From NCBI GenBank assembly GCA_001664505.1, contig CP011806.1, positions 1,541,402-1,579,526 on the forward strand: a stretch of 38,125 bases of DNA, in the 5' to 3' direction. Origin of the DNA: Acidobacteria bacterium Mor1. Its GTDB lineage: Bacteria > Acidobacteriota > Polarisedimenticolia > Polarisedimenticolales > Polarisedimenticolaceae. The notes under the pieces are model-generated. The model searched no databases. It worked only from the letters and a program-made list of their open reading frames with translations, and was not told the DNA's origin. Position 1 is the first letter of the stretch; each line of letters opens with the position of its first letter. Below, piece after piece: positions 1 to 38,125 of the stretch. The position numbers and the translations under genes were made by a program.

Positions 1-3000
1 CCGGCGCCGTCCCCGTCTTCATCGGCCTGGGCCGGATCGTAGATCGTCGGGCAGGTGTCCTGATTGCCGCAGAGGCCGTCGCCGTCGACGTCATCGATGG
101 TCGATCCGGGGCAGGGATCGCAGAAGTCTCCGATACCGTCGCCGTCGATGTCGGGCTGCAGCGGATCGGCGATGGCGGGACAGCCGTCACAGGCGTCGCC
201 GACACCGTCGCCGTCACTGTCGAGCTGATCGGGGTTGGGCGTATCCCAGGAACAGTTGTCGCACGAATAGCCCCAGCCGTCGCCATCCCGGTCGGTCGGG
301 TTCCCCTCGTACTCGGGGCAGCGGTCGCAGACGTCACCCCACTCGTCACCGTCCAGGTTGCTCTGGTCCGGGTTCGGCAGCTCGGGACAATTGTCAACGT
401 CGGCGCACAACCCGTCGCCGTCGGCATCGTCCCGGGCGTCCCGCGGACAGGGATCCTCGTCGTCGGGTTGACCGTCGCCGTCGTCGTCGTCATCGCAGGC
501 GTTGGCCCGCCCATCGCCGTCGGGATCCCCTTGCTCAGGGTCAGGGGTATCAGGGCAGCCGTCACACGCGTCGCCGACCCCGTCGCCGTCACGGTCCTCC
601 TGGTCCGGGTTGGAAACCTCGACACAGTTGTCGCAGTCCCGGCCCCAACCGTCGTGATCGACGTCGGAGCCGCCATAAGCCACATCGGGGCAGGTATCGC
701 ATACGTCCCCGAGGTTGTCCGCGTCCCGATCCTCCTGGCCGGGGTTGGCGTCCCTCGGGCAGTTGTCCTCATCGTCGCAGAAACCGTCGCCGTCCCGGTC
801 GACATGCTCCTCAGCGCGGGGACAAGGGTCGTCGTCGTTCTCGATGCCGTCCCCGTCGATGTCCGGGTCGCAGAGATCTCCGATGCCGTCCCGGTCCAGG
901 TCCTCGAGGCGCCCTTCGAAGGACAGGTCCGGGCATGGATCGCAAGCATCGCCCCAACCGTCACCGTCCCGGTCGGCCTGATCGAGATTGGCGTGAGAGG
1001 CGCAGTTGTCGCAGCTGTTGCCGATTCCGTCGTGATCCCAGTCGAACTGCTCCGGCTCGGCGAGGTCCGGGCAGAGCTCGCAGGCATCGCCGAAGCCGTC
1101 GCCGTCCCCGTCGAGCTGCCCGGGGTCCGGATCCCAAGGACAGATGTCGCAGGCCCCGCCGATGCCGTCGCCGTCGAAGTCCGCCTGCCCGGGGTTGGGG
1201 GAAACGGCGCAGTTGTCGAAGGACGCGCAGAAACCTTCCTCGGGAAAGATCCCGAGGGCCACGGCGGCGCTCTGCAGACAGGTGGTGACGATCTCGGCCG
1301 AACGCGGGGCAATGCCTCCAGGGGGCGCGAAGGCCATTCCCTCGGCCATGGCGCAAAAGGCCTCGGCGGCGGTGTACGTGTCTCCGGCTTCGAAGGCCTG
1401 GCGGGCGCGCTGCACACGCTCCTGAAGCGCCACCCGATGAGCCGGATCGTCGACCGACGCCTTGTCGACGTGGTTTTCCAAATCCTCGAAGCCGTGGCAA
1501 GGAAAGACGTAGTAGGCCAGCATCGCGGTACCCGGCTTGCCCGGATGCGGATCCAGATCGGTGTCCTGGCGCCACTGGCCCAGGTTGAAGCTGAACAGCC
1601 GCTCGTCCCCTTGCGGGCGGATACCGCCATAGGATCCGGCGGTCCAACTGGTGCGCACGGTTTCCCCGGTGCGGCTGTCGTGGTAGTGAAGCCGGTAGTC
1701 CTCTTCACCGCAACCGGGTCCGGTGAACTGTTGCCAGACATACGCCGGCCCGAACTGTCGCTCGTAGAGGGACGTCAATTCGAACGGGAGACTGATCCGT
1801 CCACCGTTGATCGCCTCGAGAGCGCCGGTGCGAGTGTCCACGATCCCCAGGTTTTGGTAGCCGCAGCCGTCGGCGCAACGGTACGCGAACGTCAGCTGCT
1901 TACCGTCGAAGCGCACGGGAACCCCGTGGGCGTCGAGCGAGCGTTGCGCGCCTGCATCGATGTCATACAGTCCGAGACGCCCATCCCGGTCGGAGTAGGC
2001 CATCGCCCCGGCCTGGAGAAACGGCCAGGCCCAGGAATCGAAACAACGGGTCTGCCCGCCGGGGAAGGTTGCGCAGGCGGCCCGGCCGTCGAAGGCGGTC
2101 GCCGCGTCTCCGTCCGTGCGCATCGACCCCGCGAAGCCGTAGTACCAGAACCAGAAGTCCTCGACTTCCATCCCCGCGAACTGCGGCCCCTCGGGCAGGT
2201 GGTCCGCCCCGGGAAGCCGGATCCAGTAGAGTTCGGACCAGACGTACCAGAGGAACCAGTAGCCGTCGGAGCGCACCTGGCGCTTGTAGAACACCACGTT
2301 ATCGCCCAGGACCGGCTCGTCGGCGCCGATACCGGTGTTGAACTCCTCTCCGCTGATGGTGTCGAGAACCCGCAATCTCCAGGGCGCATCTCCTTCGCCA
2401 CCGGCGACCGAACCGGCACCGTAGTAGGCGATCCGTCCTCCGCGAATATCTACATCCCGGCCGGCGATCGGCTCCGACGTCTCTCCGGTGGAAATCCGGT
2501 GCCAGCGGAAGGTGTCCCCCTCTTCCCAGGCCACGAGATCGCCGTCGGCAACGAAGTCCTCGGAGATTCCCAGGTAGCGCACCTCCTCGGTGCCGATGCG
2601 GTAGAGGGTGACCCTTCCCGAGTCGTAGAAGGAGACCCGGCCGTTACCGTCAAAGTCGACTTCTACCTGATTCTCCTCCTGGAGAAACACGACGTAGTCC
2701 CCATCTCCGACGAGCTTCTGGCAGGTGTCCCCCATGCCGATGCAGGAAGGAACACGGGTATTGACCAGACTGCCCGTCGCTTCGGGTGCGCAACTCTCGG
2801 GTTGGCTCAGGGGTCCGGACTTCGCCTCTGCCGGAGGCGGGCTCCGATCGCTGCGGCGCAGCTCAATCGGAGGCACGAGGCGGCGCCGGTTGCCTTCGTC
2901 GTCGGTGAAGGCGACGAGCAGGTTCGGCACCCCCAGATGTCCGGGCACCGGCTCGGCAAACCGGACTTCGAGAACCAGCTCCGCACCGGGCTCGAGGCTC

Positions 3001-3533
3001 TCCCCCGCCCCGGCCTCGAGAGGCAGGGCGCGTCCTTCCAGGTCCCAGCGATCCGGCCCCGGCTCCGGCGTCATCACCTGCCGGGTGGCCTCGGTGAACG
3101 TCGCAACCCAGCGCAGCCGGGAGATCGAGAGGTCACGGATCGGCCGAGCCGAGCGGTTGCTCAGGATCAACCGCGCGCGGCCCTCGCGGCCCGGCGTCGA
3201 CGGGACCGGGTCTTCGGCCACCACCACGAGTTCGTCACCCCCGTCGTCGAGGCCCCGGAGGATGTCGTCGTAGAGGGCCAGGACGTCGCTTCGATCGGCG
3301 CCGGGGCGGACCGCAATGCGGACCCCCTCACCCTGGAGGCGCTCGAGAAACGGGGCCGCGAGGCCTTCGTCGGCCAGCAGCGGCGGGCTCAGAGATACCG
3401 GTCCGGCCGAATCGTTGATCCCGCGGTCGCGCCACTTTTCGAGGGTTGCCTCGAGGGAATCCGCCGCGGAGGCCGCGGTGACACACGCCAGCCAAACCAG
3501 CGCGAAGATGAGTCGCGGCGCGATTCGCGGCAT
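1..3533 (-). CDS. Secreted thrombospondin type 3 repeat protein (3' end beyond window)
   Basis: A reading frame of about 1177 codons runs leftward from ATG 3533 and leaves the window at base 1 without a stop. A GGGGGG Shine-Dalgarno stretch lies just upstream of the ATG. Residues 1-22 form a signal peptide (MPRIAPRLIFALVWLACV, then an AASA-type cleavage site). Residues about 25-250 look like a beta-rich domain, and about 280-620 carry propeller-like segments of the type DGDLVAWEEG. From about residue 767 there are some 17 thrombospondin type 3 units (pattern NPDQxDxDGDGxGDxCD with CP linkers), which in known families bind calcium and form a stiff stalk. This suggests a long calcium-dependent cell-surface or secreted protein. 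The C-terminus, where any sorting signal would be, is not visible. The long plus-strand frame over this region is only the complement of the repeats. Confidence 0.9.
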   Translation of the reverse strand, partial: MPRIAPRLIFALVWLACVTAASAADSLEATLEKWRDRGINDSAGPVSLSPPLLADEGLAAPFLERLQGEGVRIAVRPGADRSDVLALYDDILRGLDDGGDELVVVAEDPVPSTPGREGRARLILSNRSARPIRDLSISRLRWVATFTEATRQVMTPEPGPDRWDLEGRALPLEAGAGESLEPGAELVLEVRFAEPVPGHLGVPNLLVAFTDDEGNRRRLVPPIELRRSDRSPPPAEAKSGPLSQPESCAPEATGSLVNTRVPSCIGMGDTCQKLVGDGDYVVFLQEENQVEVDFDGNGRVSFYDSGRVTLYRIGTEEVRYLGISEDFVADGDLVAWEEGDTFRWHRISTGETSEPIAGRDVDIRGGRIAYYGAGSVAGGEGDAPWRLRVLDTISGEEFNTGIGADEPVLGDNVVFYKRQVRSDGYWFLWYVWSELYWIRLPGADHLPEGPQFAGMEVEDFWFWYYGFAGSMRTDGDAATAFDGRAACATFPGGQTRCFDSWAWPFLQAGAMAYSDRDGRLGLYDIDAGAQRSLDAHGVPVRFDGKQLTFAYRCADGCGYQNLGIVDTRTGALEAINGGRISLPFELTSLYERQFGPAYVWQQFTGPGCGEEDYRLHYHDSRTGETVRTSWTAGSYGGIRPQGDERLFSFNLGQWRQDTDLDPHPGKPGTAMLAYYVFPCHGFEDLENHVDKASVDDPAHRVALQERVQRARQAFEAGDTYTAAEAFCAMAEGMAFAPPGGIAPRSAEIVTTCLQSAAVALGIFPEEGFCASFDNCAVSPNPGQADFDGDGIGGACDICPWDPDPGQLDGDGDGFGDACELCPDLAEPEQFDWDHDGIGNSCDNCASHANLDQADRDGDGWGDACDPCPDLSFEGRLEDLDRDGIGDLCDPDIDGDGIENDDDPCPRAEEHVDRDGDGFCDDEDNCPRDANPGQEDRDADNLGDVCDTCPDVAYGGSDVDHDGWGRDCDNCVEVSNPDQEDRDGDGVGDACDGCPDTPDPEQGDPDGDGRANACDDDDDGDGQPDDEDPCPRDARDDADGDGLCADVDNCPELPNPDQSNLDGDEWGDVCDRCPEYEGNPTDRDGDGWGYSCDNCSWDTPNPDQLDSDGDGVGDACDGCPAIADPLQPDIDGDGIGDFCDPCPGSTIDDVDGDGLCGNQDTCPTIYDPAQADEDGDGA

Positions 3534-3576
3534 GTTCCCCCCTATGCAGCCGGCCGGCGCCGTCCGCATTTGGAAG

Positions 3577-3582
3577 AGTATA
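3577..3582 (-). promoter_or_regulatory. Candidate -10 box for the TSP3-repeat gene
   Basis: On the minus strand the sequence reads TATACT, a near-perfect sigma70 -10 hexamer, 44 bases before the ATG at 3533. The only -35 candidate is TTGGGG with a long 19-base spacer, so only the -10 element is convincing. Confidence 0.4.
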
Positions 3583-3616
3583 CCGCCCTCACTTCGCCGA
3601 GCCCCAAACTGTCGGA

Positions 3617-3622
3617 TAGAAT
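3617..3622 (+). promoter_or_regulatory. Candidate -10 box, possibly leaderless, for the hydrolase gene
   Basis: TAGAAT lies six bases before the ATG at 3629 and no Shine-Dalgarno sequence precedes that ATG. If this is the -10 element, transcription would start at or next to the start codon, giving a leaderless message. No good -35 is visible, so this rests on one hexamer. Confidence 0.3.
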
Positions 3623-3628
3623 CGTTCG

Positions 3629-4303
3629 ATGTCGAACACCCCGCAACGAGCCGTCAACGGCGAAACGGTGGTGCTGGTCCACGGCCTGTGGATGTACAGC
3701 TGGGCCATGAGCCCGCTGTCGCTGCGCCTCCAACAGATGGGCTTTCGCACCCATAAGTTCTCCTACCCCTCGGTGCGAAAAGACCTGGAGGCCAACGGCC
3801 GGCAGCTGGCCGCCTACGTCCAGGGGCTCGACTGTGAGCGGGTGCATCTGGTCGGCCACAGCCTCGGCGGCCTCGTGATCCGCGCCATGCTGGGCACCCA
3901 CTCGGGGCTACCCGATGGCCGGGTCGTGACCCTGGGGACGCCCCACCTCGCCAGCCGGCCGGGCGACGTGATGATGAGCCACAAGATCGGACAACAGATC
4001 GTCGGCGCCTCGATCCGCGATCTGACCGACGGCACCGTGCATTCCTGGCAGGTGCCCGAAGGTCGCGAGATCGGCGTCATTGCGGGGACGATGCCTGTGG
4101 GGCTGGGTCAACTGGTCACCCGGTTCCGTGAACCCAACGACGGCATGGTCTCCCTCTCGGAGAGCAAGCTTCCGGGCTGCACCGAGTACCTGGTGATGCA
4201 GGTGTCCCACACCGCGCTCGTGTTGTCACCCGCCGTCGCCGAGCGCATCGCGTCCTTCCTGACCTGCGGCCGCTTCACCGGCGAACGAGCGGAAGCGGTC
4301 TAG
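3629..4303 (+). CDS. Alpha/beta hydrolase, lipase-like (PGAP1/EstA-type GHSLGG)
   Basis: This 224-residue protein has no signal peptide or membrane segment, so it is probably cytosolic. An oxyanion-hole type motif VHGLW occurs at residues 17-21. The nucleophile elbow GHSLGG gives Ser78, followed by the strand VVTLGTPH (99-106) that is typical of triacylglycerol lipases and PGAP1-like esterases. Asp171 in PNDGMVS and His194 in VSHTALV complete a plausible catalytic triad. The short length, about one core domain without a lid, fits small bacterial esterases. The substrate cannot be told from sequence. The gene stands alone between a divergent secreted-protein gene and a regulated downstream promoter. 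Confidence 0.85.
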   Translation: MSNTPQRAVNGETVVLVHGLWMYSWAMSPLSLRLQQMGFRTHKFSYPSVRKDLEANGRQLAAYVQGLDCERVHLVGHSLGGLVIRAMLGTHSGLPDGRVVTLGTPHLASRPGDVMMSHKIGQQIVGASIRDLTDGTVHSWQVPEGREIGVIAGTMPVGLGQLVTRFREPNDGMVSLSESKLPGCTEYLVMQVSHTALVLSPAVAERIASFLTCGRFTGERAEAV

Positions 4304-4311
4304 GGATCAAC

Positions 4312-4325
4312 CGGACAGGTGTCCG
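4312..4325. promoter_or_regulatory. Candidate operator dyad, copy 1
   Basis: Inverted repeat CGGACA-GG-TGTCCG, just after the stop of the hydrolase gene. The two-base centre makes it unsuitable as a transcription-terminating hairpin, but it is typical of a site for a dimeric regulator. Its centre is 43 bases (about four helical turns) from copy 2. Confidence 0.5.
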
Positions 4326-4353
4326 CGTCGCGCGCCTCCCTGCGAGCGAACAT

Positions 4354-4369
4354 GCGGACACGTGTCCGC
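4354..4369. promoter_or_regulatory. Candidate operator dyad, copy 2 (16-bp perfect palindrome)
   Basis: GCGGACACGTGTCCGC is a perfect 16-base palindrome with the same half-sites as the dyad at 4312-4325. A further half-site CGGACACG lies at 4465-4472, over the predicted transcription start of the next gene. No regulator gene is adjacent, so the binding protein is unknown. Confidence 0.55.
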
Positions 4370-4432
4370 TTCCGTCCCGAGCATTCGTCGGACGCTCGAT
4401 CCGCTTGATCGGCTGCAACTGAAGTCCGTGCC

Positions 4433-4461
4433 TTGACGTAGTGCGAGGCGAACCGTAAGTG
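4433..4461 (+). promoter_or_regulatory. Sigma70-type promoter for the cysteine-repeat lipoprotein gene
   Basis: TTGACG (4433-4438), a 17-base spacer, and TAAGTG (4456-4461). Transcription would start near 4468, inside the CGGACACG half-site. This excludes the upstream GTG at 4459 as a start codon and favours ATG 4483 (or 4474). Confidence 0.5.
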
Positions 4462-4482
4462 AGCCGGACACGGATGGGCACC

Positions 4483-7476
4483 ATGATTCAACGACACGAA
4501 CTCTGCACGGGGATTCTGATCGCAGCGCTGATCGCCGCAACTGTCGGCTGTTCCACATACCGGGCGCCGGGACTTGCGTCACCCCCTTCGAACACGTCAC
4601 AAGAGTCCGCGCTACCGAAAACGGCGGCGCCGGACGAGTGGGTGCGCCGCGAGCCGCCGATGCGGGTAAGCGTCGTCGATAGCCGCACGCGTTTCCCCGA
4701 CGTGCTCCACGTCGCCTCGCCGGAGAACCGGGCTCGAGCCCAACGTCTGACGGCGAGTTCGGTTCCGCGAGTCAAGCCGGGCAAGGGCGCCATCGCGCTC
4801 AACACGAGTAGCACCTCGAACGGGACGCCCGCCGCGACCGTACCACGCTCCCTCACCGAGTCTTTCCCCCGGCCGACGACCACCTTCGCCCGCAGCTTCG
4901 AAGCCCCGGGCCAACTGGACAACCTCAACGCAACCCCACCGGACCCCCACGGCGCCGTCGGACTGAATCACGTCGTAAGCGTGATGAACATCACCATCTC
5001 CACCTTCCAGAAGGACGGCACGCTCCTGTCCACCAACTTCCTGCGGGATTTCTTCGTCGACTCCCTGGATGTTTCGACCATCGCGGACCCGCGGGTGATG
5101 TACGACGACCGGGAGGACCGCTGGATCGTCAGCGCTCTCGAACTGACCATGCTGCCCTGGACCTCGCGGATGCTGGTGGCGGTATCGGACACCGGTGATC
5201 CGACCGGCTCATGGACCCAGACCTCGGTCGACACCCTGCTGACCATCAACAATCTGGAGACCTTCGGCGACTACCCCGCCCTCGGCCTTGGTGACGACGC
5301 GATCTTCATCACGACCAACCAGTACTCGACAACCGGCTTCTTCTTGCAGGATGCCCGGGTGCTCGTCATCGCGAAAGGCGTCGGCAGCGGAGGGCTCTAC
5401 GACGGAGGCCCTGCCACGGTCAGTGTTCTGGACCCGCCCGGAGATTCGTTCAACTTCTCCCTCAGCCCCGCCAAGCTGTACGGGCCCCACCCGGATGCCG
5501 GCGTCGGCACCTACCTGACCAGCTACAACGGTCTGATGGACGAGTTCGACAACGCCTTTCTGCAGCTGTTCGCTCTGACCGATCCCCTGGGTGCCCCGGC
5601 CTTCACCCAGGAGTTCGTCAACATGGGGCAGGTCGACAGCTTCGATCCGACGCCCCCGGCACCCCAGTGGTCCGGCGCTCCACCCGTCGACAACGGCGGG
5701 CGCCAGCTCCAGAGCAACACCGTCTGGCGCAACGGATTCCTCTACGTGTCCACCGAGCTGACCCCTCCGTCGGGCCCCGACGCCGGCCAGGGAACGGTGC
5801 ACTGGGTGCAGATGAACGCGACCACCGTCGGCGCGACGACCGTTGCGGATCAAGGGGACATCGGCGGCGAGGAGATTGCGCCACAGACCCGCACCTTCTG
5901 GCCAAGCGTCGCGGTCAACGCTTCCGGCGACCTCGGCGTGACCTTCTCCATCTCCGGGCCGAGCCTGCACCCGGGCGCCGGTTTCGCCTTGCGAGCGGCG
6001 ACCGACCCGGCGGGCAACACCCGCCCGGTGGAGATTCTGCGGGAGGGGCGGACCAGCTTCACCTTCCTCGACGGCACGCGAAACCGCTGGGCGGACTACA
6101 CCGGCGCCGACACCGATCCCGTCACAGGCTGCTTCTGGACGTTCAACGAGTACGTCGCCGACTGGAACACCTGGGGCACCGCATGGGGCGAGATCTGCAC
6201 GGACTGGATCTGCGGCAACGGCAATGTGGATCCCGGCGAGACCTGCGATCCTCCGGGACAACCGGCGGGTTTGCCCGACGAGTGCCGCTCAGAGTGCCGC
6301 TTCTGTGGCGACGGAGTGACCGATCTCTCCGCCGGCGAGCTCTGCGACGACGGGAACAACACCTCCGGCGACGGATGCTCGGCGACCTGCCGGCCGGAGT
6401 TCTGCGGAGACGGCACGACCCAGGGAAACGAGAGCTGCGAGCCACCGGTTGCGGGACCGGGACCCTCCGACCGCTGCCGGGAAGACTGCACGTCCTGCGG
6501 TGACGGCAGCGTCAACGGCGGCGACAACCTGCTGATCAACGGTAGTTTCGAGGCGGGCACCTTCGCCGGCTGGACCGTTGCCCAGAGCGGCGACGGGAGC
6601 TTCTCTGTCGGGCAGCCCGGGGTGCTGGTCGCGGGCAGCGGGTGGCCGACCGAGCCGAACCTCGGCGGCAACGCCTACTACGCCGTGGCCGACTCTCGAC
6701 TTCCGGGGACTCACGTGGTCTACCAGGACTTCCGGGTCCCCGAGGGCGCCACCTCGGTGGTGGTCGCGTTCGAGATGTTCGCCAACAACTGGAACTCCTT
6801 CACCAATCCGGCGTTCCCCCCGCTGCCGAACCCGGGCACCTTCGTCGACCCCGCGGGGCTGGATCACACCACCCCGTCGCCGAACCAGCATGCGCGGGTA
6901 GATGTTCTGAGCCCCGGTGCAGATCCCTTCGACACCGGAGCTTCGGTCGTGCGGAATCTCTACCTCGGCGCCGATGCCCAGAGCCCGCCCGCTCAACCCT
7001 ATGTCGCATACAACGAGGATCTGACCGCCTCCCTGGTCCCCGGCGAGACCTACCGGCTGCGCTTCGCCACGACCCAGAACCAGAGCGCCCTGAATCTCGG
7101 GGTGGACAACGTGAGTGTTCGTGTATCGCAGCCGGAGGGCTGCGACGACGGCAACAACAGCTCAGGCGATGCGTGCCAATCCTTCTGCCAACCCTGCCCT
7201 CCCGGAGTGTTCCCCGTGGTTCAGGCACTCAGCAGCAGTCAGTTCGGCTGGGACGGCACTCTGGCCGACATCACCTGGATCGTCGGCGACCTGGCGGACG
7301 TGGCCACGCTTTCGGGCACTCAGTTCTTCGCAACGGCCACGACGGTTGCCGACGCCCTCGCGACCCCCGGCCCGGGATCGGGAGACTTCTACCTGTTTCG
7401 CTTCGATTGTCCCGGCTCGACCTGGAGTTCCGGCGGAGCGGGCGAATCGGGAGACCGCGACAGCATGCTTCCCTGA
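4483..7476 (+). CDS. Large exported lipoprotein with DUF4215/Myxo-type cysteine repeats and an inserted CBM-like domain
   Basis: A 997-residue protein from ATG 4483. The start was chosen because the predicted transcript begins near 4468. Residues 1-23 are a lipoprotein signal (hydrophobic ILIAALIAATVG, then lipobox Cys23). Residues about 140-560 are beta-rich and propeller-like and include the conserved opening PPDPHGAVGLNHVVSVMN. From about residue 575 come cysteine repeats of the kind CGDGVTDLSAGELCDDGN, as in the myxococcal disulfide repeat family (DUF4215, TIGR02232). One of these repeats is split: CGDGSVNGGD (from residue 672) is followed by a roughly 200-residue NGSFEAGTFAGWTV-type carbohydrate-binding-like domain, and the repeat resumes at residue 887 with CDDGNNSSGD. 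The C-terminal 85 residues resemble the end of the FG-GAP protein at 17074-21339. Likely role: surface binding or adhesion. No catalytic motif was recognised. Confidence 0.85.
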   Translation: MIQRHELCTGILIAALIAATVGCSTYRAPGLASPPSNTSQESALPKTAAPDEWVRREPPMRVSVVDSRTRFPDVLHVASPENRARAQRLTASSVPRVKPGKGAIALNTSSTSNGTPAATVPRSLTESFPRPTTTFARSFEAPGQLDNLNATPPDPHGAVGLNHVVSVMNITISTFQKDGTLLSTNFLRDFFVDSLDVSTIADPRVMYDDREDRWIVSALELTMLPWTSRMLVAVSDTGDPTGSWTQTSVDTLLTINNLETFGDYPALGLGDDAIFITTNQYSTTGFFLQDARVLVIAKGVGSGGLYDGGPATVSVLDPPGDSFNFSLSPAKLYGPHPDAGVGTYLTSYNGLMDEFDNAFLQLFALTDPLGAPAFTQEFVNMGQVDSFDPTPPAPQWSGAPPVDNGGRQLQSNTVWRNGFLYVSTELTPPSGPDAGQGTVHWVQMNATTVGATTVADQGDIGGEEIAPQTRTFWPSVAVNASGDLGVTFSISGPSLHPGAGFALRAATDPAGNTRPVEILREGRTSFTFLDGTRNRWADYTGADTDPVTGCFWTFNEYVADWNTWGTAWGEICTDWICGNGNVDPGETCDPPGQPAGLPDECRSECRFCGDGVTDLSAGELCDDGNNTSGDGCSATCRPEFCGDGTTQGNESCEPPVAGPGPSDRCREDCTSCGDGSVNGGDNLLINGSFEAGTFAGWTVAQSGDGSFSVGQPGVLVAGSGWPTEPNLGGNAYYAVADSRLPGTHVVYQDFRVPEGATSVVVAFEMFANNWNSFTNPAFPPLPNPGTFVDPAGLDHTTPSPNQHARVDVLSPGADPFDTGASVVRNLYLGADAQSPPAQPYVAYNEDLTASLVPGETYRLRFATTQNQSALNLGVDNVSVRVSQPEGCDDGNNSSGDACQSFCQPCPPGVFPVVQALSSSQFGWDGTLADITWIVGDLADVATLSGTQFFATATTVADALATPGPGSGDFYLFRFDCPGSTWSSGGAGESGDRDSMLP

Positions 7477-7488
7477 GCACGGGTCGAG

Positions 7489-7516
7489 TTTGAACAACCT
7501 TTGAGATCCCTTTGAG
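7489..7516. repeat. Three TTTGA direct repeats at 11-base period
   Basis: TTTGA occurs at 7489, 7500 and 7511; the last two are part of the longer repeat CCTTTGAG (7498-7505 and 7509-7516). An 11-base period in direct orientation is the geometry used by OmpR/PhoB-type response regulators. It lies about 65 bases upstream of the start of the HExxH gene. Confidence 0.4.
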
Positions 7517-7581
7517 GGCGATCGCCGCGGAATCCTCCTACTGTTCCCGCAGTGGCAGAGCACTCGGAACAGGAGCCCGTG

Positions 7582-9684
7582 GTGAACCTACGTAGAACCC
7601 TCCAGCAGTCTCTCATAGTCTGTATCGTCTGCATCCTTCCGGTCGCGGCGCAGCCCATCGAATGGGGCCCGGTCTACTGGCCGGAGCCCAGCTCTGAACC
7701 CTGCGGCGAGTACATCGGTTGGAGCCAACCGACCCAGGGCACCTTCCAGATCGACCGGCGCTTCGAGCAACTGGGCAAGCCCGAGGTCGGCGACCGGCTG
7801 GATATCATCAGCGGATACCAGGCGCTGCAGAACGGCGCCATCAACGGCCCGACGCTGCTGGAAGCCAAGATTCCGCTCGTCTCCCGCCGAACCACCTATC
7901 TGGTCGGCGCTTCTCCCATGCCCACCGCGGCCGAGGACAACCTCACCTCCCGGGGCATGATCCGCTTCGAAGGCTGGGGCCGTGGGATCGTGAACTACCA
8001 GCAAACCACCTTGCGCACCCGGATCAGAGACGCCGCCGGCAACGTGCTTCACGAATTCAACCCTGCCGAGAGGACCAGCGGGAGCATCCCACCGGTGCTG
8101 TTCCCCGTCTTCATCCACAACTGCACCGGATTCGAGGCCAACGTCCCTTTCAAGGTGGACTACGGGGTCTACGATCAGCTCCACTCGACCAATGCCTACA
8201 CCTTCGCCACCGGCGGTACCTACAGCTACGAAACCGAGGTCATGAAGTATCAGCCCCTGGAGCCCCATGGATGGGGCGATCCGCTGGGCTACAAAACCGA
8301 GGTCAAGTTTCGCGTGGTCGACACCCGGATACCCCGGATCGTGGTCTACCCCACCTGGGACACCGACCATGACTACGGTTTGACCCGCACCGCCATCGAG
8401 GCGATCCTCGAGCGCAACAGCCGCGTCGTTGCCGAGCAGTCCAAGAAGGAACTGGTGACGCACATGCCGGTCGCCGAGGGAGACCCTCAGCGCAAGATCT
8501 GGACATCTACCGTCACCCGCAAGCTCCCCGGAGTCTTCGCCTTTTCCACCCTCAAACAGGAAATGGTCACCCTGGCCGGGATGGGGAACTACGACCTGGC
8601 GATGTACTACGTGGACGAGAAGGGATACGAGGATCTCCTCGGAACCGGCACAGGAGGGATCGCGGCGATGAAGAACCTCGCCTTCATCAAGGGGGAGGCG
8701 AGCAAGTTGCTGGACGACGATGACCGGGACAAGGACGCCCGCGTGTTCATGCACGAGTTCGCACACACCACGATGACGGAGCTCTGGGGAGCCGAGGACA
8801 TGCTGGACGTCTGCGGACTCGACTACCACAACGAGGATGTCGGGCCCTTCTGGGGCATCGCGGTGCACGACGAGGAAACCGGGCAACCCAAGGACCTGGA
8901 CACATTCGACTTCATCAAGGTCGGCGACTACATGGCGCAACAAGAGGATCGCCCGATCACCACCATCATCGACTTCCACTCGAACCAGTGCACCTGGCGG
9001 CACCTGACCGACGCGTGGAGCAAACCGCTGATCGATCCCGACCTGATCGTGGTCGCCGGTACGGTTCGGACGCTGGTGCTCCCGCCCACTCCCCGCGGGG
9101 AACTCGGGCGGATCTACCACAAGGTCGGAGACATCAAGGGGCCTACGGCGGCCGGACGCTATCGCATTGACCTGCTCGACGCCTTCGGCAGTGTGCTCGA
9201 GAGCCACCCCTTCGCCGTCAACATGGCCCACTCCGAGTCCCTGTTTACCAGCGGCAAGGGAGTGTTCAAGTTCGAGCTGGAGACCCCACCGGGCCTCTAT
9301 GAGGTGCGGCTCTACGAGGACCAGCAGCTACTCGACACCCGCCGCTTCACGCCCAACCCACCCGTGGTGGGCAATACGTTGACCATGACCCGCCTGGCGT
9401 CAGACTACAAGGCGGGCTGGGTCGACGTACGCCTCGACTGGACATCCAGCGACGCCGACTTCTTCTCGAACCTGGTACACACGGTGCAGTACAGCGAGGA
9501 TGGCGCGGTCTACTTCGATACCGGCGTGTTCGAGATTGACGGCACATCGACCACGATCCGGATGTCGACCTCGGCCACCGAGCTTCGGGTGTGGGCCAAC
9601 GACGGCGCCCGCAGCGACGACGCGGTCTTCGAGGTCAGCCCGTTCTGCTGGTTCAACGCGACCTGTACCCTGACGCGACGCTAG
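7582..9684 (+). CDS. Exported putative zinc metalloprotease (HEFAH)
   Basis: GTG 7582 is preferred over the in-frame GTG 7552 because AGGAG (7571-7575) sits six bases upstream and the protein then begins with a classical signal peptide (MNLRRTLQQSLIVCIVCILPVAA, residues 1-23). The mature 700-residue protein has a beta-rich N-terminal half, then HEFAH at residues 391-395 (His391, Glu392, His395), the HExxH zinc and catalytic motif of zincins. A third ligand is not obvious: Glu400, Glu405 and His416 are all possible, and the metzincin pattern is absent. The C-terminal third (about 490-700) looks like two immunoglobulin-like beta domains. It could be a secreted protease acting on polymers or surface proteins. 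The family could not be assigned, and activity is inferred from the motif only. Confidence 0.75.
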   Translation: MNLRRTLQQSLIVCIVCILPVAAQPIEWGPVYWPEPSSEPCGEYIGWSQPTQGTFQIDRRFEQLGKPEVGDRLDIISGYQALQNGAINGPTLLEAKIPLVSRRTTYLVGASPMPTAAEDNLTSRGMIRFEGWGRGIVNYQQTTLRTRIRDAAGNVLHEFNPAERTSGSIPPVLFPVFIHNCTGFEANVPFKVDYGVYDQLHSTNAYTFATGGTYSYETEVMKYQPLEPHGWGDPLGYKTEVKFRVVDTRIPRIVVYPTWDTDHDYGLTRTAIEAILERNSRVVAEQSKKELVTHMPVAEGDPQRKIWTSTVTRKLPGVFAFSTLKQEMVTLAGMGNYDLAMYYVDEKGYEDLLGTGTGGIAAMKNLAFIKGEASKLLDDDDRDKDARVFMHEFAHTTMTELWGAEDMLDVCGLDYHNEDVGPFWGIAVHDEETGQPKDLDTFDFIKVGDYMAQQEDRPITTIIDFHSNQCTWRHLTDAWSKPLIDPDLIVVAGTVRTLVLPPTPRGELGRIYHKVGDIKGPTAAGRYRIDLLDAFGSVLESHPFAVNMAHSESLFTSGKGVFKFELETPPGLYEVRLYEDQQLLDTRRFTPNPPVVGNTLTMTRLASDYKAGWVDVRLDWTSSDADFFSNLVHTVQYSEDGAVYFDTGVFEIDGTSTTIRMSTSATELRVWANDGARSDDAVFEVSPFCWFNATCTLTRR

Positions 9685-9698
9685 CCGACGCTGGAAGC

Positions 9699-9732
9699 GA
9701 AGCCCTCCCGGGAAAAGCCTCGGGAGGGCTTC
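9699..9732. terminator. Bidirectional hairpin terminator
   Basis: A perfect 12-base-pair stem GAAGCCCTCCCG / CGGGAGGGCTTC with a 10-base loop, between the convergent genes ending at 9684 (+) and 9743 (-). There is no clear T-tract on the plus side. Confidence 0.75.
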
Positions 9733-9742
9733 GTCCTCGCGA

Positions 9743-10012
9743 TCAGACCGGACAGACGATCACGTCGGGGCCGCTGCATTCGCGCCACACGTGATGGGGC
9801 ACACCGTTCAGGGTCATGATGCCCACGTAGCAGTATCCCGGTGGAATCTCGTCGCAGTCTCCGGCGATGGCCTCGGCCCGGATCTGCGGTTGATTGATCT
9901 CGACGGACGCCGCTGCTCCTTGCGCGGCGAGCTCAGGCGGCTCCGCGGCGTGTTCAGCGGCAGACCCGACCATGATCCCGAGAAGTGCGATGGTTGCGCA
10001 AAGGGTGGTCAT
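9743..10012 (-). CDS. Small secreted cysteine-containing protein
   Basis: An 89-residue protein. The start ATG 10012 is fixed by a very strong Shine-Dalgarno GGAGGAAGA immediately upstream and by the signal peptide that begins there (MTTLCATIALLGIMVGSAA). The longer frame upstream is arginine-rich and not credible. The mature part is acidic and proline-rich up to about residue 45. It ends in a compact module with four cysteines (CDEIPPGYC, later WREC and IVC), which could form two disulfides. No family was recognised. It is followed by the hairpin at 9699-9732, so it is probably a single-gene transcript. Confidence 0.65.
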   Translation of the reverse strand: MTTLCATIALLGIMVGSAAEHAAEPPELAAQGAAASVEINQPQIRAEAIAGDCDEIPPGYCYVGIMTLNGVPHHVWRECSGPDVIVCPV

Positions 10013-10173
10013 CTTCTTCCTCCATGAACCGAGGCGTCGGCGCCTGGGATTTCGGCGAGTATACGCGCCGGCCGCGCCACGCCGGCCGCCATTGAAACGT
10101 CCCCACGGCGACATGATCTGACTCGTTCGGGACAAGGCGCGGAACCCTGGATCGCGCTCAGGGCCCTGATCCC

Positions 10174-10187
10174 GGCAGGACCCTGCC
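10174..10187 (-). terminator. Weak hairpin downstream of the membrane protein gene
   Basis: GGCAG-GACC-CTGCC, a five-base-pair stem just beyond the stop at 10196 on the minus strand, with another palindrome CAGGGCCCTG nearby (10159-10168). It is too small to be convincing on its own. Confidence 0.25.
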
Positions 10188-10195
10188 CTCGGAAC

Positions 10196-10663
10196 TCACA
10201 CCGGTGGGGAGAACCGAAAGAACACGCAAAACGTCCCGAACACCGCCAGCAGCACCGAGCAGACACCGAGGCGGACCGACCAACCGAACTGGGCCAGGAT
10301 GGTCCGAGCACCTTCCCCACCAAGGGCCAGGGCAAGGCCTCCCAGATGGACGGGAACCAAGGCCACCAGGCTGTAGAGGGTGCAGAAACCGACCAATCGA
10401 TACTCGTTGAACCAACAGGGAAAGTCGCAGATGAGTTCAAGCGCAAAGATGGCATTGAGCATGGTCTCGATGCCCCACAGATACGCGGGAGTCATCGCAA
10501 GGACGTAGACTGCTTTCCTCGCCGGGCGCGCCACCCGGGGCATTCCCAACGGGCGCCCAAGAAAGGCGCATAGCGCCAGGGTGACGTAAAAGACCGCGAA
10601 GTGAATCGTCAGTGGGTAGAGTTCGACGATGAAGTCGATCAGCCGCAGCGTGACCTCTTGCAC
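10196..10663 (-). CDS. Small integral membrane protein, unknown function
   Basis: A 155-residue protein. GTG 10663 is preferred over GTG 10672 because AGGAGG lies about eight bases before it, while it directly abuts the upstream GTG. Four hydrophobic segments are visible: about residues 14-35 (LYPLTIHFAVFYVTLALCAF), 50-75, 85-108 (YRLVGFCTLYSLVALVPVHLGG) and 125-148 (LGVCSVLLAVFGTFCVFF). It therefore looks like a four-helix inner-membrane protein. It has several cysteines (ICDFPCW in a loop), and no family was recognised. The gene is flanked by the small secreted protein gene downstream and a terminator upstream, so it is probably transcribed alone. Confidence 0.7.
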   Translation of the reverse strand: MQEVTLRLIDFIVELYPLTIHFAVFYVTLALCAFLGRPLGMPRVARPARKAVYVLAMTPAYLWGIETMLNAIFALELICDFPCWFNEYRLVGFCTLYSLVALVPVHLGGLALALGGEGARTILAQFGWSVRLGVCSVLLAVFGTFCVFFRFSPPV

Positions 10664-10800
10664 CTCGCGCACCTCCTTGCAAACAGTCTAGTTCCGGTTC
10701 AGGGGGCGCCGGGAAGACGTGCGGTGAGGCTACCGCGCAGGCACGAGCCAGGAACGGGTCGGCGAAGGAGAAGCCGCGGACCGGCTCGAGGTGGGAATTG

Positions 10801-10835
10801 GAGGCCCTCCCCGGCAGAAAGCCGAAGAGGGCCTC
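10801..10835 (-). terminator. Two-tier hairpin terminator of the PQQ-propeller operon
   Basis: Outer stem GAGGCCCTC/GAGGGCCTC (10801-10809 with 10827-10835) and inner stem CGGC/GCCG around an AGAAA loop, just past the stop codon at 10843 on the minus strand. Confidence 0.7.
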
Positions 10836-10842
10836 GAAGAGA

Positions 10843-12027
10843 CTATTCCGAACGGGTGTAGGTCGACTTACCGACCACGAACCAGTTCTCGCCGCCGTCG
10901 ATCGAGACCTCGGTCTCCACGAGGAAGCTGTCGGCCGCCATATCCTTGAAGTGCACCTTCAGGAAGAACGGGCTGCCGAACACCTGTTGGGTGGTGCCGG
11001 TCTCCTGGTTGGAGACGGTCATCACACCTTCTTCCATCGGACCTTCCAGCACGGTCATGAAGCTGGCCTGGTTGTCCACGCTGGTGATGCGGTACTGCTT
11101 CTGGAACTGATCGTAGGTCATCTGCCGGATCGTTTCGTTGCCCCTCTCGTCGGCCTGCACCTCCTGCATCATGCCGCCCTTGAGCATCTTCGCGATGGTC
11201 GAAGTGGCCGTCGACTCCTGGAACGGGCCGGTCGGCGACTGACGCGCCTCGACCTTGATGTTCCACTTGCCGGCGAGGGCGATCAGCGGAGCCATGCCCG
11301 GAGGCGCCGGCATGCGGAACAACGCGTCGTCGATCGACCCGTTGGCCTTGACGTCCGAGACCATGAAGATCCGGTCGCGGGTGTACCACTGAGACTCGAC
11401 GTGGTGCGGGATCTGCACCCCGTTCACCGCGCGGAAATCATCGAAGAAGGTGCGCGCCGGCATCGGGCGTCCGAAGTCGGAGCCCGGCGCCACACGAGCC
11501 ATCTCGAGATAGGTATCCGGGTCGAGGTACCAGGTCTCCTCGCTCTCGTCGGCGCGGGTCAGCTTGAGTTCGATCGCCGGGAAGCCCTCGTACTCGGAGT
11601 TCTCGCTGACCAACTCCACCGTATGCCCCTTGGCCTTCCAGTCGATCAGCGGCGAGGTGAAATCGAACTCACGGGTCTGCCAGGCCAGGTCGGGGCCTTC
11701 GATCGGCTTGGCCCCGGGGCCGCGCATGCCGTGGTCCCACCAGGCGGCTTCGCCGTCGCTACCGATCACGATCACGTGACCGTTCATCGTGGTATCCAGG
11801 TGGTACTTGTTGCCCTGCTTGCGCACCATCTTGAACGGCGCGTCCTTGCTGAAGGCACGGAAGGTGCCGCTCAGCTCCAGCGACTGCAGGGCGTCCCAGG
11901 CCGCCTTGCCCCCCTTGGCCTCGGTGTGTTTCTGCACGATTTCGTCCAGGCTCGCCGCCGAAACCGGCAAGACCATGGCCATCACCGCGACCGCGCAGAG
12001 TGCGCGACCGAACGTCATCGCTTTCAT
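10843..12027 (-). CDS. Secreted LolA-like/DUF1579-like two-domain protein
   Basis: A 394-residue protein. ATG 12027 was chosen because GAGGGGG lies six bases upstream and a signal peptide follows (MKAMTFGRALCAVAVMAMVLP, cleaved near VSAA). Residues about 25-235 resemble the outer-membrane lipoprotein sorting (LolA/DUF4292-like) beta half-barrel. The opening LDEIVQKHTEAKGGKAAWDA is typical of the acidobacterial versions. From about residue 245, LIALAGKWNIKVEA starts a lipocalin-like DUF1579-type module (DQFQKQYRITSVDN, then LEGPMEEG). The gene begins 11 bases after the stop of the PQQ-like propeller gene and is clearly co-transcribed. The two proteins may act together in the periplasm, perhaps in lipid or envelope handling; that role is inferred. 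Confidence 0.75.
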   Translation of the reverse strand: MKAMTFGRALCAVAVMAMVLPVSAASLDEIVQKHTEAKGGKAAWDALQSLELSGTFRAFSKDAPFKMVRKQGNKYHLDTTMNGHVIVIGSDGEAAWWDHGMRGPGAKPIEGPDLAWQTREFDFTSPLIDWKAKGHTVELVSENSEYEGFPAIELKLTRADESEETWYLDPDTYLEMARVAPGSDFGRPMPARTFFDDFRAVNGVQIPHHVESQWYTRDRIFMVSDVKANGSIDDALFRMPAPPGMAPLIALAGKWNIKVEARQSPTGPFQESTATSTIAKMLKGGMMQEVQADERGNETIRQMTYDQFQKQYRITSVDNQASFMTVLEGPMEEGVMTVSNQETGTTQQVFGSPFFLKVHFKDMAADSFLVETEVSIDGGENWFVVGKSTYTRSE

Positions 12028-12038
12028 CGTCATCCCCC

Positions 12039-13277
12039 TCAGCCCTTGACGTTGAAGCTGACCATCTCTTGATGGTTGCGCAGGTAAAGCCGCCCCTTGG
12101 ATAGTGACGGCGCGGTCCAGTTCACGTCCTTGTCGGACAGCGCCTGGAAACCACCCTTCTGTTTGAAGCCCTCGGGGCTGGCCTCGATCAGCATCAGCTT
12201 GCCCCGGTCGGAGAGCACCATCAGATGACCGTCGGCCAGGATCATCGAACCCTTGCCCAGGCCGCGCTTGCCCCAGGCCATCTTGCCGTCTTCCAGCGAG
12301 ATGCACTTGAGGGTCGCGTTGTCGAAGCCGTAGATGTAGCCGTCGTGGACCACCGACGACGAGAAGTGGTTGCGCATGAAGCGGCTGGCCCAGACGTCGT
12401 CGACCTCGAGCCCTTCGGCATCTTCGCGGACGCGGATCATCTTGGCGCCGATTTCACCGACACCCGAGGCGAAGATACGATCGGGGGCGATGAACAGCGG
12501 CGAAGCGTGGGTTTCGCCGCGCGGCCATTCGTAGGCCCAGACCTCCTTGCCCTCGGCGTTGACCGCCCGCAGCTTTCCGCCGGCGATGTAGACGAAGCGG
12601 CGTTCGCCTCCCATCGAGACGGAGATCGGCGAGTTGTAGCCGGTCTGCCCACGGCCGTCACCGATGCTCCAGGCCATCTCGCCGTTGCTCCGCTTGAGAG
12701 CGACGAAGGACTTGCCTTCCTTGCCGCCGGCCTCGACGAAGACGATGCCGTCCTCGATGGCGATCGAACCGGAATAGCCCCAGGTCGGCTGGTCGGCACC
12801 GACCAGATCCTTGAGGGCGACCTTCCACTTTTCCTTGCCGTCCTTGGCCGCCACGGCGATCACGTGGCCGTAGGAACCCACCGAGAACAGCATGTCGCCG
12901 TCGACGGTCGGCGTGGAGCGCGGACCGTTGCCGAACTCGGTGTCCAGCTTGTCGCCGACGACGGTCTTCCAGATTTCCTTGCCGCTGGCGGCGTCAAAGG
13001 CGGCGATGAACTCGACCTCCTTCTCCCCTTCCTTGCCGGCATACATGGTGTAGAGACGGTCGCCGACGACCGACACCCCCGAGTACCCTTCACCCAACGG
13101 CACCCGCCAGACCTCTTTCGGTCCGCTCTCGGGCCAGGCGTCGAGCAGGCCGGTCTCGGGCGAGATGCCGTCCCGGTTCTCGCCACGGAACTGCGGCCAG
13201 TCGTCCCCCGCCACGGCCGGTAGCGCCACCAAGATCAAGAGGGCAGCGGCGACCGCCATCGAAACTGAACGCATCAT
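12039..13277 (-). CDS. Periplasmic PQQ-like beta-propeller repeat protein (BamB-like fold)
   Basis: A 412-residue protein. ATG 13277 has GGAGGAG seven bases upstream and starts a signal peptide (MMRSVSMAVAAALLILVALPAVAG). The mature protein opens with DDWPQFRGENRDGIS, the signature start of PQQ-binding-like beta-propeller proteins in Planctomycetes and Acidobacteria. It then carries repeated blades of the AFDAASGKEIWK type (about residues 90-400). Such propellers are either cofactor-less scaffolds like BamB or quinoprotein relatives; no dehydrogenase calcium/PQQ residues or cytochrome motif were seen, so a scaffold or binding role is more likely. It is the first gene of a two-gene operon with the LolA/DUF1579-like gene. 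Confidence 0.85.
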   Translation of the reverse strand: MMRSVSMAVAAALLILVALPAVAGDDWPQFRGENRDGISPETGLLDAWPESGPKEVWRVPLGEGYSGVSVVGDRLYTMYAGKEGEKEVEFIAAFDAASGKEIWKTVVGDKLDTEFGNGPRSTPTVDGDMLFSVGSYGHVIAVAAKDGKEKWKVALKDLVGADQPTWGYSGSIAIEDGIVFVEAGGKEGKSFVALKRSNGEMAWSIGDGRGQTGYNSPISVSMGGERRFVYIAGGKLRAVNAEGKEVWAYEWPRGETHASPLFIAPDRIFASGVGEIGAKMIRVREDAEGLEVDDVWASRFMRNHFSSSVVHDGYIYGFDNATLKCISLEDGKMAWGKRGLGKGSMILADGHLMVLSDRGKLMLIEASPEGFKQKGGFQALSDKDVNWTAPSLSKGRLYLRNHQEMVSFNVKG

Positions 13278-13461
13278 CGAAACACTCCTCCAGAGTTGAG
13301 TACCTGCCAGGACGGTCCTTCGGGACTGCCCTGCGAACACCGGTAGTTACGGAGGGAACCGCCTCTGGGTTCGACCGTCCGACTCCCGATTTCGCCCTAT
13401 CTTCACCTACGGGCAGAGTTCAGGCAAGCCGGGGTCTCTGGCTTTGGGAGCGCGGGAAGGA

Positions 13462-13491
13462 CGCGGCGCAGCCTCCCCGGGCTGCGCCGCG
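13462..13491 (-). terminator. Hairpin terminator of the BNR-repeat gene
   Basis: A 12-base-pair stem CGCGGCGCAGCC/GGCTGCGCCGCG with a six-base loop, about 30 bases past the stop at 13522 on the minus strand. The rest of 13278-13461 contains no gene and presumably holds the promoter of the propeller operon. Confidence 0.65.
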
Positions 13492-13521
13492 CCACGGCAG
13501 GATCAAACGGGCCGGGTCAGG

Positions 13522-15150
13522 TCAGCGTTCCAGCGGCCAGGCGGGCTCCCGCCGTTCCAGCGCCTCCCGGACCCCTGAAGTACCCGCCGGCGGGTTCAAG
13601 AGAAAGGCGCCCCCGGTCCAGGGTGGTCCCTCGGTGAAGGTCGCGACGAAAGCATCCGACGGATCGCTGCCCTCGGTGGCGCTGTAGAGGGCAAGGAAGG
13701 TGTCGCCCGCCGAGGTCAGGCCGACGTAGTCGCCGAGGAACAGCCCGGGGGTCGTCACCAGCGGCGCCCGCAGGATGTCGAAGCTCTCGGCGGTCAGCCG
13801 CACCTCTCCGCTCCAGTTGCGGGGGTCGGCGCAGTTGCCTCGGGCCCGGGGCGGGATCTGGCCGGCGACCGGCGCCAGCTGCAGCGGTTCGCCCCCGTCG
13901 GCGTCGGGCATACAGGTGATCGCCCAGTGGTCGGTCAGCGACTCCGGCTCGTCACCATTGTGGCGGAAGTCGTAGTAGGTGATCGCCACCCGGCCCTCGT
14001 CATTGACGTGCACCGAGGGCACGAAGGCCTGACGGTTCAGGATCGGAACGTTGATCGGGGTGCGGTTGACCGGAACGGGGGTGGTCCAGGTGTCCCCGTC
14101 ATCCCGCGAGATCGAAAGCGCGATCATGTCCCACTGGAACCCGTTGAAGCGGGCGTCGGTCCAGACGGCGTAGAGGGTGCCGTCGTTCCGGTCCACCGCA
14201 ACGTCGAAGAGAATCGACGAGGCCCGGATCGGGATCTGGTTGTCCGGATCGCGGATGGCGAAGGTCGGCAGCATCTGGGCCACACGAATCGACGGGCCGT
14301 CCGGTCCGCCGGGTTCCCAGCTCTCCCCGCGATCCTCCGATCGCTTCAGCGCCACGAACTGCTGGAAGAACGGGACGAAGCCGACGTCGTTGAAGAAGTC
14401 GATCACCGTGCCGTCGGGCTGGACCACGATCTGGTTGCCGATGGTCTGCCCGGTCACGCCGGGATCGTGGACCCGCTGCACCGCTTCCCAGCTCTCGCCG
14501 CCGTCGGTGGTGCGGGTGAAGACCGCCGGCCCGCCGCCGTTGACGAAGTCGAGCCGGTCCCAGGTGGCGTAGACGAAGCGGGCGTCGTTGGGATCGGCGG
14601 TCATGGTGTTCTTGTCGTTGAACACCGGCGGGAACTCGTCGATCAGCGACAGCGGGTCGCTCCAGGTCAGTCCTCCGTCGCCGGATTTCTGCACCACCAT
14701 GGCGTTGCGGCCGGTGCGGCCGTCGGTGGCCAGGGACATGTGGTACGCGGACCCGTCGGCGCCGAAGGTGACCCACGGATCGCTGGCCCGCAGGAACGGC
14801 CCGCCGGTGCATAGAGTCAGCCGCGGCATCGGCTGGGCGTCCCAGGTCTCGCCGCCGTCGAAGCTGACCGCCACCCCGGCCCCCCGGGCGGAACCGTTGG
14901 ACCAGCGGTCCTGCTGCCAGGTGGCGATCAGGTGCTGGGGATCCAGCGGGTTGACCGCGATCCAGGGCTCGACCTCACTGGCGGCGAAATTGGTCCCGGG
15001 CTGGAACTGGGGAAAGTCGGCGACGCAGTTGGTGAAGGGGCTGTCGCCACTGACCCGCACCAGCCGATCGGGCGCGGACTGCCCCCACAGAGGGATCGCC
15101 AGCAACAGCAAGACGGAGCATTGCAGAAGAAAACGAGACGGTTTGCCCAT
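13522..15150 (-). CDS. Secreted sialidase-fold (BNR/Asp-box) protein
   Basis: A 542-residue protein with a signal peptide (MGKPSRFLLQCSVLLLLAIPLWGQ, residues 1-24) and GAGG six bases before its ATG. Five Asp-boxes of the form S/T-x-D-x-G-x-T/S-W are visible: SFDGGETW, SGDGGLTW, TTDGGESW, SEDRGESW and SRDDGDTW. They mark a six-bladed sialidase-type propeller. The opening after the signal, with EPWIAVNPLDPQHLIATWQQ, is common in secreted exo-alpha-sialidase-like proteins of soil bacteria. An arginine triad for sialic acid was not identified, so enzymatic activity is uncertain. It is divergent from rpmG-rpmB and followed by its own terminator, hence monocistronic. Confidence 0.85.
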   Translation of the reverse strand: MGKPSRFLLQCSVLLLLAIPLWGQSAPDRLVRVSGDSPFTNCVADFPQFQPGTNFAASEVEPWIAVNPLDPQHLIATWQQDRWSNGSARGAGVAVSFDGGETWDAQPMPRLTLCTGGPFLRASDPWVTFGADGSAYHMSLATDGRTGRNAMVVQKSGDGGLTWSDPLSLIDEFPPVFNDKNTMTADPNDARFVYATWDRLDFVNGGGPAVFTRTTDGGESWEAVQRVHDPGVTGQTIGNQIVVQPDGTVIDFFNDVGFVPFFQQFVALKRSEDRGESWEPGGPDGPSIRVAQMLPTFAIRDPDNQIPIRASSILFDVAVDRNDGTLYAVWTDARFNGFQWDMIALSISRDDGDTWTTPVPVNRTPINVPILNRQAFVPSVHVNDEGRVAITYYDFRHNGDEPESLTDHWAITCMPDADGGEPLQLAPVAGQIPPRARGNCADPRNWSGEVRLTAESFDILRAPLVTTPGLFLGDYVGLTSAGDTFLALYSATEGSDPSDAFVATFTEGPPWTGGAFLLNPPAGTSGVREALERREPAWPLER

Positions 15151-15340
15151 GTGGCACCTCGCGAGAAGTGCCCCTCCTGAGGCCGGAGTCTAGCGGAAAC
15201 GACGGGTCAAACGGCCGGAAAAGTCGTAAAAAGGGCGGGACGGCGCGGAACAGGGCTCCGCAGGTCCCGGCCGGCCCGGCCGGACATTCGCCCCGCTTTC
15301 GCATGTGCCAAATCCCGGCGCAAGTGCTACTGTACGCGGG

Positions 15341-15369
15341 TTGTTCCGACGGGTTTGACCGCCTACAGC
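15341..15369 (+). promoter_or_regulatory. Candidate promoter of rpmG-rpmB
   Basis: TTGTTC (15341-15346), a 17-base spacer, and TACAGC (15364-15369). This would give a leader of only about 16 bases, still including the AAGGAG ribosome-binding site at 15379-15384. Match to consensus is moderate. Confidence 0.35.
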
Positions 15370-15391
15370 ACGTGATCGAAGGAGCTCAGCC

Positions 15392-15553
15392 ATGCCGAGC
15401 AAGGGCCAGCGGGTGAACATCAAGCTGAAAAGCAGCGAGTCCCCGCACATGTACCACACGACCAAGAACAAGCAGAAGACGCCGGCACGGCTCGAACTGA
15501 AGAAGTACGACCCGGTGGTCCGCAAGCACGTGATGTACAAGGAGTCCCGCTAA
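15392..15553 (+). CDS. rpmG: Ribosomal protein bL33
   Basis: A 53-residue basic protein ([20 protein letters not shown], then YHTTKNKQ and [18 protein letters not shown]), a clear bL33 of the large ribosomal subunit. AAGGAG lies seven bases before the ATG. The CxxC zinc pairs found in many L33 proteins are absent, so this is the zinc-independent (C-minus) type. It is separated by only two bases from rpmB, whose ribosome-binding site lies inside the end of this gene, so the two are translated from one message. Confidence 0.97.
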
Positions 15554-15555
15554 TC

Positions 15556-15798
15556 ATGGCCAGACGCTGCGAAATCACGGGCAAGGGCCCGAAGTCCGGG
15601 AACAACGTCTCCCACTCCCACCGCAAAACCCGCATGCGGCAATTGCCGAACCTGCAGGAAAAGCGGATCTACGTGCCCGAGCTCAAGCGGACCATTCGCG
15701 TCAAGCTGTCGACCCGTGCCCTGCGCACCATCACCAAGAAGGGTCTGATCCCCTTCCTGCGTGACAACGGCATGACCCTCAAGGACATCGCCCGCTAG
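15556..15798 (+). CDS. rpmB: Ribosomal protein bL28
   Basis: An 80-residue protein starting MARRCEITGKGPKSGNNVSH and continuing with SHRKTRMRQLPNLQ, the classical bL28 signature. The first cysteine is present but its zinc-binding partners are missing, matching the C-minus bL33 encoded two bases upstream. The AAGGAG at 15539-15544 is 11 bases before the ATG. The rpmG-rpmB pair is a common bacterial arrangement; a hairpin follows at 15807. Confidence 0.97.
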   Translation: MARRCEITGKGPKSGNNVSHSHRKTRMRQLPNLQEKRIYVPELKRTIRVKLSTRALRTITKKGLIPFLRDNGMTLKDIAR

Positions 15799-15806
15799 CT
15801 CGACCG

Positions 15807-15826
15807 TCGCGGCCCCGGCGCCGCGA
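15807..15826 (+). terminator. Hairpin after rpmB
   Basis: TCGCGGC/GCCGCGA stem with a six-base loop, nine bases after the rpmB stop. There is no T-run, so it may be a pause or Rho-linked end. Confidence 0.45.
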
Positions 15827-15975
15827 GCCACGCCGACACCACCCTTCGTCGAGACCGACCGGTTTCCGGTATCCGTGTGCCTGGGGGCCGCTCCCGCCGA
15901 CTCGCTGCATCGCCCCCGCAGAACGGAACGTCAGTTTGCCCCATCGGGCGTCTATCCCCTCGCCTGCGCGTAGCA

Positions 15976-16030
15976 CCCCCCAATGTGCCCGGTGCCGATT
16001 CGCGGCTCCGGCACCCAGAGCTTGGGGGCA
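15976..16030 (+). ncRNA. Structured 5' leader of the outer-membrane protein gene
   Basis: The RNA can fold into two stacked stems: outer CCCCCAA with TTGGGGG (15977-15983 / 16022-16028) and inner GGTGCCG with CGGCACC (15991-15997 / 16009-16015), separated by an internal loop of seven and six bases. It ends directly before the GGGAGGGG ribosome-binding site at 16035-16042. It does not match any riboswitch class I can recognise, so it may be a novel cis-regulatory leader or simply a stabilising stem. Confidence 0.4.
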
Positions 16031-16046
16031 GCATGGGAGGGGATGC

Positions 16047-16982
16047 ATGCTTTCGTGGCGCACCCTGTTCCGACGGAGCCTGATCATCGGGATCGGCTCA
16101 CTCTTGATCACGTCGGCATCGGCCGAGGAGAGGAAGAAGGAGAAGACCCGCAACTGGTTCGGCGGCTTCGAGGTGCGGTCGCTTCAGACGGCCGTGCCCG
16201 ACGACACCGCCTTCCGCATCGACGATCCATCCTTTGGCGTTGAGGTAGAACAGTCCATTCCGTTCGACCGTGGCCGACATACCGGCTATCGGGCGTTCTT
16301 CGGGTTCGAGAACCCGGACGGGCGCGGAGTTCGCTTCCGCTTCCAGAACCTCAACACCCACGCGAGCAGCCATCGAAGCCTGGCCGCCGGCGAGACGTTC
16401 CTTCCCTTCGGCGGATCCACCGGCTTCGATCCGGCTTTCCCCATCGCAGGGCCGGACCGGATGGTCGCGTCTTCGTCGGTAGATTCCTTCGCCTTCGATG
16501 CCGAGGCCTTCGTCAAGAAGCGCTTCGACAACATCGAAGCGACCTTCTTCGCCGGAGTGCGCTACGGCATCCTCGAGCAGAGTCAGTGGGCGCTGCTGAG
16601 CGACGCCGGGATCTCCGCCAGCATGGAACAGGACTTCCGAGGCTGGGGACCGACCCTGGGCGCCGAGGTCCGTGTCCCGTTCGGCGATGGACGCTGGGCG
16701 TTCTACGGCGGAACCCGGGCGAGCTACCTGACCGGCGACAGCCACTCGAACGGCCTGCTGCTCGACGGACAGACCCTGACCGCACTGGACGGGTTCCGCC
16801 GTCCGGACCGCAACCGCTCGGTGCTGGTGCAGGAAGCCAATCTCGGTCTGGAGTTGGACACGGCGAAGCTGCGCTACCGCCTCGGCTATGAGATCGAGAA
16901 CTGGAACAACAGCGGGTTCAGCCCCGACGGCAGTGGCAACACGTCGTTCAGTGGTCTGGCCTTCTCGGTGATCTTCAAGTAG
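16047..16982 (+). CDS. Outer-membrane beta-barrel protein, Lpg1974-like
   Basis: A 311-residue protein from ATG 16047, chosen because GGGAGGGG lies just upstream and a signal peptide starts there (MLSWRTLFRRSLIIGIGSLLI, cleaved near SASA). Alternating hydrophobic and aromatic strands run to the C-terminus. GWGPTLGAEVRVPFGDGRWA with YGGTRASYLTGDS resembles the core of the Lpg1974-family pore-forming outer-membrane proteins known from Legionella and Planctomycetes. The last strand ends in FSVIFK rather than a terminal aromatic, slightly off the BAM consensus. The likely role is a porin-like channel. It is expressed alone, with a structured leader upstream and a strong terminator downstream. Confidence 0.7.
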   Translation: MLSWRTLFRRSLIIGIGSLLITSASAEERKKEKTRNWFGGFEVRSLQTAVPDDTAFRIDDPSFGVEVEQSIPFDRGRHTGYRAFFGFENPDGRGVRFRFQNLNTHASSHRSLAAGETFLPFGGSTGFDPAFPIAGPDRMVASSSVDSFAFDAEAFVKKRFDNIEATFFAGVRYGILEQSQWALLSDAGISASMEQDFRGWGPTLGAEVRVPFGDGRWAFYGGTRASYLTGDSHSNGLLLDGQTLTALDGFRRPDRNRSVLVQEANLGLELDTAKLRYRLGYEIENWNNSGFSPDGSGNTSFSGLAFSVIFK

Positions 16983-17004
16983 CCACCCATCACGATCGAC
17001 CAAA

Positions 17005-17041
17005 GACGCCCCGCGGCACCAGGAGGTAACCGCGGGGCGTC
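17005..17041. terminator. Bidirectional hairpin terminator
   Basis: A perfect 12-base-pair stem GACGCCCCGCGG/CCGCGGGGCGTC with a 13-base loop, between the convergent genes ending at 16982 (+) and 17074 (-). Confidence 0.75.
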
Positions 17042-17073
17042 ATCGCGCGTTTCGAATCGTTGCGGCGCTGCCT

Positions 17074-20000
17074 CTACGGACAGATCAGCGCATCCCGCTC
17101 GGCGCCGGACGAGTCGTACCCCGCCGTGCCGTAGCCGCACGGCGTCGAGGCGCGGACCAGGTAGAACACCACCTGATCCCTGGCCGGCACGAAGGACTCG
17201 AGGGTCGACTGGTCGGCACCCGACGTTTCGATGCACTCCCCCGGCCCGGTCTGGGAGAAGTCGGCCGCGTCGTCAGAGCGAATCGAATCGTAGGACGGGG
17301 TTCCGCCGGGCTGCAGCGGCGGCATCCAGCTCAGGGTCGTGTTGCCCAGGCCGTCGTCGGAGAGGCGCAGGTCGCGCACCTCGCCGGGCACCGCGTAGGC
17401 GCTGCCGTCTCCCGGAGAACAATCCACGGGATTCCCGTCGCTATCCCCCGGCTCTCCCGGGTCACAGATATCCCAACCGTCGCCGTCGACATCGGGAGCG
17501 TCCTGGGTCGCGGGCGAACAGTCGTTGTCCAACCCGTCGCACTCCAGCTCGTCCTGGCCCGGATTGACCGCGGGGTTGCTGTCGTCGCAGTCGCCGTCGA
17601 CGGTGACGTAGTCCGCCGGCGGGTAGCAGGTGTCGGTGCCGCCGGAGTTGCGCCCGTATCCGTCTCCGTCGCCGTCGTAGTACCAGATCACGTCGCAGCG
17701 AGCCTGGAGGTCCATCTCCCCCTCGCCGTTCCCCTGAGGCATCAGCCAGATTGAATGAGGGAAGTGCGGGTCGTCGGTATCGACCCGGGCCTGCCAGTGA
17801 TAGAGCTCACCCGGCGTGGTCGAAACGGTCCGGCTCAGCTCGTCGTAGACGCTTCCGTCAGATCCCGGTGCCCCGCTGTTGTGGGTCGAGCCGCTGGTCG
17901 TCGCGCTATCGGAAAATACCGTGCCGAAGTCCCTGCGCTCGACCTGGAGCCGCACCCGGGTACGTCCCGCGGCGCTGCGGCCCAGGGCGGTGACGCGGAA
18001 ACCGGTCGGGGTGTCGGTCAACGACAGCAGCGGCATCACGTAGGAGCCGTCCCATGCCTTCTGCCGCGGAATCAACGGAAGCCCCGGCCGGCCTCCGCCG
18101 TAGTAGAGCAACGCTTCACCGGCCCAGAGGCCGGTATCGACTCCGGGATCGCCGACGATCACGTCGCTGAAGCCGTCTCCGTTGACGTCTCCACCTCCCG
18201 CAACCACCTCGCCGTAGGAGGCACTGGGCGCCCATGAACTCCCGCTGGCCAATCCACCTGCTCCCCCACGATAGAGGAACGCGATGCCGTTGGTGGTCTG
18301 GCCCTCGGCGCCGAACACCAGATCGCTGTAGCCGTCGGCATCGACATCACCGGCGGTCGAGACGTCGTAGCCCAGCCGGTACCCGGTGGAACTGCCCTCG
18401 AAGGTGCGGTTCGCAAAGGTGGGCAGTCCGGTCACGGCGCCATGAAACACGAGGACCCTTCCCGCATCCGGGCGCAGGCTCGTGTCGTCCCAGTAAGGCG
18501 AACCGATCGCCACATCACTGAACCGGTCACCATTGACGCTCCCGGCGCCGGCGATCGAGAAGCCGAAACGCTCGTTGGATTGAACGCCCCGGATGGTCCA
18601 ATCGGAGGAATAGTCCGGCCCCCCGGCGCGCCCCTCGAACAGGAACACCTGCCCCGCGTCGGCCCTCACCCCGTTGTCGGCGTAGATCGCCGAGATCAAC
18701 ACGTCGCTGAAACCGTCGCCGTCGATGTCGCCGGCACCGGCGACCTGGCTGCCGAACTCGGCGTCTGCCTCGCCCCCCTGAAGGAACCAGTCGGCGTCAT
18801 CGTCCAGGTCCCCGCGATAGAAGATCGAAACAGCCCCGCGGTCTACGTTGTAGCCGGGCTCGCCGACGATCAGATCGCGGACGCCGTCTCCATCGACGTC
18901 CCCGGCGTCGGCGATGGATTCGCCGAAGCGGCCAAGGGTCCAATCCCCGGTGGCGAAAATTCCGGTGCCCGCCAGTCCGCCGTCGCAACCGGTTCCGGCC
19001 TGGCCGCTACCCACGGTGAACACCGCCCCCTCTTCGGGCCAGTCACCGTCGTAGCGGGGCGCACCGGCGAACAGCTGGTTGCCGACAAAGGCCAGAGAGT
19101 AGCCGTACTGCATCTGGCTGGAGAATCCCGGCGGGTCCCCGTACTTGCAGGGATCGTCGGGGAGCCCGTCGGGACCGCCCCAGTAGATGAACACCCGGCC
19201 CTCGTTGTTGGCCCCGGGAGCACCGAGGGCCACGTCGGAGTAGCCGTCGTCGTTCTGGTCGCCGATGGCGATGGCCCGGGCGGTCTGCTGGCCCAGGAAA
19301 TAGTTATCCGTGGAGTCCCATGCCGCGCTGTTGGCCAGATCGTCGCCACCGCCGTGGTAAACGAAGGCGCGCCCCTCTCCACTCTGGCCGTTTCGGTAAT
19401 TGTAGGCGGTGACCAGCACGTCGCTGAAGCCGTCACCGTTGACGTCACCGGCGGTATCGACCCGGAAGCCGTAGTAGGCGTCCGACTGATCGCCGTCGCC
19501 GAACCAGTAGGAGCTGGAGCCCGGTCCGTCGGGCCCGCCCAGGTAGACCCGGGCGGTTCCCTCGTCGGTCTGGCCGTTGTCCTCCAGCGCGGCGCCGACG
19601 ATCACGTCGGCGTAGCCGTCCCCGTTGACGTCCCCGGCAGTGCCGACCGAGCGGCCGAACTCCGCCGAGGTCTCGTTGCTGTCCCGGCTCCACAGCGGCG
19701 TCGACAGAATGCCGCCGCTGGAACCCTGGAAGATCTGCGCCCGCCCCTCGTTGCCGTGGGTGTCGTCCCACAGGCGGCTACCGATGATGATGTCGGCGTA
19801 GCCGTCTCCATTGACGTCCCCGGCCCTGGAAACGCTGTAGCCGAACTGCTCCGACGCTTCATCCCCCTGGAGGATCCGCGCCGGGGTCTTCGATGGATTG
19901 GCCGCACCGTGATAGATCCAGACGCGGCCCCGATCGGTGAACGAGCTGTCGTAGAAGGGAGAGGCGACGATGAAGTCGTCGTACCCGTCGCCGTTGATAT

Positions 20001-21339
20001 CCCCGGCACCGGACAGCGACCACCCCATGAACGCGTCGGTCTGGTTGCTCTCGACGTTCCAACCGGCGGATACCAACCCGTGGGTGCGGTTGCCGTAGAA
20101 CAGATAGACTCGGCCCTCGTTGGAACTGCCGTTGTCGAAGAGGTCCGAGGAGAAGATCACGTCGTCGTAGCCGTCGCCGTTGACGTCGCCGGCGGCTGAG
20201 ATGGCCTGACCGCAGCGAGCCGAGTCCTGCTGTCCGGAAAAGGTGAAGAGCGGCGTAGTTTCAATGCCGCCTCGTCCACCGATGAAGAGAAAGACCTGCC
20301 CCTCATCGCGGAAGGAGCCGTCCCACGAGGGCGCGCCGACCATCACGTCGCCGAACCCGTCGCCGTTGGGGTCGCCGGCAGTCGAGACCATCGCGCCGAA
20401 GCGGGCGAACGCCTGGTTGCCTTCGATCACCTTGTCCGGAGTACTGGAGAGACCGGACGCGCTCCCCATGTAGATGAACACCGCGCCTTCGTCGGTCTGA
20501 CCGCCGTCGTACTGATCGGCACCGACGATCAGGTCGCCGAAACCATCCCCGTCGAGATCGCCCGCGGTGGAGGCGCTGAAACCGAATCGCGCATCGATCT
20601 GGTTGCTTTCGGCGGTGAAGGAGGGGCTGGACACAACCGGGTCGACGTGGAGCGGATAGATCGCCTCGCGGTCATCGACCACGATGAACAGCCTTTCACC
20701 CGCAAGCTCCAGCCAGGAGTCGACCTCTACCCCGGCCGCATCGTCGACGTACAGCCGGTCGTAACGGGCTACCGGCAGTCCCCGGGAATCCTCGAAGCGC
20801 ACCCCCTGGCCCCGCTCCAGCCAGGCCGCGGTCAATCCGGGATCCAGTCGAAGCTCGATGCGCAGCGGCCCGTTTCCCGGTAGCGGCGCGTGGACGGTGA
20901 AGCCCTGTTCGATGCCCCGCTCGTCGTTGACGTACCACTCGTCGATGCCACCCCGTCGCAGGGTGACCCGCTCCTCGGCAACCTCGACGATCGGCTCGGA
21001 AACCTGCCGCAACTCGTCGTCCCGGCCGATGGCGGCCAGCCGGAAAGTCAGGCGCCAGGAGTGGGCTCCTTCTTCGCCGGCGGTTTGCCTACGCGGGGTG
21101 ATCACAACCGTTCCGTCCACGCCGATGTGGGTGCGGAAGCCCTGGGCGCGGTTGGGCGCCGACCAGCCGCCGGCCGAGGTGTCACCGGCGAAGCGATACT
21201 CCCGCGCCGCCAGACCGTCCACGGCCCGCTCCAGCCAACCTTCGGGAATCGCGGAGTCCGGCGCGTCGGCCCAAACCGTGGTGAACAGCAGCGCCAGTAC
21301 CGTCATGGTCCAGAGCGTCGTCGAAAGCTTCCGGTGCAT
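17074..21339 (-). CDS. Giant secreted FG-GAP (integrin-alpha-like) protein with MopE-type metal motifs
   Basis: A 1421-residue protein. AGGAG precedes the ATG at 21339, and residues 1-25 are a signal peptide (MHRKLSTTLWTMTVLALLFT). Residues about 45-230 form the beta-rich domain that often precedes FG-GAP repeats. Residues about 245-1065 contain 14 consecutive blades of the type FGxSxxxAGDVNGDGYxDxIVGAP, 13 clear and one degenerate (MQYGYSLAFVGNQLFAGAP). Fourteen equals two seven-bladed propellers; the DxNxDGxxD loops bind calcium. Residues about 1215-1280 carry DGDGYG, CDDSNPAVNPGQ and CDGLDNDC, the pattern of the MopE copper-binding family. The last 100 residues form a fibronectin-like module ending in a cysteine-containing tail. 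Likely a calcium-stabilised adhesin or matrix protein. Confidence 0.9.
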   Translation of the reverse strand: MHRKLSTTLWTMTVLALLFTTVWADAPDSAIPEGWLERAVDGLAAREYRFAGDTSAGGWSAPNRAQGFRTHIGVDGTVVITPRRQTAGEEGAHSWRLTFRLAAIGRDDELRQVSEPIVEVAEERVTLRRGGIDEWYVNDERGIEQGFTVHAPLPGNGPLRIELRLDPGLTAAWLERGQGVRFEDSRGLPVARYDRLYVDDAAGVEVDSWLELAGERLFIVVDDREAIYPLHVDPVVSSPSFTAESNQIDARFGFSASTAGDLDGDGFGDLIVGADQYDGGQTDEGAVFIYMGSASGLSSTPDKVIEGNQAFARFGAMVSTAGDPNGDGFGDVMVGAPSWDGSFRDEGQVFLFIGGRGGIETTPLFTFSGQQDSARCGQAISAAGDVNGDGYDDVIFSSDLFDNGSSNEGRVYLFYGNRTHGLVSAGWNVESNQTDAFMGWSLSGAGDINGDGYDDFIVASPFYDSSFTDRGRVWIYHGAANPSKTPARILQGDEASEQFGYSVSRAGDVNGDGYADIIIGSRLWDDTHGNEGRAQIFQGSSGGILSTPLWSRDSNETSAEFGRSVGTAGDVNGDGYADVIVGAALEDNGQTDEGTARVYLGGPDGPGSSSYWFGDGDQSDAYYGFRVDTAGDVNGDGFSDVLVTAYNYRNGQSGEGRAFVYHGGGDDLANSAAWDSTDNYFLGQQTARAIAIGDQNDDGYSDVALGAPGANNEGRVFIYWGGPDGLPDDPCKYGDPPGFSSQMQYGYSLAFVGNQLFAGAPRYDGDWPEEGAVFTVGSGQAGTGCDGGLAGTGIFATGDWTLGRFGESIADAGDVDGDGVRDLIVGEPGYNVDRGAVSIFYRGDLDDDADWFLQGGEADAEFGSQVAGAGDIDGDGFSDVLISAIYADNGVRADAGQVFLFEGRAGGPDYSSDWTIRGVQSNERFGFSIAGAGSVNGDRFSDVAIGSPYWDDTSLRPDAGRVLVFHGAVTGLPTFANRTFEGSSTGYRLGYDVSTAGDVDADGYSDLVFGAEGQTTNGIAFLYRGGAGGLASGSSWAPSASYGEVVAGGGDVNGDGFSDVIVGDPGVDTGLWAGEALLYYGGGRPGLPLIPRQKAWDGSYVMPLLSLTDTPTGFRVTALGRSAAGRTRVRLQVERRDFGTVFSDSATTSGSTHNSGAPGSDGSVYDELSRTVSTTPGELYHWQARVDTDDPHFPHSIWLMPQGNGEGEMDLQARCDVIWYYDGDGDGYGRNSGGTDTCYPPADYVTVDGDCDDSNPAVNPGQDELECDGLDNDCSPATQDAPDVDGDGWDICDPGEPGDSDGNPVDCSPGDGSAYAVPGEVRDLRLSDDGLGNTTLSWMPPLQPGGTPSYDSIRSDDAADFSQTGPGECIETSGADQSTLESFVPARDQVVFYLVRASTPCGYGTAGYDSSGAERDALICP

Positions 21340-21379
21340 CTCCGTCTCCTGATTCGGCGGCCGGCAGTCGTTGCCTGTT

Positions 21380-21453
21380 GGTGGGATAGGGACGCGCCGG
21401 CGCCTCGGGATTCCTCAGGCCGGAACCCGTTTTTTGACCGGGGGGTGGGATAG
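21380..21453. repeat. Direct repeat GGTGGGATAG in a divergent intergenic region
   Basis: GGTGGGATAG occurs at 21380-21389 and 21444-21453, 64 bases apart (about six helical turns), between the divergent FG-GAP and glycosidase-like genes. It may be a shared regulator site or chance; no clear -35/-10 pair was found. Confidence 0.25.
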
Positions 21454-21491
21454 ACTCGAAGTGTGGTGCTTGCCCCGATACGAGGTGACCG

Positions 21492-22436
21492 GTGACGGTG
21501 TTGTGGTTGCTCTTGACCCTGGGTACCCAGGGGCTGTTCGTCTGGCAGCCGGCGACCGGGATGACCGACGGAGACGCCGGCGACTTCCGGCAACAGCAGG
21601 AGTTGATCCGTTTCTGCTCACACCCCGACGTCGATGTGCACCGGCTGTACCTGCTGTTCGATCCGGACGCCCAGGACCCGGCTTCCCGCCGCGCGTTGAT
21701 CACCGCCGCCGATGCGCTGGACATCGGGGTCTGGGCGCTCAACCCCGGCTCGCTTCAGCACCGCTGGGCGTCAACCCTCAAGCGAGGCCGCCCCGCCGAC
21801 CATCAGGCCGTGCTCGACTGGCTCGACGGAGTGCTGGCCTATCAGCGCGCGGCTCCGCGGGAGGCGCGGCTGGTCGGCGTTCAACTGGACATCGAACCTC
21901 ACCGCGCCCGCCGCGGCCATCGAAGGATCTGGCGGGACCGGCAGGGCGGGCTTCGCCACCGGGGGAACCGGCGGGTTGCCCAGCAGTTCGTCGAGTTGCT
22001 CGGCCGGGTGCGCGAGAGGCTCGACCAGTCGGGAACCGGCTTGCGCCTCGCCGTCAGCCTACCGACCTGGTACGACCGGAACGACGACGAGGAGTCCTTC
22101 ATGCTCGGGGGCAAGAGCCTGGCTCAACACGTCCAGGACCGCGCCGACCTGGTGACCCTGATGGCCTACGTCGACGATGCCTCCCGGGAGTCGCTGCGCC
22201 GGGTCCTGGACTCCATCGAGGATGAGCTGGAATACGGCCCGGTGGAGATCGCCTTCGAGACCGCCCGGGGTGCCGACCCGAGCCTCTACCGGTCGGGGGT
22301 TCGAGAACTCGAGCGACTGCGCCGGCGAACCACCGAGGCACTGAGGGGACGACGCCACCTCGTGGGCACCGCGGTCCACCACTACGGGGATGCCTACGGC
22401 AGCGACCGGCGGCGCTGGCGCCTCCCCGAACCGTAG
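21492..22436 (+). CDS. Exported TIM-barrel glycosidase-like protein (GH18-like)
   Basis: A 314-residue protein starting with GTG. The N-terminus MTVLWLLLTLGTQGLFVWQP is a short, uncharged export signal or anchor. Several landmarks of a beta/alpha barrel follow: GVWALNPGS (about 79-87), GVQLDIEPH (129-137, with Asp133 and Glu135 placed like the DxxDxDxE end of chitinase-family strand 4), LRLAVSLPTWYD, then LVTLMAYVDD and VEIAFET. This order of strands resembles GH18-type and related hydrolases, but the full catalytic motif is not present and the central segment rich in arginine (140-165) is unusual. Polysaccharide hydrolysis is inferred with moderate confidence. Confidence 0.6.
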   Translation: MTVLWLLLTLGTQGLFVWQPATGMTDGDAGDFRQQQELIRFCSHPDVDVHRLYLLFDPDAQDPASRRALITAADALDIGVWALNPGSLQHRWASTLKRGRPADHQAVLDWLDGVLAYQRAAPREARLVGVQLDIEPHRARRGHRRIWRDRQGGLRHRGNRRVAQQFVELLGRVRERLDQSGTGLRLAVSLPTWYDRNDDEESFMLGGKSLAQHVQDRADLVTLMAYVDDASRESLRRVLDSIEDELEYGPVEIAFETARGADPSLYRSGVRELERLRRRTTEALRGRRHLVGTAVHHYGDAYGSDRRRWRLPEP

Positions 22437-22460
22437 GGCCAACGGCGGCTCACGAATCGT

Positions 22461-23753
22461 TCAGCTCCCGACCTGTCCGGGAACCGCCTGGCGGCCGCCG
22501 CGGAACACCCCGTCGATCGCCGCGAGGCTCCGCACCGACTGCGCCGGATCCTCGGAGAGCAGCAGGAAGTCCGCCGGGGCACCGACGACGATCCGGCCGG
22601 CATCCGGCCGGCGGTCGATCACCCTTCCGGGATTCCCGGTGGCCATGGCCAATACCTCGAGGGGTGGGATCCCCGCGTCTTCCAGCATGCCGAGCTCCTC
22701 GTGCAGCGAGCTTCCGGCGGGAATCTCCATGCCCTCGAGGTCGGTGGTGTCGGTTCCGGCCAGCAGCACCACGCCCTTGCGATGGAACCGCTCGGCGATG
22801 GCCTGGGTCTTCTCGATGAACCGCACGAAGTGCGGCGGCAGGTCATCGCCTCCCACCCGGCGCCGGGCGATGGCGCGGTAGATCACCAGGGTCGGCGCCA
22901 CCGCCACCTTGCGGCGAACCAGACACTCGAACAGCGGCTCCGCATCCGGGGACATCAGCCAGTCCATCGCCTCGACGTTGGCCTGGATCCCCTGGGCCTC
23001 GCTCTCGGTCACCGAAACCAGAGCTTCGACGAAGGAACCGATGTGCTCGACGCCTGCCATCCCCTGCTCGCAGGCCTGGAGCGGGTGCATGCCCAGCGGA
23101 ATGTGGCCGACGACCTCGAGGTCGTGGCGGGCCGCGGCGTTGACCACCGCCGGCAGCAGCTCCGGTGGCAACGCCCGGTGGACCTTGATCTGAGTCGCCC
23201 CCGCAGCGGCGAGGCGGTCCACTTCGGTATCCACCTCGTCTTCGTTCGTGACCACCTGCTGGAAGCCGGCGAAGGACTCGCCGTTGAGCATGAAGTAGGC
23301 CGGATAGATCGCGGGGCGCGCATGGGCACCTTCTTCGATCTGCTGCTGCAGCTCGGTGAGGCGATCAACGTACCCACCCAGGTCGCGCACCGAGGTGATC
23401 CCGTGAGCCAGGAAATCCCCGGTAGCGAGACCTGCCCCCTCGGAACTGCGCAGATGCACGTGCACGTCCCACAGCCCTGGCGTCAGGAACCGGCCGGCCC
23501 CGTCCAGGGTGCGCCCGGCTTCGAACGCAGGCGCTTCGCCGGCGGAACCGACGTAGCTGAAACGACCGTCGCGCACGGCGACGGTCGCGAGCTCGCCTCC
23601 GGGGTCCTCTCCGCCGTAGACCCGGACGTTCTCGATGACCAGGTCCGCCCGCTCAGCCGGAGCGCACCCCGCCAACGCCAGCGCCGACAGCGCGACCCAT
23701 CCCGCCAGACGGCAGACTGTCGCCTGGCCGCGAACCTCGCTGCTTCCGCGCAT
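22461..23753 (-). CDS. Amidohydrolase-family lipoprotein
   Basis: A 430-residue protein from ATG 23753, with GGGAGG just upstream. Lipoprotein signal with lipobox LALAGC and Cys30. The amidohydrolase metal ligands are all present: His98 and His100 in VHVH, Lys190 in IKVHR, His217 in VGHIP, His237 in VEHIG and Asp335 in GTDT. The C-terminal strand returns to the composite beta domain (ADFLLLSEDP). It is closest in style to imidazolonepropionase-like or prolidase-like amidohydrolases, which hydrolyse cyclic amides or dipeptides; the exact substrate is unknown. Membrane anchoring outside the cytoplasm suggests nutrient scavenging. It lies downstream of glnK but is separated by a hairpin, and it is convergent with the glycosidase-like gene (24-base gap). 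Confidence 0.88.
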   Translation of the reverse strand: MRGSSEVRGQATVCRLAGWVALSALALAGCAPAERADLVIENVRVYGGEDPGGELATVAVRDGRFSYVGSAGEAPAFEAGRTLDGAGRFLTPGLWDVHVHLRSSEGAGLATGDFLAHGITSVRDLGGYVDRLTELQQQIEEGAHARPAIYPAYFMLNGESFAGFQQVVTNEDEVDTEVDRLAAAGATQIKVHRALPPELLPAVVNAAARHDLEVVGHIPLGMHPLQACEQGMAGVEHIGSFVEALVSVTESEAQGIQANVEAMDWLMSPDAEPLFECLVRRKVAVAPTLVIYRAIARRRVGGDDLPPHFVRFIEKTQAIAERFHRKGVVLLAGTDTTDLEGMEIPAGSSLHEELGMLEDAGIPPLEVLAMATGNPGRVIDRRPDAGRIVVGAPADFLLLSEDPAQSVRSLAAIDGVFRGGRQAVPGQVGS

Positions 23754-23763
23754 GGATCCTCCC

Positions 23764-23784
23764 ACAGGCGGTGATGCCGCCTGT
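23764..23784 (-). terminator. Hairpin between glnK and the amidohydrolase gene
   Basis: ACAGGCGG/CCGCCTGT, a perfect eight-base-pair stem with loop TGATG. On the minus strand it ends just before the ribosome-binding site of the amidohydrolase gene, so it could end the amtB-glnK message or attenuate read-through. Confidence 0.55.
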
Positions 23785-23811
23785 CCGATCAACGCGCGGG
23801 AAGTCGAGAAG

Positions 23812-24168
23812 TTACACCGGCATCGCGGGGGTGACCGCCGAGATATCCCGCTCGCCGGTACGGATGCGCACCACCCGCTGGAGCTGGGTCACGAAGATCT
23901 TGCCGTCTCCCACGTCGCCGGTCCGCGCCGCCTGGACGATGGCGTCGATGGTCTGGTCGACGAAGGGTTCCGACACGCCGATCTCGAGGCGGATCTTGTC
24001 GGTAAGCTCCATCTTGACCGTGGTCCCCCGGTAGGTCGCCACCGTTTCGGTCTCGCCACCGTGGCCCCGGGCCGCCGAGATGGTCAGGCCCCGCACGTCG
24101 ACGTGGTACAGCGCCTCGAGGGTGTCGTTGAGCCGTTCGGGGCGGATGATCGCGGTAATCAGCTTCAT
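23812..24168 (-). CDS. glnK: PII nitrogen regulatory protein (GlnK/GlnB type), Val51
   Basis: A 118-residue PII protein: MKLITAIIRPERLNDTLEAL, T-loop at residues 37-55, and the C-terminal signature TGDVGDGKIFV followed by RIRTGERD. PII trimers bind ATP/ADP and 2-oxoglutarate and block AmtB through the T-loop. Tyr46, Arg47 and Gly48 are conserved, but the position of the uridylylated Tyr51 of enterobacterial PII is Val51. This protein therefore cannot be modified there by GlnD and probably signals by ligand binding alone. The gene follows amtB by 15 bases, the reverse of the usual glnK-amtB order. Confidence 0.95.
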   Translation of the reverse strand: MKLITAIIRPERLNDTLEALYHVDVRGLTISAARGHGGETETVATYRGTTVKMELTDKIRLEIGVSEPFVDQTIDAIVQAARTGDVGDGKIFVTQLQRVVRIRTGERDISAVTPAMPV

Positions 24169-24183
24169 CGTCTTCTCCTCGGG

Positions 24184-25518
24184 TCAGCCGACGTCGCCGT
24201 GGGTTGGGGCGGTGGCCAGCTTGAAGCTCGGCGTATCGGCCATCATCGACGGAAGGGGTGTGTCGATCAGCAGCGCACCCTCGCCGTCGGCGTAGGCCTT
24301 CTCACCGTGTGCGGTGACGTCGAGCCCGGTAGCCTCGTCGCGAGCGTCGACCCGTAGCCGCAGCACGAGCCCGATTCCCTTTGCAATCAAGAAGGCGACG
24401 GCGCCGCTGTAGACGGCGGCGACCACAATCCCCAGCAGCTGCACGGCAAACTGGCGCAGGTCCCCTTCGATCAGGCTCGAGGCGCCACCCCAGGCAGCCG
24501 TGGCGAACACCCCGGTCAACAGGGCGCCCGCCGCTCCTCCCAGTCCGTGGGCGGACAGTACGTCCAGCGAGTCATCCAGTCGCGTGCGGGTTCTCCAGAG
24601 CAGCGCAAAGTAGCTGGGCACCGCCGACAGGCCGCCGATCAGGAGCGCGGCCATCGGCGAGACGAATCCTGCAGCGGGGGTCACCGCCACCAGCCCGACG
24701 ACGATCGCCGTCGCCGCACCGATCGCCGTCACCTGGCCATGACGACGGGCGTCGAGCAGCATCCAGACGATGATCGACGCGCAGGGCGCCAACACCGTGT
24801 TGGCCACGGCGAGGGCGGCGGTCTCGTTTGCCGCGAGTGCGCTGCCGCCGTTGAAACCGAGCCAACCGAACCAGAGCAGCCCCGATCCGAGCAGCACCGT
24901 CGGTACGCTGTGAGGCAACAGCGCCTGCCGGCCGAAGTCCTTGCGCGGGCCCAATACCCAGGCGATCACCGCCGCGGTGATCCCGGCGTTGATGTGCACC
25001 ACGGTGCCGCCGGCGAAGTCCAGTGCCCCCAGTTCGGCCAGCCAGCCGCCGCCCCAGACCCAGTGACAGATCGGGGCGTAGATCAAGAGCGTCCACAGCG
25101 CGATGAAGGTGACGAACGCGCCGAAGCGCATCCGCTCGACCACGGCACCGGCGACACACCCGGCCGCGACCATGGCGAAGGTCGCCTGAAACACCGCGAA
25201 CAGCAGATGGGGAATCGACCCCTCGGCGGCCAGATCCACGCCGGCGAGGCCCAGGTGCTGAAGCCCGCCGAACCAGCGGCCCTCGCCGCCGAAGGCGAAG
25301 CTGTAGCCGGCGAAGCACCAGACCACACAGGCCACCGCGGCGCCGCCGAAGCACATCATGATCGTGTTCAGGGCGTTCTTGGAGCGGACCATCCCGGCAT
25401 AGAACAGGGCCACACCGGGCACCATCAACAGAACCAGGGCGCAGGAGATCAGCATCCAGGCCATGTCCGGCGAGCTGAGGGCCCCGGCCTGGGCCAGGGG
25501 GACGGGAACCGACGACAT
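24184..25518 (-). CDS. amtB: Ammonium transporter AmtB
   Basis: A 444-residue Amt/Mep/Rh channel with 11 hydrophobic segments. GGAGG lies six bases before the ATG. Family signatures are FYAGMVRSKNALN (about 39-51), DFAGGTVVHINAG with pore His175, and DVLSAHGLGG with the second pore His324; Trp and Phe residues line the pore. After the last helix there is a cytoplasmic tail of about 55 residues. AmtB imports ammonium and is gated by the PII protein encoded next in the operon. Transcription is probably from the TTGCAG/TAGGGT promoter at 25572-25600. Confidence 0.96.
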   Translation of the reverse strand: MSSVPVPLAQAGALSSPDMAWMLISCALVLLMVPGVALFYAGMVRSKNALNTIMMCFGGAAVACVVWCFAGYSFAFGGEGRWFGGLQHLGLAGVDLAAEGSIPHLLFAVFQATFAMVAAGCVAGAVVERMRFGAFVTFIALWTLLIYAPICHWVWGGGWLAELGALDFAGGTVVHINAGITAAVIAWVLGPRKDFGRQALLPHSVPTVLLGSGLLWFGWLGFNGGSALAANETAALAVANTVLAPCASIIVWMLLDARRHGQVTAIGAATAIVVGLVAVTPAAGFVSPMAALLIGGLSAVPSYFALLWRTRTRLDDSLDVLSAHGLGGAAGALLTGVFATAAWGGASSLIEGDLRQFAVQLLGIVVAAVYSGAVAFLIAKGIGLVLRLRVDARDEATGLDVTAHGEKAYADGEGALLIDTPLPSMMADTPSFKLATAPTHGDVG

Positions 25519-25571
25519 CGCGAGCCTCCTCGGGTGGTGGCCGGGGATCCATCCTCCCCGGCGACGCCGAA

Positions 25572-25600
25572 ACCCTACGCCGGCGAACCACCCACTGCAA
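25572..25600 (-). promoter_or_regulatory. Sigma70-type promoter for amtB-glnK
   Basis: On the minus strand TTGCAG (25600-25595), a 17-base spacer and TAGGGT (25577-25572). The start would be near 25565, about 47 bases before the amtB ATG. No sigma54-type TGGCAC-N5-TTGCA element was found on either strand of this region. Confidence 0.5.
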
Positions 25601-25636
25601 GCGATTTTTAACAGATTCAGCTCAACTCTCGGACGA

Positions 25637-25716
25637 TATCAGCACCAATAGCCACTCATTTTGATCTTTGACACCACTCTCGTGCACTATCGGCACAATT
25701 CTGGTATCACTCAATC
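25637..25716. promoter_or_regulatory. Repeated TATC-GCAC elements between amtB and glnA
   Basis: TATCAGCACCAA (25637), TATCGGCACAAT (25688) and the weaker TATCACTCAATC (25705) are direct copies, the first two 51 bases apart (about five turns). They lie in an AT-rich stretch that contrasts with the surrounding DNA and could bind a shared nitrogen regulator. Confidence 0.4.
25661..25690 (+). promoter_or_regulatory. Candidate glnA promoter
   Basis: TTGATC (25661-25666), an 18-base spacer and CACTAT (25685-25690). An overlapping alternative is TTGACA (25668-25673) with CACAAT at a less favourable spacing. The second TATCGGCAC repeat overlaps the -10, a position suited to repression. Confidence 0.4.
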
Positions 25717-25741
25717 TCACCCTTCACCCAGGAGAAGATCG

Positions 25742-27085
25742 ATGAATCTGGAGCTGTTCCCCACCACCCCGGCGGAGATCCTGGCCTACTGCAAGGAGCG
25801 TGAAGTTCGCTTCGTGCGCCTGCAATTCATGGACATCCCCGGCGTCAGCAAGAACGTCGAGATCCCGGTACGCCAGCTGGAAAAAGCCCTCGACGGGCAG
25901 ATCCTGTTCGACGGCTCCTCGATCGAGGGCTTCGTGCGCATCGAGGAGTCGGACATGCAGCTCCGGCCCGACCCGGCCACCTTCCACGTGCTGCCCTGGG
26001 GACGCAATCCCGGCGAGGTCGGCGTCCTGATCTGTGACGTGGTCGACCCCGACGGCAACCCCTTCGACGGCTGCCCCCGCACGGTGCTGCGCCGTGTGGT
26101 CGATCAGGCCGCCGAACTGGGTTTCACTCCGATGCTCGGACCGGAGCCGGAGTTTTTCCTGTTCGAGCGAGACGCCCAGGGAGCCCCGACGGTGAACACA
26201 CGGGACCGGGGCACCTACTTCGACCTGGGCCCGATCGACCGCGGCGAAGCCTGCCGCCGGGATATCGTCGCCGCCCTCGAGGCCATGGGCTTCGAGATCG
26301 AGGCCTCGCACCACGAGGTCGGCGAGGGGCAGCACGAGATCGACTTCCGCTATGACGAGGCAATCGCCACCGCCGACAAGATCGCCGTCTTCAAGAACAC
26401 CGTGCGCCGCATCGCCCTGGAGCACGAGCTGCACGCCACCTTCATGCCCAAACCGGTCAACGGCCGTGCCGGCTCCGGGATGCACGTGCACCAATCGCTG
26501 TTCAAGGGCAAGCACAACGCCTTCGAGGCCACCGACAATGAACTGGGCCTCTCCCCCACCGCCCTGCACTACATCGGCGGTCTGCTGCAGCACGCGCGGG
26601 GAATGATGGCGGTAACCAACCCGCTGGTGAACAGCTACAAACGGATGGTTCCCGGCCACGAGGCGCCGACGTCGGTGGTCTGGTCGACCAAGAACCGCTC
26701 TCCCCTGATCCGCATCCCCGCCCGCCGCGGTACGGGCACCCGGGTCGAACTGCGCATGCCAGACCCATCCTGCAACCCCTACCTGGCCTTCGCCGTGATG
26801 ATCGGTGCCGGGCTCGAAGGGATCCGGCAGAAGCTCGATCCCGGCGAACCGGTCAACAAGAACATCTTCACCATGTCTCACCGGGAAAAGCGACGGCTAC
26901 GGATCGACGAGCTCCCCGAGAACCTGGGCGAAGCGTTGCGCATGCTGGGCAAGGACCCGCTGATGCGTACCCTGCTGGGGGACCACGCGTACCACAACTA
27001 TGTCGAGGCCCGGAGCATGGCCTGGCAGGAGTACAGCCGGCAGGTCCATCCCTGGGAGCTGGAACGCTACCTGGCCCGCTACTGA
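25742..27085 (+). CDS. glnA: Type I glutamine synthetase, GSI-alpha form
   Basis: A 447-residue enzyme from ATG 25742, after AGGAGA. It makes glutamine from glutamate, ammonia and ATP. Diagnostic motifs: DGSSIEGF (about 54-61), GPEPEFFLF (metal-binding glutamates), HHEVGEGQHEIDFR, KPVNGRAGSGMHVHQS (ATP site), and NPLVNSYKRMVPGHEAP. At about 447 residues it is the short alpha type, and near the C-terminus it reads RIDELPENLGEAL where the GSI-beta enzymes have the adenylylated-tyrosine segment. Control is therefore expected to be feedback or transcriptional, not by GlnE. It is divergent from amtB-glnK, which completes a compact ammonium-assimilation island. Confidence 0.97.
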   Translation: MNLELFPTTPAEILAYCKEREVRFVRLQFMDIPGVSKNVEIPVRQLEKALDGQILFDGSSIEGFVRIEESDMQLRPDPATFHVLPWGRNPGEVGVLICDVVDPDGNPFDGCPRTVLRRVVDQAAELGFTPMLGPEPEFFLFERDAQGAPTVNTRDRGTYFDLGPIDRGEACRRDIVAALEAMGFEIEASHHEVGEGQHEIDFRYDEAIATADKIAVFKNTVRRIALEHELHATFMPKPVNGRAGSGMHVHQSLFKGKHNAFEATDNELGLSPTALHYIGGLLQHARGMMAVTNPLVNSYKRMVPGHEAPTSVVWSTKNRSPLIRIPARRGTGTRVELRMPDPSCNPYLAFAVMIGAGLEGIRQKLDPGEPVNKNIFTMSHREKRRLRIDELPENLGEALRMLGKDPLMRTLLGDHAYHNYVEARSMAWQEYSRQVHPWELERYLARY

Positions 27086-27126
27086 TGGTTGGAGCGTAGC
27101 GCAGCGCAGAAAGCGAGTCGGGGAGA

Positions 27127-27783
27127 CTAGAAGAATCCCAACGCCATCGGCTCGACCTCGGTGACGGGGCGGAACAGCATCGCGTATCGATCCTCGTCGC
27201 CGGGCCAGCTGTCGTAGCGCTCGACCAGTTCGAAGCCGTCTGCCGACATCTCGGCGAGAAGATCCTCGGGCTCGATACCGTGGCCGCCCCGGTCGGGCAC
27301 CCCCTCGAGCTCCGGCCACCCCGGCTGGATGCGGATCTCGACCACCAGCACCACGCCACCGGGCTGCAGGGCCCGGCGAAAGCCGTCGCGCATCGCCCGG
27401 GGGTCGGTGAAATGGTGATAGACCTGCCGCAGGAAGATCGCGTCGCAGCAGCTGTCCGGTAGGCCGAGACTCTGGTCATCACCGAGCAACACCGTGACAT
27501 TGTCCAGCTCCTGCCGCTCCACCCGATCGCGAATGTCCACCACCAGGTCCTCCTTGACCTCGGTCGCGAACACTCGTCCACCGGGGCCGACGCGCTCGGC
27601 CAGAGCTAAGGTCCAATCCCCGTCTCCCGCACCGACGTCGGCCACGGACATCCCTTCCGCCATGTGCAGGGTCTCGAACAGCCTCCCGGCCTCGGCAGAC
27701 GGCGCCCGCGTCCCGGCACACGCGCAGTTGACGGCGAGTATCAGGACAAGAAGCACTGGAAGCCGGACCGGGCGGTTCTCCAT
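27127..27783 (-). CDS. Class I SAM methyltransferase with an export signal
   Basis: A 218-residue protein; AAGGAG lies ten bases before the ATG. Residues 1-24 (MENRPVRLPVLLVLILAVNC, then ACAG) look like a signal peptide or lipoprotein signal. The rest is a complete Rossmann methyltransferase: motif I VADVGAGDGDWTLALAERVG (about 48-67), an acidic residue at the end of the next strand (FATEVKEDL), DAIFLRQVYHHFTDP (motif IV region) and ALQPGGVVLVVE (post motif). An exported SAM-dependent enzyme is odd, since SAM is cytosolic, but similar predicted proteins are seen in several environmental phyla. An alternative is that the N-terminus is only a membrane anchor facing the cytoplasm. It is divergent from the globin gene. 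Confidence 0.82.
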   Translation of the reverse strand: MENRPVRLPVLLVLILAVNCACAGTRAPSAEAGRLFETLHMAEGMSVADVGAGDGDWTLALAERVGPGGRVFATEVKEDLVVDIRDRVERQELDNVTVLLGDDQSLGLPDSCCDAIFLRQVYHHFTDPRAMRDGFRRALQPGGVVLVVEIRIQPGWPELEGVPDRGGHGIEPEDLLAEMSADGFELVERYDSWPGDEDRYAMLFRPVTEVEPMALGFF

Positions 27784-27939
27784 CGCGGGCGCTCCTTCCC
27801 AGGGAAAAGGCCTGATTCCAGGCTACCCGCCGAGATCGGCGCCCACGGTAAAACTTCGTAAACGCCGGGTGTAACGCCCTCGCCGAACCCGGGACCTGTC
27901 CTGTGTGCGCCCTACGCACCCAAACAAAGAGGACACGAC

Positions 27940-28353
27940 ATGACGGAGCAACAGAAACAGGCGGTCCGGGAAAGCTGGAGCCAGGTGGTCCCGATCGCAG
28001 ACAAGGCGGCCGAGCTGTTCTACACCCGGCTGTTCCAACTGGATCCGAGCCTCCGGCACCTGTTCAAGGGGGACATGGCCGAGCAGGGCCGGAAGCTGAC
28101 CATGACCCTGAACCTCGCGGTCAAGAGTCTCGACCGGCTCGATCAACTGACTCCGGTGCTCCAGGACCTCGGCCGCCGGCATGTCGGCTACGGCGTAAAG
28201 GACAGCCACTACGCCGCGGTCGGCGCGGCGCTGCTGTGGACCCTGGAGCAAGGCCTCGGAGAGGCGTTCACCGGCGAAGTGCACGATGCCTGGGCAGCGA
28301 CCTACGGGCTGGTCAGCGGGGTGATGATGGACGCGGCGGCGGCCGCCGCCTGA
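27940..28353 (+). CDS. Single-domain bacterial globin (SDgb, HGbI/Vgb-like)
   Basis: A 137-residue globin; AGAGGA precedes the ATG. The sequence ELFYTRLFQLDPSLRHLF (about 25-42) with B10 Tyr28 and a likely distal Gln49, then GRRHVGYGVKDSHY with proximal His81 (F8), matches single-domain globins such as the Methylacidiphilum HGbI and the globin domain of flavohaemoglobins. No reductase domain follows, so electrons must come from another protein. Tyr and Gln in the distal pocket suggest tight O2 binding or NO/nitrite chemistry. Ends in an alanine tail. Probably co-transcribed with the exported hydrolase gene that starts 94 bases downstream, since no terminator lies between. Confidence 0.93.
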   Translation: MTEQQKQAVRESWSQVVPIADKAAELFYTRLFQLDPSLRHLFKGDMAEQGRKLTMTLNLAVKSLDRLDQLTPVLQDLGRRHVGYGVKDSHYAAVGAALLWTLEQGLGEAFTGEVHDAWAATYGLVSGVMMDAAAAAA

Positions 28354-28447
28354 TCCCGGCCCGCAGCGAGACGTATCTTTCGCAGGTGCTCTTTCGTCTC
28401 CCCGGCTGCAAGCGCAAACGCGCAGAGGGGCAAGACAAAGGAGCATC

Positions 28448-29770
28448 ATGCGAAAGTACGTCCACCGGCTCGTGCTGGCGTGCGCCGCGATCCTCGTCGC
28501 CGGCTCCACCCAGGCCGACCATCGAATCTCACCACGCTACGACATCGAGGCCCTCGAAACCTGGCTCTGTCTCGACTGTGACAGCGGAGGCTGGCAGCGG
28601 GAGCAGCTCACCGAAGACCTGGCTCACTACCGCATCGACCTGACCGTCGGCCCCGGTGCCTTCGACAGGATCGTGCTGCACCGGGTCACCGCCGAACGCG
28701 CACCGGGACGCCCGTTGCGGCGCCAGCCCGGCGTGTTCCTGGCCCACGGAATCGTTTTCGGTTTCCAGGGGACGTTCCTTTCAAGCACCGCCTTTGACGG
28801 GGTCGACGACAGCCGCTCGCTGGCCGTGTTCCTGGCCCGCCGGGGTTACGACGTGTGGGGGCTCGACTTTCGCTGGCCCAACGTCCCGGCGGACACTTCG
28901 GACCTGGAGTTCATCGACTCCTGGGGTATTCAACAGGATGCCGACGATCTCGGTCTGGCGCTGACCGCGGCCCGGGTCAGCCGGCTGCTCAGCGGCAACG
29001 GCCTGGCGCCGATGCATCTGCTGGGTTACAGCCGTGGCGGGCGAATCGGCTACGCCTATCTCAACGCCGAATCGCAACTCCCCCGCCCGCTGCGCCAGGT
29101 GGCCGGCTTCATCCCGCTGGACGCGGTGTTCAAGGCGGGCACCCCCGAACTCCGCGGACGCGCCTGCGAGAACGTGGCTGCGATCGAGGAGGCGCTTTCC
29201 GGCGGCACCTACGTCGATGATTTCAGCTTCCTGCCCCTGGCCGGAACCCTGGCGACCCAGGACCCCGACGGCCCCTCCCCCGTGTTTCCCGGACTGAGCA
29301 ATCGACAGGCGTCGTTGATCATCGGGGCGCGGCCCAGCGAAACCGGATTCCATCTGGTGGGCGGGACCTTCGGCGCCAACGGCCTGCCCACGGGGCTGCG
29401 CTTCACCGAGGAGGCTTACTGGAACTCCTTCCTCGGCGGCGCAGGAGCGTTCCAGCCGCTGCGCGGAAGCCTCGACGCATCGCGCATTGCGTGCGATGAA
29501 GAGGACGTTCCCTGGGACGACCACCTGGCGGACGTTCGCGTGCCGGTCTTCTACGTCGGCGCCGAGGGCGGGAACCGCGAGACAGCCGCCTTCACCACGA
29601 CCCTGCTGGGAAGCGACGATGTGGAGACGCTGGTCATCTCGCAGCTTCCGCCGGGACAGAATGCCTTCGACTTCGGGCACCTGGATGTGCTGACCGGAAC
29701 CGATGCCGAGGAACTCGTCTGGGAACCGATCCTGGACTGGCTGCGCCGGCACCCGGCCCGACGACGCTAG
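28448..29770 (+). CDS. Exported alpha/beta hydrolase, acid-lipase-like
   Basis: A 440-residue protein with a signal peptide (MRKYVHRLVLACAAILVAGS, residues 1-22); AAAGGAG precedes the ATG. LAHGIVFGFQGTFLSS (about 98-113) is the oxyanion-hole strand, followed by LARRGYDVWGLDFRWPNVP, the hallmark of the gastric/lysosomal acid lipase style. GYSRGG supplies nucleophile Ser195, and DFGHLD gives His411. A large cap region of about 130 residues (230-360) covers the active site. An aspartate of the triad is probably near residue 365-375 (DVRVPVFYVGAEGG). The substrate may be a lipid ester or polyester. The gene ends in a strong terminator. Confidence 0.85.
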   Translation: MRKYVHRLVLACAAILVAGSTQADHRISPRYDIEALETWLCLDCDSGGWQREQLTEDLAHYRIDLTVGPGAFDRIVLHRVTAERAPGRPLRRQPGVFLAHGIVFGFQGTFLSSTAFDGVDDSRSLAVFLARRGYDVWGLDFRWPNVPADTSDLEFIDSWGIQQDADDLGLALTAARVSRLLSGNGLAPMHLLGYSRGGRIGYAYLNAESQLPRPLRQVAGFIPLDAVFKAGTPELRGRACENVAAIEEALSGGTYVDDFSFLPLAGTLATQDPDGPSPVFPGLSNRQASLIIGARPSETGFHLVGGTFGANGLPTGLRFTEEAYWNSFLGGAGAFQPLRGSLDASRIACDEEDVPWDDHLADVRVPVFYVGAEGGNRETAAFTTTLLGSDDVETLVISQLPPGQNAFDFGHLDVLTGTDAEELVWEPILDWLRRHPARRR

Positions 29771-29777
29771 CGACACG

Positions 29778-29802
29778 GGGCGCCCGGACCTTCCGGGCGC
29801 CC
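29778..29802. terminator. Bidirectional hairpin terminator
   Basis: An 11-base-pair stem GGGCGCCCGGA/TCCGGGCGCCC with a three-base loop, between convergent genes ending at 29770 (+) and 29809 (-). Confidence 0.75.
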
Positions 29803-29808
29803 ACCGAA

Positions 29809-32211
29809 CTACGGTCGCAGGAAGATATCGAAGGCGGCCCAGTGGCGCGGCTCGGGGTAGCGTTCGGCCACGCTGCGCCGCGCCCGGGCCAGCGCTTCGG
29901 TCGGTTCCACGCCCTGCTCCAGCTCCCGATGGAACGCGATCATCAAACGCGCCGTCGATGCGTCGTCGGCCGTCCAGTGGCTGACCACCACGCCCCTGGC
30001 CCCGGCTACGAGGAACGCCCAACCGAGGCTGATCACCCCCTGCCCCGGCACCGCTTCCCCCTCGCCGGTGCGACAGGCCGAGAGTACGACCAGCGCGTTG
30101 TCGAGGGGCAAGGACAACACCTGCTCTCCGTTCAGCCGCTCTCCACTCGAGAGCACGATCCCGCTTCGCCGGGGATCTCTGGCCGAAGCCAGCGCGTGAG
30201 TCGAGAAATGCAGCACGTCGTAGCCGGAATAGCCCCGGCGATCGAGCTGCGCGGCGGTCAGATCTTCACCGGAGATCAGGTCTGCCCGCTTGCCCCAGAT
30301 ATCGGTGAGCCCGTTCAACTCGAACGCCGACCAGGGGAGGGTCTCGAAGCCGCCCTGGGGGAAGACCGGATCTCCGGCCAGGAGCACCCGTCGAGGCGAG
30401 AGAGAAGCGGCAGGAGGGATCGAAGGTAGCGGCGTGAACGCGACCTGGAGAGACTCGCCGAGATACTCCCCTTCGCCCGCAGCGCCCGCCGGCAAGGCCG
30501 CGAAGGGCACCCGCGCGATCTCACGATCGGGAACGATGACCATGCGCCGCGACTCCGCCAGCCAGGAGTTCACCGGTTCGAGCAACGCCTTGCGGAGGAA
30601 AGCGCCGTCGGTTCCGCCCGCGGGAACTGCACCGGTGTCACCTGCCCTGCCGATCAGGCCGCTACGGAAGGACTCGACCCGATCACGCAGGACACGAGCG
30701 CCGGGTAGCAGCGCCACACGCGACTCCCCTGTTCGGATCGCCAGCAACAGACCCCGGTCTTCGCCGATCAGGTAGCTGAGCAACAGCTCACCCGGCGCGA
30801 GCCCTCCGGCGAGCTTGGCCAGATTGGCCGCCGGCAGCGGGTCGCTCGATGCGGAGGTGACCCGCAGCGCCCTGGATTGAGCCGCTTCCATGAGCTCGAG
30901 GACGCGCTCAGATCCGTCGCCGGCGCCGCTGCCTTCGATCGCCGCGCACAGATCGACGTAGGGATCCGCCCGATCGCGAAGGAAGTACAGACCTTCGTCG
31001 AGCGGGTCCAGGGTTTCCTGCTGGGCCTCGAAAGGCGCGATCGCCTGCTCCAGAACCTGGATCGCGGCGTCGTAGCGCCCTGCTTCCAGATGGACCTTTC
31101 CCAGAATGCGCCGGGCTTCCCAGGCGTTCTCGGCGGAGCCTGCAGCGAGACTCCGTTCCACCGCGTCCCGCGCCAGCGTGGTTGCCCGCTCGAGTTCCCC
31201 TCCGCGCCAGGCGGCATCGGCCTCGAAGGTGAGCGCCGTCAACGCGACCAGCTTGTTGGAGCCGGCCCCCTCCGCCGCCTTGTTGAATCGCTCGGCCGCC
31301 TCGGCGTGCTCTGCCCGGGCAAGGGCGACGCGGCCCAGGCCGAACTCCCGCAGATAGGCCGAGCGGCCCGCGGGATCGATCTTCAGGTACCAACTCTCGG
31401 CCTCGTCCACCTCATCCCGGGACATAGCGACGACGCCGAGATAGTTGGCGGCAGATTCGGCACGGGGATGCCCCGCCGCAACGGACTGCTCGTAGGCTTC
31501 GGTCAGGTAGCGGCTCGCCTCGCCGGCGTTACCCAGGTGGGCCGCCACCACGCCCCGGTTGTGGGCGATGCTCGGCAGCCAGGCGGTGTTGCCGACGGCT
31601 CTGGCATGTTGCTCCGCCTGCCCCAGATGGAACAGCGCGTCGGAGTACTCCCCTCCGTTGCGCAGCAACCAGGCGAAGCTGTTGTGCACCCGCGCCAACA
31701 GGTCCCGGCGCTCCGCCCGTTCCGCTGCCGCAAGCGATGCCTCGTAGAGTTCTCGCGACGCCTCGAGGTCGGCAGCCAGGCCGAGCCCTCGAGCGACCTG
31801 ATAGGCACAGCGGGAGATTCCTACCGGCTCATCGTCGCGCCGGGCGCGATCGAGGCAGCTCCGATAGTGATCGGCAGCTTCGTCCCGGTTCTTCTCGAAA
31901 GCTGCGACCTTGCCCTGGGCCCAAGCGGTCTGCCAGATCTCGCCGCAGCGTTCGGCGGCCGCGGCGAACACCTGCCGAACTCGCTCGGGTTCATGCTTGG
32001 AGAGTTCGAGAAAACCGCCGAGCCAGATCGAGTCTTCGGCCGGACAGTCCCCGAGGGCCGCCACCCGCTCTTCGAGGGTCGGCACGGCTTCGGCCCCTGC
32101 CAGGGCTTCGACCGGCGGCTTTGAATCAGGGTTCGGCGAGCCGGACGTACACGCGACCGCCCACAACATGAGCGGCAGCATCCAAGCCCGGGCCGAGATG
32201 GTGGCCCTCAA
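29809..32211 (-). CDS. TPR-CHAT caspase-like lipoprotein
   Basis: About 800 residues from a probable TTG start at 32211, 11 bases after the stop of the upstream gene. ATG 32181 is the alternative; neither has a clear Shine-Dalgarno, so translational coupling is likely. The N-terminus is a lipoprotein signal with lipobox AVAC. Residues about 50-420 are tetratricopeptide repeats (for example NTAWLPSIAHNRGVVAAHLG). The C-terminal CHAT domain carries the caspase-like dyad: His672 in LHFSTHALAS and Cys713 in VVLSACRTGEGE. It ends with the usual GWAFLVAGARGVVVSHW segment. CHAT proteins are cysteine proteases of the separase/caspase clan; TPRs bind partners. As the last gene of the sigma-factor operon, it could cut the neighbouring membrane or secreted protein. 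Function inferred. Confidence 0.88.
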   Translation of the reverse strand: MRATISARAWMLPLMLWAVACTSGSPNPDSKPPVEALAGAEAVPTLEERVAALGDCPAEDSIWLGGFLELSKHEPERVRQVFAAAAERCGEIWQTAWAQGKVAAFEKNRDEAADHYRSCLDRARRDDEPVGISRCAYQVARGLGLAADLEASRELYEASLAAAERAERRDLLARVHNSFAWLLRNGGEYSDALFHLGQAEQHARAVGNTAWLPSIAHNRGVVAAHLGNAGEASRYLTEAYEQSVAAGHPRAESAANYLGVVAMSRDEVDEAESWYLKIDPAGRSAYLREFGLGRVALARAEHAEAAERFNKAAEGAGSNKLVALTALTFEADAAWRGGELERATTLARDAVERSLAAGSAENAWEARRILGKVHLEAGRYDAAIQVLEQAIAPFEAQQETLDPLDEGLYFLRDRADPYVDLCAAIEGSGAGDGSERVLELMEAAQSRALRVTSASSDPLPAANLAKLAGGLAPGELLLSYLIGEDRGLLLAIRTGESRVALLPGARVLRDRVESFRSGLIGRAGDTGAVPAGGTDGAFLRKALLEPVNSWLAESRRMVIVPDREIARVPFAALPAGAAGEGEYLGESLQVAFTPLPSIPPAASLSPRRVLLAGDPVFPQGGFETLPWSAFELNGLTDIWGKRADLISGEDLTAAQLDRRGYSGYDVLHFSTHALASARDPRRSGIVLSSGERLNGEQVLSLPLDNALVVLSACRTGEGEAVPGQGVISLGWAFLVAGARGVVVSHWTADDASTARLMIAFHRELEQGVEPTEALARARRSVAERYPEPRHWAAFDIFLRP

Positions 32212-32222
32212 CCGGGCCGGGA

Positions 32223-33857
32223 TCAGGGAGGCGGCGGATTCTGATTCGCCGGCGTGACCAGGTACCGAGTCTCGAAGCCCTCGGTGTCGTGCACCGTGGT
32301 GCTCTGACCGGGTGTGGTTTCCTCGAGTTCCTGCCACTCGCCCTGCTCTCCGTTGCCGGTGCCGCCCATCACGATGGTCAGGCCGAAACGGGTGCCGTCC
32401 CCCATCGCCATCGCCGCGTTCGCCGCGGCGATCGGGGCGAACACCCCGCCGCCGGGGCATTCGCACGCCGGATCGGGCGCGACGGAATCACAGTCGCAGT
32501 AGCACGGACAGTTCGGATCGTCGGAGCCACTGCCCTGACAGACGCACCATACACGCTGATTGGCCGTCGCCGGGCAGAGACCGGGATCCCACTCGAGAAA
32601 GAGCACATCCGGCTCGCAGATATCGCCGCCGGTGCAGCAGGCATCGCTCCCCAGCTGCTTGGGACAGACATCCGCCTCGATGAAGCAGATCAGCCCGACC
32701 GCATCCACCGTCCGCGGTCCGGCGTCGCAGGGCTCTCCCATGGCGCAGAGCGGAATGGTGATCAGCGCCCCGTCGCGGTCCAGACGATGGATGTTGTGCC
32801 CTGAGTTGTCGGCGAAGAACAGGCTGCCCCAGCGGTCCGCTTCCAGCAGGGCCATGTCGACGACCTTGCCCGGAATCGTGATCGGCGTGTCGTACTCGCA
32901 GGTGGTCGGGTCGATCTCCCGCACCTGGCCCGCCGCCGCATCGTAGGCCAGCACGGTGTGGGAGTTGGGCCCGGGGCCGGCGGTCTCGACGGCGGTGAGG
33001 TTGCCGCCGAAGGTGCATTCCCGGCCGTTTTCCAGGTTGCGCAGGCTTCCGGCGGTTCCCTGGGCCAGGACCGGGAACTCGCGGAGCGGAGGCGCGGCCA
33101 CCTCGAGAGACTCGCGCTGTTCGAAGTTGTCGGGCTCCAGACGGTGGACCCGCTCGACGGCGGGCGGCCCCAGATCGAAAGGAATGCCGACCCGGTAGAC
33201 CTCCCAGGCCTCGCCGGCGTCGTCCCGCACGGTGATCCAGCCACGCACAGCCCAGGGGCCGAAGGGAGCATGGGACACCTTGACCGAGATGCCGTCGGAG
33301 TCGGGAATGCTGAGCAGGCCGGTGGCGATCAGCGGCGAACAGTCGCCGCCGGTAACCAGGCACTGCTGATCGAGCACGATGTAGCGCGCGCGCTCGGGGC
33401 TCGGCGGATTGGTGCTGGCCGGCTGGGTCGCCGCGACGAACAACAGCGAGTGCGCCCGCCCGGATCCGATCAGGTACTCCTGGGGTCCGGAAGCATCGAT
33501 GCCCCGCAGGCGAAGCCCGGGGGTTCCCAGGAGGTTGCCCAGGTTGACGCCGCGAACCAGCGAGCGGGTGGCCCGTTCGTAGACGAACAACCAGTCGGTC
33601 TGACTGCTGACGAACACGTGATCGGTGCCGAATCTCGGACGTTGAGAAACGGCGACACCCCATCCGGGCTCGGGGTTGCCGTCCAGATCCGCATCGGGCA
33701 GGGCCACCGTGACATCGATGGCGTTGTCGACGGCGTCGATGACGGTGAAGCTTCCGTTCTCGTTGGCGACCCAGACCTCGTCGGACTGGGCGAAGGCGGC
33801 CGCGGCCCCGAGCAGCAAGAACAGGCCGGCGAAGATGTATTTCCTGGTGTGATTCAT
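32223..33857 (-). CDS. Secreted beta-propeller-like protein with cysteine-rich C-terminal segment
   Basis: A 544-residue protein with a signal peptide (MNHTRKYIFAGLFLLLGAAAA, cleaved near AFAQ). Its ATG overlaps the stop of the anti-sigma-like gene as ATGA (33854-33857), strong evidence of translational coupling. Residues about 25-380 contain repeating beta strands with short YVTN/NHL-like signatures (EVWVANENGSFTVID, DRWGSLFFADNSGHNIHRL). From about residue 385 to 480 there are some 16 cysteines in clusters (VWCVCQGSG, NCPCYCDCD, ACECPGG), probably a disulfide knot. The protein ends in NPPPP. No family was assigned. As an extracellular partner of the CHAT lipoprotein it may be ligand sensor or protease target. 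Confidence 0.75.
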   Translation of the reverse strand: MNHTRKYIFAGLFLLLGAAAAFAQSDEVWVANENGSFTVIDAVDNAIDVTVALPDADLDGNPEPGWGVAVSQRPRFGTDHVFVSSQTDWLFVYERATRSLVRGVNLGNLLGTPGLRLRGIDASGPQEYLIGSGRAHSLLFVAATQPASTNPPSPERARYIVLDQQCLVTGGDCSPLIATGLLSIPDSDGISVKVSHAPFGPWAVRGWITVRDDAGEAWEVYRVGIPFDLGPPAVERVHRLEPDNFEQRESLEVAAPPLREFPVLAQGTAGSLRNLENGRECTFGGNLTAVETAGPGPNSHTVLAYDAAAGQVREIDPTTCEYDTPITIPGKVVDMALLEADRWGSLFFADNSGHNIHRLDRDGALITIPLCAMGEPCDAGPRTVDAVGLICFIEADVCPKQLGSDACCTGGDICEPDVLFLEWDPGLCPATANQRVWCVCQGSGSDDPNCPCYCDCDSVAPDPACECPGGGVFAPIAAANAAMAMGDGTRFGLTIVMGGTGNGEQGEWQELEETTPGQSTTVHDTEGFETRYLVTPANQNPPPP

Positions 33858-34753
33858 GGTCTGGTCTCCGGCCCACCGGGTACCAACGCCAGCGAGCGAC
33901 GGAACAACGACTTGCCGTCGAGAGGCGACCCCGGCTTGCGCGCACGGATCGCGATCTGCAGGTCCCCGTCTGCGGGAAGCAGCTGTGGGAACATCGGAAC
34001 CGAAACGGTGAGCCGGCCGTCCCGCTCGACGAAGTCCGACGGCGTCAGGTCGGACGACGTGAGTTCGCGGTCGCCGGCGAAGAGGACGAGTTCGAGCGCG
34101 AGCCCATCCTCGAGGTCTTGGGGAATCAGGTCGGTGCGCAATTCGAGCAGCAGCGCCTCCGCAGCGGCAGGCAGGGAGAGAGGTGCGGCGGTGGCCGCGT
34201 CGCCCCGCACCGCCCGTTCACTCTCCACGATCACCCGCTGAGGCACGGCAAAGGGGGAAAGCGCGGGCCCGTCGGGCGTGTCGCGCAGCGCCAGGGGAAC
34301 CAGCACCGCCAGGACCAACAGATAGGCGAGTGCCGGCGCCGGGGCGAGCAGCGTGGCCCGCAGGGTCTGCCAGATACCCGCCCAGACCGACTCGCGCGGC
34401 GCCGAGATCTCCGCTGCCGGCGCGGCGGCGATAGAGGCATCTACCTCGCGCAGGATCTCGAGAGCTTCCCGGCTGAGTTGCGAGCGCTCCAACCCTCGCT
34501 CCACCCGGGCGCGCAACTCCGGATCCAGAGAGGTGCGGTCTTCGGCGTAGGCCAATAGCAGGTCGGGATGGACGTCGGCATCGAGTCGTCCCGGGTCGGT
34601 CTTCGCCGAGGCGGTAATGCCGCGCAGGTCTTCGAGGGCGGCCCGATACTCCGGGCTATCGCGCAGACGCTCCTCGACCGACCGCCTCTCCTCGGCGCTC
34701 AGGGTGTCGTTGACGTACCACGGCAGGGCGTCGATCGGGTCATCCTTCGACAT
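33854..34753 (-). CDS. Membrane anti-sigma-factor-like protein with two zinc-less ZAS modules
   Basis: A 299-residue protein from ATG 34753, with a GGGGGAA stretch upstream. Residues 9-45 (LPWYVNDTLSAEERRSVEER) follow the ZAS/zf-HC2 anti-sigma pattern, but the zinc ligands H-x3-C-x2-C are replaced by Arg29, Ser33 and Tyr36. Residues 62-102 (HPDLLLAYAED, then RVERGLERSQLS) are a second copy with Gly87, Ser91 and Ser94 at those positions. One membrane helix follows (about 138-157, ALAYLLVLAVLVPLAL), then a beta-rich extracytoplasmic domain of about 140 residues. Placed 13 bases after the sigma-factor gene, it is most likely its membrane-bound anti-sigma factor. Zinc-free binding is inferred. 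Confidence 0.78.
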   Translation of the reverse strand: MSKDDPIDALPWYVNDTLSAEERRSVEERLRDSPEYRAALEDLRGITASAKTDPGRLDADVHPDLLLAYAEDRTSLDPELRARVERGLERSQLSREALEILREVDASIAAAPAAEISAPRESVWAGIWQTLRATLLAPAPALAYLLVLAVLVPLALRDTPDGPALSPFAVPQRVIVESERAVRGDAATAAPLSLPAAAEALLLELRTDLIPQDLEDGLALELVLFAGDRELTSSDLTPSDFVERDGRLTVSVPMFPQLLPADGDLQIAIRARKPGSPLDGKSLFRRSLALVPGGPETRP

Positions 34754-34766
34754 CAGCTTCCCCCGC

Positions 34767-35339
34767 TCATGCGGCGCCTTCCGAGTGCTCCCGGTAGATG
34801 TCCCGGGCGCGCTCCAGGCAGCGATGCACCCGGACACGTACGTTGCCCGAATGAATGCCCAGACGTTGGCCGGTCTCCTCGGCGGAGAGCCCTTCGTAGT
34901 AGACCAGCGTCCACAGTTCGCGACACGCTTCGGACAGACGCTGGAAGATGTAGGCGGTCAGCCAGAACTGTTCTTGCCGCTCCAGCCGGTCGTGGGGATC
35001 GGGATCGGCGCCGGCGGCATCGAACTCCGATTCCGGCTCCTCGTGATCCTCGCGCCGGCGCGCCCGGTAGTACGCCTTGATGCACTGGTTCTTCGCCGTG
35101 TTGTAGACGAAGCGCTGAAACGCCTGGGCGTCCCGCACCTTGTCCCGGCGCACCAGGTCCAGCAGGATCAACAACACGTCCTGCACCATCCCCTCGGCGT
35201 CGGGCAGGCGCCAACGCCCGCCGTGAACCACCGCAGAGACCCAGCCGCGCACCGTGTTGACCGCCTCGTCGCTCCCCAGGCGAAACTGTTCCAGCGTCGC
35301 GGGAATCGATTCGGGATGGGTCGCCGTTCCGCTCATCAT
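34767..35339 (-). CDS. ECF-type sigma-70 family RNA polymerase sigma factor
   Basis: 190 residues from ATG 35339 (the in-frame ATG 35399 would add 20 residues; neither start has an ideal ribosome-binding site). Region 2 is seen at about residues 25-95 (PDAEGMVQDVLLILLDLVRR, then AFQRFVYNTAKNQCIKAYYR). Region 4 is at about 125-180 (LSEACRELWTLVYYEGLSAE, with GIHSGNVRVRVHRCLERAR as the recognition helix). Region 3 is absent, as in extracytoplasmic function sigma factors. It is the first gene of a four-gene operon with the anti-sigma-like, propeller and TPR-CHAT genes, a setting typical of a signal-responsive regulon that also controls itself. Confidence 0.92.
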   Translation of the reverse strand: MMSGTATHPESIPATLEQFRLGSDEAVNTVRGWVSAVVHGGRWRLPDAEGMVQDVLLILLDLVRRDKVRDAQAFQRFVYNTAKNQCIKAYYRARRREDHEEPESEFDAAGADPDPHDRLERQEQFWLTAYIFQRLSEACRELWTLVYYEGLSAEETGQRLGIHSGNVRVRVHRCLERARDIYREHSEGAA

Positions 35340-35797
35340 CGATCGCTTTCGACTCGCTCCAGGAACCGCCGGCTCTTCCAGCCGGCAAAAGGCGGTCATT
35401 GTTCCACAGGTCCTCGGCGCGGGCTGCCGCTCGGCGGAACTGCTGCGGATCCGGTGCTCGGTCCATGCCGTCTCCTATACGGCCCTTCCACTCCCGGCGC
35501 AGCCGGCGCGGGGCTCGGGGCCTCATCGGACAGGTCCCTGCCGGCCGAAAACCGTTACAGCCACCGCCGAGAAGCCCAGGAGTGGCTAGACGACGTCCCT
35601 CCTCGATCGGGGCCACCGGAAGGGATTTCGCCTGATTTCCGGCCAATAACCGCGATTTCAGCCCCATCAGCCGGCCGGACCGGACCGCTCAGCCCGCCTC
35701 CCCGCCCGTTCGCCCGGCGGCTGGACGTCGAGACCCATCCGCGCCCTATACTCGGCAGGAAACGAACCATCGAGAAGCCACAAGTAAGGAGGCCACC
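35340..35797. other. Divergent intergenic region between the sigma-factor operon and the TIGR04222-like gene
   Basis: About 460 bases with no credible gene. It holds a TATACT -10 candidate for the plus-strand gene (35747-35752) and a minus-strand TATAGG (35474-35479). A small minus frame starts at ATG 35466 after AGGAG and runs out of frame into the sigma gene. I found no clear GGAAC/GTC-type ECF promoter. Confidence 0.4.
35747..35752 (+). promoter_or_regulatory. Candidate -10 box of the TIGR04222-like gene
   Basis: TATACT, 45 bases before the ATG at 35798, with TGGACG as a possible -35 at a long 19-base spacing. This is the same -10 and spacing seen before the TSP3-repeat gene at 3533. Confidence 0.4.
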
Positions 35798-37345
35798 ATG
35801 AACCCTCCCACCCAAGGCCCGCGGCCGGAATGGCCTGCGATCGCCCAGGCTCTGTGGCGGCGCCTCAGCGCTCACCCGCTGGACGACCCGGAATCGAGCC
35901 TGCCCTTCTCGCGACGACTGGCGCGGGACAACGGCTGGAGCGAGGCCTACGCCGCACGGGTCATCGAGGAGTACCGGCGCTTCTGTTTCCTCGCCTGCGT
36001 CGCAGGCCAGGAGGTCACGCCGTCGGACCAGGTGGATCAAGCCTGGCACCTGCACCTGCTCTACACCCGGGACTACTGGGGGCCGTTCTGTCGCGATGTT
36101 CTGCGGCAAGAACTGCACCACGGGCCGACTCGAGGCGGACGCCACGAGGGAACCCGTTTCGGCGATCAGTACGCGTCGACACGCCACGCCTACCTGAGGT
36201 GGTTCGGCCATCACCCGCCGGCGGACATCTGGCCGGGAGCACGAGAGCGGTTCACCCGGGACACCCGCTGGGCCAGGATCAACCGCGACGACTACTGGCT
36301 CGTGCCGAAGCTTCGCCGCGGGCGCGACCGATCGACCCCGGTGTTGCAGCGATTCGCCGCACTGTTCTCGGTGGCGGGTGTTTCGCTGGCGCTGAGTTCC
36401 GTCCGCGCGGCGACCCGCGAGCTTGTCGATGAGCGGCCGACGACCCTGGAAGCGGCGGGCTACAACCCGCTTGCCCTGGCGGGTCAGCCGTTTCTCGTCT
36501 TCTTCGGCGTCACCGGTGCACTTCTTGCCGCGTTCTGCATCGTCTCGATCTACCGCCGCTCCCGGTCGCTCGGCCGCGGGCGCGGCCTGACCGCGGCGAC
36601 GAAGGATCTCGACGTCACCGCCTGGATCTGTGGCGGCCCCCAGCGGGTGCAGCTCACCGCCCTGGCGCGGCTGTCCGACGGTGGCCACGTCACGGTCTCC
36701 GGCAAGGGAGACCTAGCCGCTCAGGAGGCTCCCGGCAAGGGTGCGCCCCCCATCGATCGAGCGCTCTACGAAGCGATCGCCGACACCGACGCCAAGGCCG
36801 GCGCTCAACTTCTCGCCCACCCCCCGCTGGCGGTACGGACCGAACTGGAGGCAATTCAGCGACGGGCCGAGGAGCAGGACCTGCTGCTTTCGAGAGATGA
36901 GCTCCCGTGGGTCGAGATCGCCGTTGCGGTGCTGGCGCCGCTGGGGCTGGCCGGCGCGCGCATCGCCGCCGCGATTCCGGCGGGCCGCCCCTTCGGCTAC
37001 CTCGCCCTGTTGACCCTGGTGCTGATCGTCGTCGGATTGCTCGGGACCGTTCGGGCGCGAACCCGCTTCACCGAAGGGGGCAACCGGAGACGAATGGATG
37101 CCTGGACCGAGGCCGAGGCACTCCGCGGCCGGCCGGAACGCTGGGAGCTCAGCGGCTCCGACGTGCTGCTGGGCACTGCCGTACTGGGCGGTACATTCCT
37201 CGCCGGCACCGCCCTGGCCGACGTTCAGGAGGCGGCAAAGCGCCACGGCGGCGACGCCGGAGCAGCCTACGGAGCCGGCGGCGACGGCGGCGGCGACGGT
37301 GGCGGAGGCTGTGGTGGCGGCTGCGGAGGCGGCTGCGGCGGCTAG
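35798..37345 (+). CDS. TIGR04222-like membrane protein with Gly/Cys-rich tail
   Basis: A 515-residue protein preceded by AAGGAGG. Residues about 10-150 are soluble and contain VDQAWHLHLLYTRDYWGPFC (about 78-97), the core motif of the glycine-rich-domain (DUF1399/GRDP) family. A membrane helix occurs at about 228-250 (PFLVFFGVTGALLAAFCIVS), then a cytosolic or lumenal domain (DLDVTAWICGGPQRVQLTAL, residues 268-345) of the TIGR04222 type. Two more helices follow (about 370-415), and the protein ends in a low-complexity tail GGGGCGGGCGGGCGG. Such Gly/Cys tails are a recurring but unexplained feature of this family; modification, metal binding or crosslinking are possible. It is divergent from the sigma/CHAT operon and may belong to its regulon. 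Confidence 0.75.
   Translation: MNPPTQGPRPEWPAIAQALWRRLSAHPLDDPESSLPFSRRLARDNGWSEAYAARVIEEYRRFCFLACVAGQEVTPSDQVDQAWHLHLLYTRDYWGPFCRDVLRQELHHGPTRGGRHEGTRFGDQYASTRHAYLRWFGHHPPADIWPGARERFTRDTRWARINRDDYWLVPKLRRGRDRSTPVLQRFAALFSVAGVSLALSSVRAATRELVDERPTTLEAAGYNPLALAGQPFLVFFGVTGALLAAFCIVSIYRRSRSLGRGRGLTAATKDLDVTAWICGGPQRVQLTALARLSDGGHVTVSGKGDLAAQEAPGKGAPPIDRALYEAIADTDAKAGAQLLAHPPLAVRTELEAIQRRAEEQDLLLSRDELPWVEIAVAVLAPLGLAGARIAAAIPAGRPFGYLALLTLVLIVVGLLGTVRARTRFTEGGNRRRMDAWTEAEALRGRPERWELSGSDVLLGTAVLGGTFLAGTALADVQEAAKRHGGDAGAAYGAGGDGGGDGGGGCGGGCGGGCGG
37273..37342 (+). repeat. GGC/GGT trinucleotide-rich low-complexity tract
   Basis: About 70 bases of GGN codons with periodic TGC/TGT, encoding the Gly/Cys tail. 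Such tracts can change length by slippage. Confidence 0.6.
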
Positions 37346-37442
37346 CTCTCGTCCGGCCCATTCGAGTGAAACACAGGGGCTCCCGGTACGTTAAGCTTCA
37401 TGCTTGCGCGCCGGGAGGTCCGGCGCCTCGAAGGAGCCCCCC

Positions 37443-38125
37443 GTGAAGCGACGCGCCGTACTCTCCCTCGCCCTCCTCCTGTTCTGCCTGCCGGCTCTGG
37501 TCCATGCCGGGCCCGACTGGCTGCGCTATCCGGCGATCTCTCCCGATGGCGGCCAGATCGTGTTCAGTTTTCAGGGAGACCTCTACCGGGTGCCCTCCGC
37601 CGGTGGCGCGGCGGTCCCGCTGACCCTGGACGAGGCCTACGACTTCATGCCGGTCTGGTCCCGGGACGGTTCGACCCTGGCCTTCGCCTCGGATCGCCAC
37701 GGCAACTTCGATATCTACACCATGCCCGCTCAGGGAGGACCGGCAACCCGGCGCACCTTCGATTCCGCCGACGACCTTCCCAGCGACTTCAGCCCCGACG
37801 GTTCCGCCGTGCTGTTCTTGTCGGCGCGACTGGACACGCCGGAGCTGTCCCAGTTCCCCTCGGGCATGTTCAGCGAACTGTACGAAGTGGCGCTGGACGG
37901 CAGCGCGCCGCGGCAGATCGTCTCCTGGGCCATGCCCGGCGCCCGCTACGACGCCGACGGCGGCAAGATCGTGTTCCACGACATCAAGGGCTACGAGGAC
38001 CGCTGGCGCAAGCACCACCGTTCGTCGGTGACCCGCGACCTCTGGACCTACGAACCGGCCGGCGGCCGCTTCACCCGCCTGACCGAAGACTCGATGGAGC
38101 AGCGCAACCCCTGGTTCGAGGCGGA
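37443..38125 (+). CDS. Tricorn-protease-like S41 peptidase, N-terminal part (continues beyond window)
   Basis: An open frame of 227 codons from GTG 37443 to the right edge. GAAGGAG lies six bases upstream. Signal peptide MKRRAVLSLALLLFCLPALV, cleaved near HAGP. The mature part opens with WLRYPAISPDGGQIVFSFQG, then PD40/WD40-like blades (PVWSRDGSTLAFASDRHGNF, then DDLPSDFSPDG and the segment EDRWRKHHRSSVTRDLWTYE). This is the highly conserved N-terminal propeller of secreted tricorn homologues with an S41 peptidase and PDZ domain at the C-terminus. Those catalytic parts lie outside the window. Expected role: periplasmic degradation of peptides. Confidence 0.93.
   Translation, partial: MKRRAVLSLALLLFCLPALVHAGPDWLRYPAISPDGGQIVFSFQGDLYRVPSAGGAAVPLTLDEAYDFMPVWSRDGSTLAFASDRHGNFDIYTMPAQGGPATRRTFDSADDLPSDFSPDGSAVLFLSARLDTPELSQFPSGMFSELYEVALDGSAPRQIVSWAMPGARYDADGGKIVFHDIKGYEDRWRKHHRSSVTRDLWTYEPAGGRFTRLTEDSMEQRNPWFEA

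Follow-up and report, generated by a model that had tools for sequence, protein, structure and literature searches.

A candidate envelope-signalling operon of Acidobacteria bacterium Mor1 joins an ECF sigma/anti-sigma pair to a predicted exported TPR-CHAT protease and a secreted beta-propeller

CHAT proteases are known chiefly from cytosolic immune or cell-death settings. In Acidobacteria bacterium Mor1, a TPR-CHAT protease with predicted export signals is encoded in one operon with an ECF sigma factor, a membrane anti-sigma factor and a secreted beta-propeller, and the operon appears to depart from known ECF signalling as a new form, for which a mechanism can be proposed. Our proposal, held at slightly under an even chance, is that the operon is an envelope-signalling module in which CHAT proteolysis would lead to loss of the anti-sigma factor and release of the sigma factor. 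Computation shows gene linkage, export signals, an intact catalytic dyad and protein topology, and it shows that CHAT co-evolves with the propeller and sigma with anti-sigma.

The window (the whole stretch of 38,125 nucleotides analysed, from contig CP011806.1) carries the four genes on its minus strand, and direct reading of the open reading frames gives the transcription order sigma, anti-sigma, propeller, TPR-CHAT. Successive genes are separated by 13 bases, a 4-base overlap and then 11 bases (CHAT read from TTG) or 41 bases (CHAT read from ATG). These short distances fit a single transcript, as does a promoter scan that found no sigma70-type promoter within the four-gene stretch, and the one-strand operon of the initial annotation is upheld. 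The features are as follows.

34767..35339, minus strand: ECF-type sigma factor, 190 aa (PF04545, 2.7e-08; TIGR02937, 1e-19; matches to ECF sigma factors in the PDB)
33854..34753, minus strand: membrane anti-sigma factor, 299 aa (partial PF13490, 0.018, and NF052375, 1.8e-05; RslA 3hug, 0.0022; AlphaFold2 model; internal repeat, z=4.7)
34424..34738, minus strand: tandem ZAS-derived anti-sigma domain, residues 6-110 (model helices; self-alignment)
34283..34342, minus strand: predicted transmembrane helix of the anti-sigma factor, residues 138-157 (hydropathy and model)
33878..34246, minus strand: predicted periplasmic beta-sandwich of the anti-sigma factor, residues 170-292 (AlphaFold2 model; weak Foldseek matches)
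32223..33857, minus strand: secreted YVTN beta-propeller with a Cys-rich C-terminal tail, 544 aa (signal peptide by sequence; AlphaFold2; Foldseek; 1l0q, 6.9e-15)
29809..32211, minus strand: predicted exported TPR-CHAT protease, probable lipoprotein, 800 aa from TTG (PF12770, 3e-51; TPR_12, 1e-13; lipobox-type N-termini of relatives)
29809..32181, minus strand: TPR-CHAT protein from the alternative ATG start, 790 aa
31036..31914, minus strand: TPR region of the CHAT protein, about residues 100-392 (Pfam TPR; PDB profile search returning TPR proteins)
29830..30597, minus strand: CHAT domain, residues 539-794 (PF12770; Csx29/craspase structure profile matches, best 7e-09)
30196..30198, minus strand: codon of catalytic His672 (invariant in alignments; 20/20 aligned CHAT domains of the genome)
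30073..30075, minus strand: codon of catalytic Cys713 (invariant in alignments; 20/20 aligned CHAT domains of the genome)
35532..35558, minus strand: ECF-promoter-like motif GTAACGGTTTTCGGCCGGCAGGGACCT upstream of the sigma gene (shared GTAAY-N16/17-SGAC; post hoc)
29777..29802, no strand: inverted repeat GGGGCGCCCGGACCTTCCGGGCGCCC between convergent gene ends (read directly)

The inverted repeat is a possible terminator of the operon; it has no T-run and was not picked up by a terminator scan. Adjoining the operon, a divergent gene (35798-37345) encodes a 515-aa membrane protein with a Gly/Cys-rich repeat tail at its C-terminus (GGGGCGGGCGG). At the far end of the window (3-3533), a large secreted protein has by eye many D-rich, calcium-binding-like repeats resembling thrombospondin type 3.

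Regions 2 and 4 of an ECF sigma factor are both found in the first protein, region 4 above its cut-off and region 2 below it (20.4 bits against 24). The second protein combines an anti-sigma domain with one transmembrane helix. Models of the zf-HC2 family match it in part only, and a profile search finds RslA of M. tuberculosis and no Csx30 chain among the matches to E 1. By profile its N-terminal domain is thus that of the class I ZAS anti-sigma factor RslA, but here the small helical domain is duplicated in tandem (model helices 6-14/20-32/34-52 and 63-71/78-90/92-110), and the zinc ligands appear to have been lost. The H-x3-C-x2-C motif is absent from the window protein and kept in its orthologue at locus L063 (HLEQCASC) as well as at L015 and L024, so the protein was rightly called zinc-less. 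This motif is not known to be obligatory among class I membrane anti-sigma factors. The AlphaFold2 model is of moderate quality (pTM 0.42), and Foldseek returned for it no match below E 1e-3, only weak Ig-like or phage-baseplate-like ones. Ectodomains of these anti-sigma factors have unrelated folds, a modelled beta-sandwich with clade 1 sigma factors and TPR with clade 2 (L021). The genome also encodes an RseP-like site-2 protease (PF02163, 3.5e-64).

The third protein has no family match in Pfam or NCBIfam. Its initial assignment as a propeller is nevertheless borne out by the profile match to the YVTN propeller 1l0q, by an AlphaFold2 model (pLDDT largely 80-94 across residues 27-390; the Cys-rich tail is poorly modelled) and by Foldseek, which returns propellers for this model; fold and YVTN-type repeats identify it as a YVTN beta-propeller. 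Its export, also proposed earlier, agrees with the signal seen across relatives. Propeller relatives were found in 13 of 41 genomes of the class. Three of them lie without an adjoining CHAT gene (L102:8543-10177, L103:16566-18158, L104:3099-4676), so the propeller family also occurs alone.

The fourth protein has the PF12770 fold with the His/Cys dyad of a CHAT peptidase. His672 and Cys713 (800-aa numbering), named as the catalytic pair from the sequence at the outset, are the conserved CHAT dyad, which is intact in every CHAT domain aligned (20 of this genome and 12 of the relatives' set). The nearest solved relatives of the CHAT domain are craspase Csx29-type proteins, with separase weaker; profile matches for the TPR and CHAT regions include 8d9f-h, 7x8a and 7y9x and denote domain resemblance only. 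Signal peptides and transmembrane helices were called from hydropathy and reading by eye. Export signals of the CHAT proteins are general in three module types described below, either lipoprotein-like or a signal peptide with a C-terminal transmembrane helix. The window protein is probably a lipoprotein; of this earlier claim the export part gains from the relatives, whose lipoboxes are clearer, but the protein's own lipobox (WAVAC) is weak.

The Mor1 genome (5.99 Mb, Acidobacteria subgroup 22) has been reported to hold 90 sigma genes, which were discussed as iron cell-surface signalling (PMC5006271). In its single contig of about 5.985 Mb we counted 21 CHAT genes and 85 sigma region-4 matches. 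Fourteen of the 21 CHAT genes have a sigma match no more than 5 kb away, against 2.8 expected and a maximum of 12 in 20,000 random draws. Reading of the neighbourhoods, in individual stretches of sequence, gave at least 15 modules of sigma factor, transmembrane anti-sigma factor and CHAT protease. They fall into three broad types: type A, that of the window, has a lipoprotein-like CHAT and a propeller; type B has a CHAT bearing a signal peptide and a C-terminal transmembrane helix; type C has a lipoprotein-like CHAT in the order sigma, CHAT, anti-sigma. Across 15 modules the distances among CHAT, sigma and anti-sigma proteins correlate (r 0.66-0.72; CHAT-SIG r=0.69, CHAT-ANTI r=0.66; Mantel p 0.0002). 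In four type-C modules the next gene encodes a secreted subtilase-like protein (PF00082) with conserved D/H/S motifs, and this arrangement is found once more in another family of the order.

L016:2732-12125, L027:6348-12153, L028:5647-11218 and L029:6037-11792: sigma, CHAT, anti-sigma and subtilase modules of this genome
L113:7038-12587: module of the same composition from a different family of this order

The subtilase in these sister modules strengthens the proteolysis theme. Beside type-C modules lie two large, mutually related secreted proteins (L016:2732-6058, L028:12975-16301), the one at L028 with a beta-propeller (PF10282). At L014, L018, L019, L022 and L023, a CHAT protein with signal peptide and C-terminal transmembrane helix accompanies a small sigma factor and a single-pass anti-sigma factor, and some of these anti-sigma factors have H-x3-C-x2-C. 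A profile search of the genome contigs with P0004 gave no confirmed loci.

Relatives were sought with a profile built on the four type-A CHAT proteins, and genes in relatives were called by our own script. Close type-A CHAT relatives were found in the same class only, of which 41 genomes were covered. A propeller lies within a few genes of CHAT in 16 of 17 type-A loci from 12 genomes, which places the four-gene association far from chance; a sigma gene is linked in 13 of the 16 loci with enough contig, and so is an anti-sigma gene where the contig allows. The exact order of the window recurs only at L063, in another genus, and at the paralogue L024. The order is propeller, CHAT, sigma at L021, L060 and L070, while at L066, L068 and L100 the sigma and anti-sigma genes are divergent from propeller and CHAT; at L062, L064 and L067 no sigma gene of this kind is near CHAT, and the propeller is kept at L062 and L067. 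The conserved neighbourhood expected by the initial annotation thus holds for propeller with CHAT and for their linkage to an ECF sigma/anti-sigma pair, but hardly for gene order. Among more distant CHAT loci of the phylum, sigma genes are near in several cases and some N-termini are lipobox-like. L072, L074 and L077, elsewhere in the phylum, combine sigma and CHAT with a protein of 250-285 aa of unassigned function; L072 and L077 also carry a transmembrane anti-sigma factor, and two of the three CHAT genes start lipobox-like.

Mirror-tree correlations point to the same pairs. They are high for CHAT with propeller (r=0.87, 15 loci) and for sigma with anti-sigma (r=0.88, type-A loci), and low between the pairs within the type-A family (CHAT-SIG r=0.38; CHAT-ANTI r=0.21, Mantel p=0.058). 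Propeller and CHAT accordingly form one tight unit and sigma and anti-sigma a second, and co-evolution marks the propeller as the protein with which CHAT pairs directly. Co-evolution of CHAT with the anti-sigma factor, which had been anticipated, is weak inside this family, and the ectodomain folds differ. The trees are poorly resolved. A strong claim of module shuffling was reduced to a few replacements, since sigma clades 1 and 2 need just one change on the CHAT tree (five when the third clade and losses are counted).

A promoter-like motif, GTAAY-N16/17-SGAC, is present in 6 of 11 independent upstream regions of clade-1 sigma genes against 0.006 expected per 300 nt, a count made post hoc in the same sequences in which the motif was found. 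Besides the window site, it is present on the propeller side of L068 and, in the sister species L100, on both sides, including before the divergent propeller-CHAT operon. In an unbiased scan with L100 removed, the best shared gapped word reached 4, as did shuffles, and was not significant. The strict motif has two other sites in the rest of the genome, both within coding sequence, so no further regulon was found. The shared motif suggests autoregulation by the sigma factor, with the protease included, and we hold this to be likely. Clade-2 operons have the order propeller, CHAT, sigma, anti-sigma and start from a sigma70-like sequence; their regulation may therefore be different.

In the mechanism that we propose, a single-pass anti-sigma factor with its tandem zinc-less domain would hold the ECF sigma factor at the inner membrane. 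Outside the cytoplasm, the lipoprotein TPR-CHAT would pair with the secreted propeller, which may be its substrate, a ligand-binding partner or an inhibitor. A surface or envelope cue acting on this pair would switch on CHAT proteolysis, the anti-sigma factor would be lost, either directly or by way of further proteases of the envelope together with the RseP homologue, and the freed sigma factor would transcribe its own operon and renew protease and propeller. We infer that CHAT physically contacts a partner and cleaves a target, and we likewise infer the cue and the sequence of steps. CHAT might cut the ectodomain of the anti-sigma factor directly, but the sequences do not favour this, since the ectodomains vary from locus to locus and CHAT is weakly coupled to the anti-sigma factor; an action of CHAT on the propeller fits the sequences better.

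With an exported, intact protease beside a membrane anti-sigma factor in many parallel modules, a proteolytic link to sigma control would be the simplest reading, and we advance it tentatively. In its favour we count the 15 modules with correlated distances, the general export, the 20/20 dyads, the CHAT-propeller correlation, the subtilase sister module, the RseP homologue, the promoter-like motif and the craspase precedent; against it, the weak type-A CHAT-ANTI correlation, the unrelated ectodomain folds, the loci L062, L064 and L067 without sigma, the sigma70-like start in clade 2 and the counting of the motif on its discovery sequences. Nearly as likely is that CHAT and propeller are output: another signal at the anti-sigma ectodomain would free the sigma factor, the anti-sigma factor would be no CHAT substrate, and the induced surface protease and propeller would have their targets among proteins of the envelope or outside the cell. 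The motif before divergent propeller-CHAT operons, the joining of the same propeller-CHAT pair with three sigma/anti-sigma lineages, the unrelated ectodomains and the pairs without sigma (L062, L067) all suit such an arrangement, but sigma and CHAT co-vary over the 15 modules of the genome, and in clade 2 the sigma gene follows propeller and CHAT in an operon that starts from a sigma70-like sequence, which would be odd for pure output.

Two further explanations carry much less weight. The operon might serve conflict or cell death, with CHAT as a caspase-like executioner that predators, phage or kin set off and with the sigma factor for its induction. CHAT and caspase proteases are common in conflict systems, some with a neighbouring ECF sigma factor (PMC8195603), but the proteases here bear export signals, the many diverged parallel copies, each with a transmembrane anti-sigma factor, resemble signalling circuits, and PADLOC matches none of the four proteins; we consider this improbable, and a label of anti-phage defence was set aside on the PADLOC result. 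Slighter still is the chance that the genes are co-inherited neighbours with no functional dependence, as variable gene order and members missing at some loci might suggest. Against it, the propeller is linked in 16/17 loci and sigma in 13/16, across 12 genomes, and one genome holds paralogous modules.

Returning to the proteolytic switch, its parts can be compared with known systems. Type III-E craspase (Cas7-11/Csx29/Csx30/CASP-sigma) uses a related CHAT protease to lift the block by an anti-sigma-like inhibitor (PMC10028731). There too a TPR-CHAT protease is genetically tied to an ECF sigma factor and an inhibitor, and the nearest solved CHAT domains are Csx29-type, but craspase needs a RAMP effector and works in the cytosol, whereas the operon's CHAT is predicted to be exported, its inhibitor is a transmembrane ZAS-type anti-sigma factor resembling RslA, and it adds a secreted propeller and has no RNA-guided part. 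The craspase parallel drawn initially thus survives as an analogy between related CHAT domains. No PF03787 match to a Cas7-11-type RAMP was found in the whole genome (controls positive), in line with the reported lack of a CRISPR component, and craspase membership is ruled out by this and the predicted export. Like RseA/DegS/RseP, the operon has a cytosolic ECF sigma factor, a single-pass anti-sigma factor, an exported protease candidate and an RseP homologue, but an operon-encoded caspase-fold CHAT with putative cleavage takes the place of the HtrA-family protease. The EACC2/TRADD-N caspase systems with ECF sigma factors, described as conflict systems by Kaur et al. 2021 (PMC8195603), likewise unite a caspase-superfamily protease, a TPR protein and an ECF sigma factor in one neighbourhood; EACC2 and variable effector domains, which are theirs, were not seen here, and the operon's protease is predicted to be exported. 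As the initial annotation had supposed, we met no description of exported CHAT proteases with ECF/anti-sigma pairs in the literature searched, subscription papers lying mostly outside it.

These operons hint that extracytoplasmic relatives of caspases help to control gene expression. Families of exported, apparently active CHAT proteases linked with ECF sigma factors would extend the caspase superfamily into envelope signalling. A stronger form, in which the exported CHAT proteases are dedicated ECF sigma activators in about 15 parallel circuits, each with its own CHAT and a type-specific secreted partner (propeller or subtilase), we regard as rather unlikely; if true, it would set apart a class of envelope signalling from DegS-type and CRISPR-guided systems. 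In Mor1, whose sigma genes were earlier discussed as iron cell-surface signalling (PMC5006271), at least 15 sigma genes adjoin CHAT proteases instead, and exported CHAT/ECF modules would offer a testable account of the dozens of ECF sigma factors in some bacteria.
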